Assembly: GCF_001983935.1 (NCBI RefSeq)
Contig: NZ_CP017641.1
Span: 3,782,001 to 3,846,000 of the forward strand
DNA from: Fuerstiella marisgermanici
Lineage (GTDB): Bacteria; Planctomycetota; Planctomycetia; Planctomycetales; Planctomycetaceae
DNA: 64,000 bases
Reading direction: 5' to 3'
How positions within the stretch are numbered: the first letter of the stretch is position 1; each line of letters begins with the position of its first letter. The position numbers and the translations under genes were made by a program. Of the stretch, positions 1 through 64,000 are shown piece after piece. The notes under the pieces were generated by a model, which did not search any database, was not told the DNA's origin, and worked only from the letters and a program-made list of their open reading frames with translations.

Positions 1-89
1 TGAGCGAGCGTAGCCTCCCGATAGTAAAACTGCAGGCCTGACAAAAGCCGGCAGACGTATGCCCGTACAATTACAGACACGTCATCACC

Positions 90-2501
90 ATGCCCGGCGA
101 ACTGGATCAACATCACGCCCTTCTCGAAGACGTCTGTGACGAATTTCAGCGGAAGTTGCTCGCCGGTGAAAAAGTCACGATCTCCTACTATTGCGACCAG
201 TACCCAGAGATGTCTGCAGAGCTTGGAGCCGCTCTGACGGCACTGCAGGCACTTTTCAGGACCGCTCAAGCCGATGCCATTCCGGACTCCATCAACGGGT
301 GTCAGATCCTGCGCTCAGTCGGCAGTGGGGGGATGGGCGTTGTCTACGAAGCAAGACATCCGAAAATTTCCCGACGAGTTGCGATCAAGGTTCTGCACGA
401 CAGTCGGCAGGCGCCACACGAACAAAAGATAAGATTCGTGCGAGAGGCGGAGGTCGTCTCGCGGCTGGATCACGATCACATCGTTCCGCTACTGGATGTC
501 GGGGAAGACGACGGTGTAATGTTCCTGTCAATGCCGTACATCCATGGGACGAGTCTCGATCGAACCCTGGAAGTCTCCGAAGGTGCCACACACGACAAGC
601 ATATCGCAACGTTAGACACTCTGCTCCCATTGGTTGAAGACGGTGACGCAGATATCTATCGAAGGGTGGCGGTCACGGGAGCCGTGATTGCGGATGCACT
701 TCAGCATGCTCATGACAAGGGGGTCATTCATCGAGACATCAAGCCTGCGAACCTGTTGATTGATGAAAATCGTCGGGTCTGGGTCACCGACTTCGGCCTG
801 GCAAAGCTTAATAGTGCTACGGACGACCTGAGTCTGGGACCTCAAACGATCGGCACACCGCGATACATGGCTCCTGAGCAAATCCGCGGGCAGGCCGACG
901 AGCGAAGCGATGTCTATTCGTTAGGGGTGACATTGTTTGAGCTTCTTGCGGGGACCAGGGCGTGGCCGACAAAAGATTCAGGGCAACTCACAAGCGAACG
1001 GAACGGCCTGGATCTGCCGGATCTCAATCAGCAGTGTCCGGCTGTCCCTCGTATTCTTGCAGATATCGTCATGACAGCCTGTGCTTCAAACCCGGCAGAA
1101 AGGTTTCAGTCTGCTGGCGAACTTCGTGACGTATTGCAGCGATACGTCGACGGTTGTGCTGTGCCGGATCGCAGAATTAACCGACGCAACAGGGTAGGCC
1201 GGGTTTTTCTAAGGCGAAGTCATCTGCTACTTGGATGTGTCGTTGTGTTTCTGGCTGGCGGCATTGTCTCGTCAACTCATTGGAGCCCCGATAAGCAGCC
1301 GATCAAACTGGTTACGAGCTCACCCCCGGTTGAACTGCGTGCGGCGGAGTTAACCGCCACCGAGAACCAAACGCATGTAGGTTCAGTCATTCCAATCATG
1401 CATCGCCATGCAGGGCTGATTATCTGGGCAATCGTCGGTGGCCCTGATTGCGAGCAGTTTGACATCGACCGTTCCAATGGTGAGCTCAGGTTTGTCTCGC
1501 CGCCGAACTACGAAGCCCCTCGGGATTTCGACACCGACAACCGGTATGAAGTAGATATCTCCGTCGCATCGTCTGGATGCCACGAAACGGTGGCAGCTAC
1601 AGTTCGTGTAAGCGATGCGAATGAGCCGCCAGTGATTCAATCTGTCAGAGATGTTCTCACTTTGGAACTCAATGAGGACTTCACTGTGCGAGGGCTTCCG
1701 CTCCCCGCAACTGATCCGGAACATGATCTGTTGTGCTGGGCACTGTCAGGGCGTGACCACGAGAAATTTCAGCTGCACCGACTTAGCGGTCGCATCAGCT
1801 TGTTGCCAGCCGGCGCGAACCCGGTTCGCAATTACGAATTTGAAATCATGGCCACTGATCAGGCAGCGCCTCGACTGCAATTGGTCGGAGTCAATGCTGA
1901 CAGCGAGAAACTGGTATTGATCTCGCCTGAAAGCGACGGGATTTTACACACAGGGATTTCAGCTACCGGTTTGCGAGCTGTCGCCACTCCAGACGGTCGA
2001 ACGTTTTTTCACGTTCATGAGCTGCCGTCAGGGCCAGCACTTCGTCGCTCAATACGGGACAGCAGCGGGAATTTTCAGACGATCGTGTTGAATTCAAATT
2101 GTAACGCCCTGAGACACATCGACGCCTTGGCGACCGAAGATGGAGTTCACTTTCACGCGCGGCGAACAGTACGTGGCACAGGGGAGTTTGTCGAACTAAA
2201 CCTGGTAAATGGATTTGATGTGATGGAGACACGTGTTGTTGACTTACCAGCTGCATATCTAGACAGTCAAGACTTTGCAGTGCTGACGAACGGCGATGCT
2301 CAGCTACTGCAGTTATCCGCTGGCCGCGCTCAAATAGCTGAAGCCTCACTGCGGGCGAATGCAGGCCTTCTACCACTGCTCTGGTGTCGCAAAGACATCC
2401 CTGCCGGTACCAAGATTGTCGGCATCGTCAGTTGGATGGAGCCAGCGGGGGCTACAGGTGGTGCCCGCGACGTCAGGACTGTTCGGCTTATCAGGCGGTA
2501 G
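90..2501 (+). CDS. Transmembrane Ser/Thr protein kinase with cadherin-like C-terminal region
   Basis: An 803-residue protein. The kinase domain spans about residues 70-350: glycine loop GSGGMG near 78-83, VAIK lysine at 100, catalytic HRD with D216, DFG at 234-236, and MAPEQ in the activation segment. The first 65 residues resemble the short leader common on planctomycete kinases. One hydrophobic segment lies near residues 383-405. The exterior part (about 415-610) has cadherin-like modules, recognisable by NEPP and by acidic repeats such as ATDPEHD. The remaining C-terminus has no recognised fold. The family phosphorylates Ser/Thr of target proteins, and the exterior part presumably senses or binds a surface ligand (inference). 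Its 3' end overlaps the convergent surface-protein gene by 11 bp. Confidence 0.93.
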   Translation: MPGELDQHHALLEDVCDEFQRKLLAGEKVTISYYCDQYPEMSAELGAALTALQALFRTAQADAIPDSINGCQILRSVGSGGMGVVYEARHPKISRRVAIKVLHDSRQAPHEQKIRFVREAEVVSRLDHDHIVPLLDVGEDDGVMFLSMPYIHGTSLDRTLEVSEGATHDKHIATLDTLLPLVEDGDADIYRRVAVTGAVIADALQHAHDKGVIHRDIKPANLLIDENRRVWVTDFGLAKLNSATDDLSLGPQTIGTPRYMAPEQIRGQADERSDVYSLGVTLFELLAGTRAWPTKDSGQLTSERNGLDLPDLNQQCPAVPRILADIVMTACASNPAERFQSAGELRDVLQRYVDGCAVPDRRINRRNRVGRVFLRRSHLLLGCVVVFLAGGIVSSTHWSPDKQPIKLVTSSPPVELRAAELTATENQTHVGSVIPIMHRHAGLIIWAIVGGPDCEQFDIDRSNGELRFVSPPNYEAPRDFDTDNRYEVDISVASSGCHETVAATVRVSDANEPPVIQSVRDVLTLELNEDFTVRGLPLPATDPEHDLLCWALSGRDHEKFQLHRLSGRISLLPAGANPVRNYEFEIMATDQAAPRLQLVGVNADSEKLVLISPESDGILHTGISATGLRAVATPDGRTFFHVHELPSGPALRRSIRDSSGNFQTIVLNSNCNALRHIDALATEDGVHFHARRTVRGTGEFVELNLVNGFDVMETRVVDLPAAYLDSQDFAVLTNGDAQLLQLSAGRAQIAEASLRANAGLLPLLWCRKDIPAGTKIVGIVSWMEPAGATGGARDVRTVRLIRR

Positions 2502-3618
2502 GTCGATTGTTGCTGGACTGGCCGTTTCCACCATTCAGTCCATGGGCGTATGCCTTGCTGTTCCCGAAACCAAAGGCATACGCATTTCCGTGCTCCTGAC
2601 CTACTGCTGGTCCAACGTTGTTGTCATTGTCGTCCACAGGTTGCTCTGCCGGTGCAGACACGTTTACTCGCACTGTAGCAGTGGAAGATAATTCGCCGTC
2701 AGTGATAGCGTAAACAAAGTAGTCAACGCCAGAAAAACCATCGTCCGGAGTATACGTGAGGCGACCGTCCGCTTCCTTCACGACGGTCCCGTTCAGAGGC
2801 TGACCGACCGAGAGAATCGCAACGGCGTCGCCGTCCGGGTCGCTATCGTTGCTGAGGACGTTGATCAGAGCTTTCGTTCCAAAGGCGGTCACGACCTGAT
2901 CATCTACCGCCACCGGTCCGTTGTTTGGCGGTTCGGACGCGTCATCCGGTACTGAGTCGTCAACAATATCTCCGTTGGAACCGAACCATACGCTCTCCGT
3001 CAGGATCTGACTGTCGTCCATCAGGAAGGCCAGCGACTGCATAAGCTCTGTTGCCGAGTTCAGACGCGTGCTGATCGAGAAGATGAAGTAGTCTGTGAGT
3101 TCAGCTAGTTCTCCAGATTCCAGCTTGGCGTCGCCGTCATCCAGCCACAGTTTCAAATCAGCAAATTCAGCAATTTCAACCAGGCCATTTCCATCGCTGT
3201 CGAAGGCAGCCAGTTCGTCATAGCCGTTGCCGTAGAGATTCGCGTCATTTCCAATCAACGCTGAACCATCAATCTCGCTACCAGTGACCTTCGCTGCATC
3301 AATCAGAATTCCGTCTCCTGTCCCGTCTATCCATTCGATGGCCTCCAGAATTCCGTCGCCGTCAATATCGAACTCAACCAACAACCCAAGGCTTGCAATG
3401 CCGGACTTATCCTGAGCAGTCGTCTCGCCAGTTACCTCGGCGGCGCCGCTATCGTCGAGGTCAAAGATCAACACGGAGTGGACGTCGATGTCTGAAGTCG
3501 ATTGTGCATCGACGCCGGATGCGGACATGAGCATAAGTGGTTCCAACGTTTCGATCACGCATCTTGAGTTATGTTCTGGCATCGTGTGTATCCGTATCGA
3601 GGGCGCAATTTCATTCAC
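2491..3618 (-). CDS. LEPR-motif surface protein with calcium-type motifs and a VCBS/cadherin-like domain
   Basis: A protein of 375 residues from a GTG start, or 363 from the internal ATG at 3582, which gives a more typical leader. Near the N-terminus is the planctomycete LEPR-type motif (IETLEPLMLMSAS). EF-hand or dockerin-like acidic loops follow (DIDGDGI, DSDGNGLVEIAEF) around residues 80-165. A bacterial Ig/cadherin-like module (VAVDDQ, NVLSNDSDPDGD) covers about 240-320. The C-terminus is a glycine/asparagine-rich tail. This architecture suits an exported, calcium-stabilised surface protein. No catalytic motif is visible. It is convergent with the kinase gene, sharing 11 bp across both stop codons. 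Confidence 0.8.
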   Translation of the reverse strand: MNEIAPSIRIHTMPEHNSRCVIETLEPLMLMSASGVDAQSTSDIDVHSVLIFDLDDSGAAEVTGETTAQDKSGIASLGLLVEFDIDGDGILEAIEWIDGTGDGILIDAAKVTGSEIDGSALIGNDANLYGNGYDELAAFDSDGNGLVEIAEFADLKLWLDDGDAKLESGELAELTDYFIFSISTRLNSATELMQSLAFLMDDSQILTESVWFGSNGDIVDDSVPDDASEPPNNGPVAVDDQVVTAFGTKALINVLSNDSDPDGDAVAILSVGQPLNGTVVKEADGRLTYTPDDGFSGVDYFVYAITDGELSSTATVRVNVSAPAEQPVDDNDNNVGPAVGQEHGNAYAFGFGNSKAYAHGLNGGNGQSSNNRPTA

Positions 3619-4293
3619 CTTGACACTTACATACTGTCACCCAACTGATAGATTTTTCAGCATGCCCCTGAACGTTTGACCAAGGATGGCGGGTAGTCAC
3701 GCCGGATAGTGCCGGAAGTAGAAAACTGCCGACATGACCTGATGCTGTTTTGCAACCTACCTGAATCGTGGGGCAAACCTCCGTCACGATTCCGGTGCAG
3801 ACGAAATTGCGATTCTTTCGCGGCGTCTCACTGACCTGCGTCCGAAGCTCAATAAAAAACGCTCGTGGGTTCTTGCCGTGCTGGGGATGTAGTAGCCGCA
3901 GCTGATCTGTGTCGCATCTCCGGCAGCGTGACTTCGATTCAGTAGATTGCCGGACCTCAGGGACGCCACGAACGCTGCACAAATGTGGGGATTTCTACCC
4001 AACCCATCGTCTTTGCATGCGTAAGGGCTAGCCCATCATGCACCGCAGTTTCAACGCTTGGCTGCCGTGGGGCGACGACAACGCGTCATTCCGAAAATCC
4101 CGACGTCGCCAGCAATAATTTTCCTTTTCCACCGCCGGAATTCTGCAACAAATGCGTCTTGACATGCCGATTGTCGCACATATCCCACTGACGTGCCGTA
4201 ACGCACTTTATCTGGGCCCCGCCATCATATTGGGATGTCCTTTGGACCAGCAGCGCCGGAAGTTGAAGCAGGCCGGTTCAATTTTGGAGCATC
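3619..4293. other. Intergenic, no supported gene
   Basis: About 675 bp between divergent genes. Short open frames on both strands lack family motifs and convincing ribosome sites. Promoters for the flanking genes are expected here, but no box is clear enough to call. Confidence 0.5.
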
Positions 4294-4716
4294 GTGCAAA
4301 TTATGGGTGACTCAAACAAGCAGGTTCGACTCATCAATCGCCTGCGGGACAAGGGACCAATCCGAGTTCTGGTGGCGGACGACGAACCAGTAATCCGTCG
4401 CATAGTCTGCGTGTTTCTTAAAGAAATCGGTTACCCGACTACGGAAGTCGAAACCGGCCTGGAACTCATTGATGCCGTCGCAAATCACAACCATGATCTA
4501 ATCTTGACCAATGTCGAAATGCCAGGAATCAACGGTTTAGATGCTGTTGCGCGCGTCCGTAAACAGGAACTTCTTACCGGCACGCGTACTCCAATAATCG
4601 TTATGTCGTCCAGCTACGATCGCAGCCTATGTATGGAAGCAGGCGCTGACGACTTCATTCGCAAGCCAATCGTTGCCGAACGGCTGTTTGAGACGATTGA
4701 CCGCGTACTGACGTAG
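4294..4716 (+). CDS. Stand-alone response-regulator receiver domain, phospho-acceptor Asp replaced by Asn
   Basis: A CheY-like single-domain protein of 140 residues. It has the acidic pair D29-D30, the S/T position at S105 (IIVMSSS) and the conserved lysine K124 (FIRKP). The usual phosphorylated Asp in the beta3 strand is N73 (LILTNVEMPG). Canonical receivers carry Asp there, so phosphorelay through this residue is not expected unless the Asn is deamidated. It may act as a constitutive or ligand-type pseudo-receiver. The start is GTG at 4294, with GGAG a few bases upstream; ATG at 4303 is the alternative. No histidine kinase lies beside it. Confidence 0.88.
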   Translation: MQIMGDSNKQVRLINRLRDKGPIRVLVADDEPVIRRIVCVFLKEIGYPTTEVETGLELIDAVANHNHDLILTNVEMPGINGLDAVARVRKQELLTGTRTPIIVMSSSYDRSLCMEAGADDFIRKPIVAERLFETIDRVLT

Positions 4717-5043
4717 GCAATTCGTGTCGCATGGCCGTGAATGCCTCCAGACAGTCCAAAGCGTGGACCATACCGCCTGGATCAGCCCGTAGCAGGCCAA
4801 ACCGTCTCGCCGGCCGGACTCACCCCGCAGATTGCTGTAGCGTTCTTGTCCGTTTGATGCCTTTTTGACTCGTCTGGACAAATGTGTGTTGCCACCGTGC
4901 AACAGATCCGCAGACGTCTCCGAATAACCGGAAGCGGACCGGGCTGTGGGGAAATAAAACTCTCGTAATACGGCAAGTCCTAACATCCACGCACGACATT
5001 GAGAGATAGCGTTGTGAAGGGCATGCAACATGAGAGCAACACC

Positions 5044-5502
5044 ATGAGAAATTCAGACACCGCCTCGCGGCGAAACCAAAAGCGTAACTTCCGCCGGGGA
5101 GCTGCCATGGTAGAAATGGCCGTCTGCTTCCCAATCTTCATGCTGATTCTGCTCGGAATCATGGAGTTTGGTCGCGCGCTAATGGTTTCCCAGCTCTTAG
5201 CGAGCGCCTCCCGCGAAGGTTGCCGCACTGCCATCGTGGATGGTTCGACAAACTCCGATGTCGAAACAAAAGTGAAGAATCACGTCACGTCCATGGTTGG
5301 CTGCTTAGCATCTGATGTCACTGTTGAAATTGTTGTGACGTCAATCCAAACGGGCAACGAAATTGCGAGCCTGGCAGTTGCCGAACAACGAGACTTGATC
5401 GAGATTGATGTGACCGTCCCGTTTAATTCGATCAGCTATTCGGGCGGCCGATTCCTGAACGGGCAAACAATACGCGGACAATGCGCAATGCGCAAAGAGT
5501 GA
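5044..5502 (+). CDS. TadE-like pilus-assembly pseudopilin family protein
   Basis: A 152-residue protein from ATG 5044; a TTG at 4999 would add 15 residues. The N-terminus is basic and followed by the TadE-type prepilin segment RRGAAMVEMAV and one hydrophobic helix (about residues 20-42), then FGRAL and a small globular region with two Cys. TadE-like proteins are minor pseudopilins of the tight-adherence (Flp) pilus or related secretion apparatus, inserted in the inner membrane. It is followed 58 bp later by a secreted protein and then by a TadG-like gene, so the three likely form one transcription unit. The ATPase and secretin genes of a full Tad locus are absent from the window. Confidence 0.85.
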   Translation: MRNSDTASRRNQKRNFRRGAAMVEMAVCFPIFMLILLGIMEFGRALMVSQLLASASREGCRTAIVDGSTNSDVETKVKNHVTSMVGCLASDVTVEIVVTSIQTGNEIASLAVAEQRDLIEIDVTVPFNSISYSGGRFLNGQTIRGQCAMRKE

Positions 5503-5560
5503 CTCTGTTCCCCTTTTCAAATCAACACCATCTGACAACTTATCCTGCAAGGGGAGCAAC

Positions 5561-6286
5561 ATGGAAATGTCATTCAAATGCTTATCGTGCGTCGTAGCAC
5601 TCAGCATATGCGGCGAGGCAGTAGCGCAGGACGAGGCGACGACAGAACCGCCGTTTGATCCCACGGCGATTGTACGCGTCGAAGAGGATTGGATTGCCTA
5701 TATCCGAAATCCTGATGAAGCAGTTGGAGCGCCTCAAATCGTTAATGTTATTTCCGCTAACCAGTCTACGGACGGCGTTTTCGGAATGGTCGAAATTAAC
5801 CACCAAAGCAAGCCCCAATTCAGGAGTGGCGGCTTTCAGGTGCAGACATGGATCGGCGAAACGAACCATGCAATCGTGTTTTCGGAAGAAGTTGGGCCGC
5901 TGCGAAACAACTATGACAAGATGACCTACACCGTTGGTCTGTCACTCTCGGCAGACAAATTTCAGGTCTCCATCAGTAACGGCCGTTCACGAACATGGGG
6001 GAAATTTGCTCAGACTCCGGTGATGGCAACCGCTCCACGAGGCAGCCTGACCATGGCGGACTATTCACCACAGTTTTCCGTCGATAACACAACCGTCAAC
6101 GTAGGCGCTCACCGTGTTGAGCTGATTTATCAGCAACGCGTACGTTACTACGCGGCAGAAGGGCTTGTGTACACCGATGAGACACCGCGTGTGATTCATC
6201 GGTACCAGGAAGTCGTCCAGTATGTTTCACTTGAGGACTATGAGAAAAACCTGAGTGAGTTCAACATCGACATTACCTCACAATAA
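5561..6286 (+). CDS. Secreted protein of unknown function in the TadE/TadG cluster
   Basis: A 241-residue protein with a signal peptide (hydrophobic residues 5-20, cleavage likely after AVAQ), preceded by a strong site AAGGGGAGCAAC before the ATG. The mature part has alternating beta-type sequence without a family I recognise, and no catalytic motif is visible. Its position between TadE-like and TadG-like genes suggests a periplasmic or surface role with the pilus-type apparatus (inference from context). Confidence 0.72.
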   Translation: MEMSFKCLSCVVALSICGEAVAQDEATTEPPFDPTAIVRVEEDWIAYIRNPDEAVGAPQIVNVISANQSTDGVFGMVEINHQSKPQFRSGGFQVQTWIGETNHAIVFSEEVGPLRNNYDKMTYTVGLSLSADKFQVSISNGRSRTWGKFAQTPVMATAPRGSLTMADYSPQFSVDNTTVNVGAHRVELIYQQRVRYYAAEGLVYTDETPRVIHRYQEVVQYVSLEDYEKNLSEFNIDITSQ

Positions 6287-6364
6287 GGGGCATGAGGGCG
6301 GCAAGCGGTTGAAGGGTTTATCAATATTCAGAGTTTCATTCACGTCATCTTATGAGTCACCATC

Positions 6365-7624
6365 ATGTGCACCTACAAAGCAAATCCTAAGCGATCATTG
6401 ACTGGCCGGAAGCACCTGGACCGTCGAGGAGTAATTCTGGTGTTCGCGGCTGTTATGCTGTTGATCTCTTTTGCATTCGCCGCGTTTGTCGTCGATTTTG
6501 GTATGGTAACGCTCACGAAGGGCCAGATGCAGAATGCTGCCGATTCTGCTGCCCATGCCGCAACGCTTGAGATTGCGAGGTCTTTCGGCCCCGGCAATGA
6601 GCTTACAGTTGATCAAGCGGAAAGCATCGCTCGTGCACGGGCCGTTGAGATGATTTCGAAGTTCCGAACTGGTGATGTTGCGGCCACGGACGCGCATCAG
6701 GTTCGCGACATTCGAGTCGGCAGGCGGTCATGGAACGACTCTGATAAGGAGTGGGAAGACGAGTGGGGCGTGTCACCGTACAACATGGTCGAGGTTACGG
6801 TCAGGAGAACGAACACTGACACCACCGCATTGCCAATGACGTTTGCAAAGCTTCTGGGACGTGAAAACTTCGAACTGACCACCACCTCCGTTTACGCTCT
6901 CCAGCCCGGAAACGGATTCACACTGCCGCCCGGTACTCCACCTTCGGACACAATTCACCTGCTTCCGATCGCACTTGATCTGGGATCATGGTCAAACCTG
7001 CTGGATCAAGTGTATGGGACCAGCACGTCGTCGGCATGCGGAAACGTTGGGACTGGGCAGGGCGCCAACGCGAATTCGTTTGACGATGAGTACGCGTGGA
7101 ATGCCAATGACCGGGTTGTGGAAGCGGACGAATCAGATGGAATCCTCGAAATCAACATCTATCCGGACCTCAACAGTGGGCTGGCTCCAGGGAATCGCGG
7201 CACGGTAGACCTCGGCCACGCAGGAAACAGCACCTCGGACCTGAAACGACAGATTCGCTACGGACTCAATTCATACGATCTGTCGTTCTTTCCAAACAAC
7301 AGGATTACGTTCGATTCGAGTGGAGCCCTGTACCTGAACGGAGATACCGGAATAAGTGCCGGCATCAAAGATGCGCTTGAAGATATCATTGGCCAGGTTC
7401 GCGCTATTCCCATCTTCATTTCCGTTACTGGTCAGGGAAACAACGCGACGTACACGATTGTTAAGTTCGTGGGTGTCCGCATCATGGGCGTGAAACTTAC
7501 CGGCGGGCCAAACTCTCGACACCTCACAGTTCAGCCAGCCGTGTTCTCTGACTCGCACGTCCTCCGCGGCGACCTGAGCGTCAATGTCGACTCAATTCTG
7601 AGCCAGCCCGTTCCCGTCCACTAG
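6365..7624 (+). CDS. TadG-like protein
   Basis: A 419-residue protein. The N-terminus has the TadG/TadE-like anchor (RRGVILVFAAVMLL, residues about 19-50) followed by the conserved KGQMQNAADSAAHAATLE motif typical of TadG-family proteins. The exterior portion (about 100-419) is beta-rich and lacks an obvious von Willebrand domain. TadG-like proteins are membrane-anchored accessory proteins of tight-adherence pili. The last 55 codons occur a second time at 10.75-10.91 kb, fused to another gene. The stop lies inside the 3' end of the antisense PEP-CTERM reading frame (33-bp overlap). Confidence 0.87.
   Translation: MCTYKANPKRSLTGRKHLDRRGVILVFAAVMLLISFAFAAFVVDFGMVTLTKGQMQNAADSAAHAATLEIARSFGPGNELTVDQAESIARARAVEMISKFRTGDVAATDAHQVRDIRVGRRSWNDSDKEWEDEWGVSPYNMVEVTVRRTNTDTTALPMTFAKLLGRENFELTTTSVYALQPGNGFTLPPGTPPSDTIHLLPIALDLGSWSNLLDQVYGTSTSSACGNVGTGQGANANSFDDEYAWNANDRVVEADESDGILEINIYPDLNSGLAPGNRGTVDLGHAGNSTSDLKRQIRYGLNSYDLSFFPNNRITFDSSGALYLNGDTGISAGIKDALEDIIGQVRAIPIFISVTGQGNNATYTIVKFVGVRIMGVKLTGGPNSRHLTVQPAVFSDSHVLRGDLSVNVDSILSQPVPVH
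7455..7618 (+). repeat. Direct repeat copy 1 (3' end of tadG-like gene)
   Basis: This 164-bp stretch matches 10746-10909 with no gaps and about 18 mismatches by eye. It encodes the C-terminal end of the TadG-like protein and is probably the source copy. Confidence 0.9.
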
Positions 7625-8581
7625 TTCCTTATCTGGTATCGAAGCATTCGTTGAAAAAGTCAGCCGAGACCGGCGTCTGCGATGTCCTGCCATGGCGGCG
7701 ATAAATATGCCGGTAAGCAATGTGGCCGGACCTGGCTCTGGAACAGGCGTGCCTGCGATCCCCATAGAAAAATCGAGCGATCGGGGAGCAAAATTCGTGG
7801 TGTTGGCACTCCAAAACAGGAAGCTGTTGTCGTTGTTCGTGAAAGGTTCTCCAATTGAGTTGTCTTTGAACGTTGCTGTGTTGTAAGACGCCAGAACCCC
7901 GGAACCCGCATCGCCGACAACGGGGGACACCGACAGCCAGTAACGCCCCGGGGCCAGCGCAACATTCAAACCCGCAACCTCAATTTTGAACTCACTCGAA
8001 TAAGGATTCCCAGGGCGCCCGGTGAGCATTTGCGTGGCACCACTCGTCCCGCCAGCGATCAACGTGCCTCCGTTTCCCGCTGAAACGCCGCTGCGAATCG
8101 CCCACGAAGCCTGTGTAATCCCCGAAACATTCATCGAGTTGTTTGACCAGACTCGGTTCACAATCCAGGTGGAGATAGGCGTGCAAACAGGCCCACTACA
8201 AGCTGGTCATTCGGCAAAGTCGAATCACGCAGTTCAAGCTCTACAACAGCAGGAGCTGCCTGCCTTACGCCTCCCCATCACCGTTGGCTCTCAGGAGTTA
8301 CGTGAAGAGCAAACGGTGACGGCGAGACGACGGCAGGGCAAACGAGGTGGGACCGGTTGCGCGCCGATGGTGGGGCCATTTTGCGCGCCTATCTCCATCC
8401 AGGGGCGATCGACGACAAAGTCGTCGTAAATGTTTGCCGATCCGAGATTTGTTGATTCGAAGTTAATCGTGGCGTTTGTGGATCTTCCCCGGCTGTCGCC
8501 GTTATACCACAAAATCGCGTCCGCTTTCGCAGGAGGCAAGACGAGGCACAATAGGCAGATCGCTGTTGAGTACTGGAACAT
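7592..8581 (-). pseudogene. PEP-CTERM exported protein gene split by a MITE-like insert
   Basis: Two in-frame pieces of one gene lie on either side of the insert at 8170-8397. The 5' piece starts at ATG 8581 with a signal peptide (MFQYSTAICLLCLVLPP). It runs to the Trp of DRPW. The 3' piece resumes with IVNRVWSNN and continues through repeated beta sequence to the sorting signal VPEPGPATLLTG, a hydrophobic segment and RRRR. Removing the insert and one copy of the 6-bp duplication gives a continuous frame of about 251 residues. PEP-CTERM proteins are processed by exosortase at the outer envelope. About 25 unusual residues follow the Arg cluster because the frame runs into the antisense of the tadG 3' end, so the native stop may also have been lost. 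Confidence 0.82.
8170..8397. mobile_element. MITE-like insertion, 228 bp, 6-bp target duplication
   Basis: The ends are imperfect inverted repeats beginning TGGAGATAGGCG(T/C)GCAAA, at 8170-8194 and 8373-8397. TCCAGG flanks the element on both sides (8164-8169 and 8398-8403). No transposase frame fits inside, so it is non-autonomous or a deletion derivative of a larger element. Its excision restores the PEP-CTERM reading frame exactly. The parent element is not in this window. Confidence 0.82.
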
Positions 8582-8844
8582 GGAAAGCCTCAATTGTGAC
8601 TGCAGGACAGAGAAAACGTGTGCAGAACATGCAGCATCCAAGGTATCGTTTACGCTGTGACCGGGCTTTCTGCATACGTCACAGATGGTCCTGGGCACCT
8701 ATAGCCGTGTCAAGCTCTACATCTCCAATCACGACAGCGCTGCCGACCGACTCAGACGTTGAACATGCTGCCAGCTTATTTGAAGTTTCTGCTAATGGAT
8801 GCAACGATCAGCGAAACAAAGACATCACCAGAGGAGTTCACATC

Positions 8845-10059
8845 TTGCGCAACATCATCCCAATCGTGCTCTTGTTCTCGCTGTTTGACGTCAATGCCGC
8901 ACCGGCCGGCGTGGTGAGTTCGTTCGAGTATATCTTTGAAACAACCAACCTTCCATCATTGAACAACGCTGGCCAGGTTGCGTTTCAGCACTCTTCGTCG
9001 ATTCTTCGCTGGGAACCTGGAAGCAGTTCTGTCACGACAATTGCTTCTTCAGGCAACACCGTCGGCAGCCGCACGATTGACGGTTTTTTCGGGACTCGAA
9101 CGTCCATTAACGACGCTGGCATCGTCGCATTTCGAGCACGCTACACCGGTAGCAGCAGCGGCGGCATTGTTGTTGGCGGTGGTGGTTCCCTCACGGAGGT
9201 TGCATTCGACAGCTTTGCCTCGGACCTGGGTGCCCGTCCCCGCGTTAACAATCTGAATCAGGTGGTTTATACGGCAAACGATGGAGAGGACATTCGTCGC
9301 GAAGTGATCGGGAATTCGACGATCACCACCATCGCGACAGATTCTGAATTCGGATTCACTCCGTCTCCGACGCCGGCAATGAACAACAACGGAGACGTTG
9401 TTTTTCAGGGCAACCGAATGAGCCCGTTTGAGCAAGGGATCTATACGGGAACACCATCGAATCGTATCACCATCGGCACAAACGCAGATACGCTCCGTTC
9501 ATTCAGCGTGGCCCCGGACATCAATGATAGCCTGGAAGCAGTTTATGTGGCGACGTTTGATGTGCCGTCACCAAACGATTTTGATGGGTTGTATTTTGAT
9601 TCCCCGACTATTTCACCGATTCGAATCGCCGGCGGTCCAGACTTTATCGACGGCACGTTTTATAACTCCAATCCCAACATCACCAGCAATGGCGAAGTCT
9701 ACGTTTCGGCAACCCATTCAGTCGACGGGACAGGCATCTACCGGTGGGACGGCGCAACTCTGCAACGTCTGATTGGTGAAGGCGATTCTCTGGATGGCGG
9801 AATCATTCAATCCGTATTTCTGGGGCACGACTCTGTCAACGATGCCGGTCAGTTTGCCTTTCGAGCCACGATTGACAACGGCACATCAACTCGCAACGCA
9901 TTGTTCGTTGGCTCAGTTTCAGCGGTTCCCGAACCGCGCAGCCTGCTGGCATTGGGAGCCGGATTTCTATGTGTCGCACTACGATTTCGAAGACGGAATT
10001 TGCAGTGTAGTGGGGCTCTGTCGAGTGCTCGTAATGATGAATGCACCAGCGTGACTTAG
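8845..10059 (+). CDS. PEP-CTERM exported protein with repeated beta-propeller-like motifs
   Basis: The start is placed at TTG 8845, because AGAGGAG lies nine bases upstream and the signal peptide (RNIIPIVLLFSLFDVNA) begins there; the frame is open further upstream but reads as non-protein sequence. The result is 404 residues. The mature part has recurrent blocks of the type LNNAGQVAF, INDAGIVAF, MNNNGDVVF and VNDAGQFAF, which suggests a repeated blade-like fold. The C-terminus is a classical PEP-CTERM signal: VPEPRS, a hydrophobic helix and RFRRR. The product is expected at the envelope surface after exosortase processing. No enzyme motif is seen. Confidence 0.85.
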   Translation: MRNIIPIVLLFSLFDVNAAPAGVVSSFEYIFETTNLPSLNNAGQVAFQHSSSILRWEPGSSSVTTIASSGNTVGSRTIDGFFGTRTSINDAGIVAFRARYTGSSSGGIVVGGGGSLTEVAFDSFASDLGARPRVNNLNQVVYTANDGEDIRREVIGNSTITTIATDSEFGFTPSPTPAMNNNGDVVFQGNRMSPFEQGIYTGTPSNRITIGTNADTLRSFSVAPDINDSLEAVYVATFDVPSPNDFDGLYFDSPTISPIRIAGGPDFIDGTFYNSNPNITSNGEVYVSATHSVDGTGIYRWDGATLQRLIGEGDSLDGGIIQSVFLGHDSVNDAGQFAFRATIDNGTSTRNALFVGSVSAVPEPRSLLALGAGFLCVALRFRRRNLQCSGALSSARNDECTSVT

Positions 10060-10301
10060 TGTGTCTCGGCGACCGATTTGGTCGAGTGGCAGATCTGACA
10101 AATACGCAGGTAACGTGTTCTGTTTTCAGTTGACGAGGCAATCCTTTGCCCACAGACTGACTCGGCCCAGTTGAGATAGAAGTCGTAAGCTTTGGGACGA
10201 CCCGCTCGGAAGTGGCGTCTGAAGTTTTTGATTTTCCGCTTCATGAGGGCGACTGCTGCTTCCTTTGTCCACCTGTTGACATCGGAATAATTCGGAGGCA
10301 C
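10056..10301 (-). CDS. Possible small protein, unknown
   Basis: An 81-residue frame preceded by AAGGAAAC directly before the ATG. The protein is basic, with an amphipathic N-terminal half and a CxxC near the end, and I do not recognise it. It overlaps the convergent PEP-CTERM gene by 4 bp. The composition is plausible for a real gene, but nothing else supports it. Confidence 0.3.
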   Translation of the reverse strand: MPPNYSDVNRWTKEAAVALMKRKIKNFRRHFRAGRPKAYDFYLNWAESVCGQRIASSTENRTRYLRICQICHSTKSVAETH

Positions 10302-10384
10302 ATGTTTCCTTCACCGCAGGTTGCTGAGCTCTCGAATTGACCAGAGCACTTCTTACTCGCTAATCGCGCACGGAGTCGACAACC

Positions 10385-10924
10385 ATGCTCGTAAGTCGCA
10401 CATCTCGCACGACGTCACGGGGATCCCGATTGTTTGATCGGACTGGGCCGCGCAGCAGTTGCCAGAACAGAGCAAAACTTCTTGGTCGGCAGTTGCCCGA
10501 AGCCCTGGAATCCCAGCTGATGCTGTCGGTGTCGAATTTTGTAATTAATGAAATCTTTGCCCACCCTCCCGACAGCGTCGCTGGAGACGCGAACCGCGAT
10601 GGAACCAGTGACGCCGCGATAGATGAGTTCGTCCAAATCGTGAATCACGGTGCCACTGCAGAAGACAAGAGCGGATGGACAATCAGTGACGGGGTCTCTG
10701 TTCGCCATACGTTGCCCGCTGCCGCAGTGATTCCCGCAGGGCAAGCGATTGTTAAATTCGAGGGTGTCCGCATCATGGGCGTGAAACTCACTGGCAGGCC
10801 AGACTCTCGACATCTTAGGGTTCAGCCAGCCGTGTTCTCTGACTCGCACGTCCTGCGCGGTGACTTTAGCGTCAACGTCGACTCTATCCTGAACCAGCCC
10901 GTTCCCGTCAAGATGCACGGTTGA
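10385..10924 (+). CDS. Chimeric gene: LEPR-motif/lamin-tail-like start fused to a TadG C-terminal copy
   Basis: A 179-residue product. Residues 1-50 form a basic leader with a LEPR-like motif (LPEALESQLMLS). Residues about 50-120 look like the start of a lamin-tail-type domain (NEIFAHPPDS, DEFVQIVN, GWTISDG). From residue about 121 the sequence switches to the C-terminal end of the TadG-like protein (FEGVRIMGVKLTG). The switch point coincides with the start of the 164-bp direct repeat. The gene therefore looks like a truncated surface-protein gene joined to a duplicated tadG end. Whether the product is functional is unknown. Confidence 0.7.
   Translation: MLVSRTSRTTSRGSRLFDRTGPRSSCQNRAKLLGRQLPEALESQLMLSVSNFVINEIFAHPPDSVAGDANRDGTSDAAIDEFVQIVNHGATAEDKSGWTISDGVSVRHTLPAAAVIPAGQAIVKFEGVRIMGVKLTGRPDSRHLRVQPAVFSDSHVLRGDFSVNVDSILNQPVPVKMHG
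10746..10909 (+). repeat. Direct repeat copy 2 (tadG 3' end in chimeric gene)
   Basis: Gap-free partner of 7455-7618, offset by 3291 bp. It forms the 3' third of the chimeric gene. Confidence 0.9.
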
Positions 10925-11002
10925 TCCATGTAGACCGCTTTTAGACCATGCACTTGCGGTTTCCTGTAACTTCCGCACTCCCTTCGCAGACTTCTAATCC
11001 AG

Positions 11003-14000
11003 ATGGAGACCTCGATGCAGTTTATGACTCGCCGCACACAACGCCCCCGCACGATCGGCCAGAAGCTCTTAGACTCATTGGTAAAAGGTCGCCAGCGGCG
11101 TGCACGTCGCGCCGACAGGCATGGGGCGAGGTTTGAGCGTCAGCTGATGTGCAGCGTTGAGCGAGTCGAAGATCGGGCAATGCTTTCCGCAACAATCGGC
11201 AACAACATTGATGTCGGCGATCAGTTGCAGAACTACCGTCTGGCAATCGCGGCGACAGCGGAATACACCGATTTCTTTGGAGGGCAAACTGAAGCACTAG
11301 CGGCGATCCAAACATTCGTGGATGACGTCAACGCAATCTTCGAAGCTGAGCTGTCGATCCGTTTCGACTTGGTTTCCGGGCTGAACACGATTTTCACCGA
11401 TACGGCAACTGACGGATATACGAACGGCAGTACCTCGCAGATGCTGAATGTGAATACCGGAATTCTCGACACGGCAATGGGTGGCAACAACACTTACGAC
11501 ATCGGCCATGTCTTTGGGACAACCGGCAGCGGTGGTTCGGGGTTGGGGGGCATCAAAGCCGTTAATGACCCGATTCGCAAAGGGGAAGGGGCATCGGTTT
11601 CGTCGGATCCTAAGGGCTCCAGTTGGCTCAATTTAGTCGCTCACGAACTGGCGCACCAATTCGGCGCAGAGCATACGTTCAATGGAATCCTGAGCAATGC
11701 AGGCCCCAATCGTGAGGCCGACAATGCTTATGAACCCGGCAGCGGTTCAACGTTGATGAGTTATGCAGGCATTTCCGGAGCGGACGATCTTCAGCCGGAT
11801 CCTGACAATTATCTGCACGCCGCCAGCTTTGAGCAGATTCAAACGTTTATTGCGGGTGATGGAACACCGAACAGCACGACTACAACTGGTAATGCTATTC
11901 CGACGGTCGACGGTGGCTTGAACTACACCATTCCGGCCGGCACGCCATTCGAATTGACGGCTGTCGGTTCCGATGCGGATATTGGTGACACTCTGACCTA
12001 CACCTGGGAGCAGCTCGACCTCGGTCCTGCCATGAGTCTCCCGCTAACCGACAACGGCAACAGCCCCCTGTTTCGCTCCTTCCTGCCATCGACGGATTCC
12101 ACACGAACGTTTCCGCGCCTTCCCGATCTTGTAAACAACGTGAACACAGCCGCCATCGGCGAAGCGATGCCGACTATGACCCGCGACCTAAACTTCCGCA
12201 CCACCGTGCGCGACGGCAACGGCGGCGTGAATTCGGACGATGTGCTGATCAACGTCGTCAACACCGGTAGCCCATTTGCTGTCACCGCTCCGAATGCGGC
12301 GGTGAGTTGGACCGGCGGTTCGACACAAAACATTTCGTGGGACGTCGCCGGGACAACCGGAAGCGGCATTAACACGTCGGACGTTGCAATCGACTTGTCG
12401 CTGGATGGTGGCCTGACTTATCCCTTCGTTCTGGCAGGCAGCACGACGAACGACGGCAGCCATACACTAACGATACCCAATATCGACACCACCGAGGCCC
12501 GGGTTCGAGTACGTGGTGTCGGAAATGTCTTCTTTGACATTTCGGATGCCGACTTCACCATCATTTCCAATGCGAGCGCACCCGGTGTCACGGTTGTGGA
12601 ATCCGGCGGCAACACCTCCGTGAGCGAAGAAGGAGTCGTGGGACGTGCTTCGGTCGACACCTACACACTGGCCCTGAACACCGTGCCATCGGGCAATGTG
12701 GAAGTCACAATCAATGGCGGGGCGCAATTGGAAGTGAGCCTGAACGGCGTGACCTTCGGCTCCAGCGTGGTATGGGTTGCAGCCAACACGTCGCCGCAAA
12801 CCTTGTATGTTCGAGGAACAGACGACAGCCTGAACGAAGGAATTCACTTCGGCACCATCACTCACATGGTGACCGCGACCGCCGATTCAAATTACCCGGT
12901 CGGAACACTCATCAATCCCGTGACGGCCAGCATTGCTGATGACGAACTGCATCCCGTAGTGGGAGTCGACTTTGATCAGTCCGGGTCAACGTCCACTCCA
13001 GAAAACTGGACGAAAATCTCGCAGACATTTGGCGGCACTACAACAGGTCTTGTACGCGAAGATGGAATCACCACAAGTACCAGTCTTACGCTGGGAGTTT
13101 CGGGTTCTGCCGGGTTGAATACTTCGGTCCCCGCCGCCACACCACTGCATTCGCCATCGCTGGAGGGGCTCGACGGAAATCATCTGGCCTCAGATTCACT
13201 AACTCTGACGTGGGGCGGGCTGGCACCCGGAAGAGATTACAACATCTATCTGCTGACCTCAGAATGGTTCGGTAGCAATCTTTTGCAAAACGTGACCGTC
13301 ACAGCTGGAATCACCGTTCCGTCGTTCACCCAGGATACCAGTGCCATTGGCAGCGGAATGCTGGTGAATTCCGGGCTGGCTACTTCCACGAAAACGCTGG
13401 AAGCTGATTCGCTGATGGTTCAGGCTGACACTGGCGGAACGATTCAGATTGTCGTGACAGATACCTCTGCAGGCGGTGCCGGCAATGCTCTATTGTCCGG
13501 AGCCGCCATTCAGGAAATCGGAAGCGGTACCGTTGGATTCGGAATCACACAGACAGGCGACTCAACTGAAGTGAGTGAATCCGGCACGTCAGATACTTTT
13601 GACGTGGTTCTGACGACTCCGCCCACTGACACAGTGGTCATTGACCTCACCAACAGCGATACCAGCGAAATATCGGTGAGTGCGGCATCGCTGACATTCG
13701 ACGAAACCAACTGGAATGTTCCACAAACTGTGACGGTGGCCGGCGTCGATGACGCCCTGGAAGACGGAGCTCAGACCACCACCTTGACGCTTTCCGTCAA
13801 TCAGGCATTGACGGCGGACAGCCGTTTTGATGGTGTCGGTGACCGTTTGATGGACGTAGTCAATGCGGACAACGAGGCAGCATTTCTCGTCGGTGTGGAC
13901 TTTGCCGCTGCCGGGAATACGTCGCCCGGTAACTGGACGTTGAATTCTGCGTTCAACACGTCATTGTCCAATTTGATCGATGAAGCAGGCAACGCCACGA

Positions 14001-17000
14001 GCATTGATCTGTCAATAAGTGGTTTCTTTGGAACTGATACCGGTACACCTTCCGCCGGACAACTGCCTACACATTCGCAGTCACTGGCAGGCATTGATGG
14101 GAACTTCTGGGCACAGAACACAACGGTCACAATGACCTGGAGTGACTTAAATGCATCAAACACGTACGAAGTTTATGTGTTTGGCCTTGACCGATTTGCA
14201 GACAATCAGAACGTCACGATTACTGGTGCTGGAACCCCAGTGAGTTTTGCTCAGAATTTTGCCGCAAACCAATTATTTGTGAACGGCGTCCTCGGAAGCA
14301 GCAGTTTAGATCTGGGGGCGTTTGCAGAGACGGTCACTCCGACCGGGGCTGGCCAGATCACAATCGAAGTGACATCCAGTTCGTTTCTTGGGATCGGAGG
14401 TCTTGCGATTCGAGAGGTGCCGACGGCCGGGCCGACGGATGACTTTGGCGATGCTCCATCCGCTGCGCAGTCAGGTTCCGCCAGCAGCTATCCCGTAACT
14501 TTGGCGGAAGATGGAGCACGGCACACTTCGGGTGGCCCGACTCTGGGAACGAACCGAGACAGCGAAGCGGACGGCGTGCACTCTGCTGGTGCCGATGCCG
14601 ATGACACTATTGGCTCGCCGGACGATGAAGACGGGGTGACGTTTACGACTTCGATCATTGCATCCACAAACGCATCGCGAATCGGTTCCGTGAATGTCGA
14701 CCTGCAGAACGCAGATGGCACATCCAACCGTCTGGATGCATGGATCGATTTTAACCGCGACGGAGACTGGAATGATCCGGGTGAGCAGATCCTCACAAAC
14801 TACAATCTGGGCACAGTAAACGGCTTGCAGTCAGTCAGCTTTGCGATTCCTCAGGATGCCGGAGCCAATGTTCAGGAAGGAACGACCTATGCGAGATTCC
14901 GCCTCAGTACGGCGGGATCGTTGAGCGTCACGGGGGCGGCGGCGGACGGTGAAGTGGAGGACCACGCCGTTACCATCGACCCGAGTACCGATGCGATTCT
15001 GTTGGAACCGTTCGATCACTCCGGGCAGTTTTCCGTCAGTGAACCATTCTTCAGTATCGGTGATGGATCAGCCTTCTTTGGAATTTCAGACGGTGCGGGT
15101 GGCGGCGATTTCGGCCCGGGCAGTCCTCCCACTCCGACCGTGCCATCCTACACCGGTGCAGCCGTCAATTTCCTCACCGGAATGGACATGGACGCAACGG
15201 CCACCGGTCATCCGGCAGCCTCGTTGCCGATCACCGCCACTTGGAGCGGCCTGAACATCACCGGGCAAACCGGACTGCAGTTCGGTGCGGACTTTGCCTC
15301 GTTCGATGAAGGAGCCAGCGGCGACCCCGGCGGTAACATCGAACCATCTGATTTTATTCGAGTAGAAGTGCAGATCGATGGCGGTGGATTCGTCAGCATC
15401 ATGGAGTTTCGAGGAAACAACACTGGCGGTGCCAATGCAGCACAGTTTTCACTCGATACCGACGGAGACGGCAGTGGAGACGGCACGCTGCTAGCGGACG
15501 CACTCCGCAATTTTACGGCGGATATTGTTGGCACAGGTAATCTGCTTGATCTGCGAATCTCCATGAGCGTCAGTGATCAGGACGAAGACTTCGCCATCGA
15601 CAACGTCACGGTCACGGCCAACAACCCGACCGGGCCGTTTGTGGTCGACACGATCGCCGATGAAAGTGATGGGGATTATTCGGCCGGAGACTTTTCCCTG
15701 CGGGAAGCCATCGAGCGAGCGAATACCCATGTGGGAGCAGACGAAATCCAATTTGCTGCGGGACTGTCGGGGCAGACGATCACTTTGACTGTCGACCAGT
15801 TACTGGTGACCGATGATTTGACAATTACGGGATTGGGTGCGTCGAATCTAACGGTCAGTGGCGGTGACTCATTTCGAGTCTTCGACCTTCAACACGCTGC
15901 CGATGTCGTGATTGACCGATTGACAATCACCGGGGGGCGAACCACTCAGGCAGGCGGCACTCCCGCCGGAATCACGGGCGGTGGTGCAGGCATTCGGTCC
16001 TCGGGCACGCTGCTGCTCAGCAATAGTATTGTCACCGATAACCACACCACAGCGGCGATTGCCGATGGCGGCGGGATCTTTCAGGTTTCGGGCACGCTGA
16101 CGCTGGACAATTCCGAAGTTTCCAACAACAGCACTGACGGAAACGATGCATCCGGTGGAGGGATCTCCGCCGTTAATGGAGCCGATGTGACGCTGATCGG
16201 TTCGACCGTCACCGGTAATTCGACAGACTCGAATTCGGGGCAGGGTTTCGGCGGTGGCATCTATATCCTGGGCGGTGATTTGACGATCACCGAAAGCACG
16301 ATATCCAATAACGCCAACACTGGTGCGGGCTCATTTGGCGGTGGGCTGATATCGATCAATGGAAATCTCAACATCACCCAAAGCACAATATCAGGCAACA
16401 CGACGACTCTGTCCGGCGGCGGAATTGTTTGGAGTTCGACGGTTGGCGATACGGCTACGGTAGTGAACTCTACGATTTCCGGTAACGTTGCCACTTCAGG
16501 CAGTGCGGGTGGTATCTTTGTCGCCGCTGGTACATTCAATTTGGAATACAGCACTGTCACAGCGAACACAGCGCCGACCGGTCAGGGTAGCGGTCTGGCC
16601 AGTTTCAGTGACGGAGGGAGCAGCATTGCCAACACCATCGTGCTATCCAGCATTATCGCGGACAACGCGAACAGCGACGTCGATAACATTCTTTCCGGCG
16701 GCGGTACAAATACGATTACGAGTTCCGGATTCAACCTCGTCGGAAGCGGAAACGCTGTTTCGTCCTTCGGCGTCGGGTCTGACCTGACGGGCGTCGCCGC
16801 CGGACTTGGGCCTCTCGCCAACAACGGTGGCCCAACCTTCACGCATGCTTTACAGCCCGGCAGTCTGGCGATTGGAACCGGGGATACATCTCCGGTCCCG
16901 ACCACCGACCAACGAGGAACAGGCTTCAGTCGACTTGTCGGAGCCAACGTCGATATCGGAGCCTTCGAGCTTCAGGCGACGAATCCGAGCGTCACTCTTT

Positions 17001-20000
17001 CGGTGGATAATGCTAACATCCCGGAAGCCGCCGGTGTGGCAACCTTTGCCGCCACACTTTCCGATATATCGGGTGAAACTGTCACTGTTGACCTGGGACT
17101 CAGCGGAACCGCAACCGGCAGTGGCACGGATTACAATGCTTCCGGTCTGCAGATCGTCATCCCGGCGGGCAGCCTCACGGGGTTCGTGACCGTAACGGCC
17201 GTGCAGGATGTGATTGATGACGATGCAGAAACGGTCATCGTCGATATCACTGGTGTCACTAACGGTACGGAAAACGGAATTCAGCAGCAAACGACAACCA
17301 TTGTCGACGACGATGACGCGGCCGCCTTAACGGTCAGCATTGTCGCCGCTTCCATTGATGAAAATGCAGGCACCACGACGGGCACCGTGACACGAAACAC
17401 GGGCACAACCGGTGACCTGACTGTCAATCTTTCAACCAGCGATACCACCGAGGCTTCCGTACCGAGTACAGTGACCATCCTCAACGGAAACTCCAGCGCA
17501 ACATTTACCATCACGGGTGTGGATGATGCCATTGTCGATGGCACGCAGACGGTCACCATCACGGCTTCTGTAGCAGCCTACACAGACGGAACCGACACGG
17601 TGGATGTCACTGACAATGACACGGCTGGCATTGTGGTCACTGAGTCAGGACCTGGCACCACCGTGTCAGAGGACGGGACGACTGACACATTTGATGTTGT
17701 GCTGACAGCTCAGCCGCTGACCGACGTGGTAATCACGGTCACCTCAGGCGATATCGGTGAGGCCACAGTTGGCGTTGGCGGCAGTTCAGTCGGACCAAAA
17801 CGTCTTTTCGGGGTTGCCCCGGGTGAGAACTCGATCGTGGAACTAAATCCCGACACGGGAGCGGAGCTGAATCGATTTTCCGCACCGGTCACGTTGAGCA
17901 CGCAGAATGACCAGGGCCTGGCGTACGACGGTTCCAGCCTGTTCTTCATCGATGGCACGTCGGCGAACACGCTCTACGAATTGAATCCGGAAACCGGCGC
18001 AGTCATCGACAGCGACACCCTTCCGGCGCCCACAGTTCGGTTGGTTGAAGGGTTGACGGCATTCCGCGGACGAATTTTTCTACTCGACTCGAATAACGAT
18101 CAAATCCACGAGTTTGATCCTGTGACGGATACGATTGTCTCGACAATCGGCACAGCTTTTAATTCTGACGGTGCCCTGGCGTCTCTGGCAAGCGATGATC
18201 GGCTTCTGGTAGCACAGGATGTCAGCGGCACTAACCTGCACGAGGTTGATCCAACCGATGGAAGTATCCTGAATTCTTTGGGCAACGGTACGCTTAATCT
18301 CATTCGCGGTGCGACCGCATTTGATGATGAAATCTTTGTAAGTTCAGGGATTCAGAGCGACGGTGTTCGGGTTTGGTCGAGAGCGGGAGCACCGATTCAG
18401 ACGCTGCCCCTACCGTACACCGTAACGGGGCTCGCTTCCGGGTTCGGTCCTGCCAGTACTTTGACGTTTACCCCGTCCAACTGGAACGCACCTCAGACGG
18501 TGACCATCACCGGCGTAGACGATCCGGCGGTCGATGGCGATCAGGTGGTCGCGATCACTGTGAGCGTTGATGCGACTGCCAGCGATGACGAATTCGATTC
18601 GCTTGCGGATCAGGTCATCCAATCGACAACTACCGACAATGACACGCCGGGCTTTACCGTCATCGAATCCGGCGGCAGCACTATTGTCTCTGAAAGTGGT
18701 TCCAGCGATACGTTTTCAGTGGTATTGGATTCACAACCAACATCAAACGTTGAACTTAGCGTCACCGGCAGTGACTCCGGTGAAGCTCTTGTTGACATAA
18801 CAACACTCACATTCACTCCGCTGAACTGGAACATTCCTCAGATCGTTACGGTTACAGGGGTTGACGATTTTGTCGACGACGCTGATCAGTCGTCTCAGGT
18901 CACAATCAGTGTTATCGATGCGAATTCCAACGACGCGTTCGATAACCTGGCTGACCAGACAGTCAACGTCACGACCACGGACGACGACATCGCTGGCTTT
19001 ATGGCTGGCACTCAAGGTGGATTTGAGGTTTCAGAATCCGGCACGACTACGCAGTTAACGGTTGTTTTGACTTCGCAGCCATCGTCGAACGTGACCATCA
19101 ATCTTACCAACCCCGACCCGGGAGAAATCTCGCTGGCCGCGAGTTCCGTGACCTTCACACCGGCGAACTGGAATATTGTTCAGGCTGTGACAGTCACCGG
19201 TGTTCCCGATGGGATCGTCGATGGAAATCAACTGACACCAGTTCGGTTTGACGTTGATGATGCGATATCCGATGACCAGTTCGACGGCAAGGGCGGTGTG
19301 GGAATCTCAATCAGAACGCTCGATATCGACACGGCCGCTCTGACGCTCAGCATTGCGGATGCCTCCATCAGTGAAAACGGAGGCACCACCACCGCCACCG
19401 TCAGCCGCAACACGGACACCACGGCTACTCTGGAAGTGACGCTGGTAAGCAACGACACGGGCGAAGCCACGGTTGTCGGCAGTGTCACCATTGCGGCGGG
19501 TCAGACCACGTCACCCGCCTTCACCATTACCGGTGTGGATGACGCGAATGTCGACGGCACGCAGACAGTCACGATCACGGCAACTGCATCAGCACACACA
19601 GAAGGGGTTGATAGCCTAAACGTGCTTGATGACGACAGTCCAACACTAACCGTCGTCATCAATTCGGCATCCGTCAGCGAAGGTGATGGGACTGCGGCAA
19701 CCACTGTTACCGTGACGCGTAATACGCCGACTACCGAACCGATGACTGTGGCCCTTAACAGCAGCGATACGAGTGAGGCCAATGTGCCTGCCACCGTCAC
19801 CATTCCGGCAGGGCAGGCTTCCTTCACGTTCGATCTTGATGCGGTAGACGACACAGTTGTTGATGGGACGCAGACAGTCACGATCACGGCGACAGAGGCC
19901 GTTGCGTCGACAATGGTTCCAGACGTTGCATTCGGCTCGTCAGGGATTGTCGCGACTGACTTGAGATGGGGCATCCAATATGGTGACCCGGAGTTAATCC

Positions 20001-23000
20001 AGCAGCCGGATGGGAAACTGTTGGCGATCGGGCGACATCCGACAATCGATGACACGTGGCAGATCGTGCGTCTGAATTCAGATGGTAGTTTTGACTCCGG
20101 GTTCGGTACGAATGGCGTCGTCAACACGGCATTCACTGGTGAAGCCTCGGTGCGCCCGACAGGAATTGCCGTGGACGCTTCGACCGGCAGGATTACCGTG
20201 ACCGGAGTTAGCTTCGGTGGCAACACACTGATGGTGGCCAGGTATACCGGTGACGGAACGCTTGATTCATCTTTTGGGACGGGCGGACGCGTTGCTGCCT
20301 CACCGGCCGGATTGGCAGCTGCTGTTGACGTCATCCTGAATTCTGATGGGACTACGTTGCTGGTTGGAACCGGCACGGGAAACAGCGTGGGCATCGTCCG
20401 CCTTCTCCCGGATGGCACACTGGATGCCTCGTACGGCGCCGGTGGTGTGACGACACATATCCTGGATCCGAATTACGACATTGGGGTGGGAGATGTGGTT
20501 CAGCAGCCCGACGGAAAGGTCATCATTACCGCCGGCGCGTTTCCCTCGACAGGCAATGAATTGTTCTATGTGGTCCGCATCAACACAGACGGATCACTTG
20601 ATACGTCGTTCGACGGGACCGGATACACGCTCGTGGACTTCGGTGTTCTGCGACAGCGACCTGAGGCAGTTAAGCTGCAGCCCGATGGGAAGATTGTCAT
20701 CGCCGGACGAGTTGAACCATCGGGAACCAATAATTCGGATTGGGCAACAGTCCGGCTGAATACTGACGGTTCACTGGACACTTCGTTTAGTGGCGACGGA
20801 AAAACCACAGTTAGCTTTTCGAGCGATGATCAGGTTCACGACCTTGCGATCCTCGAAGATGGTAAGATTCTGCTTGTCGGCGGCGCATTTGTCAGTGGCA
20901 ATGGCCGCGACCGAGGATTCGCGCGCCTCAATTCCGACGGCACATTAGACAGCAGTTTCGGCACAGGCGGAAAGTTCACATTGCCTCCGTTGCCGATCAT
21001 CTGGGAAGCAAATTGGGAAGTCGTCGTCCAGCCCGACGGCAAGATTGTGACGCTTGTCGGCTATCAGACCGGCTACCAAGTGGAACGTTTTCTACCGATC
21101 ACGGGCCTGACAGGCAGCGACACGCTGGCTGTCATCGACGATGATGCGGCCGCGCTGACGCTCAGCATTGCGGACGCGTCCGTCAGTGAAAACGGCGGTA
21201 CCACCACGGCCACGGTCTCACGCAACACGGACACCACCAACGCTCTGACCGTGACGTTGGTGAGCAACGATGCGGGCGAAGCGACGGTTGTCGGCAGTGT
21301 CACGATTGCGGCCGGTCTGACAACCTCACCCGCTTTCACCATTACCGGCGTCGATGACACCATCGTGGACGGCACGCAGACCGTCACCTTCACGGCGACG
21401 GCAACTGCTCATGCCGATGGCACCGATACGCTGGATGTGACCGACGATGATGCGGCCGCTCTGACGCTCAGCATTGCGGACGCGTCCATCAGTGAAAACG
21501 GCGGTACCACCACGGCCACAGTGACTCGTAACACGGACACCACCAATGCTCTGACCGTGACGCTGGTGAGCAACGATACGAGTGAAGCGGCCGTCATCGG
21601 CACAGTCACCATTGCCGCAGGACAGACCACGTCACCGGCCTTCAACATCACGGGTGTCGATGACACCATCGTAGACGGCACGCAGACCGTCACCATCACG
21701 GCGACGGCAACTGCTCATGCCGATGGCACCGACACGCTGGATGTGACCGACGATGATGCGGCCGCTCTGACGCTCAGCATTGCGGACGCGTCCATCAGTG
21801 AAAACGGCGGTACCACCACGGCCACAGTGACTCGTAACACGGACACCACCAACGCTCTGACCGTGACGCTGGTGAGCAACGATACGAGTGAAGCGACCGT
21901 CATCGGCACGGTCACCATTGCCGCAGGACAGACCACGTCACCGGCCTTCAACATCACGGGTGTCGATGACACCATCGTGGACGGCACGCAGACCGCCACC
22001 ATCACGGCGACGGCAACTGCTCATGCCGATGGCACCGACACGCTGGATGTGACCGACGATGATGCGGCCGCATTAACGCTGAGCATTGCGGAGGCGGCCA
22101 TCAGTGAAAACGGCGGTACCACCACGGCCACGGTTTCTCGCAACACGGACCCCACCAACGCACTGACCGTAACGCTGGTGAGCAACGATACCAGCGAAGC
22201 AACCGTGCCAGCCGTCGTGACCATTCCTGCCGGAGCCGATTCGGTCTCCTTCACGATTAGTGGCGTGGACGACGCCATTGTAGACGGCACGCAGTTGGTG
22301 ACGATTTCCGCGAGTGCGAGCGATCATGTCGGCAACGATGACGACCTGAATGTGACAGACGACGACACTCTGGCACTGACATTGACAGTTTCGCCTGCGA
22401 GCATCTCAGAAAACGGCGGCACTGCGACCGGCACTATAGCGCGGAACGACGGCGACCTCAGCTCATCCCTTGAGATAACGCTGACGTCCGACGACACGTC
22501 TGAGGCAACCGTCCCCGCCACGGTGACAATTTCCGCAGGCCTGTCATCAGCAACATTCAGCGTCGACGCAGTCGATGACGCAATTGTCGATGGAACGCAA
22601 ACCGCGACCATCTCGGTCGGCGCGAGCGGATACGCGGGCGACACTGCTTCGCTGAACATCACCGATGACGACACCTTGGCGCTGACCCTGAGCATCACTC
22701 CGGGTTCAATCAGCGAGAATGGGGGCACGGCCACGGGAACGGTGACACGCAACGACGCCGATTGGTCCTCGCCGCTCGTGGTCGATCTCACATCGAGCGA
22801 CAGCACTGAAGCGATGGTTTCGGCAACCGTCACCATTCTGGCCGGACAAGCTTCGGCAGACTTCACGATCACAGCGGTCGACGACGCAGTCGTCGATGGG
22901 ACGCAGGTTCTCAGCATTTCGGTATCTGCAAACGGATACACCGGCTTGTCAGCGGGGCTGAACGTGACGGACGATGAGAGCCCGGCTCTGACGCTGAGCG

Positions 23001-26000
23001 TCAATCCGGTTTCAATCAGCGAAAACGGCGGGACGGCAACGGGCACCGTCACCCGTAACGACGAAGATCTGTCGTCGGAGCTGGTGGTTAATCTGTCTTC
23101 CAGCGACACGACCGAAGCCACAGTTCCAGCAAGCGTGACGATTCCGGTGGGCCAGTCGGCTGCGGACTTCACGATCAGTGCCGTTGATGACGCGGTTGTT
23201 GACGGCACACAGGTTCTGAGCGTTTCAGCATCCGCGACCGGCTACACCGGATTTTCTACAGGCTTGAATGTTACCGACGACGATGTGCTGGCTCTGACGC
23301 TCAGCATCGATCCGGCATCCATCAGTGAAAACTCAGACACAGCGACGGGAACGGTCTCACGCAACGATGCCGATCTCAGTTCGCCACTGACGGTGACCCT
23401 TGAGTCTGACGACACGACCGAAGCAAGCACCCCGTCAACCGTCACTATTCCGGCGGGCGAGTCATCGGCAACATTCCAAGTCAACGCAGTTGACGACGAC
23501 ATCGTCGATGGGACACAGACCGTGTCGATTTCCGCAAACGCCGCGAGCTACGTCGGTGATGCCGCATCATTGGAGGTCACCGACGACGATGTATTCACTC
23601 TGACGCTCAGCGTGGCACCGGCGATTATTTCCGAGAACGGCGGGTCTACCACCGGGACCGTGTTTCGAAACGACGGTGACTTAAGTTCAGCACTCGTCGT
23701 CGACCTCAACGGAAGCGATTCCACAGAAGCCGATGTCCCCGCGTCGGTGACGATCGCTGCCGGCCAGTCGTCGGCGTCGTTTACCATCAACGCTGTTGAC
23801 GACGCAATCGTGGATGGAACTCAGTCGGTGTCCGTTGCAGCGAACGCGACGGGCTATGCCACAGACTCCGCTTCTCTGGACGTGACTGATGACGACGTTC
23901 TGATGCTCAAGCTGACTGTTTCACCCGCGAGTATCTCGGAAAACGGCGGGACCGCCACCGGCACGGTGTTACGCAACGACGGCGACCTCAGTTCACCACT
24001 CGAAGTGACGTTAACGTCCGGCGACACGACCGAAGCGACCGTCCCCACGACCGTGACGATCGCCGCTGGTCAGTCTGCTGCGACGTTCACCGTTAGCGGC
24101 GTCGACGACGCCGTTGTGGACGGGACACAATCGGTAGACGTCACGGCAACCGCGGCTTCTTATCTCAGCGCGACGTCGTCGGTCGATGTTACCGACGACG
24201 ACGTTGCCACGCTGACCCTCACGCTGGCCGCAGGTTCGGTTTCTGAAGCTGCTGGCACCGGAGCAACAACCGGCACGGTGACTCGCAACGCCAGTGACCT
24301 GTCGTCACCGTTGTCAGTGACGCTGGCAAGCAGCGATTCCACGGAAGCCACGACACCGACGACAGTCACGATCGCGACTGGTCAGTCATCGGCTACGTTC
24401 AGCATCGACGTGGTCGACGATCTCATTGTCGACGGGACACAGACCGCGGTGATTTCTGCCGACGCCGATGACTATACAGGAGATTCCGAGTCGCTTGACG
24501 TGACGGATGATGACGTGCTGACTCTGACGTTGTCCGTCGCGTCGTCGAGCATTTCCGAAAATGGCGGCACGGCGCTCGGAACTGTTTCTCGCAACGACGG
24601 TGATCTGTCGTCTGCTTTGGTGGTGAATCTCACATCTGACGACACGACTGAAGCAACGACGCCGGCAACCGTTACAATTGGTGCGGGCCAGGCATCGGCA
24701 ACCTTTACGATCAGCGGTGTCGACGACGCAATCGTCGACGGTCTGCAGACTGCCACGATCTCTGCAGATGCTGCGAGCTACGTGGGCGACGCAAAAACAC
24801 TCGCTGTGACTGATGATGACGCGGCGGGAATCACGGTGTCGCCGAGCAGTGGGAACACGTCAGAAGATGGTACCACGGCCACGTTCACCGTGGTGTTGAA
24901 TAGTCAGCCGACCGCGGATGTAACCATCGATCTGTCAAGCAGCGATACCACGGAAGGCACTGTGACTCCCACCAGTATCACGTTCACAGCTATCAACTGG
25001 CAAACTGCTCAAACCATCACCGTGACCGGTGAAGATGATGCTATTGTCGACGGAAACGTGGATTACAGCATCCTGACGGCTACCGCCGTCAGCACCGACA
25101 CCGACTACAATGGGCTCAATGCTGACGATGTTGCCTTCACTAATACCGACAACGACACGGCGGCCCTGACGGTCAGCATTGCGGACGCGTCCATCAGTGA
25201 AAACGGCGGCACGACCACCGCCACCGTAAGCCACAACACGGACACCACCAATGCTCTGACCGTGACGCTGGTGAGCAACGATACGAGTGAAGCGACCGTC
25301 ATCAGCACGGTCACCATTCCTGCAGGGCAGACCACGTCACCGGCCTTCAACATCACGGGTGTCGATGACACCATCGTGGACGGCACGCAGACCGCCACCA
25401 TCACGGCGACGGCAACTGCTCACGCCGATGGCACCGACACGCTGGATGTGACCGACGATGATGCGGCCGCGTTAACGCTGAGCATTGCGGATGCGGCCAT
25501 CAGTGAAAACGGTGGAACGACCACCGCCACGGTAACTCGTAACACGGACACCACCAATGCTCTGACCGTGACGCTGGTGAGCAACGATACGAGTGAAGCG
25601 ACCGTCATCAGCACGGTCACCATTCCTGCAGGGCAGACCACGTCACCGGCCTTCAACATCACGGGTGTCGATGACACCATCGTGGACGGCACGCAGACCG
25701 CCACCATCACGGCGACGGCAACTGCTCACGCCGATGGCACCGACACGCTGGATGTGACCGACGATGATGCGGCCGCGTTAACGCTGAGCATTGCGGATGC
25801 GGCCATCAGTGAAAACGGTGGAACGACCACCGCCACGGTAACTCGTAACACGGACACCACCAATGCTCTGACCGTGACGCTGGTGAGCAACGATACGAGT
25901 GAAGCGACCGTCATCAGCACGGTCACCATTCCTGCAGGGCAGACCACGTCACCGGCCTTCAACATCACGGGCGTCGATGACACCATCGTGGACGGCACGC

Positions 26001-27379
26001 AGACCGTCACCTTCACGGCGACGGCAACTGCTCATGCCGATGGCACCGATACGCTGGATGTGACCGACGATGATGCGGCCGCTCTGACGCTCAGCATTGC
26101 GGACGCGTCCATCAGTGAAAACGGCGGTACCACCACGGCCACAGTGACTCGTAACACGGACACCACCAATGCTCTGACCGTGACGCTGGTGAGCAACGAT
26201 ACGAGTGAAGCGGCCGTCATCGGCACAGTCACCATTGCCGCAGGACAGACCACGTCACCGGCCTTCAACATCACGGGTGTCGATGACACCATCGTAGACG
26301 GCACGCAGACCGTCACCATCACGGCGACGGCAACTGCTCATGCCGATGGCACCGACACGCTGGATGTGACGGATGATGATGAACCTTCCAGTAATTTGCC
26401 ACCAGACATCACATCCATTACTACAACGTCAAAGTCACTTCCGGGTGACACAATTTCAATCACCACTTCATTCACGGATCAAGACCTTTCCGACGTGCAT
26501 ACGGCAACCATCGACTGGGGTGACGGAACTGTGACTCAAGGCGAGGTGTCGGAATCGAACGGTACCGGCACAGCAACAGGAAACCATCAATACGCCGACG
26601 CAGGAATTTACACGATCACGGTTACCATCAATGACGGAAATGGTGGGACGGACTCAGCGACATCAAGTTCTCTTGTGACTGGCGTCAAACTCGTCGATGG
26701 CGTTCTATACGTGATCGGTACAGATGGCCGGGATCATGTCAATATTACGAACTCCCTGCGTCACAATGGCGGTTGGTGGGGAAACTTGACGCCGACTCTG
26801 CAAGTAAATGCAAAACTAAACCAAGGTCGCGACCAGGTTCGAATCCATGAAGTGTTCGATCTTGCGGACGTGGACGAGATCGTGATGCAACTATGCGATG
26901 GAGACGACCATGCCAGCCTGACAGGTCTGGGAATCTGGGGCTGGTACTTTGGCTTCGGCGTGCCAACAACAATTATCGGAGGTGACGGGGACGATCACCT
27001 CTTCGGAGGTAGCGCTAACGATATTCTGATTGGCGGTGATGGTGACGATAAGTTGTACGGTGGTCGTGGCGATGATGTTCTGTCAGGGGGGGATGGAAAC
27101 GACAAACTATTTGGTGAGGAGGGCCATGATGTCCTCATTGGCGGTGCTGGCAGAGATAAGCTGTCCGGCGGCAGCGGCAATGATCTCCTCATTGGCGGGC
27201 TGTCAACATTCGACAACAACCTTGACGAACTTGATGAGTTACTATCCCGGTGGGCTGCAGGCGAGTCCGTCGACGATTTCACAAGCCAGATCATTGACGA
27301 TTACGACAAAGATGAGCTCAACGGCGGCAAAGGCCACGACACTGGCTTCGGAGGTTTTCGTGATAAGCTAAAATTGTGA
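11003..27379 (+). CDS. Giant LEPR-motif surface protein: metalloprotease, Calx-beta-like repeats, delta-60, PKD and RTX
   Basis: A 5458-residue protein. The N-terminus is a basic leader with a LEPR-like motif (VERVEDRAMLSA, about residue 50-65). A reprolysin-like zinc metallopeptidase follows, with HELAHQFGAEH at 214-224. Later modules, in order, are: Ig-like and Calx-beta-like units; a GEVED-type module (about 1150-1320); a CSLREA-type parallel beta-helix (about 1545-1990, SLREAIERAN); more Calx-beta-like units; a propeller-like stretch (about 2255-2480); delta-60-type repeats (about 2975-3370, LDSSFGTGG); a long run of about 100-residue Calx-beta-like repeats; a PKD domain (about 5135-5230, DWGDGT); and RTX nonapeptide repeats (about 5320-5395, GGDGDDKLYGG). 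RTX ends suggest calcium binding and type I-like export. The likely role is a cell-surface adhesin or protease (inference). Confidence 0.92.
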   Translation: METSMQFMTRRTQRPRTIGQKLLDSLVKGRQRRARRADRHGARFERQLMCSVERVEDRAMLSATIGNNIDVGDQLQNYRLAIAATAEYTDFFGGQTEALAAIQTFVDDVNAIFEAELSIRFDLVSGLNTIFTDTATDGYTNGSTSQMLNVNTGILDTAMGGNNTYDIGHVFGTTGSGGSGLGGIKAVNDPIRKGEGASVSSDPKGSSWLNLVAHELAHQFGAEHTFNGILSNAGPNREADNAYEPGSGSTLMSYAGISGADDLQPDPDNYLHAASFEQIQTFIAGDGTPNSTTTTGNAIPTVDGGLNYTIPAGTPFELTAVGSDADIGDTLTYTWEQLDLGPAMSLPLTDNGNSPLFRSFLPSTDSTRTFPRLPDLVNNVNTAAIGEAMPTMTRDLNFRTTVRDGNGGVNSDDVLINVVNTGSPFAVTAPNAAVSWTGGSTQNISWDVAGTTGSGINTSDVAIDLSLDGGLTYPFVLAGSTTNDGSHTLTIPNIDTTEARVRVRGVGNVFFDISDADFTIISNASAPGVTVVESGGNTSVSEEGVVGRASVDTYTLALNTVPSGNVEVTINGGAQLEVSLNGVTFGSSVVWVAANTSPQTLYVRGTDDSLNEGIHFGTITHMVTATADSNYPVGTLINPVTASIADDELHPVVGVDFDQSGSTSTPENWTKISQTFGGTTTGLVREDGITTSTSLTLGVSGSAGLNTSVPAATPLHSPSLEGLDGNHLASDSLTLTWGGLAPGRDYNIYLLTSEWFGSNLLQNVTVTAGITVPSFTQDTSAIGSGMLVNSGLATSTKTLEADSLMVQADTGGTIQIVVTDTSAGGAGNALLSGAAIQEIGSGTVGFGITQTGDSTEVSESGTSDTFDVVLTTPPTDTVVIDLTNSDTSEISVSAASLTFDETNWNVPQTVTVAGVDDALEDGAQTTTLTLSVNQALTADSRFDGVGDRLMDVVNADNEAAFLVGVDFAAAGNTSPGNWTLNSAFNTSLSNLIDEAGNATSIDLSISGFFGTDTGTPSAGQLPTHSQSLAGIDGNFWAQNTTVTMTWSDLNASNTYEVYVFGLDRFADNQNVTITGAGTPVSFAQNFAANQLFVNGVLGSSSLDLGAFAETVTPTGAGQITIEVTSSSFLGIGGLAIREVPTAGPTDDFGDAPSAAQSGSASSYPVTLAEDGARHTSGGPTLGTNRDSEADGVHSAGADADDTIGSPDDEDGVTFTTSIIASTNASRIGSVNVDLQNADGTSNRLDAWIDFNRDGDWNDPGEQILTNYNLGTVNGLQSVSFAIPQDAGANVQEGTTYARFRLSTAGSLSVTGAAADGEVEDHAVTIDPSTDAILLEPFDHSGQFSVSEPFFSIGDGSAFFGISDGAGGGDFGPGSPPTPTVPSYTGAAVNFLTGMDMDATATGHPAASLPITATWSGLNITGQTGLQFGADFASFDEGASGDPGGNIEPSDFIRVEVQIDGGGFVSIMEFRGNNTGGANAAQFSLDTDGDGSGDGTLLADALRNFTADIVGTGNLLDLRISMSVSDQDEDFAIDNVTVTANNPTGPFVVDTIADESDGDYSAGDFSLREAIERANTHVGADEIQFAAGLSGQTITLTVDQLLVTDDLTITGLGASNLTVSGGDSFRVFDLQHAADVVIDRLTITGGRTTQAGGTPAGITGGGAGIRSSGTLLLSNSIVTDNHTTAAIADGGGIFQVSGTLTLDNSEVSNNSTDGNDASGGGISAVNGADVTLIGSTVTGNSTDSNSGQGFGGGIYILGGDLTITESTISNNANTGAGSFGGGLISINGNLNITQSTISGNTTTLSGGGIVWSSTVGDTATVVNSTISGNVATSGSAGGIFVAAGTFNLEYSTVTANTAPTGQGSGLASFSDGGSSIANTIVLSSIIADNANSDVDNILSGGGTNTITSSGFNLVGSGNAVSSFGVGSDLTGVAAGLGPLANNGGPTFTHALQPGSLAIGTGDTSPVPTTDQRGTGFSRLVGANVDIGAFELQATNPSVTLSVDNANIPEAAGVATFAATLSDISGETVTVDLGLSGTATGSGTDYNASGLQIVIPAGSLTGFVTVTAVQDVIDDDAETVIVDITGVTNGTENGIQQQTTTIVDDDDAAALTVSIVAASIDENAGTTTGTVTRNTGTTGDLTVNLSTSDTTEASVPSTVTILNGNSSATFTITGVDDAIVDGTQTVTITASVAAYTDGTDTVDVTDNDTAGIVVTESGPGTTVSEDGTTDTFDVVLTAQPLTDVVITVTSGDIGEATVGVGGSSVGPKRLFGVAPGENSIVELNPDTGAELNRFSAPVTLSTQNDQGLAYDGSSLFFIDGTSANTLYELNPETGAVIDSDTLPAPTVRLVEGLTAFRGRIFLLDSNNDQIHEFDPVTDTIVSTIGTAFNSDGALASLASDDRLLVAQDVSGTNLHEVDPTDGSILNSLGNGTLNLIRGATAFDDEIFVSSGIQSDGVRVWSRAGAPIQTLPLPYTVTGLASGFGPASTLTFTPSNWNAPQTVTITGVDDPAVDGDQVVAITVSVDATASDDEFDSLADQVIQSTTTDNDTPGFTVIESGGSTIVSESGSSDTFSVVLDSQPTSNVELSVTGSDSGEALVDITTLTFTPLNWNIPQIVTVTGVDDFVDDADQSSQVTISVIDANSNDAFDNLADQTVNVTTTDDDIAGFMAGTQGGFEVSESGTTTQLTVVLTSQPSSNVTINLTNPDPGEISLAASSVTFTPANWNIVQAVTVTGVPDGIVDGNQLTPVRFDVDDAISDDQFDGKGGVGISIRTLDIDTAALTLSIADASISENGGTTTATVSRNTDTTATLEVTLVSNDTGEATVVGSVTIAAGQTTSPAFTITGVDDANVDGTQTVTITATASAHTEGVDSLNVLDDDSPTLTVVINSASVSEGDGTAATTVTVTRNTPTTEPMTVALNSSDTSEANVPATVTIPAGQASFTFDLDAVDDTVVDGTQTVTITATEAVASTMVPDVAFGSSGIVATDLRWGIQYGDPELIQQPDGKLLAIGRHPTIDDTWQIVRLNSDGSFDSGFGTNGVVNTAFTGEASVRPTGIAVDASTGRITVTGVSFGGNTLMVARYTGDGTLDSSFGTGGRVAASPAGLAAAVDVILNSDGTTLLVGTGTGNSVGIVRLLPDGTLDASYGAGGVTTHILDPNYDIGVGDVVQQPDGKVIITAGAFPSTGNELFYVVRINTDGSLDTSFDGTGYTLVDFGVLRQRPEAVKLQPDGKIVIAGRVEPSGTNNSDWATVRLNTDGSLDTSFSGDGKTTVSFSSDDQVHDLAILEDGKILLVGGAFVSGNGRDRGFARLNSDGTLDSSFGTGGKFTLPPLPIIWEANWEVVVQPDGKIVTLVGYQTGYQVERFLPITGLTGSDTLAVIDDDAAALTLSIADASVSENGGTTTATVSRNTDTTNALTVTLVSNDAGEATVVGSVTIAAGLTTSPAFTITGVDDTIVDGTQTVTFTATATAHADGTDTLDVTDDDAAALTLSIADASISENGGTTTATVTRNTDTTNALTVTLVSNDTSEAAVIGTVTIAAGQTTSPAFNITGVDDTIVDGTQTVTITATATAHADGTDTLDVTDDDAAALTLSIADASISENGGTTTATVTRNTDTTNALTVTLVSNDTSEATVIGTVTIAAGQTTSPAFNITGVDDTIVDGTQTATITATATAHADGTDTLDVTDDDAAALTLSIAEAAISENGGTTTATVSRNTDPTNALTVTLVSNDTSEATVPAVVTIPAGADSVSFTISGVDDAIVDGTQLVTISASASDHVGNDDDLNVTDDDTLALTLTVSPASISENGGTATGTIARNDGDLSSSLEITLTSDDTSEATVPATVTISAGLSSATFSVDAVDDAIVDGTQTATISVGASGYAGDTASLNITDDDTLALTLSITPGSISENGGTATGTVTRNDADWSSPLVVDLTSSDSTEAMVSATVTILAGQASADFTITAVDDAVVDGTQVLSISVSANGYTGLSAGLNVTDDESPALTLSVNPVSISENGGTATGTVTRNDEDLSSELVVNLSSSDTTEATVPASVTIPVGQSAADFTISAVDDAVVDGTQVLSVSASATGYTGFSTGLNVTDDDVLALTLSIDPASISENSDTATGTVSRNDADLSSPLTVTLESDDTTEASTPSTVTIPAGESSATFQVNAVDDDIVDGTQTVSISANAASYVGDAASLEVTDDDVFTLTLSVAPAIISENGGSTTGTVFRNDGDLSSALVVDLNGSDSTEADVPASVTIAAGQSSASFTINAVDDAIVDGTQSVSVAANATGYATDSASLDVTDDDVLMLKLTVSPASISENGGTATGTVLRNDGDLSSPLEVTLTSGDTTEATVPTTVTIAAGQSAATFTVSGVDDAVVDGTQSVDVTATAASYLSATSSVDVTDDDVATLTLTLAAGSVSEAAGTGATTGTVTRNASDLSSPLSVTLASSDSTEATTPTTVTIATGQSSATFSIDVVDDLIVDGTQTAVISADADDYTGDSESLDVTDDDVLTLTLSVASSSISENGGTALGTVSRNDGDLSSALVVNLTSDDTTEATTPATVTIGAGQASATFTISGVDDAIVDGLQTATISADAASYVGDAKTLAVTDDDAAGITVSPSSGNTSEDGTTATFTVVLNSQPTADVTIDLSSSDTTEGTVTPTSITFTAINWQTAQTITVTGEDDAIVDGNVDYSILTATAVSTDTDYNGLNADDVAFTNTDNDTAALTVSIADASISENGGTTTATVSHNTDTTNALTVTLVSNDTSEATVISTVTIPAGQTTSPAFNITGVDDTIVDGTQTATITATATAHADGTDTLDVTDDDAAALTLSIADAAISENGGTTTATVTRNTDTTNALTVTLVSNDTSEATVISTVTIPAGQTTSPAFNITGVDDTIVDGTQTATITATATAHADGTDTLDVTDDDAAALTLSIADAAISENGGTTTATVTRNTDTTNALTVTLVSNDTSEATVISTVTIPAGQTTSPAFNITGVDDTIVDGTQTVTFTATATAHADGTDTLDVTDDDAAALTLSIADASISENGGTTTATVTRNTDTTNALTVTLVSNDTSEAAVIGTVTIAAGQTTSPAFNITGVDDTIVDGTQTVTITATATAHADGTDTLDVTDDDEPSSNLPPDITSITTTSKSLPGDTISITTSFTDQDLSDVHTATIDWGDGTVTQGEVSESNGTGTATGNHQYADAGIYTITVTINDGNGGTDSATSSSLVTGVKLVDGVLYVIGTDGRDHVNITNSLRHNGGWWGNLTPTLQVNAKLNQGRDQVRIHEVFDLADVDEIVMQLCDGDDHASLTGLGIWGWYFGFGVPTTIIGGDGDDHLFGGSANDILIGGDGDDKLYGGRGDDVLSGGDGNDKLFGEEGHDVLIGGAGRDKLSGGSGNDLLIGGLSTFDNNLDELDELLSRWAAGESVDDFTSQIIDDYDKDELNGGKGHDTGFGGFRDKLKL
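21142..22370 (+). repeat. Cluster 1 of 306-bp (102-residue) tandem repeats
   Basis: Four consecutive Calx-beta-like units with a 306-bp period; DDDAAALTLSIA recurs at about 21142, 21447, 21753 and 22059. Nucleotide identity between the middle units is very high, which is unlike the more divergent repeats that follow. Confidence 0.88.
25150..26390 (+). repeat. Cluster 2 of 306-bp tandem repeats
   Basis: Four further units with starts near 25153, 25459, 25765 and 26071. The stretch 25970-26370 is identical to 21347-21747 (401 bp), which points to recent exchange or duplication between the clusters. Confidence 0.88.
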
Positions 27380-27494
27380 CAGGTCGTAGTGCGAACAGTC
27401 GATGCGAATCCGAAAATCGACGGGTTACCGTGTTCGATGTTGCGGATAATCTGATACACGTCTTAGTTCTACGCGCCGCTTAGACCAAAGGATT

Positions 27495-28789
27495 GGTCCA
27501 TCCGGGATTATTGTGGGTAGAGGTCGAGTCCTCCGCAGTAGAAGAGGATGGCGGTTTTGAAGTTGTCGCGGTTTCGGTATCCGCCGACTCTTCGTTTGAT
27601 GGCCATGATTTTGCTGTTCATTCCTTCGGCGACGGCGTTTGTGATTCCGTGAGTGCAGTAGCTCACCACATTGGCTAAGCGTTCTTTGATCGTGCGAGCG
27701 ACTTTCTTCATTGGCTCCAGCTTTGTGTGGATGACTCGCTTGTACCAGTCATTGAAGAACGTCGTGGCCTCTGCCGGAGTGTCATGAACCCAGAGGTCTC
27801 GCAGCATCTCCTTGTAGGCCCACGCTTTGCCCGTGAGTAACTCTGCCTTCCATGCGGCATCAAAGCGTTCCTGCTGTTTTTCGCTGAGATTCTCCTGGCC
27901 TGAAAGCCACAGATACCGAGTTCCCGTCAATCGATCATCGCCTTCGGCGCGAAGCTTCTTCTGCTCCGACCGACGGACCTTGTCGACGGCTTCGGTTGCC
28001 AGCTTCATGATGTGAAAGCGGTCGTGCACAATCTTCTGTTCGGCCAATGCAATGTTGCCTTTGGTGCTCTTGACGTATGCGGCACTCATGTCCATCGCAA
28101 CCGCCTCCACAGACTGCTTTTCACTGTCGGAAAGCTGATCGAAACAGGCATCAGCGGCTGCCGTGTCATGACCATCGGAAATCGCTTCGACAGTGCTCTT
28201 GTCCAAGTCATAGATCAGCGTGACGTAGTTGTGTCGTTTTCGAAAGGCTTTCTCGTCGATGCCGATTCGAGGGAGGTTCTTCGATTGTTTGCGATCCTTC
28301 CCGCGAGCCACCGCCTTCTGCAGAATGTGCCACGATTCATCCCATGAGATCCCCAGAATGCTGCACGCCCCTTTCACGGTTTGTGTGGCCAGAAGAACGT
28401 CGATGGCGAAGCGTTCAAAGAACAATGAGAAGCGGCTGTTCTTTTCCGCCCAGGGAAGCCTGATCTGTTTGACGCCATGATCCGGGCACTTCACGCGAGG
28501 CGTGCGGGCATGAAGGATGGTCGCAAATTGCATCGTGTCCAGATGCCGCCATTTGCGAGACTTCGTGTGGTCATAGCACGGCAGCTGCCTGTCGCAATCC
28601 GGACAGCAAAAAGTTTCGCCCTCGCCATGTTCGACGAAAACGTCGACCTGTTGAGCTTCCATATCCAGCTGAACGTCCGCCACAAACCACGGCCCCGTCA
28701 GTCCCAAAATCTGTTCGTAAAAGTCTGTTCCCTGCATCCCACGAAAACTAACGAATTAACGCCTCACCCACAAAGAACCCGGATGGACC
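27495..28789 (-). mobile_element. ISL3-family insertion sequence
   Basis: A 1295-bp element with inverted ends GGTCCATCCGGG(A/T)T, followed by a shared TTGTGGGT block. It holds a single transposase. No matching 8-bp target duplication is visible (AAAGGATT on the left, CCTAAATT on the right). The right end abuts the stop codon of the trypsin-STAND gene. Confidence 0.82.
27508..28737 (-). CDS. ISL3-family transposase
   Basis: A 409-residue protein. The N-terminal zinc-finger region has CCPDCDR and a later Cys/His set (residues about 43-90). The catalytic DDE core follows: Asp in IGIDEKAF, Asp in VAMDMSAAY, Glu in AEGMNSKI near the C-terminus. This is a normal length for the family. The gene appears intact and fills the element between its inverted repeats. 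Confidence 0.93.
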   Translation of the reverse strand: MQGTDFYEQILGLTGPWFVADVQLDMEAQQVDVFVEHGEGETFCCPDCDRQLPCYDHTKSRKWRHLDTMQFATILHARTPRVKCPDHGVKQIRLPWAEKNSRFSLFFERFAIDVLLATQTVKGACSILGISWDESWHILQKAVARGKDRKQSKNLPRIGIDEKAFRKRHNYVTLIYDLDKSTVEAISDGHDTAAADACFDQLSDSEKQSVEAVAMDMSAAYVKSTKGNIALAEQKIVHDRFHIMKLATEAVDKVRRSEQKKLRAEGDDRLTGTRYLWLSGQENLSEKQQERFDAAWKAELLTGKAWAYKEMLRDLWVHDTPAEATTFFNDWYKRVIHTKLEPMKKVARTIKERLANVVSYCTHGITNAVAEGMNSKIMAIKRRVGGYRNRDNFKTAILFYCGGLDLYPQ

Positions 28790-31700
28790 CCTAAATTATC
28801 TTTGAGTCATCTTGGTTTACCATTGCGACAAGGTCGTGATTTGCACTGATAATCCACGCCAAATTTTGATTCTCGCGCAGCTTGACCGCGGACTTTCGGA
28901 CTGCCAGGCAAGCTCCCTGGGCTGACGGCTTGCCAAAGTTCAAATGTTCCGAGTTACGTTTTGCCCGCCATGATACCCGCAAGATATCTACCTCAGTGGC
29001 TCCCGATGCCTTAAGGAAACCTGCCAATGGCACTGCGGGACAGTACGACCCAAGAAACGAGAAATCAGGATTGAATTGAATACAGGTCTCGTGCGGCGCA
29101 CGAACAACGTCCGGATTTGGAAAATCAGTGATGTCTATCACCGTATCCAGCTCGGGGGGGCTTTCGCAGTTTCCTGAAACCACCACTGCATCGATTTCAA
29201 GAAGCGTACCGTCTTCCGCGCTCAATTCACTGAACTGTAAGAGGAAATACTCGTCATCGCCGATTGCTGCGGTGTAGTCAGCCTCCGAGAGTATCGACTC
29301 CCTAATGTCTTGAAATTGCAATGCTGAACGACATTGCCGAAATTCAAACGGTATTGATGGACTATAGACGCGGAACAGTCTTTCTATGTCCCGATAGTTC
29401 TTCTTTGACGCATAAGGCAATAGCTCACAGTTAATTGCGAAACGGACACGCGCTTCCCAGCTATTCAATGGCCAATTTGGGGGCGCTCGAAATGTGTCCA
29501 AGACATGTCTTTGGAGCTCAAAAGCACCCACCACCGGCAGCGGATGGCATTGTCTTTCTAAGTTCTGCGCCATGTTCCGAATATACTCGGGAGTAATCAG
29601 ATTGTATTCCCGTAGTCCGTTCAGCTGCTCACTTAAGCAGCGAGTCCAGTTCGGAAGCTGTGCGTGCTTGGATGTAGCGAGTGCAATTGCACCAGATCTA
29701 AATTTATCTCCGACCCTCGAGGCGATATCCGAACCAGATGCAGTTCCCGCGTCCCCAACTCGGCTGGCAACACGCTCCAGAATGACCAGTCGTGAAATGT
29801 GATTGAGTGATTCACAAGTTGCAGCCAGATCAAGGGCAGCCTGCAGTTTCTGCCAAGTGCCAGCGGGGTTATCAGCTGACAAGACATCGACTATGCCGCA
29901 GCAAACGTCCGGGCCGTTTCCGACTTCCATCGAGAAACCGATTCTGGCAGCTTGTGCGAAACAATCGGTCGAGTGTCTGACGACCCACATTACCACTTCC
30001 GCAGCCTTCTCTCGCCGAATCCACAGCGGATGTTCCAAAAAGTTCAACAGAAAGGCGAATAGTTCTTCGTTCCTGCCGCGTTCGTCTGAGCCTAAGTCAT
30101 CGAACTCAGAAATTTCTTCTGCAGCCGTCCCGACCATTAGCTCGACGTGCCTCAAGACATCAGTGAGTATGTCCTGTCGTTGCTGTGGCGTGAGGTGGTC
30201 AGCGAGTATTTCGATTAATCGTTCTGCTACCTTCCACTGCGGAGAATAGCGTTCCTTCGCAATAGCTGGTCCGAGCGAGGCCAGCAACTGATCTGGGCCA
30301 GAACTTGAATTGCTAAGGGCCGCCAGGATGGTGTCGGCAATCTTTAGATCATTATTCCAAAGTGGCCATCCGCCTTCCTGAAGCAATTGCAATGCAGTAC
30401 TCAAGTGAATTCTGGCTTGTTTCGCATTTCCCAGATTCCGTTCGGCAATCGCCGACTTGACGACTGATTTCGCATTCGCGATGGCGTCCCGTCTACCGAA
30501 AATGCCGGGAGAGAACATTTCGTCATCAAGTCTTTGTTTCTGGTCCTCGTCTGCCACATTCGGCTCGGTCGTGGCTGCAGAATCAGCAGTAGGGTCTGAG
30601 GCCTCAGTCTCCGGCCAGAAGTGTTTGCGATGTGTCTCGTCAAGTGTGGAGCGAAATGATCCAATGAAGGTGTCCAGTTCCTCGTCCGGGACATCAGATT
30701 CGACAGCAAGTGCAATGCGGTTCGCGAATTCGTCCATTGAATTTGTGCCTGCAGCCTCGTTGACAATCGCTGCAAATTCCGTTGCGAAATCCCCGACGTG
30801 GCGAAAATCGCCGAGGAGGAACAACTCAAGTAATCCCCACCGAAGTCTCCAATCTGTTGCCTCTGCCGCTCGCACAATTTTCAGAATCGACGCCTGTTCG
30901 TCAATGCGATCCACCAAGTATCGATTGCCGATGTGCGGAGCAGGCATGTCAACTGTTTGTCTGCCCCATCTGGATGACAGCTGCTCCCATTTCCCAGTGC
31001 TTTGCTGAACAAAGTAATTGAGGCCGGCTCCAAACTGCTTCCGGCGAATCAACTCACCAATAAAGTTCGCTTTGTCATACCGAACGAATCGCTGAAACGT
31101 CATTTCACCTGATGCCGCTTCGAGATAACCAGCGATACGCGGCAATGCATCTGAAACCGGCTCGTCAGCGGGAATAGCCTTTAAGGCTGAGATCATCAGG
31201 CCGAACTGATCTTCCTTGTACCACGTCGGCCCCATCGACCTGCTGAGTAACGTGTCGTAGATTCTGCCAGCCTCTTCAACTGCTCCAATGCGGGAGAATC
31301 CATCCACGAGCATAAGCAGTTCAGGCGTCAACTCATGCCGGTTTTCCACAAACCTGATCGTATGGTCTCGCCATGTCTCCAACAACGAGAAACAAGCGGC
31401 CCGATCAGCTCGTGTGTCTCCTTCGTCGTGGCGAGTGTAGACATCTGTGACAAACCGACATGCGGTCCTGAACCCTTCGGTGTACAGCCCAAACTGGTCG
31501 TCACAACGAGCAGTAAGGAGATTGATCAATTCTGCCTTGTGTTCCGGGAAACAAGAACAGACGGCATTGCTCAGCGTCCGGAAGAGTTGTGGAATCAGAG
31601 ACTCAGGAAGGAGGTAGCTATGTTCCCATTCGACACGTTCCTTCAAAGTGAAGTTGATCGTCTTCCGGACGAGATTGGCCATCGCCTCGCTGGTTGATCG

Positions 31701-33835
31701 CCGAACAAACTCGTCTTCATCACTTAGAGCGCGACGCATCCTTCCTTCGAGAAATGCGATAGCAGCCGTTGCCTCTGCGATCGACTGAAGCCACGCGGTC
31801 GCGTTAAAGGGGGACGTTTCCGGCTGTTTCGCTGAAGTACTTGCAAAGCCAAACACGCGCCATTCACGTTCCCACTGATCGAACACATCTAAGTCGGCAT
31901 CAACGCCATTTTTCAAGACGAGTCCAACCTTCGAAGGCTTCCCCGGAAGCGAGTCTCCAGCCGCGAGGAAGACAAGCGTCGATTCACAGCCAAGTCGAAT
32001 CAGGCAATCGAGAAAAACAAGCAAGAGCTTCTCGTCCACATCGCTGCCAAACCATATCAGTTCACGAATGTCGTCGATCAGTTGGGGCATCAGCTGAGGC
32101 CGAACCGGAACTCGAAAGGTCTCTCTGAAATGGCAGTAATTCAAGACCGTTACGACACGAATATAGAGTAGGTCATCATCCTCAACCGTCACCGACTGTT
32201 GGCCAAGTGTACGCCGCATCGTTTCATTGTCGATGTACCTCCCGGACAAGGAAAAAAAGTCACTCATTGTCATTGAGTGAAAAAGTAACTGGTTTGCCCT
32301 TGCTGCCGTCGGATCGATATCGCGTATCGAGCGATCGATGGCCTTCATGACGTATCGCTGCATAGCCCACATCTTCTGACCGCAACCAGTGACGCCAGCC
32401 AATTCAGCCAACACAACACAACGGGCCTTGTTGACCCAGATATTCAGGAATTGGTCAACATCGATTTCGCTCGTGTCCAACCGCAACGACAGAAAATGAT
32501 CAACCGATTCCAAAAGCGACACTGCTTCATCATGGCAGCCATTGCGAATTAAAGCATACGTGATTGGAAGTGCATCGTGTGGATGAACGATTAGCGAACC
32601 GTACCGCGTTGCATTCAATATTGCTTCGGCCGGCCGCCCCAGGCCGATCAGTGCGTCAGCCAGCAGGCCAGCGGACTGCGCAAGAAGATGGTCATAGCGA
32701 AAAGAAAGCCGCTGAGATAACAGTAGAAGCCGATTCACAGCGACGGGATCACCGATGCTGGTAGCCGTGTCGACAGCATCGGCGACATCTGCAAGGACAT
32801 TGTCGGGTGAAACTCCGCATTTCACACATACGTCTGCCCAGTTCTGTGTGCAGATGGAGGCGATTGATTGTCTCTGGGCGTAGTTGCCGCGAACGTGATG
32901 ATAAACGGAGTTAACTTTCCCGTAGGTTGCTGTGTCGCCACTCAATCCGTACGCGGCGAAACGACTGTGAGTGACCTCTCCCAATTCCTCTGTCTTCGAA
33001 GCGACGAACTCACGAAAGGAATCGTGGTACACTTCAACTTGGTCAGATTGTACTAGGAGATGTTTTATCCCGGCGATACTGCTGGTGAACGCCGTTCGCT
33101 CCTGCTGGTTTAAGACTCCAACCAGCTCGGATCGATCAATTGGTTCCCTCAGCCTTGCAATCATGGCCAACAGGTTAACGGAGTGTGGATCATCGAGTAT
33201 GCGTGTCCAAAGCTGTTCGTAATAAGTCTCTATGCTGTCTACGAACGTTGGGAACTGATCTAGATCCTCAGCAGATGGATTCGCCTTGGCAAACTGAATT
33301 AAGTAGTTCAGGTAGAGTGGATGACCATTCGCCTTGACACAAAGCGAGTGAATAAAGACGTAGTTCGATGCCAACGCCTCCGGCAAGACTTCACTGCAGT
33401 ACGAAAGACACACTTCCAACTCAAGCTTTGGAAGTTGGACTGCGTCACCGCTGGAGACACGTTCTCTCAGTGTTGCTCCCAGAACTTCGACACTCTGTCC
33501 TGACAGAACGATAACTACGTTTTCTGGAAGTCTAGCAGGAAGTATCCCCATGAGTTTGCCGAGGGAATTGGCGTCAATTTCATCAAGCCCGTCGAGGAAC
33601 AATGTAAAGACGCGGCCAGCTGCGCTGCTTTGTTTTCCTGCGTCTTCCAGCAGACGGCTTGTCAGTTCAATGAGCTCGTCGTATCGATGTCGTTCAAACC
33701 GGGGCGGTCGACCACCAAAAATTGCTGCCGTCTTCGTGATGAGCCAGTCGAAGAAGCTGTCTGGCTGCGCGCGATAAACGGGGTTTGAGGTGACGTTGGG
33801 TGAGGTGGTACAGGTTTCAGGGACAGGTCATTCTC

Positions 33836-34660
33836 TTATTTTGGGAGATTGATGATCTGTTCGAACTGAGCTGGCGACCTGTAATCGAGGCTGGAGTGTC
33901 TGCGTTCGTGAACGTAGTAGCGGACGTATTTTGACATCTCTCTTCTTGCCTCTGCCTTGCTTTGGTAATCGGTCATTTCGAGTTCGTTCTTGATCGTTCC
34001 GAAGCAGCTTTCCATGGATGCGTTGTCATAACAGTTGTCAGCACGGCTCATGCTTTGTGTGATTGCTGCCCGACGAAGAATTGATCGGTATTCATTGCCA
34101 GCGTACTGGCCGCCTCGATCCGTGTGGTGAATCAATCCAACGTCAGGCTGTCGTTCTTTGATGCTCGAACGCAGTGCTTTGAGGACCAGCTGTTCCGTCA
34201 TGTTGTTATCCAGATGCCAACCAACGATCCGCCGGGAAAACAGATCCATCAGCATCGCCATGTAGCAAAACGTCCCGTCAGTCAGCGGGATGTAGGTAAT
34301 GTCTCCAACCCAAATTTGATTGATCGTTGTTGGGGCGTCCGCATCGAGCAACAGGTTCGGCGAATAGCCCAGTCGATGACGGCTGTCTGTCGTTTTTGGA
34401 ACGAACGACTTCGGCTGAATTGCCTTTAATTTAAGGGCTTTCATGACATTCGAGACCTTCCTGCGATCACAGGGAAGTCCCATTTCCTTGAGGTCTTCGG
34501 CAATGCGACGAGCCCCGTAGCGGCGGCGGTGACACTTAAAGATGACTCTTATCAACGGAGCCAGTTGAGCATCCTGTTCTTCAAAGATCGTGGGCTCAGC
34601 AGTCTGCCAGGCATAAAACGAAGTTCGGTTCACACCGAGATGACGACAGACTTCGGCCAC
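33836..34660 (-). CDS. IS3 transposase OrfB (DDE integrase domain)
   Basis: A 274-residue open frame with an rve-type integrase core: first Asp in WVGDITYI, second in HTDRGGQY, Glu in ESCFGTIKNELE. The N-terminal HTH_21-like part contains RRYGARRIAEDL. It is normally produced as a fusion with OrfA by -1 frameshifting; the frame continues upstream past this start toward the slippery run at 34741. It looks complete. Confidence 0.93.
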   Translation of the reverse strand: MAEVCRHLGVNRTSFYAWQTAEPTIFEEQDAQLAPLIRVIFKCHRRRYGARRIAEDLKEMGLPCDRRKVSNVMKALKLKAIQPKSFVPKTTDSRHRLGYSPNLLLDADAPTTINQIWVGDITYIPLTDGTFCYMAMLMDLFSRRIVGWHLDNNMTEQLVLKALRSSIKERQPDVGLIHHTDRGGQYAGNEYRSILRRAAITQSMSRADNCYDNASMESCFGTIKNELEMTDYQSKAEARREMSKYVRYYVHERRHSSLDYRSPAQFEQIINLPK

Positions 34661-34710
34661 GTTTCCATGACCTTCCTGAACAATCGCTTCAACGGCCGCA
34701 TAGACGTCAG

Positions 34711-35013
34711 CTATTCGTTGCGGCCGAAAATAGCCAACGCTTTTTTTAGTATGTCCCTCTCACGTTCGACACGCCGCAGATCGGCTTCGAGGTCCTTGAC
34801 CTTAGCCTCCAAAGAGCTTGCCACTGGACCACTTTGTTCCAGCTGCTCCTGTTTCCAGCGATACAAAACGTTGACGTTTGAAATGCCCAACCGGTCCACA
34901 ACCTGAGGAGCCGTGTACCCATCCAGAAGCAGCTGCACGGCTTCTTCTTTGAACTCATCCGTGTACTGACGGCGAGACGATTTCTTGACTGATGTTTTTT
35001 TCTTCCGAGACAT
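34711..35013 (-). CDS. IS3 transposase OrfA (helix-turn-helix)
   Basis: A 100-residue protein with a basic N-terminus, an HTH_Tnp_1-type domain (RQYTDEFKEEAVQLLLDG, then APQVVDRLGIS) and a C-terminal leucine-zipper-like coiled coil (about 65-95). It binds the element ends and pairs with OrfB. It ends just after the A7 slippery run. Confidence 0.92.
   Translation of the reverse strand: MSRKKKTSVKKSSRRQYTDEFKEEAVQLLLDGYTAPQVVDRLGISNVNVLYRWKQEQLEQSGPVASSLEAKVKDLEADLRRVERERDILKKALAIFGRNE
34741..34747 (-). promoter_or_regulatory. Probable -1 programmed frameshift site
   Basis: Seven adenines on the coding strand, read CTA AAA AAA GCG in the OrfA frame. A -1 slip moves ribosomes into the frame leading to OrfB, as in IS3-family elements generally. 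Confidence 0.75.
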
Positions 35014-36366
35014 CCTGAGGTCCTTTCTACGGACTCAAAATAAGAGATTCACGTGTCCCTGAAACCTGTACCACCTCAGGGCTCACGAAGGCAATAGGAG
35101 CCGACATGCGCAATCTCCTCAGCGTTCGGTACAAACTGATCGCAGAACGTCGACTTTCCCCCGCCTGGATTCCCTTCGATAAAGAGGTATCGCGTGGACG
35201 ACCGAAGTATTCTCTCTTCCAAGGAATTCTGGAAGCCATCCCAGTCCGGAAGGTAAGCTTGTGCATCCGAGGACTCATCTGATTCTGTTTCGAGTACCTC
35301 GTAACACTGCAGAAAGCCACTCAATTGGCAAAGGCTTATGGCGGCGACTGTTCCGTTCACGGTGATTCGTAAAAGTCCAACTACGAAATCGTCGACGATA
35401 ACTGCAGATCCCGACAATCCCTTGTAGGAATCAAGACGTGCCTCAGGCGATACCGTCAGGTCTAAATCAATTCCACATCTTGGCTCAGGCAATGTGGTTG
35501 CAATCGTCCCGGTCAGACGGTGGCCGATCATCGTTTTTCCTGTTGGAAATCCGAATGTAAGCCAAGTTTTCCCCTCCCGTGGCACACTGTCCTGAATTGG
35601 CAGTTCTTTGCGATCAATGCTAGCCGCAAATGAAAGGAGTGCAGTATCCAATTCGGAGTGTTCAGCGACAAGCGTTGCTTCACAAACCTGCTCTTGATCG
35701 CTTGCCGCGACTGCATAGAACGTCAGTCGGATTGGTACATCTTTTTCGATCGCTGGAATAATGCTGTGCCGCGCTGTGAGCACGCGGTTATGTGATACTA
35801 GCCACGCTGTCGCGGACTCGCCACCACAGGCGACAAGACACGTCGCAGAACGCAGTTGACTTTCTAATAAAGAACTCATTCGGGAAGCTCAATTTCTTGG
35901 CAAGCTTCGTGAATCGAGAACGATGCATTCGACTTGCTCACATACGACTTCATTGCCTCAGATTCTGGTGTCGGATGACTGAAGAAAAGATCTCGATGGA
36001 AGGCTGCAGGGCGATCCACGATCGCACGTAACACTGGTAAGTCTGGGTGGTTGTGTCGACTCCCATTCGTAGAGATTAGGAATCGGGGAGCGTCAAAAAG
36101 CTCAAGAAACCTTGGGCTTGTATTGCGATACGCTCCGTGATGCGAGACTTTGATGAGATCAAAGACTGGCACCGGTGACGCTGCTGATTCGAACCACGAA
36201 ACAGTGTCTTCTGAGAAAGAGTCGCCTAGAAACAATAGCCTAAAACATCCCGTCGTTAGAACGAAGGAAATTGAACTGCCGTTTGTGACCGAAGTGTCGG
36301 GCTCATATATCTTGCACAAATCAGCGTCGCTCAACTGTCGCGACGAAATCTGCTGCACTGAAACCC

Positions 36367-37623
36367 TAGGCGGATTGCGCGACATTGGATAAGATGGTAT
36401 AGATGGCAACCTTCAGTGTCAGTGTGATGTTTCACGCTGCTATGTGTGCTGAAATGTTTGAGCCGCGAAAGGATTCCTGCCATGCCTTTGTCCACCAGTT
36501 TTGTCGATCATTTCTCTGATGTTACGGATCCAAGGCGCGGTGAGCCGGTCTATCCGCTTCAAAATATTCTGTTCATTGCAGTCTGTGCTGTGATCAGTGG
36601 CGCGGATGATTTTGTCGCGATTGCGAAGTTTGGCAGAACGAAACGAGATTGGTTTGCGAAGTATCTCGATCTGTCCGCAGGGATTCCGTCGCACGATCGT
36701 TTCAACGCCATCCTCGCTCTGATTCGTCCTGCAGAATTTGAAAAGTGCTTACTGAATTGGATCACTTCTCTGCAGAAAATCAGTGACGGACAAATCATCG
36801 CGATCGATGGTAAGACACTCCGTCGCAGCTATGACAAAGCCAGTGGCAAGTCGGCCATCCACATGGTCAGTGCATGGGCCACAGCCAATCATATCAGTCT
36901 CGGGCAAGTCGTCGTCGATGCGAAGAGTAATGAGATTACGGCGATTCCCAAACTGCTGGAATTGATCGAGGTTTCCGGTGCTTTAGTGACGATTGACGCC
37001 ATGGGTTGCCAAACGGAAATCGCGTCGAAGATTGTCGACGCAGAGGCGGACTATTGTCTTGCCGCGAAAGGCAATCAGCCCACGCTACACGCAGGTCTCG
37101 TCGCGTTCTTCGCCGACCATTTGGAAGATGACTTTGCACGCTGTCCGGTGCGACGATTTGAAACGAAAGAAAACACCGGCGGCCGCGAAGATTTGCGACA
37201 GTATCTGATCTGTCGTGCGCCGGAGGATCTTCCGGACGCACATCGCTGGAAGAACCTGAAGGCGATCGGGATCGCGATCAACAACACTCTCCGCGACGGC
37301 AAAATGTGCATCGGCATCCGCTATTACATTTTAAGCCGTTATGTCTCCGGCCGTCGTTTCGCCGAAGCTGTGCGGAGCCATTGGGGTGTCGAGAACAATT
37401 TGCATTGGCAACTGGACGTCACTTTCCAGGAAGATCAATCGAGGATCCGCAAAGGCCACGCAGATATGAACTTCAGCATCCTTCGCCGCACGGCGTTGAG
37501 TCTTCTGAAAAACGAATCCACAGCCAAGGTGGGGATCAAAAACAAAAGACTCAATGCTGCCTGGGATGAGACATACCTCGCGAAAGTCCTGTTCGGCAAA
37601 TGACTTAACGTGCAATCCCCCTG
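36367..37623 (+). mobile_element. ISAs1-family insertion sequence, 10-bp duplication
   Basis: A 1257-bp element flanked by ACTGAAACCC on both sides (36357-36366, 37624-37633). The ends are imperfect inverted repeats, TAGGCGGATTGCGCG on the left against CAGGGGGATTGCACG on the right. It has one intact transposase gene, oriented against the host operon. Confidence 0.93.
36446..37603 (+). CDS. ISAs1-family transposase
   Basis: A 385-residue protein with the DDE_Tnp_1-associated N-terminus (LSTSFVDHFSDVTDPRR, then NILFIAVCAVISGADDF). The catalytic core has IIAIDGKTLRRSYD, VTIDAMGCQ and, near the C-terminus, HWGVENNLHWQLDVTF with the conserved Glu. Length and motifs are normal for the family, and it appears complete. 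Confidence 0.94.
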   Translation: MLKCLSRERIPAMPLSTSFVDHFSDVTDPRRGEPVYPLQNILFIAVCAVISGADDFVAIAKFGRTKRDWFAKYLDLSAGIPSHDRFNAILALIRPAEFEKCLLNWITSLQKISDGQIIAIDGKTLRRSYDKASGKSAIHMVSAWATANHISLGQVVVDAKSNEITAIPKLLELIEVSGALVTIDAMGCQTEIASKIVDAEADYCLAAKGNQPTLHAGLVAFFADHLEDDFARCPVRRFETKENTGGREDLRQYLICRAPEDLPDAHRWKNLKAIGIAINNTLRDGKMCIGIRYYILSRYVSGRRFAEAVRSHWGVENNLHWQLDVTFQEDQSRIRKGHADMNFSILRRTALSLLKNESTAKVGIKNKRLNAAWDETYLAKVLFGK

Positions 37624-38628
37624 ACTGAAACCCCGGCGATTCGTTCATGCGAGCAAATGAACTCAAACACGTCGCTATAGGTTGCTGCATCGGAGCTAAT
37701 CGCGCTTACTCCAAGACTCCGTAATTCGCGGATCCACCATCGTCGCAACTCAGCAAGACGTGAGTCGAAAGGCCCTATTACCTCAATCTGAGCTGCATCA
37801 CGGATCGTGTGTAGCACGCCAGCTTGAATCGCTCTTCCGGCAGCCGCATCGTTCCACGGATAGCCACCTTCAACGATCAGCTTTCCCAGCGAACTTCCTT
37901 GATGAGCGCTGATTTCCTCCTTCGCACCGGAAGCTTCAGTCGCTTTAGCAAAGCCCTTTCGCTTGATTTCAAGCAGGATCTCTGACTCCGCACGGGTTAA
38001 TTCCTGCCCATCAGCACTTGCTTCAGCCAAATGCCGAAAGCCGTTGTGCCAAATATTGCGAATTGGAATCGGCGTCAGTAAGTCAGCGATTTCGTTCTGA
38101 CGAAGAAGCGATATGAGGCCGGAGATGTGGTCGGCGTCGATATGAGTGGCAACCACAAGGTCTAACGCACATTCATAGGAGGAGAGCGTTTTCAAATGCG
38201 GATGAATATGCTCCCTGAATGTAGCTGAATACCCACCGTCAATCAGTATCGCGAACGCATTGTCTTGTGATCCTGTCACCAGAAACGAATCGCCGTTACC
38301 AGCTGGAAACATGCGTATCGTGATCGTCATCAATCGTGCCTGCTCGGGCTTCGATTCTGTTTCCACCGTAAGAATGTGTTCTCGCTGACTCGCGCCTCTC
38401 TACTGTATGGTAATCGAACTGCCATGCGTCGGCAATTGTGCCTTACGAGGAGAATCTACGGCATTTTCGTGATCCACGCCGAGCCCCAACGAGTGCGGGC
38501 GTGGGGAGATCTCTACTCATCTGCCAATGGCACAAAGTTCATCTTCTCTCCACCTATTGAGCTTCGGTGAGACCAACCGAAGCAGCTTTCAGTTCATCCG
38601 AACGGATTCCGGCCACCCCTGCAGATGA

Positions 38629-39927
38629 TCATGACCGAATTAACGACGAAGGCATTTCCACTGGCGTTTGGGAGTCGTGCTCCTGACAGCAAATAGCCGC
38701 TTCTGCTGCATTCGTCGACACTCTTGGTTGTGTGCGCCCCTTGAGCCGACTGAGCCTTGCAGTGACCAGATGCGGGATTGTTCTGTGCGTGTCGGGGTTT
38801 GAATCCGGAATGGAAATGCGGACGACTCCGTTGCCGTAGGTTGTTGCTGAAATTCGGTGTTCTGCCAACAACTGACGAAGCCTATGTTTCGGGAACCTGC
38901 GGATGGATAATTCTGCGGATTGAATCAGGATGATGTTTGAGCGAAGACACCGAGGCAGAGTCAAGATTCGCCAGCCCGGGCATCGTTTCAACCGGGTTCG
39001 GCATTCGCAGGCTTCATTTCCTGAACGGGGTCTTGACGAACGTGACACCAGATCCGTCACGGCACCTTGTGCCGTTAACAACGGTGTCACGTTAACGGTT
39101 TCCATTGGCCCCTTCCCCAAGGCAGTCGCGTCGCAAAACTGAAACAACGGGTCACGAGAGAGTTCTTTGCGAAATCGTGTGCCGTCCCGCTGTCTTGCAA
39201 AACCCACGCCCAGCGGCAGGTAGGACCGGACCCACTTGTGGCAGCCGCCGAAAGTGAAATCGGCGAGGTGGGTCCAGTCGCCGGTGTTGATGTGGCCGTA
39301 AGCCTGGGACGCGTCGATGACGGTGCGAACGTTCGTCGAACTGTCCGACAATGACCGCAGAATGGTTGGCAGCGGCAGACGGATGCCGGTGTGCGTGACG
39401 GCCGGCAGAAAGAGGCTGTCACTCCGGTTTCGACGGACGTATTTCAGAATCTCCCTGGCGACATCATCAGCAGTGAATCCCTGTTGCCAGATTCGCTTGC
39501 GTAGCGGCAAGAGCGATAGTCTGATTCTGCGAAGACGTGCGAAACTCTGGATCCATTTTCGGTAGGGCGGCCAGGTGAGATCAGTGAGCAGCAGATGACG
39601 TCGGCCGGCGGCAACGAGAGAACGGATCCCCGACTGCATCAGGCTGGTCGTGCGACTGGCCAGCAGGACTTTCGTGTCGGAAGTGGTGTTCTCAGCAAAG
39701 GTTTGACGAAGCTGTTGTTTAAGGCCTTCAATACCGGGCCAGCGAGTAAGTTCAGGGAATCGCTGAGGAATCTCGGGTGTCGCGGTGACTCCTTCAAACA
39801 GGAATTGTTCGGTGTACAGGCTGGAAGGGTCTTCGGCCATCAGGCGGACGAAGTCGCACTGCATTTTCAGCGCTGTTGGGGACATCTGTCCCAACCGTGC
39901 TGTATCGAGATACAGCATCGTCGACAT
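38629..39927 (-). CDS. Class V aminotransferase-like PLP-dependent enzyme
   Basis: A 432-residue protein from ATG 39927, with AAAGGAGC upstream. The fold-type I signature includes VIDASQAYGHI (the Asp pairs with the cofactor nitrogen) and the Schiff-base lysine in FGGCHKWV. The N-terminal part resembles cysteine desulfurase/aminotransferase V proteins that act on small amino substrates. The specific substrate cannot be told. The stretch of about 295-340 (Arg/Pro-rich) is less family-like and could hide compensated frameshifts. The gene stands alone between the defence-type operon and the DUF932 operon. Confidence 0.78.
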   Translation of the reverse strand: MSTMLYLDTARLGQMSPTALKMQCDFVRLMAEDPSSLYTEQFLFEGVTATPEIPQRFPELTRWPGIEGLKQQLRQTFAENTTSDTKVLLASRTTSLMQSGIRSLVAAGRRHLLLTDLTWPPYRKWIQSFARLRRIRLSLLPLRKRIWQQGFTADDVAREILKYVRRNRSDSLFLPAVTHTGIRLPLPTILRSLSDSSTNVRTVIDASQAYGHINTGDWTHLADFTFGGCHKWVRSYLPLGVGFARQRDGTRFRKELSRDPLFQFCDATALGKGPMETVNVTPLLTAQGAVTDLVSRSSRPRSGNEACECRTRLKRCPGWRILTLPRCLRSNIILIQSAELSIRRFPKHRLRQLLAEHRISATTYGNGVVRISIPDSNPDTHRTIPHLVTARLSRLKGRTQPRVSTNAAEAAICCQEHDSQTPVEMPSSLIRS

Positions 39928-40186
39928 GCGAACCTGCTCCTTTCACGGAGCCGATCGTAGAGCGATCAAAAGTACCGATCCAGGTTTGAGTTCTCAGAAT
40001 CGTTGGGTTTCCGAAAAGATCAGGCGCTTGAAATCACAGGCTGGAGGGAGAACCGCAATTGCCTGGTTTCCTCCTGCTGATGCGGATGCGCAAAGAAATC
40101 GAACTGTGCGAATAGCTGAGAGATGCGGTGGTGCATCTCTCAAAACCTGTTGGCCGTCGTCGTGACAACTAACAGGTTGTCCCGTG

Positions 40187-40459
40187 TTACGAACCTCCTT
40201 TGGCGGAATCCGCTGGCTGACTGTTGTCAAAGATCCAGCTGTGGGCCAGGTCTGAGACCTTCATCACCAATGGCAGGTCATCGCGTCCAAAGCTGGTGCT
40301 GTCTTTCCAGACATCACCGTCCTTGTAGATGCGACTCAGAGTCACGTTATGTCTCGTGCCGTTCTGAGTTTCATTTTCCCAGATGGCGGCGCGAATTCGT
40401 CCCATGCGAATCTCATTGACGGGTCGAGCCTTTCCGTTTGTGTTGGCCATGTCTTCCAT
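40187..40459 (-). CDS. Small conserved accessory-DNA protein (last gene of DUF932 operon)
   Basis: A 90-residue protein, or 87 if the second ATG is used; GGAAAGGA precedes it. The core (MGRIRAAIWENE, SRIYKDG, FGRDDLPLVMKVSDLAHSWI) resembles a small protein family I associate with plasmid-like and phage-like DNA in planctomycetes. Function unknown; a nucleic-acid-binding role is a guess. It lies 24 bp after the preceding gene in the same operon. Confidence 0.75.
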   Translation of the reverse strand: MEDMANTNGKARPVNEIRMGRIRAAIWENETQNGTRHNVTLSRIYKDGDVWKDSTSFGRDDLPLVMKVSDLAHSWIFDNSQPADSAKGGS

Positions 40460-40483
40460 TTCCTTTCCTCATTTTTGTTTTGG

Positions 40484-40813
40484 TCAATCAAATAAAACGA
40501 CAGCGAACGATTCGTTGCTGAACTCATCCCAGTGCGGCGGTTCTGCCAGGTCGGGTGAGAAACAACACACGCGGTCACGTTCGCTGTCACGAACCGAACC
40601 GTGAAAAATCTCCCACGTTCGGTAGTACATGCCTCCGTAGTAAACGGAGCCATCGACGATGCGCAGCGTCCAGGCTTCCCCACATCGAATGTCACGACCC
40701 TCGTTCTCGTGAATCGTGAGAAACGGTCCGAACACAGGTCCGTCGACTTCGCGTTCGCTTTCTGTGGTCAGCAGGTTGTGGCGTCCGTGCCGCAACCGTA
40801 TCCATGCCATCAT
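40484..40813 (-). CDS. Hypothetical protein of DUF932 operon
   Basis: A 109-residue protein whose start overlaps the stop of the upstream gene (ATGA, 40810-40813), so the two are probably coupled. It is rich in aromatic residues and acidic overall, with no signal peptide or recognised domain. Confidence 0.68.
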   Translation of the reverse strand: MMAWIRLRHGRHNLLTTESEREVDGPVFGPFLTIHENEGRDIRCGEAWTLRIVDGSVYYGGMYYRTWEIFHGSVRDSERDRVCCFSPDLAEPPHWDEFSNESFAVVLFD

Positions 40814-41256
40814 TGTGCCCTCCGTTGCACGGCCACCTCCGTGTCATGTTCATCCCACGGTGGAGACGGAACATGATCCGGGCAGTAGCCAAGAAAGTTC
40901 TCCAGCGGCAGGTCCGGACGAAACTCAATTCCGGTCCAGCCGGCGGCCGCTGCCTCTTCATACGACGCCGGTGAACCAGCATCGCATTCGAAGCAGGACA
41001 CACTGAACGGAACCCTTTTCGGAATTCCGTTCGGTGACTGCAACACCTGCCATGCCATTTGCAATGCGAATTCACAGACCGCTCGCACCACAGCACGGTT
41101 CCACATCGGCCCCATGCTTTGTTGCGGCAACACGTCGGGTGGAAATCCGCCTCTGGCCATCCAGTGCTTCAGGTCCTTCGCCGCAGCCTGCAGCTCTTCC
41201 CAGTCATGGTCCTTCCACGCTTCCAGCAGTCTTGTCCATGTCGCTTGCGGATCCAT
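40810..41256 (-). CDS. Hypothetical protein of DUF932 operon
   Basis: A 148-residue protein from ATG 41256, which follows the DUF932 stop after a single base (TGA C ATG); a TTG at 41274 would add six residues. It is Trp- and Pro-rich, with a Cys pair in the middle (SVSCFECDAG), and I do not recognise it. The tight spacing places it in one operon with both neighbours. Confidence 0.68.
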   Translation of the reverse strand: MDPQATWTRLLEAWKDHDWEELQAAAKDLKHWMARGGFPPDVLPQQSMGPMWNRAVVRAVCEFALQMAWQVLQSPNGIPKRVPFSVSCFECDAGSPASYEEAAAAGWTGIEFRPDLPLENFLGYCPDHVPSPPWDEHDTEVAVQRRAQ

Positions 41257-41257
41257 G

Positions 41258-42283
41258 TCACACCGCCAGTCCAAGCAGACTGCCGATCCGACTGTCCAGC
41301 TCCGCTCGATCGCCGGCGTAGCGCACGTTCTGCGACAGCCGGGTCAGCGCATCCACAATCGAGAAGATCGTAAAACTGCCCTGCACCGCTGCCATTTCCA
41401 GAGCCGTATCGATCAGGTGACGAGGAATGCGACGTTCGGTCAGCTGTTTGGCGACATCCTCTGAGCAATCACCCAGTTTCGTCGACATGGCATTCCGCAG
41501 CGTGTTGACGAATCCGTCGCGACGCTGATCACGCTTCCTCGCCAGCTCATCAATGATGCGGCGAATCTCGTCCAGACTATCGTGCACGCGAGCGGTATGC
41601 TTGCGTGTGAACTCAACGACTTCGACCGCATCCCACACGATGTGATTGGCACAGACTTTCTGAAACCAGAACGTCTGAATCCCCAGCGAACGGCGTCCGA
41701 CTTCAGAGTTCCAAATGAAAAACCCGGGAGCAAACGCTTCACCTTCAAGTTCACACCAGCCGAGCGGATCGATCAGGAACGCGAACATGTCCTGTTCACC
41801 GCAGTAGAGACCCGTCCCACCAGAAAAACTTTTCTGGGGCGGACGGAAATCCACTGCCGTTTCCTTCACCACATCCAGCAGGTCGGCATTCCACAATCGT
41901 GTGTAGGAAACACCATGCAGCGAACGCGCCGTGCTGCCGGTGGACAGCACCTGCACCGGCTTCTGCGAACGCGGCAGAGTTTCCTGCACGACTTTGCTGG
42001 CAGTATCCGGCGACAGACGATTCAGCGTCTCTTTCCGAACACCAGAGAGGCGGCAGAGCTGACTGAAAGACCAGTCATTCAGGCCCACATCTCCTTCCCC
42101 TTCGACAGTCAGCTGAATGGAGTTGCCGGTGACGTGAGGTTCCAGCTTCTGTGGCAGCTGCCAGCAGTCGCGGGAAGCATCACGTTCCGTGCAACAATGA
42201 TCATAAAGATCGTCGAAGGTTTCGAAGCATTCGTCCGCCGCGCGGCGGAACAGTTCGTCATGGGCCCGTTTCAGTTCGACCAT
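41258..42283 (-). CDS. DUF932-family (phage/plasmid-like) protein
   Basis: A 341-residue protein. The start is ATG 42283, chosen because AGGAGAAG lies just upstream and the family-like sequence begins there (MVELKRAHDELFRRA). The body matches the DUF932 pattern: an N-terminal part with LNRLSPDTA, the central RSLHGVSYTRLWNADLL block, GLYCGEQDMFAFL, then FIWNSEVGRRSLGIQTFWF and a helical C-terminus. DUF932 proteins occur on plasmids, phages and integrative elements. Their biochemical role is not established. First gene of a four-gene operon on the minus strand. Confidence 0.85.
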   Translation of the reverse strand: MVELKRAHDELFRRAADECFETFDDLYDHCCTERDASRDCWQLPQKLEPHVTGNSIQLTVEGEGDVGLNDWSFSQLCRLSGVRKETLNRLSPDTASKVVQETLPRSQKPVQVLSTGSTARSLHGVSYTRLWNADLLDVVKETAVDFRPPQKSFSGGTGLYCGEQDMFAFLIDPLGWCELEGEAFAPGFFIWNSEVGRRSLGIQTFWFQKVCANHIVWDAVEVVEFTRKHTARVHDSLDEIRRIIDELARKRDQRRDGFVNTLRNAMSTKLGDCSEDVAKQLTERRIPRHLIDTALEMAAVQGSFTIFSIVDALTRLSQNVRYAGDRAELDSRIGSLLGLAV

Positions 42284-42526
42284 TGCATCTTCTCCTTTCG
42301 CCAGTACCGAAGTACTGATTACAGAACCGAATTGACCGGGAGCACAGTGCTCACAGTCGAATCGATCCTGCGCGAAAGCAGCAGACATCAACCTTTGTTG
42401 CGGCTCGTGCTGAGCTGCAACGATCAAACCTCATCATGCACCACCGCCCCTCGGACCCCTGTGGGCTCCGGGAGGCAGATAAATCTGCGGGGCGAACTCA
42501 TATTCGTCGTGGCAAAGAACGGCTTG

Positions 42527-42769
42527 ATGAAGAGTAAACTACCACCTTCCACGGAATGCGTCACGCTCCGCGCCTTTCTCAGAGGGCTCTCAGAACGAAT
42601 GCACGGAATTGAAATCTTTTCGATCTCAAATTGTCATATTCTTGAGCCCGTGCACTCGTCACAACCGCCCACAGGCCGACGCGACTTGCACCTGCAAATC
42701 ATCGACGACCCGCACTTTCGGAAGACAACGGAAGATACGGTGCTGGACATTGTTGCTGCGATTATGTGA
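42527..42769 (+). CDS. Possible small protein, unknown
   Basis: An 80-residue reading from ATG 42527 with natural-looking composition (LRAFLRGLSERMHGIEIF, then DDPHFRKTTEDTVLDIVAAIM). A longer open frame upstream is only the antisense of the DUF932 gene. The ribosome site is weak. Function unknown. Confidence 0.4.
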   Translation: MKSKLPPSTECVTLRAFLRGLSERMHGIEIFSISNCHILEPVHSSQPPTGRRDLHLQIIDDPHFRKTTEDTVLDIVAAIM

Positions 42770-42780
42770 CATTGACTGTC

Positions 42781-42903
42781 ATGCCAAGTTCACCACCGCT
42801 CTATGTCGTTCTTGCGACGCTTGCCTGTCTGTATCCGGATGCAACGTGCTGCGTCATCGGAACACTGTTGGGAATTCGTGTTCTGATGTCACACTATCGT
42901 TGA
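42781..42903 (+). CDS. Possible 40-residue hydrophobic peptide
   Basis: A short ATG-to-TGA frame 11 bp after the preceding small gene, encoding a hydrophobic, Cys-containing peptide (VVLATLACLYP). It could be a small membrane peptide, but there is no further evidence. Confidence 0.25.
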   Translation: MPSSPPLYVVLATLACLYPDATCCVIGTLLGIRVLMSHYR

Positions 42904-43088
42904 GTCGCTGCACTCAGGCTGACAGCTGATTCGTTCGTATTCGGCAAGATTCTGGTTGACGCATTAGATGAGTCCGTAAAACCATGGAAAACGACTTCCC
43001 AACTAACGCGGGCGTTGTGTTGATCAGAAACCTTCAGAATCCAGCAGTGTTGCCTGATGTCATTGAGAAGTCTGCTTTCGGCGAAGCG

Positions 43089-43127
43089 TCATCGTGTGGG
43101 GCTCGCCTGCCCAACCCCACACGATGA
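43089..43127. terminator. Hairpin, possible terminator of the interrupted recombinase gene
   Basis: A perfect 13-bp stem (TCATCGTGTGGGG with its complement) around a 13-base loop, about 135 bp beyond the recombinase stop. No T-run follows on either strand, so a factor-independent terminator is uncertain; it may instead be a recognition structure. Confidence 0.4.
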
Positions 43128-43262
43128 TGAGAAGGCGAATTCTGCAGCCTCCAGCGAAGTAAGAAATACTCGTCTTCCCAGGACTGCTTTTGGTGAAGTG
43201 GATTCGTTGGGGCTTTGCGACTTGCTGGTGAGCAAATGGCATGCGTCCGCTCTTTGATCAGC

Positions 43263-43415
43263 TCACACCGAGATGCGTTCCACAAGATTCCGAGTCACTT
43301 TCTGCTGTCGCCTGTCATAAAGACGCGTGGTGCGAGGATCACTGTGCCCAGCCAGAAACTGCACGGATTCCAGCGAGATGCCCTGACTCAGCAAATCCGT
43401 AACCGCCATCACCCG
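43263..43415 (-). pseudogene. 3' part of the interrupted tyrosine recombinase
   Basis: This fragment encodes the last 50 codons, from the Arg of HSFR through VMAVTDLLSQGISLES, the GHSDPRTTRLYDRR box with the catalytic Tyr, to the stop at 43263. It joins in frame to the 5' part at 48186, on the far side of the 4.77-kb element. Confidence 0.85.
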
Positions 43416-43416
43416 G

Positions 43417-43436
43417 TTATGTGGTCGACCACATAA
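43417..43436. repeat. Perfect 20-bp palindrome at the element left border
   Basis: TTATGTGGTCGACCACATAA is identical to its own reverse complement. It is built from the same TTATGTGG box found in the inverted repeats and is present only at the left border. It could be a recombinase binding or crossover site. Confidence 0.85.
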
Positions 43437-43441
43437 GCGTG

Positions 43442-43524
43442 TTTATGTGGCCACCAGCGTTATGTGGTGTTGGGTTCGTTGCCCAGTGAGATTGGCGGTG
43501 ACTCGTTGATCGAACGCCACATAA
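43442..43524. repeat. Left inverted end of the RIT-like element
   Basis: The 26-base outer block 43442-43467 (TTTATGTGGCCACC then AGCGTTATGTGG) matches the right end with one difference. A further inverted box CCACATAA lies at 43517-43524, about 50 bp inside. Confidence 0.85.
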
Positions 43525-43534
43525 TTTTTCCCTG

Positions 43535-44557
43535 TCAGAGGTTGCTGAGGAATTCCATCAATCCCTTGTCGTCGCGCCAGGGTTGGTGAGGCTTGTCGTC
43601 CTGAATTTCGCAGCTGGCCAGAGCCTTGGTCTTCATTTCCAGATCGACTTCAGCGTAAATGTTCGTAGTTGTGATGGAGACGTGCCCCAGCCAGGCTCGA
43701 ATGGTGTTGATGTCCACGCCCGCGCGGAGGAGGTGCGTGGCTGTGGTATGGCGAATGACATGTGGGCTGACTCGCTTGTTGGCCATTGAAGGCAATTGCT
43801 GAGTGATTTATGCTGCGTGTCGTTCAACCAATGTGTGAATGCCGAATCGCGTCAATGGTTGTCCGGTCCGGTTCAGGAAGACATTTTCAGTCGAGTCTCG
43901 ACTGCTCACCAACGGAGACAGTTCGTTCACGGTTCTGGTCCACAACGGACAGCGACGCTGCTTGTTTCCTTTGCCATGAATCAGGACCGAGGACGCATCC
44001 CGATTTGGCGTTGCTGCCAGGTCGAGATCCTTGATCCGCACGTGGGCCACTTCATCGGCTCGCGCGCCCGTGTTGTACAGGAACAGTAACAAGGCGTGAT
44101 CGCGGCATCCGAGCTTCGTACTCCGATCTGGCGCTTCCAATAGCGCATCCATTTCGGCCTTCTCCAGGTAGGTCATCAGTGATCGCGGCGCTTTCTTGAA
44201 GAGGATCGTTCGAACCTCCCCGCACCATTGAACATGTTCCGGGCTGCGCATGCCGATGAAACGGGCCAACGAGTGAATCGCGGCCAATCGCTGGTTGCGT
44301 GTCGCCACGCTGCATTCGCGTTTCACTTCTATGTCTTGCAGGAACTCTCGAATGTGATCAGCCGAGAGATCCTCGACGCTCAGTTGGTCGATTGGCTTGC
44401 CAAGTCGACTGACGGAAAAGGGCAACAGCAGGCGGAGCGTGTCGCGGTAACTTTGCTGTGTGTTTCGGGCCAGATTACGTTCTCCCACGAGATGTTCCAA
44501 CAGGAAGCGTTTTACCCACGGGCCAAGCAACGCTGTGTCTTTCGCTTTCTTCTTCAT
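43535..44557 (-). pseudogene. Third trio tyrosine recombinase with an in-frame stop
   Basis: ATG 44557 overlaps the preceding stop (ATGA) and is preceded by GGAGG. The frame is 340 codons long but has a TAA at 43810-43808 after 249 codons. The first piece has the N-terminal SAM-like domain and catalytic Arg (NTGARADEVA). The second piece, after the stop, carries HVIRHT (HxxR), WLGH and the catalytic Tyr (TNIYAEVD). The frame is unchanged across the stop. A nonsense mutation is the simplest reading, and the truncated protein would lack the nucleophile. Readthrough or a sequence error cannot be excluded. Confidence 0.82.
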
Positions 44558-45516
44558 GGTTGACCTCCAGTATGATCGGTTTTCGAATAGCATTCGAATC
44601 GGGCATTCGCTTCCTGCAGCAGGTCAGGTGTCATGCTGAGATAGATCTGCGTATCCTCCAGGTGGGCATGTCCCAGATAGACCGACAGTTGGTAGACCAG
44701 CTTCTGTACGTCCATCCCCTGCTGATACCAGGACGTTAAGCGGTGGACGGCGAACGTATGGCGCAGATCATGCAGACGCGGTTGGTAGCTGGCTCCATCG
44801 GATCGGCGAATGCCCGCTTGCTCGCGAAGCCGCCGGAAGTGAGCCTGAAGCGTGTTCAGAACCACGCGGGTCCCCTCACGCGTGGTAAAAAAGGGTGGCA
44901 CTTCGCCAGAGACTGAAATGGGTGGGATACGATTGCTGACGTAATCCGTCAGAGCCTGATGTAGTTGCGGCCCAAAGGGAACCAGTCTCGATTTGTGAAA
45001 TTTCGTCAGGCGAATGACGAGCAGGGATTCATTGAAGTCGACATCTTCGGAGTTCAATCGAACGATCTCACCAGCGCGCAGTCCGGTTCCATAGAGCAGC
45101 AACAATATGGTGCGAAACGTAAGAGCATCGAAGGAACTCACTCCGCGCTGGTAGCACCTGGCAGTTTCAAGAAGTCGATGCAGCTCCTCATGTGAGTAAA
45201 TGTAGGGAACAAATGACGGGACCCGTTTCGCGATCTGGTCGGGCATTGGGGAGTGGGTGATATGATCCCGGCTTTTCGCAAAATGAAAGAAGCCGTTGAT
45301 CGTCGTGTACTTGGTACGCCAAGTGGTTGTCAGGGCGTCAGTTCCGGCAATGAAGGCAGCGATCTGCTCAGTCCGCACTTCGTCAACGGTCGCATCAGCG
45401 CCAACGGAGCGTGCAAACGCCCGAAGGATGAATGCATTGTTGACGAAACGTTCTCCGAGTGTTCGCCGGTATCTGATGTAGCGTTCGATAAGAGCTGCCA
45501 GATTCATCGAGTTCAT
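44554..45516 (-). CDS. Second trio tyrosine recombinase
   Basis: A 320-residue integrase-family protein. The N-terminal core-binding domain covers about residues 1-95. The catalytic domain has Arg in GTGLRAGEIVRL, HDLRHT (HxxR), YLGHAHLEDTQIYL with the catalytic Tyr, and a Lys in the beta-hairpin LTKFHKSRLVPFG. It appears intact. Both ends overlap the neighbouring recombinase genes by ATGA, so the three are probably translated together. The natural partner proteins cut and rejoin DNA by a Tyr-linked intermediate. Confidence 0.92.
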   Translation of the reverse strand: MNSMNLAALIERYIRYRRTLGERFVNNAFILRAFARSVGADATVDEVRTEQIAAFIAGTDALTTTWRTKYTTINGFFHFAKSRDHITHSPMPDQIAKRVPSFVPYIYSHEELHRLLETARCYQRGVSSFDALTFRTILLLLYGTGLRAGEIVRLNSEDVDFNESLLVIRLTKFHKSRLVPFGPQLHQALTDYVSNRIPPISVSGEVPPFFTTREGTRVVLNTLQAHFRRLREQAGIRRSDGASYQPRLHDLRHTFAVHRLTSWYQQGMDVQKLVYQLSVYLGHAHLEDTQIYLSMTPDLLQEANARFECYSKTDHTGGQP

Positions 45517-46778
45517 AGCACTCCTCCCAGATCAAAGTCGGCAACCTGCCGCAGTGCCGCGAGATCGACTTTGGCGTAGATCCGAGTCGTGTCGGGATGC
45601 CTGTGTCCCAGATGATCGCCGATTTCTTTCAGCGAGAGCCCCTGCTGCAGAAGGCGCATCGCACAGGCATGGCGTAAGCTGTGTGAGCCATAGTGTGGCA
45701 ATTGAAGCCCCAGGGCGTGCAGGCGGCGACTGACGACTGCTCCAACGGAGCCGTGAGCCAGTGGACGAAACGGTGGGCGAACAGTCAGAAAGACTTCTCG
45801 ATGAACTGAGCGCGGGCGGACTGACTGGAGATAACGAAGGACGGAATCGCCAACCTGCCGTGTCAACGGATAGACGTGCGTGGACTGCGTCTTGCCACGA
45901 TGGACCGTCAGCCGCTCATGCTCCCAACTGAAATTCTCCAACTGCAGACAACGAACTTCGCCAGCGCGCAGGCCGTAGATGGCCAGCAGCATTAAGATGG
46001 CGCGGTCCCGAATCTGGGCAGGCTGATCTCCTTCAACACTTGCGAGTATTTTCTGAACGTCTGCCCACGCCGGGCCGGCGGGAATGGACTCCTGCGAATA
46101 GACGCGAGGCCCTCTGATGCCGTCAGCAAGGCCACTTTGGCACCAACGTCGAGATTCAGCAAAAGCAAAGAAAGAACGCAGTTGGCAAGCCAGATTCTTC
46201 ACGGTAGTGCGTGCGTAATGACCCTGAGCAATCTGTTTGACAATGGCTGAATCGATCTGAGAAATGTTCACGCAGTGAAGCGGACTGCTGTTCGAAGTGA
46301 CCTTCTCCAGAAATCGTTCAACGGTATCGCAGCGTTCACTGACAGTCCGGGGATTCAAGCCTTTCTCCTGCAGCAGGAAATTCGCAAATTCGTCGAGCTG
46401 ATCAGCAAAACGACTTGGCGCGGGCGTCGGCAGTTGCAGTCGCCCCATGAATTTGAGCCATGAGCAGACATGACGTAAGAACTCAATTCGCGAAGAACGT
46501 CGGCCCGAAATCTTTCTCATATTCGGACATGGGGATATTCGCTTTGCCCAAAGCTCTGCCTGCTGTTCAACTTCAGCGCGAGCAATAGGTTCACCGGGAC
46601 GATCTGCCAATCGGAGATACTCCGTGCAGGCCAACAGATAGTACGCCAGCACTCGCAGCCCGTTACGACCAATTCCCTCATTCGCACGATGACACAAGTA
46701 ACGTCTGCGTTCTGCGGCCAGAGGGCCGTCCAAGTGCGGCTGCAACGCATGTGGAAACCGAAAAAGTTGTTCAAACAT
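45513..46778 (-). CDS. First trio tyrosine recombinase
   Basis: A 421-residue protein. ATG 46778 is preceded by GGAGG. An N-terminal extension of about 110 residues precedes the SAM-like binding domain. The catalytic region shows YGLRAGEVRCL, a Lys in RGKTQSTHVYPL, SHSLRHACA (HxxR), HLGHRHPDTTRIYAKVD (Tyr). All catalytic residues are present. Longest and first of the three coupled genes, as expected for the first gene of recombinase-in-trio elements. Confidence 0.92.
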   Translation of the reverse strand: MFEQLFRFPHALQPHLDGPLAAERRRYLCHRANEGIGRNGLRVLAYYLLACTEYLRLADRPGEPIARAEVEQQAELWAKRISPCPNMRKISGRRSSRIEFLRHVCSWLKFMGRLQLPTPAPSRFADQLDEFANFLLQEKGLNPRTVSERCDTVERFLEKVTSNSSPLHCVNISQIDSAIVKQIAQGHYARTTVKNLACQLRSFFAFAESRRWCQSGLADGIRGPRVYSQESIPAGPAWADVQKILASVEGDQPAQIRDRAILMLLAIYGLRAGEVRCLQLENFSWEHERLTVHRGKTQSTHVYPLTRQVGDSVLRYLQSVRPRSVHREVFLTVRPPFRPLAHGSVGAVVSRRLHALGLQLPHYGSHSLRHACAMRLLQQGLSLKEIGDHLGHRHPDTTRIYAKVDLAALRQVADFDLGGVL

Positions 46779-47037
46779 TTTGGAACCTCCAAAGCTGTGA
46801 AACTAGGAGGCTCACTCTAAACCTGCCTCCTGACGAATGATCCAGATGTCGTCTGGTTGCCTTGAAGAATTCGCGGTCCGCGGCCCCGCGATCCTGAATA
46901 GTGAATCCGGTCAAAATATTCGTGGCCTCCCAAACGGACCTGCTTCTTCGGTTACAGGTCGAGAGCAGCCGGAAGACCATTCCATTGGCGTTGCAAAAGC
47001 TCCTTTTTGAAACACCAGAGTTGTGGCATGATGACGC

Positions 47038-48042
47038 ATGGACAAGGATCGATTCCCACAGCCTTATCATGAGAAATCGCCGGACGATTCCGGCAGCGAA
47101 TTGCTGGTGGTTTCTTCCGCCCACACACCGGCACTGATTCGGAATGCGGGTGAGCAGGCGCAACGCCGATTTCTGGAATTCTTCACGGCACACATCCGCA
47201 ATCCCGGAACACGAGCTGTGTATGGTCGAGCTGTTGCGAGGTTCTGTGACTGGTGTGAGCGGCAGCATGTTGAACTGCTCGACGTTTCACCGTTCGTAGT
47301 GGCGGCCTACATTGAACAGTTGACTCAGCAGCGGAGTGCTCCGACCGTCAAGTTGCATCTGGCGGCGATTCGAATGCTTTTCGACTGGCTGGTGGTCGGT
47401 CAGGTGCTGCCGCTGAATCCGGCAGCATCCGTTCGTGGCCCGAAACACGTCGTCACCACCGGAAAGACGCCCGTGCTCACCGCCATCGCAGCGCGAGAAC
47501 TCCTCGACACTATTGACTGCACAAGGATCGTCGGATTGCGGGACCGGGCTTTGATTGGCCTGATGGTCTACAGCTTCGCTCGCGTGTCTGCCGCCATTGG
47601 AATGAATGTTGCCGACTACTATCCACAGGGACGACGAATGAGGTTTCGCCTGCATGAAAAGGGCGGCAAACATCACGAAGTTCCCGCACATCACAATGCA
47701 GAAGAGTATCTGGACGCCTATCTGCACGAAGCGGGAATTGCTGACGAAAAGAAGGGGCCACTGTTTCGGACGGTCTCACGACACCGTCAGCTCACCGACC
47801 GCCGCATGCACAGAGCGGACGTTCTGAGAATGATCAAGCGACGTGCCGTCAAAGCGGGGCTGCCGGAGCACATCTGCTGCCACACGTTTCGAGCAACAGG
47901 CATCACGGCCTACCTGGAAAATGGCGGTTCGCTGGAACACGCTCAAAGAATCGCTGCTCACAACTCAGTGCGGACGACGAAACTCTACGATCGCACCAGC
48001 GACGCGGTAAGTCTTGACGAGATTGAACGCATCATCATCTAA
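47038..48042 (+). CDS. Fourth tyrosine recombinase, divergent from the trio
   Basis: A 334-residue protein on the plus strand, transcribed away from the trio across a 259-bp gap. The core-binding domain contains FFTAHIRNPGTRAVYGRAVARF. Catalytic motifs: Arg in SFARVSAAIG, Lys in LHEKGGKHHEVPAHHN, CHTFRATG (HxxR), AAHNSVRTTKLYDRT (Tyr). It looks intact. It is a paralogue of the interrupted host recombinase at 48186-49058 (similar N-terminal and catalytic motifs). That similarity suggests it may act on the same kind of site (inference). Confidence 0.9.
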   Translation: MDKDRFPQPYHEKSPDDSGSELLVVSSAHTPALIRNAGEQAQRRFLEFFTAHIRNPGTRAVYGRAVARFCDWCERQHVELLDVSPFVVAAYIEQLTQQRSAPTVKLHLAAIRMLFDWLVVGQVLPLNPAASVRGPKHVVTTGKTPVLTAIAARELLDTIDCTRIVGLRDRALIGLMVYSFARVSAAIGMNVADYYPQGRRMRFRLHEKGGKHHEVPAHHNAEEYLDAYLHEAGIADEKKGPLFRTVSRHRQLTDRRMHRADVLRMIKRRAVKAGLPEHICCHTFRATGITAYLENGGSLEHAQRIAAHNSVRTTKLYDRTSDAVSLDEIERIII

Positions 48043-48100
48043 ATCAGAGACTCAAAATTGTCTCACCTCCATCGAAACTCTCGGCACATCGTTGGTTCAC

Positions 48101-48184
48101 TTATGTGGCGCAGAATGGCACGAAACCACGAATCTCGCCAGAGAAAAACCAACGAAGGCCACATAACGCCGGTGGCCACATAAA
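48101..48184. repeat. Right inverted end of the RIT-like element
   Basis: The block 48159-48184 (CCACATAACGCCGGTGGCC then ACATAAA) is the reverse complement of 43442-43467 with one mismatch. The inner box TTATGTGG at 48101-48108 mirrors CCACATAA at the left end with nearly the same spacing (about 50 bp). Confidence 0.85.
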
Positions 48185-48185
48185 C

Positions 48186-49058
48186 GCGGAACGAATGCGG
48201 AGAATAGTGATTCGGCAATTCAGCATCTGCCAATCGCCTTTTCAGCATGCACCGGACGTCGGCCGCTGTCATTGCGGAAGTCGTCAGTCGTTTCGTTTTT
48301 CCGATGGCTGTCCGTAGCAACGCATGTCCCGGATCTGTGCCGCTCAGTCGAACGAGGTAGGCATTAATAAACTCGACCAGCTCATAGCGGATCGGAATGC
48401 TGCGTACCTTTCCCCTCTTTTCGTGCAACTGGAGCGTTGGCTGGGTTGCATGAATCCGCAAGTCCGCGATACGCAGTTTTACGATCGCCCCGACGCGGGC
48501 CGCTGTGAATGCCAGTAAAGCGATCACCAACCGATCTCGAAGCCCAACCAAATGCGAAACGTCAATCGACTTGATTAACTTCCGAACTTCCGTCGGCGGA
48601 ATCTCTATCGTCTTTCCTTCTGACGACGACGTCCGTTCACCGCGAACGGTTAAGGCCGGGTTAAGCACGATCACGTGGCGATTCACCATACGGTCAAAGA
48701 AATGCCTCAGCGCCGACAGGTGTAATTTCTTCGTTGTCGACGATACGTCAAGCTGATCGAAATATCGCCCAACGTGAGCGGGCGTGATCATCGCCAAAGT
48801 CTGAACATCTGATTGCACAAAGCTCAGAAACCGCCCCACCGCCTGTCGATAGGCCCGACGCGTATGGGGGTTACGAATATCCGCATGAAAGAACTCGTCA
48901 ACCGCAAACGCCGCCGCGGCCCCTGAGTTCGCCAACACTTCACAAAACACCAAGCTATCATGCCGACGCTTCGGCACGCTCAGCAATTGCCCTTTCGAAT
49001 CACCACTTCCTTGACTCGGCAAGCAGTTCCTCGCTACCTCAAACAAATCCTCGCTCAT
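48186..49058 (-). pseudogene. 5' part of the interrupted tyrosine recombinase
   Basis: ATG 49058 is preceded by AAGGAAGGGG. The fragment encodes 291 codons: binding domain (ADIRNPHTRRAYRQAVGRFL), catalytic Arg (FTAARVGAIVKL), Lys (LHEKRGKVRSIPI) and SPHSFR, the HxxR motif. After this Arg the reading enters the element end and continues with unrelated residues to 48063. The missing part lies at 43263-43415. The intact gene would encode about 340 residues. Confidence 0.88.
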
Positions 49059-49284
49059 CCCCTTCCTTGGTTGATAACATCACCACCTGCTCGGCCCACC
49101 AAGCATTCCATTCACTCACCCAGCAGCTCAACAATCCACCACCGGCGGCATTCCCACTTTGCCACCGATAATCTCTTTTGTCGACGGTAATGCGGAAACT
49201 CATATGCGCTGTCAACGGCCTGAATGACCGAACTCACATAGCATCCGATATTTCATTTTGGGCGGACCAACGAGTCGCCGGCAA

Positions 49285-51168
49285 TTACTCTGTCATGTCT
49301 TTGTAACGTTGCTTTGCCCCTGGCTTGATATTGATTCCTTGTGTTGGCAACGCGATCCATTTGCCGTCGATCGGAATAATGAGCGCTAACGAGGAGAGGC
49401 GATCAAATGCAGCTGCGACTGAGTCCGGCCCGCAGGCGGAGTCAAGTCCCTTCGCAACTCGCTCGCGAGTTTCACCTGTCTCTAGCTTTTTTAGAACGGC
49501 GTACTCAACTGAACTCAGCGAAATGCGACTCGCCCTAGCAATTGGGCGTGTGTCGATGACGGTCCCTCTCCCCTCTCTCTCAATCAAGAGTAGATCAGAA
49601 ACTGGGTAACTGGTTTTCCAATCGCGAACGGATCTGACTACACGTTCCCGGTCGTATTCGGGTATTTCAGATGTCTTATCATTGCAGAACAAATACGCAG
49701 CTCGACTAACGTTTACGCCTCTTTCACCACAGTCGCGATAAATGTGGGCGTATGATTCCACTGGGAGGTATTTCTCTGGAGCGGACTCGTACAGCGGGCT
49801 GAATCGATGAATGCTGATTGGCGCGGCGCCCTCCGGCGGCGGCAGATGGGCAAGCAAAGGGATTAGGTCTGGAAGCAGCGAATAGTGCGTTTTGTCTTCA
49901 TCGGGAAAGCCCCAGAGAATGTTCCAGATTGGTCGCAACCCCAACTCACGTGACCATTTCAGCAATCGCAGATTCTGCAGGGCGGAAACGCCTTTGTCCA
50001 TCTGCTTGAGAGTCGAGCTACTCAGGCTTTCAATTCCAGGTTGAAAGAATGTGACACCTGAATCGCGAAGGACCGACATCTGGTCACGAGTAAGATTGGC
50101 CTTCGTTTCGTAAAAAATCTCAAGTCCCAGGTCTTCGTCGATCAGCATCGGTAAGAATGTCTTGAAGTAAGACATGTCAATGATGTCATCCACCATTTGG
50201 ATTTTGCGAACACCGTGCCGTTCGACGAGTTCACGGATTTGATTGACGGCAACCTCGGGGGACTTGCGGCGATAGAACATAGAGTCTTTGTTCAGTCCAC
50301 AAAATGTGCAGTGATGTTTTTGCCCCCACCAACACCCCCGAGAGGTCTCGAAGATCAGAACTGGATTAAGTTCTTCGTTCGTAAAATTGCTCGCCTCCAC
50401 CTGCCTAAAGTAGTCGTCAAAGTGCGGAGCTGGAACTTGGTTTAAATCGCGTACCGGGGCAGCCCAACTAGACTGGAAATCAGGCTCCACCTGACCATTT
50501 GAGCGAAAGTAGAGCCCGGCAATTCCATTCAGTGACTCGCCTTCCTTCATTCGCTGAATCGCTATTGGAAACGCTAAATCACCTTCACCGCTAATCGCCC
50601 AGTCAACATAATCATGCGTTCTCAACAACTCATGTCCCATTATTCCTTCCCAGTTGCTACCTCCGAATGCAATGGTGGCCGATGAGTGAGCTGACTTGAT
50701 TTTCTTTGCGAGAGCGAGTGACGCCACGTTCTGCTGAAACGTGCTGGAGAACCCAATCAGATCGTAGTCTTGCCAGGCAATGCTCTGGAAACAGGATTCG
50801 ACAAACTGGTCAGACTCTTTATGCAGTTTGATAGCGGTTCCTATCAAGTCGTCGTCCCAGTCATCGACCTGCAGCCCACGCGTCTGTTCTACCTGCTTCA
50901 CATGCTCCAGAAACTTCGACATTCGCTCCTCATCGAATCCGTAGAGGGACGACGAGAAGACCCACTCGCCTAAGAGCAGGCTGCTGTCCGGTGCGTTCTC
51001 TGCAAGCTGCTGGTAGCGAGCCACACCAACCTTTGCGGCGTAGTCCAGAGCGAAGTAACGAATTTCGCATTCAATGCTCAATTGTGTCGCGGCTGCACTC
51101 AACAGGCTCAAGCCGATCGAAGGCCAGCGAATTGGCCCGAAAGGCATGTGGATCAGAATGACTTTCAT
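49285..51168 (-). CDS. RiPP maturation radical SAM protein 1 family (B12-binding)
   Basis: A 627-residue protein from ATG 51168. The N-terminal cobalamin-binding-like domain (about 1-200) contains IGFSSTFQQNVASLALAKKI and AFGGSN. The radical SAM core begins near residue 275 with the spaced cluster motif RGCWWGQKHHCTFCGLN (C-x7-C-x2-C), characteristic of the ribosomal peptide maturation rSAM protein 1 family. GGSNWEG, QPGIESLS and WNILWGFPDED are also family-like. The C-terminal about 150 residues form an accessory region. Members modify ribosomally made peptides, often by methylation or epimerisation. The substrate here is unknown. It is 33 bp downstream of a small lipoprotein-like gene, the obvious candidate partner. 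Confidence 0.9.
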   Translation of the reverse strand: MKVILIHMPFGPIRWPSIGLSLLSAAATQLSIECEIRYFALDYAAKVGVARYQQLAENAPDSSLLLGEWVFSSSLYGFDEERMSKFLEHVKQVEQTRGLQVDDWDDDLIGTAIKLHKESDQFVESCFQSIAWQDYDLIGFSSTFQQNVASLALAKKIKSAHSSATIAFGGSNWEGIMGHELLRTHDYVDWAISGEGDLAFPIAIQRMKEGESLNGIAGLYFRSNGQVEPDFQSSWAAPVRDLNQVPAPHFDDYFRQVEASNFTNEELNPVLIFETSRGCWWGQKHHCTFCGLNKDSMFYRRKSPEVAVNQIRELVERHGVRKIQMVDDIIDMSYFKTFLPMLIDEDLGLEIFYETKANLTRDQMSVLRDSGVTFFQPGIESLSSSTLKQMDKGVSALQNLRLLKWSRELGLRPIWNILWGFPDEDKTHYSLLPDLIPLLAHLPPPEGAAPISIHRFSPLYESAPEKYLPVESYAHIYRDCGERGVNVSRAAYLFCNDKTSEIPEYDRERVVRSVRDWKTSYPVSDLLLIEREGRGTVIDTRPIARASRISLSSVEYAVLKKLETGETRERVAKGLDSACGPDSVAAAFDRLSSLALIIPIDGKWIALPTQGINIKPGAKQRYKDMTE

Positions 51169-51201
51169 CGCCAAGGATCAGTTTCCGTTGAAGTTCGCGA
51201 T

Positions 51202-51435
51202 TTAGCCGCGTCGAGTTCCTGCTGGCCCGCCTTCTGTTTCGGGATCCGTCTCTTTCATTTCATCAACGTCAAAATCCAAACCTCTGCTCGTTGGACCTTC
51301 TTCGGCTGCTGGAGCAGCTTGATTTGTATCCGATGAAGGGCTTGTTGTTTCTTCAGATGTGTTCGAGCAAGATATCCCGGTGAGAGTCATCGCGCCAACG
51401 ACAAGGGAACTGAGCCATTTCTGCATCTTCTTCAT
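51202..51435 (-). CDS. Small lipoprotein-like peptide, candidate rSAM partner or precursor
   Basis: A 77-residue protein with a strong site AAAGGAGAAG before the ATG. Residues 1-23 are a signal peptide (KKMQKWLSSLVVGAMTLTG) followed by a Cys in GISCSN, a weak lipobox. The mature part is short, acidic and low-complexity, ending in GGPAGTRRG. No standard RiPP leader (nitrile-hydratase-like) is present. Its position directly upstream of the rSAM maturase makes it the best precursor candidate, but it could also be an ordinary small lipoprotein. Confidence 0.78.
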   Translation of the reverse strand: MKKMQKWLSSLVVGAMTLTGISCSNTSEETTSPSSDTNQAAPAAEEGPTSRGLDFDVDEMKETDPETEGGPAGTRRG

Positions 51436-51577
51436 TTCGCTTCTCCTTTGAGAATCAAATGTCTTTGAGCGGCTGCGAGCTTCGACGTGGACTTCAAGTA
51501 TAGCGTGTGGTCGCCGTCTGCGAAAACAACTGTCGCAACAGAATTTATGGAAGGAAGTTCTTCGGCAAACTGCGTAA

Positions 51578-51895
51578 TTGCGGCGAAAACTTCACGATTC
51601 TCTGCGTTATTGTTACTCCTTCCACGCGGTTGTCGCTCGGATTCAATTAAGTGATGCCGATAAGGATCGACCTGGTCGCTGGGTCAACTTTTGCGCATCG
51701 GCGGCAAGATTGCGTACTTCAGGAGTCACTTTGTATTCTCGCTTTAACAACCGGGCATGCCACCTGAGTATTGTTGCAGAAGGATGCTTTGAGCAGGATT
51801 CCTTGTTTTTCACACCGCAAGACGAAATCCCTGTCAGCGGATGCAACCACGGGTTACTGTATCGAAACGTCAACTTTGTGTTTGGAACGGTTTAA
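51578..51895 (+). CDS. Possible small protein overlapping the caspase start
   Basis: A 105-residue frame whose TAA overlaps the caspase ATG (TAATG), which would suit translational coupling. No ribosome site or family recognised. It could be chance open sequence in the 459-bp gap. Confidence 0.25.
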   Translation: MRRKLHDSLRYCYSFHAVVARIQLSDADKDRPGRWVNFCASAARLRTSGVTLYSRFNNRACHLSIVAEGCFEQDSLFFTPQDEIPVSGCNHGLLYRNVNFVFGTV

Positions 51896-53976
51896 TGAAA
51901 TCATTTGTAGCAAGAAACCGAATCGTAGCACTCTTCATGGTGTTGACTGCGAACTCGCCAATGATCGAGAGCGTCGCAGATGAAAACGCTCGGGGTGCTG
52001 GGATCACTGCTCAGGAAGCAGACGAAGACATCCGGACGCGCTGGGCGTTTCTGATTGGTATCAATAATTATGCGACCATGCCGAAGCTGGATTACTGCGC
52101 ACAGGATATGGAGGGGCTGAGACAAGCCCTTGTCGAACACGGGGGCTACACGGCGAACTGCGTGCGAATTCTTACGGATGGTGAAAAACAGAGCATGCCG
52201 CTGACCAGCGGTATCATTCGAGTTCACTTACGCAATTTGCTGGCACAAGTTCAACACAATGATTCCGTACTGTTTGCATTTGCCGGACACGGTGAAGTCG
52301 ACGGTGCTGACCGTGCCTGGTTGATGCCGTTTGATGGCATTCCCGGTTCAGACGACGACCTCGCCTTGACTGCCATTCCAGTCTCTGAAATCTACAATCA
52401 GATTCAGCAATGCCCCGCAAAGCAGAAGCTGATTATTCTCGATGCCTGCCACAGCGGAGCAACGAGAAGTAATGAAGCGGCGACGCGGTTCTCGCCGGAA
52501 AATCTGCCGAATGGAACGGGCATTATCGAGTTACTTTCCTGTCGGGCGGCTGAATTAAGCTACGAAAGCCCTGAACTACGTCACGGAGTGTTCAGCCACT
52601 TTCTTGCGACAGGGATCGCCGGAGACGCCGACGTACAGGGGGATCAGGACGGCGTTGTTACAGTGGCGGAGCTGTATCAATACTCACACGAACACACAAA
52701 GAAATATGTCGGCGAACGTTTTCGTCAGTCGCAGACTCCGAAGCAACGAGGTGACGTCACTGGTCAGATTCCGATCGCAGTGCGAACAACGACAACACCA
52801 ATGATGTCCGTCGATGACATAATTGCTCGACTTCGTTCCCAGGAGAAACAAAATCGCCTGCCGAAAGGGTTCATGAGCGACGCGGAAGAATGGTTAAGCA
52901 TCGATCCTGAATTTCAGCCGGCAGCGGATATTCGGATTTTGTTGACACTCCTTGGAAAGTCACTGATCAATGTCACGCAGTTTCATCAATTGTCGAAGAA
53001 CTCCTTGGAAAAACTCCGTCTACACATCAAGTCCAGGAAGATCGCCAACCGTCGACAGCTACATGCCGTTATTATCGCCATTGACGACTACGAGCCGCTC
53101 CGGCACAGACTCCGAGGTAGCGTGCGGAGTGGTACGATGGTGCGTGACGTCTTAAAAGCGAGTGCGACGTCCGGGGACTCTATCACAATGTTGACGAATA
53201 CTGAGGCCACCAAAGCGAATGTCACGAAGGCGATTCGCAAGGTGACCTCCGAAAGCAAACCGGGAGACATCGTTGTGCTCTATTTTTCCGGACACGGTGA
53301 CGGGCAGACATATCTAAAACACGACGGAAGTGTCTTCACCGGTGGTGAACTCGAAAGTCGTAAGAGCCAAAACGTATGGGTTCTTTATGATGAGGGCTAC
53401 CTTCTTTCGACGCTTGAGAAGTCGGCTGATCGACTCTTGAGTGTCACAGAGTTGGAAGCGATGTTCGACGGCATGGAAGGCGATTTGATCGTTCTGAGTG
53501 ACAGCGCAGGCATGCATTTCCCGTGGTCGCCACTGTTCGACGAAGAGTCGCAGACTAGTGAACTGCTTCGCAGGCAGCTTGACGTAGAGAGGACATTCGT
53601 CTTCGTGGGCCCCGCCGTGGCTTACACCACGCCCAGACACAAGCACTCAAGCTCCTTCTGTGTCCTTGTCGCCCGTGGTCTCGCGGGGGCAGCGGACACC
53701 GACGTTGCTCGAATCGCTCCACGGATTTTTCCGTTGATGAACGACATGGAAAGGGGCGCCTTGGCATCTCGAACGATTCCAAAGTCTGAGCCGTCGGCAT
53801 GGTTGGAAGTGCAGAACACGGCCCCAGATGGTTTCGTATCAGTGGCGGAATTTGTTGAGTTCTTTCGACTCTACGAAAGGCGTTCGAAAGAGTTTTTCGA
53901 GAGCGACCTAAGGGTCAGTGGACACGTGCGACGTTCTCCAGCGATCTTGTCGCAGGTAGCGGGTGCGGCACCTTGA
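51895..53976 (+). CDS. Secreted caspase-family (C14) protein with two caspase domains
   Basis: A 693-residue protein from ATG 51895, chosen because a signal peptide starts there (KSFVARNRIVALFMVLTA); the frame extends 18 codons further. The first caspase domain (about 45-285) has the catalytic dyad H132 (FAGHGEVDG) and C185 (LDACHSG). The second domain (about 385-640) keeps His467 (YFSGHGDG) but has VLSDSAG where LDACHSG is expected, so Cys is replaced by Ser537. It is likely a pseudo-caspase. C14 peptidases cleave after Arg/Lys or Asp. Function here may be regulated proteolysis at the periplasm or surface (inference). Confidence 0.87.
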   Translation: MKSFVARNRIVALFMVLTANSPMIESVADENARGAGITAQEADEDIRTRWAFLIGINNYATMPKLDYCAQDMEGLRQALVEHGGYTANCVRILTDGEKQSMPLTSGIIRVHLRNLLAQVQHNDSVLFAFAGHGEVDGADRAWLMPFDGIPGSDDDLALTAIPVSEIYNQIQQCPAKQKLIILDACHSGATRSNEAATRFSPENLPNGTGIIELLSCRAAELSYESPELRHGVFSHFLATGIAGDADVQGDQDGVVTVAELYQYSHEHTKKYVGERFRQSQTPKQRGDVTGQIPIAVRTTTTPMMSVDDIIARLRSQEKQNRLPKGFMSDAEEWLSIDPEFQPAADIRILLTLLGKSLINVTQFHQLSKNSLEKLRLHIKSRKIANRRQLHAVIIAIDDYEPLRHRLRGSVRSGTMVRDVLKASATSGDSITMLTNTEATKANVTKAIRKVTSESKPGDIVVLYFSGHGDGQTYLKHDGSVFTGGELESRKSQNVWVLYDEGYLLSTLEKSADRLLSVTELEAMFDGMEGDLIVLSDSAGMHFPWSPLFDEESQTSELLRRQLDVERTFVFVGPAVAYTTPRHKHSSSFCVLVARGLAGAADTDVARIAPRIFPLMNDMERGALASRTIPKSEPSAWLEVQNTAPDGFVSVAEFVEFFRLYERRSKEFFESDLRVSGHVRRSPAILSQVAGAAP

Positions 53977-54071
53977 ACTGCGTTAGGTTCTGGTCATTCG
54001 GCGGTCAGCATTGTTGTGGTGGTACTGGAAGTGGCTAACCGTGTCCGATTCTCTGAATCGGACAAAAACGT

Positions 54072-55139
54072 CTATTCGAGCAGCTGCAAGACTGCTTCCC
54101 GCAGATCCTGATCTTCTGTTGTGTCTGCGAACCGATTCCACATCTCTTTTGCCGCCGACTCGGAGTCACCTTCTGATTGAGCCAACAGTGCGCGATTGAG
54201 CCAGGCGTTCGCAAATTCCGGGTGCGATTTCGTGACGCCGATCAGTATGGATTTTGCTCTTTGCGTGAGTTCATCGGCGTCCGGTTCGAGAAGAAATTCC
54301 GCCTGCTGAAGCAACAGAACGGCTTCAAGGTTTCGTACTTCAGGAGCCTCTGGGTATTTCTGCCTCAGCGCCTCTAGCGCCTGGCGAGCCGGAGCGAACG
54401 TTCGTTCATTCGCCTCGAGAGTATCGTCGTCTGCGTTGTACCGGAGTTGACAGTCCGTAATCAGTCGAAACACCTCCTCAACGGATTGCTGAACGGAAGT
54501 TTCACTATGTGCTACAGATTCAGCCGTTGCAGATTTCCATCGCGTCGATAGAGAGGCAACGGAGCTTGGGTCGACTGAAGCGTCCAGGCTCTTTGGTCGG
54601 GTCAGGCTCATGACGATTGTTGAGATCATTCCTTGAGTTAATTTTCCCGCGAAGTAGGGAGAGGTGCGAGTCGCCGCCAGAGTCATTCCCTGCTCTTTCT
54701 GACTGACAAGATTGTAAGATGTCTGTGTTTCCAGCGAGCTTGAAAGTGAGGCGACCTCAGACTGAAGCGACATTCTTCCGGATCGCTCCATGGTCGCCCA
54801 GCCGACGGCCAGGCAGCCAATAAGCAAACTTGCCGCCGTGGCATATTGGTAAAGTGACTGATGTCGCGCCGCAGCCACCTGGCCACCCACGTGAGGTTCT
54901 GGTGAAGCGACTTCGGGCAGGACGTGATCGCGTTCACCGATCACGGATTCTTTCATCGCCACAAAGCACTCCAGGGCGGCCCGACTGTCTGCAATCAACG
55001 CCTCGGCTTCGATCTGTTCCTGGGGAGACAATCTTCCTTCGGCAAAAGCAGCCAACAGATCCATGTCGATTTCCGAGTCATCAGTCATCACGTCTCGTTG
55101 CCACTGTTCGTTAACGATGTCACGCCACATGATGGCCAT
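54072..55139 (-). CDS. Anti-sigma-like membrane protein with TPR region
   Basis: A 355-residue protein (ATG 55139, or Met18). The N-terminal about 90 residues resemble a planctomycete anti-sigma-type region (DLLAAFAEGRLSPQEQIEAEALIADS). A membrane segment follows at about 134-153 (ATAASLLIGCLAVGWATM). The C-terminal half contains helical TPR-like repeats (EALRQKYPEAPEVRNLEAVL and following). It lies 132 bp downstream of the ECF sigma gene on the same strand, so it probably binds and regulates that sigma factor. Convergent with the double-caspase gene. Confidence 0.77.
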   Translation of the reverse strand: MAIMWRDIVNEQWQRDVMTDDSEIDMDLLAAFAEGRLSPQEQIEAEALIADSRAALECFVAMKESVIGERDHVLPEVASPEPHVGGQVAAARHQSLYQYATAASLLIGCLAVGWATMERSGRMSLQSEVASLSSSLETQTSYNLVSQKEQGMTLAATRTSPYFAGKLTQGMISTIVMSLTRPKSLDASVDPSSVASLSTRWKSATAESVAHSETSVQQSVEEVFRLITDCQLRYNADDDTLEANERTFAPARQALEALRQKYPEAPEVRNLEAVLLLQQAEFLLEPDADELTQRAKSILIGVTKSHPEFANAWLNRALLAQSEGDSESAAKEMWNRFADTTEDQDLREAVLQLLE

Positions 55140-55271
55140 CCGATTCTTTTGTGTTTTGCTCTGAGCCAGTCATGAAGAATACTTCTTACGATAGAAGTGA
55201 GAATTGCTCATCGCCAAATCGAAATTCAACGAACCAAGCGTTTCTATATTGCTGACAGAAATGCCTGAGCG

Positions 55272-56336
55272 TCAATCGTTTTCAAGATATTGTCGAAGAA
55301 AGCTCTCGACGAAATCTCGAAGAATTTCGGGGTCGGTTGCCTGATTTTCAATCGTCTGCGGTTGATCCAGCAACTGGAAGTGCATCAGAAAATCCAAGAC
55401 AAATTGCTGGACTGTCGTTTCTTTCAGGTTCGTATGCTCAGAAAATTTGCGGATCGCCTGAGCCGTACTTTCGGCGACAGTTCGGCGAGCGGCTCCGAGA
55501 TTTTGACTAACCGCCGCTGCCGTACAGTTGAGTAGTCTTGCTACCTCGTTCTGCGGCTTGCGAACAAGGTACACCAACTGGAACGCAATTCTTTGCCGTG
55601 GAGAGAGTTCCTTTACGGCGTCAGAAACGGCGTTTAGCAGTGGCGTCGCCAATGCGGATAGCTCAGGCGGTATTGACGCCGCTGAAATCTCCGGAGCCAC
55701 TGGATCGAGCATTCCACTTTCGCCCTGATTCAGACTAACGTTGATTTTGTTGGCGGCTTTCGCTGTTTCGTTAATCGCGAGGTTTCTCGCGATTCCACAA
55801 AGCCAAGTGCGAAGGCAAGATCGTCCACGGAACTCTTCAATCCTCGGCAAGCCACTTTCGCCGGCAGCAAAGACGTGCGACGGTAGATTGTCGAGTACGC
55901 TGTCGGTTGCACGGTTCTGCCCAGAATGCTTCAGCGTCACTGCACGAACATCGTTTTGGATCAAGTTCAGCAACGCCTTTGCGGCGACGTTATCTTTACG
56001 GACAGAGCCAGCCCATTTCACGTCTGCCAGAGAAAGTGTTTGAGCATAGGCATCGATGTCAGTCTGTGGCTTGTACTTGCGAAATCCCGAATCGACGATG
56101 CGGTAGGTGTGTGGGTGCAGTTCACTTTGGCCGATAGTCATTCCGACGGCGTTATCTGAAACCGCTGCCCCCTTTGACTGCCGCGAGTCCACTTTGATGC
56201 CGAGACGTTCATTCACGTTGGCCTTCATTGCCAGGAATTCTGCCCCCAGCAATCTTTCGTTTCGCTGAACGAAGTTTGACTCCTCAACGTTCTGTTGTTC
56301 GATTTCGTGCATCGGATTCTTCGCCACCACAATCAA
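55272..56336 (-). CDS. ECF-type sigma factor with long N-terminal extension
   Basis: A 354-residue frame; starts further inside are possible. The sigma-2-like part is around 115-205, with LRTWLCGIARNLAINE. The sigma-4-like part is around 240-300 (LSPRQRIAFQLVYLVRKPQNEVARLLNCTAAAVSQNLGAARR). The first about 110 residues have no family I recognise, and the C-terminus is also extended. It follows the trypsin-like gene by 18 bp and precedes the anti-sigma-like gene. It is expected to direct RNA polymerase to a small regulon, possibly including this cluster (inference). Confidence 0.83.
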   Translation of the reverse strand: MIVVAKNPMHEIEQQNVEESNFVQRNERLLGAEFLAMKANVNERLGIKVDSRQSKGAAVSDNAVGMTIGQSELHPHTYRIVDSGFRKYKPQTDIDAYAQTLSLADVKWAGSVRKDNVAAKALLNLIQNDVRAVTLKHSGQNRATDSVLDNLPSHVFAAGESGLPRIEEFRGRSCLRTWLCGIARNLAINETAKAANKINVSLNQGESGMLDPVAPEISAASIPPELSALATPLLNAVSDAVKELSPRQRIAFQLVYLVRKPQNEVARLLNCTAAAVSQNLGAARRTVAESTAQAIRKFSEHTNLKETTVQQFVLDFLMHFQLLDQPQTIENQATDPEILRDFVESFLRQYLEND

Positions 56337-56354
56337 TGTTTCGAGCGTCGGCCC

Positions 56355-57719
56355 TTAATCCGCAATCCATGCGTCTTTAATTTGCCGAAGCCCTTCAACC
56401 CAACCTGCGAAATCCTTTTCTGCAGCTACTAGATCAAACAGTTTTTCCGAAATGGCTTGGCCTTGGAAAGGGCTCACATTCCACGAAGTGCCGACCAGCG
56501 TATACTTCGTATCGAATACGCCATCGCTGTCTTCGTCACGAAGAATAAGGTCGAATGTGCCATTCGTATCCGAGTCATACGCAACCGTGACTGTGGGAAT
56601 TGCGTACATCGAAAAATGCGGAATCCACCCATCTTCACTAGCATCATCGCCAAGCTTGTTAATCTCAATCTTGGGTGCGAGATTTAGTCGGATCGCCACA
56701 GACAGAATTGGTCCATCCTCAGCCTTGCCAATAACGGCATCGATTACTCCATCCTCATTTTCGTCTTGCCCGTATTGAGACAATCCATTGGTGTCCAGAG
56801 GGGAAGGGGCCATCATGACGGCGGTTTTAGGCTTCTGGTCGAGAAATGTCTTTAATTCTTCGAGATGCACGTGAAGCGAAAGAGACGTTGCGCCAGCGTC
56901 GCGATAAGCCACCGTCACACCAATTACCTCACCGTCGGAATTCAGAAGTGGGCCACCCGAATCCCCGGGATGAATGTCCAGATTCGTCTGGAACATCTTC
57001 GCTTCGCTATCGAGCATCTGTTGTTCGATGAGCTTTCGATCGGCGTCGGAACGCCCAACCCTCATAGCCACCTGCCGCGCGATCTCTCGGCCGGCACCCG
57101 TCACATCTCCGGACCGCACAGACCACATTCGTCCAATGCCTGGGCAGCCAATTGCGACACAGCCCTCGCCAGGGCGCGGTAAAGTTGTGGAGAGTCTCAC
57201 GTACGGAAATTTCTCAGCAGGTGACTTAGGCTCAAGCTTTAGCAAGGCCAGATCCCGCTTCTCGTCGAATGCCCAGACGACGGCGTTCCCGGCGTCGTAC
57301 GGAGAATCCATCCAACCTTCTTCGTCCAATTTTCCACGCAGGATATTCATCGTATTGGCTTTTCGCTTCGGATCGTAAACCGCTCCATCGACCACGTGAT
57401 GGTTCGTGACAATCCAACCGTCCTCACTGATCAAAAAACCAGTTCCCGAACCTGAGTCGTTCCTGACCATAACAACTGCCGGAGCAGCCGCTTCGTAGAT
57501 ATCAACACCAATGCCGCGTGGATGCACATTGGTGGCGGCAGGCTGCTCACCAACCGCTGTCTTCGCAACTCCACCGATCCTGAGAAACACATTGGAAGGC
57601 CGCAAGGTAAACGGAGCTGGGGTTGAAATACCCTTCAGCGATTTATCACCTGAATAGCACGGGATGCCAACGGTGAGGCAAAGTGTGCCAATGACCAGGA
57701 AACGATAGAAGCCGCTCAT
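56355..57719 (-). CDS. Exported trypsin-like (S1C/HtrA-type) serine protease
   Basis: A 454-residue protein with an N-terminal signal or anchor (FYRFLVIGTLCLTVGIP). The protease domain covers about 70-300, with the complete triad H108 (TNHHVV), D156 (RDLALL) and S254 (HPGDSGGPLL). No PDZ domain is evident. The C-terminal about 130 residues contain acidic DxNxDG-type loops (DENEDGVIDAVIG, DSDGVFDTKY) that may bind calcium. First gene of a unit with the sigma factor (18-bp gap) and anti-sigma-like gene. It could be a sensor protease releasing the sigma factor, or an effector (inference). Confidence 0.88.
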   Translation of the reverse strand: MSGFYRFLVIGTLCLTVGIPCYSGDKSLKGISTPAPFTLRPSNVFLRIGGVAKTAVGEQPAATNVHPRGIGVDIYEAAAPAVVMVRNDSGSGTGFLISEDGWIVTNHHVVDGAVYDPKRKANTMNILRGKLDEEGWMDSPYDAGNAVVWAFDEKRDLALLKLEPKSPAEKFPYVRLSTTLPRPGEGCVAIGCPGIGRMWSVRSGDVTGAGREIARQVAMRVGRSDADRKLIEQQMLDSEAKMFQTNLDIHPGDSGGPLLNSDGEVIGVTVAYRDAGATSLSLHVHLEELKTFLDQKPKTAVMMAPSPLDTNGLSQYGQDENEDGVIDAVIGKAEDGPILSVAIRLNLAPKIEINKLGDDASEDGWIPHFSMYAIPTVTVAYDSDTNGTFDLILRDEDSDGVFDTKYTLVGTSWNVSPFQGQAISEKLFDLVAAEKDFAGWVEGLRQIKDAWIAD

Positions 57720-57807
57720 GCGAATGACCTTGAAGATGCGGTGGTGAGTTAAGGGTGAAACAGATCGGCATTGGCACGTTGCGAGTTACGTGCGCCGGCG
57801 CCGCCAG

Positions 57808-59958
57808 TTACTTTGTGACTGTCCAGGAATGCCTCTGAATTGCGTATTGACCTAGTTTGCTGGTGACGGCACCACGCGACGCTCCGCTCATTCGACCTTT
57901 CAAAAGAGCGTCCAGAGGGTGAGGGGGCTCCTTCGGTCCACGCGAAGCGAGATCCCTGCCGTGGCCTCTCCGTTGAGCGACCGGAAGCCCCACTTGTTCA
58001 AGAAACGCAAAGTTTACTGGCTGCACGGAATCACTGTGAACGGCAATCACGATCAAATCTTCCAGACCGATCGTGCTGTCATCGATCTTGATTTCAGGCA
58101 ATGCTATGGGCCGTTCATTTGGCATCAGTCGATTGTGCGTCCCAGGACTTCGCGGATCCGGGAAAAAGCTCTTAATCGACCAGTCGCTGCTGACATAGAG
58201 GACCGTGACGTCGGCGGGAATAAGGCCAGCATTCTTCAGAGTGATGCTGACCTTGTCTTGATTCCTCAGCTCTTTGGCCTCAGTGAGCGTTTTCGTTTCT
58301 GTCCTGGAAACACGACGTTTCACTTTGGTTCCGATTTCGATAGCGATTTGCGGAACGGTTCGGGAATCAGTTCCCGAATTGGAACCGGCCATGGCACGGA
58401 GATTAAGTGCTGCAATAATCCTTCGCAGGTCGTCGCTAAGTCCGGCCGGAGTCGTCTGCATCCATTGAGCACCATCTCTCGGGCTGACGGCGTCATCTAC
58501 GCCGGCCGTATCCGCAGTCAAATCTAGTTCAACATCGGCGATACTGGCCAGCAGCAACTGATCATCGCCGCAAACAATCAAAATCTGTGCGTCCGCACGA
58601 TTCGCAACAAGGTCGACGGCCACAGGTGCGTCACCGAGCTTCATGCCTGCAATCCGATCCGCCAGACTGCGGCGGATTGCGTCGCTATAACTGGAACAAC
58701 GACTCGTATTGATTGCCACCCGCAAATCCGGCAGGCCAAGGTCTCGCCTAACAATGGCACACTCCAGTCCGCTCGCGATGGCATCAACTTTGGGGCTGCC
58801 TTCGAATTCCACAGCCTCAACTTCCGATGCAACGGAGCCTTCCTGAGTCACTCGCACATGGCCAACGGTGCGTTGCCGATCATCAATCACAGCCAGGACA
58901 GAATCCTCCGTAATCCCCTGCAGAAGGCCGCCAGAAATCGTCCAGGGCGTGTCTCGCGAATCCAAACGCGGTCGCGCTGGTTTGGACAAATCAGTGGTCC
59001 CCAAGACTTCAATATCCAGGTCAGTCCCTTCGATCAACGGGTGGCTCGACGTCCATCCGTTTTGCTCGTATACCCATTGGATCTTGCGAGCGAGATCAGC
59101 ATAGCTGAGTTTGCCCGAACTGTTTTCCAACGATTCACACAACGCCCAAGATAACCAGCCATGCTTTTTCGACGTCGCTTTCGGAATCGGAGCTTCGTAC
59201 GCCAGTTCATGCGAATGAGCCGCGTACAGAGCTACGACTCCCGCGGCTTGCGGTTCAACAATCGTCTCTTTGATATCGGAATCGCCTTCAGAATCGTGTT
59301 CGACTGCGGCTGGAACTCCAAGTTCGGTGGGATCGACATCTCGACTGACCGCTGAATCACCTCGAGCGATTGTTCCCGAATGACAGGAATCAGCGACAAA
59401 GAATACGAACGCGCCTTTCTTGCGAATCTCAGTCAGCCAACCCCGAATGACATCGTCCGAAATCGCGTTCTCGACGGTCGAACTCTCCTTCTTCCACTTC
59501 CCGATATCCTGCGGCAAAAAGATCTCGTCCTTGCCGTCGGTTTCGTCGGGATCGGCAGCGTCATCCGGCTGCTGGCTACCGTGTCCCGCCATCATAATGA
59601 ATATTTGGTCGTCAGGTTGAGCCTCTTCGATGAGTGTCGTGAACTCTCGTTCGATATTCGAGCGTGTCGGTTGCATGTTCGGGGCTTTGTCCGCCGTCAG
59701 AATCTGCTGCGAAACGATTCTGTCGGCAAACTTCCGAGACAGCAGGGCATCAATGAGATGAACATCATTCGGCGGCCCTTTCAGATGCTGCCGCTTATCA
59801 AGCGAGGGGTACCGTGAAACGCCAACCAACAAAACACGAAGATTTCCACTCCTGCGGGCCGAGGCCAGTTCTTCGGGTTCATCTCCCACAGCGGTCTCCA
59901 GCAGCAAGGTCGATCCGACGAGGCCGATGCACAAGAATGAAGTAATACAGGTTTTCAT
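57808..59958 (-). CDS. Secreted caspase-family (C14) protein
   Basis: A 716-residue protein with a signal peptide (residues 1-24). The caspase domain (about 38-320) has VLLVGVSRYP at its start and the catalytic dyad H126 (MMAGHGSQ) and C192 (VADSCHSG). The remainder (about 340-700) contains a beta-rich part. Within it is a DUF4384-like segment near 590-680 (VSITLKNAGL, VLYVSSDWSIKSFFPD). The family cleaves proteins after basic or acidic residues. It lies upstream of, and on the same strand as, the trypsin-sigma-anti-sigma unit (88-bp gap). Confidence 0.87.
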   Translation of the reverse strand: MKTCITSFLCIGLVGSTLLLETAVGDEPEELASARRSGNLRVLLVGVSRYPSLDKRQHLKGPPNDVHLIDALLSRKFADRIVSQQILTADKAPNMQPTRSNIEREFTTLIEEAQPDDQIFIMMAGHGSQQPDDAADPDETDGKDEIFLPQDIGKWKKESSTVENAISDDVIRGWLTEIRKKGAFVFFVADSCHSGTIARGDSAVSRDVDPTELGVPAAVEHDSEGDSDIKETIVEPQAAGVVALYAAHSHELAYEAPIPKATSKKHGWLSWALCESLENSSGKLSYADLARKIQWVYEQNGWTSSHPLIEGTDLDIEVLGTTDLSKPARPRLDSRDTPWTISGGLLQGITEDSVLAVIDDRQRTVGHVRVTQEGSVASEVEAVEFEGSPKVDAIASGLECAIVRRDLGLPDLRVAINTSRCSSYSDAIRRSLADRIAGMKLGDAPVAVDLVANRADAQILIVCGDDQLLLASIADVELDLTADTAGVDDAVSPRDGAQWMQTTPAGLSDDLRRIIAALNLRAMAGSNSGTDSRTVPQIAIEIGTKVKRRVSRTETKTLTEAKELRNQDKVSITLKNAGLIPADVTVLYVSSDWSIKSFFPDPRSPGTHNRLMPNERPIALPEIKIDDSTIGLEDLIVIAVHSDSVQPVNFAFLEQVGLPVAQRRGHGRDLASRGPKEPPHPLDALLKGRMSGASRGAVTSKLGQYAIQRHSWTVTK

Positions 59959-60010
59959 TTGATCTCTCCGTTTCGTTGGCTGACGATTTCACCGTTTCAG
60001 AAAAACAGCC

Positions 60011-60772
60011 TTACCAGTTGGCAAGTACAACGTAGCGTTCAGCAATGGCTCCCACGTTCTTCACCTTGATCGTGAACGGGCCCTGATATCGCGGCCTCCA
60101 CACAACCTCACACAAGCTTGACCTATCTGTGTCCTTGTCGATCAGTGCCCCGGAATCGCCATCATACACCCACAGATCGAGATCCCCGTCACCGTCGCCG
60201 ATGACCACAACACGCGCCAGCCGACCTGCCTCGAAGATCGCATTGGTTATCGTGAATTGATCGCCGCTACCGATGACGCCACGATGAAGAACCTTATGTC
60301 TTTCCCCACCATACCTGAAATCGTCGAGGTTCTTTCCCTGACTCAGGATTAAGCCGCGCGACGCTGGACGGGCAATCCACTCCTGCACGAGTTTTTTGTC
60401 CGCTTCATTCGCCGCCAGTTCCAAGGCACGGGCTTCCAGAGCTTCGCGAGAAAATTCCGGGAGAGACTTGTCACTGCTTTTCGCATCAGGACCGTCCTCC
60501 GTTTCACTCTTCAGATCGGAAGTCTTGCGGTCACTTTCCGTTGTCGAATCCAACAAGTCTGCTGCAGCGAGCAGCAGTAGTGGGGCCTTCTGGGCTTCGG
60601 CCTTCATGATCAGTGCCACAGCGACTTCAACGGTGGACGAGCCAGTTTTTCTTTGCTCTGTCACTACGTTGGCCTTGCCTTTGCCTTCGTCCTTATCTTC
60701 GGCGAAGGTTAGAGTGGGTGACAGCAGGCTCGCGATGAGAATCGCTGAAAGGTAATTGACGTGTTTTGACAT
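60011..60772 (-). CDS. Secreted protein with PPC-like C-terminal domain
   Basis: A 253-residue protein. The start is ATG 60772, with GGAGAAAA upstream and a signal peptide from there (HVNYLSAILIASLLSPTLTFA). The middle is charged and low-complexity, then a helical part. The C-terminal about 90 residues resemble a bacterial pre-peptidase C-terminal-type beta-sandwich (GDGDGDLDLWVYDGDSG, then FTIKVKNVGAIAERYVVLANW). It may be a partner or substrate of the neighbouring caspase (52-bp gap, same strand). No catalytic motif is visible. Confidence 0.78.
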   Translation of the reverse strand: MSKHVNYLSAILIASLLSPTLTFAEDKDEGKGKANVVTEQRKTGSSTVEVAVALIMKAEAQKAPLLLLAAADLLDSTTESDRKTSDLKSETEDGPDAKSSDKSLPEFSREALEARALELAANEADKKLVQEWIARPASRGLILSQGKNLDDFRYGGERHKVLHRGVIGSGDQFTITNAIFEAGRLARVVVIGDGDGDLDLWVYDGDSGALIDKDTDRSSLCEVVWRPRYQGPFTIKVKNVGAIAERYVVLANW

Positions 60773-61603
60773 GGTCGTTTTCTCCAGGGTAAAGGATTCG
60801 TTCTTGTGAAACGTGTGGTCTTCGAGACATGGTTGTATGAGCAATTGCTCGGGCAATCCAGCACACCGTCTCGTGAGAATGCGGGACCGAAATCACAGTT
60901 TTCCAGCCATCTTGTTGTGGCTGGTGCGGGCTTTGCGCGGCAGAGGGGCCCGGGCCGACCATTCAGATGTTTTAAGTAGCGGTGCCCCACACTCGTTTTC
61001 AAACAAGAATGCACCGCCAGGACTTGTTTTGAATAAAAATAGAACGGGGACGTGTGTCCCGTTGGCGAGTCCTCCCAACGGGATCATTCCGCACTATCGA
61101 AACGAGTGTATGAAACAGAACATGTGGTCCTCCTTTTTCTCAGTGGGAAAATTTCTGATTGGCTCGGGAAACTAATCATCACATGCAGTCCCCAGAAGTG
61201 CCAAAGCTATGAGCAAAGCCGTTTTCAAATTCACCGACTACCATTCGTAAATGGTGAAATGCAATTGAACTCGCTCGAATCGTTAAGTTAGTTGTGGTGG
61301 ACGAGTCTCTGGAAAGTGAAGACAGGGATTCAAACGAGATAATCAGTCAGATGAAATTGACGCTATACGGAAAAGGCTTTGCAGACACTGCTTGGACGAT
61401 TTGGTTGCTTCCGCCGTTTCGAACGAGGAGACGTGAATTACGTAGGTTCAGGCGGTATCGGCATCAGTGTGACAGCCGTACCGAACAGACTTAAGCATTT
61501 TTCTGGAAAACGCCTGTCGAAGTGTACGCCTGCTCAGGTATTGCACGGCTCGGCAGTCCAATTTCCTTTCCAATCCCGTAAGCCTGGACGGTCGTGTGTG
61601 GAA
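60773..61603. other. Intergenic, no supported gene
   Basis: About 830 bp. Short frames on both strands lack motifs. A 66-residue plus-strand frame at 61294-61494 is the least unlikely, but has no ribosome site. Probably regulatory or decayed sequence. Confidence 0.45.
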
Positions 61604-61876
61604 TCAGCAGCGGCCGGTAAGCACTCCGACCTGCTGAATCATGGCATACGTTGCCCGAACCGAACAGTCGCTCTCCGCAGCCTGTTTGGCTTGCCTTGTC
61701 AGAACTGTCCATTGCTGTTGCGTCATGGAAGCCGCCAATTCAACGATTTTTGGAACCAGCTTCGCCATCGGCTGTCCAACGAACGTTGAAAACAGGTCAG
61801 CCGACGTATCGATGCGTCGCACTCGTCGCACTTTCACGGATGTGCGAACGTGGCGTTTGTGGGTCGTAAATGTCAT
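61604..61876 (-). CDS. Small basic protein, unknown
   Basis: A 90-residue protein with ACGGAGCAG about eight bases before the ATG. The N-terminal third is very basic (KRHVRTSVKVRRVRR), the rest helical. Size and ribosome site support a real gene. No family recognised; a nucleic-acid-binding role is conceivable. Confidence 0.55.
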   Translation of the reverse strand: MTFTTHKRHVRTSVKVRRVRRIDTSADLFSTFVGQPMAKLVPKIVELAASMTQQQWTVLTRQAKQAAESDCSVRATYAMIQQVGVLTGRC

Positions 61877-62377
61877 GGCTCTGCTCCGTTTTACTGGCTT
61901 GTTCTGGACGATTGACGGCGACAGATTTTTGTGTTGTGCGTCGCCTACAATGATCAGACCGGCACGGCCCCCGGAGTTAAGCCGCGATTAAGAAAAAAGA
62001 AGCAAGAAGTGACCAGAGTCTGGCGTGTCCCCACGCCACTTGCGTCAGATCTGATCTCTGCAGGAACACAAGCTCCTTCGTTGATTTTGCTACTTCACAG
62101 AATCGCAACGCTGAGTCCCCGATAGCCCCGGCCGAAATTGTGAACAAAGCAGTCTAGACAGTGTACATCTCGTCAATCGAAACTCTCCTGTTACTTGCTG
62201 GATACTCCGTCGCTCCTGCCGTCCTCGAAGATTTATCCGCATCAGACGAACAGGGCGCTGTTTCGCCGTTCTTCTGTTTTTCATTCCTCTTTTGCTCTGC
62301 TGGTCTTTACTATTTCAAGCCCTAGACCTACGGCTGACTGGCCCGTTGTTTCGCATCAATCGTTCGAGAGAACTGCA
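61877..62377. other. Intergenic region between divergent genes
   Basis: About 500 bp between the small minus-strand gene and the plus-strand TPR gene. It presumably holds both promoters. No distinct boxes, repeats or hairpins stand out. Confidence 0.45.
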
Positions 62378-64000
62378 ATGATCACATACCGATTCTGCAC
62401 TCAATTCGCAGTTCTCGTTCTGCTCTGGCTTCACTCATTTGCAGTGGCTCAAGATGCAAAACGAGAGCTGAACGCCCCCAGAACAGACGGAAGCGCGTCC
62501 CAGCCGAACGAAACCGATGGGACAAAGACTTTGGGCTTTCTGGAAAAGCTGCTCGGACAACATCACGCTGAAAGCGAGCGGCGATGGAACGAAGCTGTTC
62601 GCTTGCGGGAAAATGGACAACTCGACGAGGCAACCCGTAAGTTTGAACAGCTTCTGAAGTTTGATCGAGCGAATCACGGCGAGGATTCTGTGGCTCAGGT
62701 TGAGTCACTGGGTGAGCTTTGCACGATTGCGGACGACAAAGCTGACTACAAAGCCTTGTTGAATTATCGCGAACGCCAGGCCGTCGTTGCAAAAAAGATT
62801 TACAAGAATGGCAGTTTTCAACTCAGGAGCATCGAAACAAAGCTAGCAGACGCGAAACACGTCGTTGGTTTTTCTGAAGAAGAGTTGGTCAAGCTCGAGG
62901 CGTTGAAGGCGACCTACATAAAGGCGGAAGCACAAAGGGCCAAGGGGTACTACAAGAAATCAATTCGTGAATTGGAGTCTGGGCTGCGATTGGCTTCTGA
63001 CCTGTTTGGCAGCAAACATTGGCGAGTTGCAGATTTCGAATGGCGTCTGGGAATTGCTTACAAAGCAATCGGGAATCTCGAAGAGGCTGAAAAGCGATTG
63101 TCAGAGGCAGTCAAGCTAAACCGCATGGCATCGGGCGGTCCTAGCCCTGACGCAGCCAACGCCTTGTCTCAGCTATCGAACGTATACGCCAGTCAATCGG
63201 CAATTGACCAGGCAGTTGAATCTGCGAGAGACGCTCTTGATATGTTTGAGGAAACCTTGGGTGATCAACATCCTCGTTACGCGGCCGCTTTGCTGGATCT
63301 TGGAGTCCGACTAATCGACCAACGCGACTTCAAAGCAGCCGAAACAACTCTGGGACAGGCGGATTCACTTTTGCGGTGGTATCACGGTCCTCAACACCCC
63401 GAGTATTTCAGGTGTACTCAGCTGCGAGCTGAGCTATATCAGTCGATGGGCCAGTACGACAAAGCGGAAAGGTATTATCAAAGGTCGGTCACGCAACAAA
63501 AGGAGAGAGTTGGCGAAAACCACCCGGACTATGCTCGAGTCCTTGGGCGTCTCTCAGATTTCCTTCTCGAAGCAGGTGACGCAAAGCAAGCCCTTCAAAT
63601 TAGCCAACAAGCCATGCTAATTATCAACGCAACGCTCGGTGACAAGCACTCTCTGTTTGCTGCCAGCTTGAACAACCAGGCAATCATCTATGTCTCACTC
63701 GGCGAATACTGGAAAGCGGAGCAAAACTATCGCAAAGTTCTAGAAATAGCCCGTGAAACAACCGGATCCAATGATTCTGAGTACGCCATAACTCTCACAA
63801 ATCTTGGCATCGTCTATGAAAAAATCTCTGACTACGATCGAGCGAAAGACTTCTATTTTCAGGCTTTGCAGATTAGTGAAAGCGCCAAGGGGAAGAACAG
63901 CCTTGAGTATGCGGACAGCCTATGCATGCTCTCTGACCTGTACGTGGGGATCAATGACTTTGAAAAGGCCGAGGAGTTCCAACTGGCGGGAATGAGAATC
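62378..64000 (+). CDS. Secreted TPR-repeat protein, incomplete at the window end
   Basis: The frame is open from ATG 62378 through the end of the window (541 codons). A signal peptide covers residues 1-24 (VLVLLWLHSFAVAQ). From about residue 60 onward the protein is a run of kinesin-light-chain-like tetratricopeptide repeats (LSNVYASQSAIDQAVESAR, LTNLGIVYEKISDYDRAKDF). TPR arrays mediate protein binding; the family commonly ends in a CHAT protease domain, which would lie beyond this window. The caspase and protease neighbours make a CHAT ending plausible but unproven. Confidence 0.85.
   Translation, partial: MITYRFCTQFAVLVLLWLHSFAVAQDAKRELNAPRTDGSASQPNETDGTKTLGFLEKLLGQHHAESERRWNEAVRLRENGQLDEATRKFEQLLKFDRANHGEDSVAQVESLGELCTIADDKADYKALLNYRERQAVVAKKIYKNGSFQLRSIETKLADAKHVVGFSEEELVKLEALKATYIKAEAQRAKGYYKKSIRELESGLRLASDLFGSKHWRVADFEWRLGIAYKAIGNLEEAEKRLSEAVKLNRMASGGPSPDAANALSQLSNVYASQSAIDQAVESARDALDMFEETLGDQHPRYAAALLDLGVRLIDQRDFKAAETTLGQADSLLRWYHGPQHPEYFRCTQLRAELYQSMGQYDKAERYYQRSVTQQKERVGENHPDYARVLGRLSDFLLEAGDAKQALQISQQAMLIINATLGDKHSLFAASLNNQAIIYVSLGEYWKAEQNYRKVLEIARETTGSNDSEYAITLTNLGIVYEKISDYDRAKDFYFQALQISESAKGKNSLEYADSLCMLSDLYVGINDFEKAEEFQLAGMRI

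Follow-up and report, generated by a model that had tools for sequence, protein, structure and literature searches.

We found that a tyrosine recombinase gene in the window, the 64,000-nucleotide stretch of Fuerstiella marisgermanici DNA analysed here, is split by an insert that is probably a small RIT (recombinase in trio) transposable element integrated into the HxxR codon of its host gene. RITs carry three coupled tyrosine recombinase genes in the order A-B-C, together with an inverted repeat of 28-29 bp and an overlapping palindrome (PMC3414803, PMC2864759). The host gene, here called H, lies on the minus strand and is cut at the Arg codon of HxxR (HSF-R). Its 5' half, which ends with the Phe codon of this motif, occupies positions 48190-49058 (minus strand; assigned by Pfam and by alignment to a paralogue, L080), and its 3' half, which holds the GHSDPRTTRLYDRR box, lies at 43263-43410 (minus strand; assigned by 93% amino acid identity to L080 and by Pfam). 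The 5' half matches positions 5-131 of the 172 of the Pfam Phage_integrase profile; the 3' half matches positions 133-169 at 22.8 bits, under the cut-off of 27.1. By their coordinates, the halves rejoin in frame: 869 bp, one 6-bp spacer, and 148 bp give 1023 bp, or 340 amino acids plus a stop.

L080 is an uninterrupted paralogue of H in the same genome (G000:C1, about 8,094 kb). Its product is 71% identical to that of H over the first 290 residues and 93% identical over the last 53, and its DNA aligns to both flanks of the insert and runs continuously across the junction, with 74% DNA identity up to that point. The claim of the earlier note that H is split at the HxxR Arg codon, with its halves in frame, is thus borne out; an uninterrupted host gene covering both flanks, which that note proposed to look for, is present, and it agrees with the junction as an empty-site homologue should. 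Five planctomycete plasmid genes are 49-53% identical to L080, and its relatives were found in 120 plasmid records. As part of the favoured explanation, H is likely a recombinase gene of plasmid or island type, which the insert has broken.

The split region spans positions 43411-48189, and the insert proper, including a palindrome termed P, measures 4767 bp (43417-48183) and is flanked by two 6-bp spacers. The region contains parts of five tyrosine recombinase genes, each with a Phage_integrase match, and the large frames of the insert are all recombinases matching this Pfam profile; PHROGs and NCBIfam profiles gave mostly generic integrase and recombinase matches. The trio consists of ritA (45513-46778, minus strand, 421 aa), ritB (44554-45516, minus strand, 320 aa), both assigned by Pfam and RIT homology, and ritC (43535-44593, minus strand; from the open reading frame list and a frame check). 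The genes follow the order ritA-ritB-ritC with ATGA overlaps at both joints, and homologues keep the same A-B-C order in the RIT loci surveyed. The overlap with ritB makes position 44557 the likely start of ritC. RitA has a single SAM-like domain in Pfam, at residues 128-210, and its N-terminus is unmatched; two core-binding domains have been reported for RitA and an additional C-terminal helix for RitC (PMC8138268).

An in-frame TAA at 43808-43810 breaks ritC before its catalytic HxxRH and Tyr, so that a coupled trio, as described earlier, is indeed present but is not intact, and the catalytic motif expected of all three RIT recombinases is not reached in RitC. Past the stop, the frame retains 80% identity to RitC of L075, a RIT of genome G031; both that protein and RitC of L073, the second RIT of the F. 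marisgermanici genome, are open at this position. Judged from its sequence, the window element is a decayed member of the RIT kind. Because ritC stops before its catalytic motif, the copy is probably defective and immobile by itself, with help in trans from L073 a possibility.

At the ritA end, the 6-bp outer spacer (CCGCGT in gene orientation) lies at 48184-48189 on the minus strand and is followed inwards by the outer CCACATAA arm at 48176-48183 and by further arms at 48159-48166 and 48101-48108. At the ritC end, the innermost CCACATAA arm lies at 43517-43524, with further arms at 43460-43467 and 43443-43450, the last being the outer one. Both ends have TTATGTGG arms: two outer ones separated by 9 bp and, deeper inside the element, a third in inverted orientation. 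The ritC end alone has two extra parts: a 6-bp inner spacer (43437-43442, ACACGC on the minus strand) and the 20-bp P, TTATGTGG-TCGA-CCACATAA (43417-43436). These are followed by the 6-bp outer spacer of that end (43411-43416, minus strand, CCGGGT in gene orientation). The outer spacers of the two ends are identical at 5/6 positions. The terminal inverted repeat is 30 bp long and 93% complementary, its copies being 4691 nt apart. The arms are thus close to the length of about 28-29 bp known for RITs, and a palindrome accompanies them. Inverted ends had been proposed correctly; the simple 26-bp repeats proposed with them had not, as the repeats are longer and one end adds P and a spacer. When the 8.92-Mb genome was searched for TTATGTGGCCACCRGCGTTATGTGG with up to 3 mismatches, as had been suggested, the pattern was found at these two ends alone (control, 0). 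Read towards P, the window spacers are ACCCGG (outer, by P), ACACGC (inner, as reverse complement), and ACGCGG (other end). The corresponding spacers are GAATTT, GAATAT, and GAATTT in L073, and GACCCG three times in L075.

The fourth recombinase gene of the insert, D (47038-48042, plus strand, 334 aa; from the open reading frame list, Pfam, and identity to L081 and L082), lies between ritA and the element end, inside the terminal arms, and is divergent from the trio. With D and its surroundings as the surplus, the insert exceeds the roughly 3.5 kb of a RIT; 56 of the 74 elements with good inverted repeat bounds measure 3.15-3.52 kb. Relatives of D at 65-66% identity (L081 at 65%, L082 at 66%, and L196) are found in this genome and two others, whereas D is only 36-37% identical to H. 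The resemblance of D to the host gene noted earlier therefore holds at the level of the broad family, and not as descent from H; the idea that D is a duplicate of H was rejected. The D-like genes of L081 and L082 have no adjacent trio, and the one in L081 is near what, read by eye, appears to be a MobF-type relaxase gene. On plasmids, relatives of D were found in 126 records at E <= 1e-30, the best being a Singulisphaera gene at 65%. Among the 104 loci tested, a stretch best matched by D was found in the window only, so that D was not accepted as a regular component of RITs; as had been stated, a divergent fourth recombinase is unusual for a RIT.

D is best seen, from these comparisons, as cargo: a plasmid-type recombinase gene gained between ritA and the element end. 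It is very unlikely that all four recombinases act as a single unit with D as a working part of the transposition machinery, even though the D frame is open, D lies within the terminal arms, and its GC content (0.57) is near that of the trio (0.54-0.56). Against this, the D-best stretch is confined to the window among the 104 loci, the L081 and L082 genes stand without a neighbouring trio, the 12 top-ranking plasmid matches listed (57-65% identical) have one place per record, and most well-bounded elements have the shorter length given above. Little more credence can be given to the proposal that D is carried as a replacement for the class of recombinase gene that the element destroys. D and L080 do retrieve largely the same kinds of plasmids, and D is homologous to the intact H paralogue; however, shared sites of D and H are doubtful because of their low identity, and an E. 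coli RIT that targets methyltransferase genes has cargo without a Pfam match. Different cargo genes are held by other RITs at their own loci, namely by the E. coli copies and by L103, whose cargo resembles a membrane protein when read by eye.

The ends of other RITs were compared at loci from three sources: a plasmid collection, in which RitB is matched by 478 records at E <= 1e-20, eight of which were taken as loci; a scan of genomes using an alignment of RitB, from which the best 80 of 372 relatives were used; and whole genomes. The test for P was anchored on the palindrome, required P to adjoin an arm, and was blind to the spacers. P was present in 44/103 loci, being scored on the ritA side in 19 and on the ritC side in 25. 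It was absent by this strict test from the other 59, which include eight E. coli loci with an imperfect P; others are near contig ends, and in L103 the ends are visible by eye and P is absent. In three of the 44 (L109, L161, and L178), P is present at both ends.

The outer spacer agreed with the reverse complement of the inner one at a mean of 5.02 of 6 positions (n = 44; 33 loci score 5 or 6), and the other-end spacer did so at 5.03 (n = 36, as no second end was found in 8 of the 44). The agreement is only 2/6 in L104 and 4/6 in the window. Mismatched pairs gave a mean of 1.73, and none of 10,000 shuffles reached the observed sum (221; shuffle maximum, 110). The two outer spacers agreed with each other at 5.03 positions, 17/36 pairs being exact, or 15/33 when L109, L161, and L178 are excluded: because these have P at both ends, the "outer" value of their second end is actually an inner spacer. 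The 44 loci have 41 different outer spacers, and not all loci are independent: L104 and L105 represent one element, L095 and L188 one plasmid copy, and a spacer is common to L172, L165, and L178. Agreement is highest at spacer positions 1-2 (94-100%) and lower at position 6 (67-68%).

Near-identical copies were found in E. coli, where trio DNA was matched in 11 records and is whole in seven, at 99.7-100% identity. All seven copies are inserted in GACCCG (Asp-Pro codons) within genes annotated as DNA methyltransferase, either the chromosomal yhdJ or plasmid-borne; another strain has an intact yhdJ in which the site is uninterrupted. Four copies have P on the ritA side and three on the ritC side, and in 7/7 it adjoins the 5' half of the target gene. 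Two identical copies in G230 have the same spacers, TGTGAT and CCAGCA, and P at opposite ends. We considered a uniform strand bias but do not claim one, because the spacer of the earlier site is placed differently in two elements: beside P in L193 and at the opposite end in L105.

In the search for targets, the halves of interrupted frames were taken separately, and 52 of 58 half-gene references were scanned with Pfam; the remainder are the window 3' half (scanned separately), the halves of L100 and L101 (two each), and a short L114 half. Many of the 52 had no Pfam match. Phage_integrase was matched by 7/52 halves (the window, L131 twice, L132 twice, L153, and L161), while others matched IS66 transposase, IstB, the Mu transposase C-terminal domain, the rve integrase core, serine recombinase, an HU-type DNA-binding protein, MutS domain I, MT-A70, and AAA domains. 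All seven recombinase halves end or begin at profile positions 130-134 of 172, which is the HxxR codon. In a register test on 76 of 80 flanks (those under 40 bases were left out), HxxR was found in the exact register in five (the window, L131, L132, L153, and L156), and 24 shifted registers gave 1 hit. By eye, L156 has recombinase sequence on both sides of the insertion, and L133 and L136 have recombinase 5' halves on both sides of the trio in the same register. A recombinase gene had been called an unusual target; this is not supported, as seven other RITs also interrupt an HxxR box, four of which were placed in the exact register by the test. In tyrosine recombinases, this catalytic codon is a target shared by RITs across contigs of several phyla, the taxon labels being unsure because several of the contigs are metagenome bins. 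In L085, a degraded trio lies beside an H-family recombinase gene whose similarity breaks off at the catalytic Tyr codon, which makes a weak further case, because one end alone is visible.

The side of P differs between two groups of targets. In the HxxR cases with one P (the window, L131, L132, L153, and L156), P faces the 3' half of the gene; L161, with P at both ends, is uninformative. In the methyltransferase cases, which comprise the seven E. coli copies by annotation and L075, L100, and L101 as named by eye only, P faces the 5' half (the halves of L075 gave no methyltransferase match in the Pfam scan). The orientation of the trio varies within both groups.

The insertion, the empty-site match, the arms, P, the spacers, the repeated targets, and the use of both orientations can be read from the sequences; we further infer a circle, strand exchange and transposition, and roles for RitA, RitB, and RitC. 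Integration would proceed by tyrosine-recombinase strand exchange across the 6-bp spacer. The element ends would join into a circle whose joint reads arm-x-P-n-arm, where P is arm-NNNN-arm and n nearly equals the reverse complement of x; P would then be flanked by two cores in inverted orientation. Either core could cross over with a target matching its spacer, mainly at the first two bases. The core used would decide whether P remains at the ritA end or at the ritC end, and the trio would therefore insert both ways with P on the same side of the target. Each lineage would keep to one codon motif, which in the window is the Arg of HxxR. The spacer rule, by which the outer spacer resembles the reverse complement of the inner one, suggests such a circle with two inverted cores, with which the seven E. 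coli copies, inserted both ways, agree. A circle with P between two usable inverted cores is the simplest reading of the E. coli and G230 copies. Against it speak the loci that lack P by the strict test, above all L103, the low spacer agreement in L104 and the window, the differing placement of the earlier spacer in L193 and L105, and the loci with P at both ends, which are not simply explained by a circle with one P.

Folded single-stranded arm-spacer-arm sites are used by integrons (attC) and by the CTX phage. By analogy, x-P-n with its arms could be such a site, the inner spacer being copied from the outer one through a hairpin; the sequence would allow a stem of at most 22 bp, closed by a 4-nt loop. 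Pairing in the stem would keep n as the reverse complement of x, as is nearly the case in the 33 high-scoring loci. We nevertheless regard this reading as unlikely: the spacers of the identical G230 copies pair at just 2/6 positions in L104, and a lineage that always hits one motif would end up with matching spacers even if no folding took place, to which the E. coli copies point. That there was no mobile insertion, and that an accident of assembly or gene order gathered the five recombinase genes, is exceedingly improbable. The genome is rich in recombinase genes, but an accident is contradicted by the match of L080 to the junction, and it leaves the inverted ends, the spacer repeats, and the same target register in unrelated contigs unaccounted for. 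The RIT insertion, with the cycle outlined above, is the explanation that we consider probable.

More generally, RITs may be codon-motif-specific parasites of other mobile DNA, a proposal to which we give about even chances. By way of a palindromic double att site, a lineage would enter active-site codons (HxxR in tyrosine recombinases, the Asp-Pro codons in DNA methyltransferases) or else transposase genes. Insertion would occur both ways round, but the palindrome would always face one side of the target; rival recombinases would be inactivated in this way, and some RITs would carry a spare. How three recombinases move a RIT has been called hard to understand, and earlier authors found RIT ends to be variable and not fitting usual binding sites (PMC3414803). 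The end anatomy described here, with its 6-bp spacer repeats, reverse-complement inner spacer, and fixed-side palindrome, would explain the reported variation and renders the mechanism directly testable, with the near-identical E. coli copies as material. Comparison of relatives suggests how RITs choose and mark their insertion sites. A double inverted core, the spacer rule, a fixed P side, and an HxxR target were not found described in our literature search; the main RIT papers were outside its reach, and an earlier description is possible.

The window element is of the known RIT kind, and its fourth recombinase, broken third recombinase, and HxxR host are variant features. It shares with RITs the coupled ritA-B-C genes, the inverted ends, and the palindrome, and differs in length (4.77 kb vs. 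about 3.5 kb), in its fourth recombinase and broken ritC, and in its host gene, which is a tyrosine recombinase gene; published RIT insertions include an IS66-family tnpA, the transposase gene of a Tn6049-related transposon, and radC (PMC3414803, PMC2864759). Strand-biased circularizing integrative elements (SE), GInt, and Tn554 likewise combine several tyrosine recombinases with imperfect inverted ends, target specificity, and a 6-bp footprint, the last reported for SE and Tn554 (PMC10214605, PMC5385486). Their gene sets are different and include a non-catalytic recombinase-like protein, the partners in SE and GInt being the non-catalytic Tfp/GinC and Srap/GinD, and a palindromic double core is not described for them in the accessible text of these two papers. 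Finally, the plasmid XerC/D-like tyrosine recombinases resemble both D (57-65% identity to the plasmid genes listed) and L080 (49-53% to five planctomycete plasmid genes), but the pair in the window is chromosomal, one member being the cargo of a RIT and the other its target.

The 3.4-kb module adjoining H, the tyrosine recombinase gene split by the RIT insert (window 39098–42533), is 97–99.8% identical to the module adjoining the uninterrupted paralogue of H in the same genome (L080 2–4738), while the DNA identity of H to this paralogue is only 74–82%. Because the modules are more alike than the recombinase genes next to them, recombinase-bearing islands seem to swap modules with one another. 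Upstream of H, a 36-bp stretch (window 49149–49184) is 94% identical to the sequence at the equivalent position of the paralogue (L080 7101–7136). Since this conservation is higher than that of the gene itself, the stretch is a possible binding or attachment site.

Repeated recombinases were also observed elsewhere in this genome. Among the matches listed, a 358-aa tyrosine recombinase had seven copies and a 386-aa one had three, with equal scores; examples are found at L074, L076, L078, and L079, and in some cases the copies form divergent pairs. They are perhaps a further multi-copy recombinase element. In another genus, a C-terminal fragment of 39 residues (L087 7633–7749), 90% identical to D, the divergent fourth recombinase of the window RIT, lies directly downstream of a different, more distant recombinase gene.

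Several RIT loci have unusual ends or flanks. At L109, L161, and L178, the 20-bp palindrome P is present on both RIT ends instead of one, which is not explained, at least simply, by a circle carrying a single P. At L097 and L096, the inverted repeat extends outward by ~525 and ~407 bp, respectively, masking the true RIT boundary. At L133 and L136, 5′ halves of tyrosine recombinase genes, every one ending at HxLRH, stand on each side of the RIT trio, a layout that looks as if two genes, each interrupted by a RIT, had recombined.
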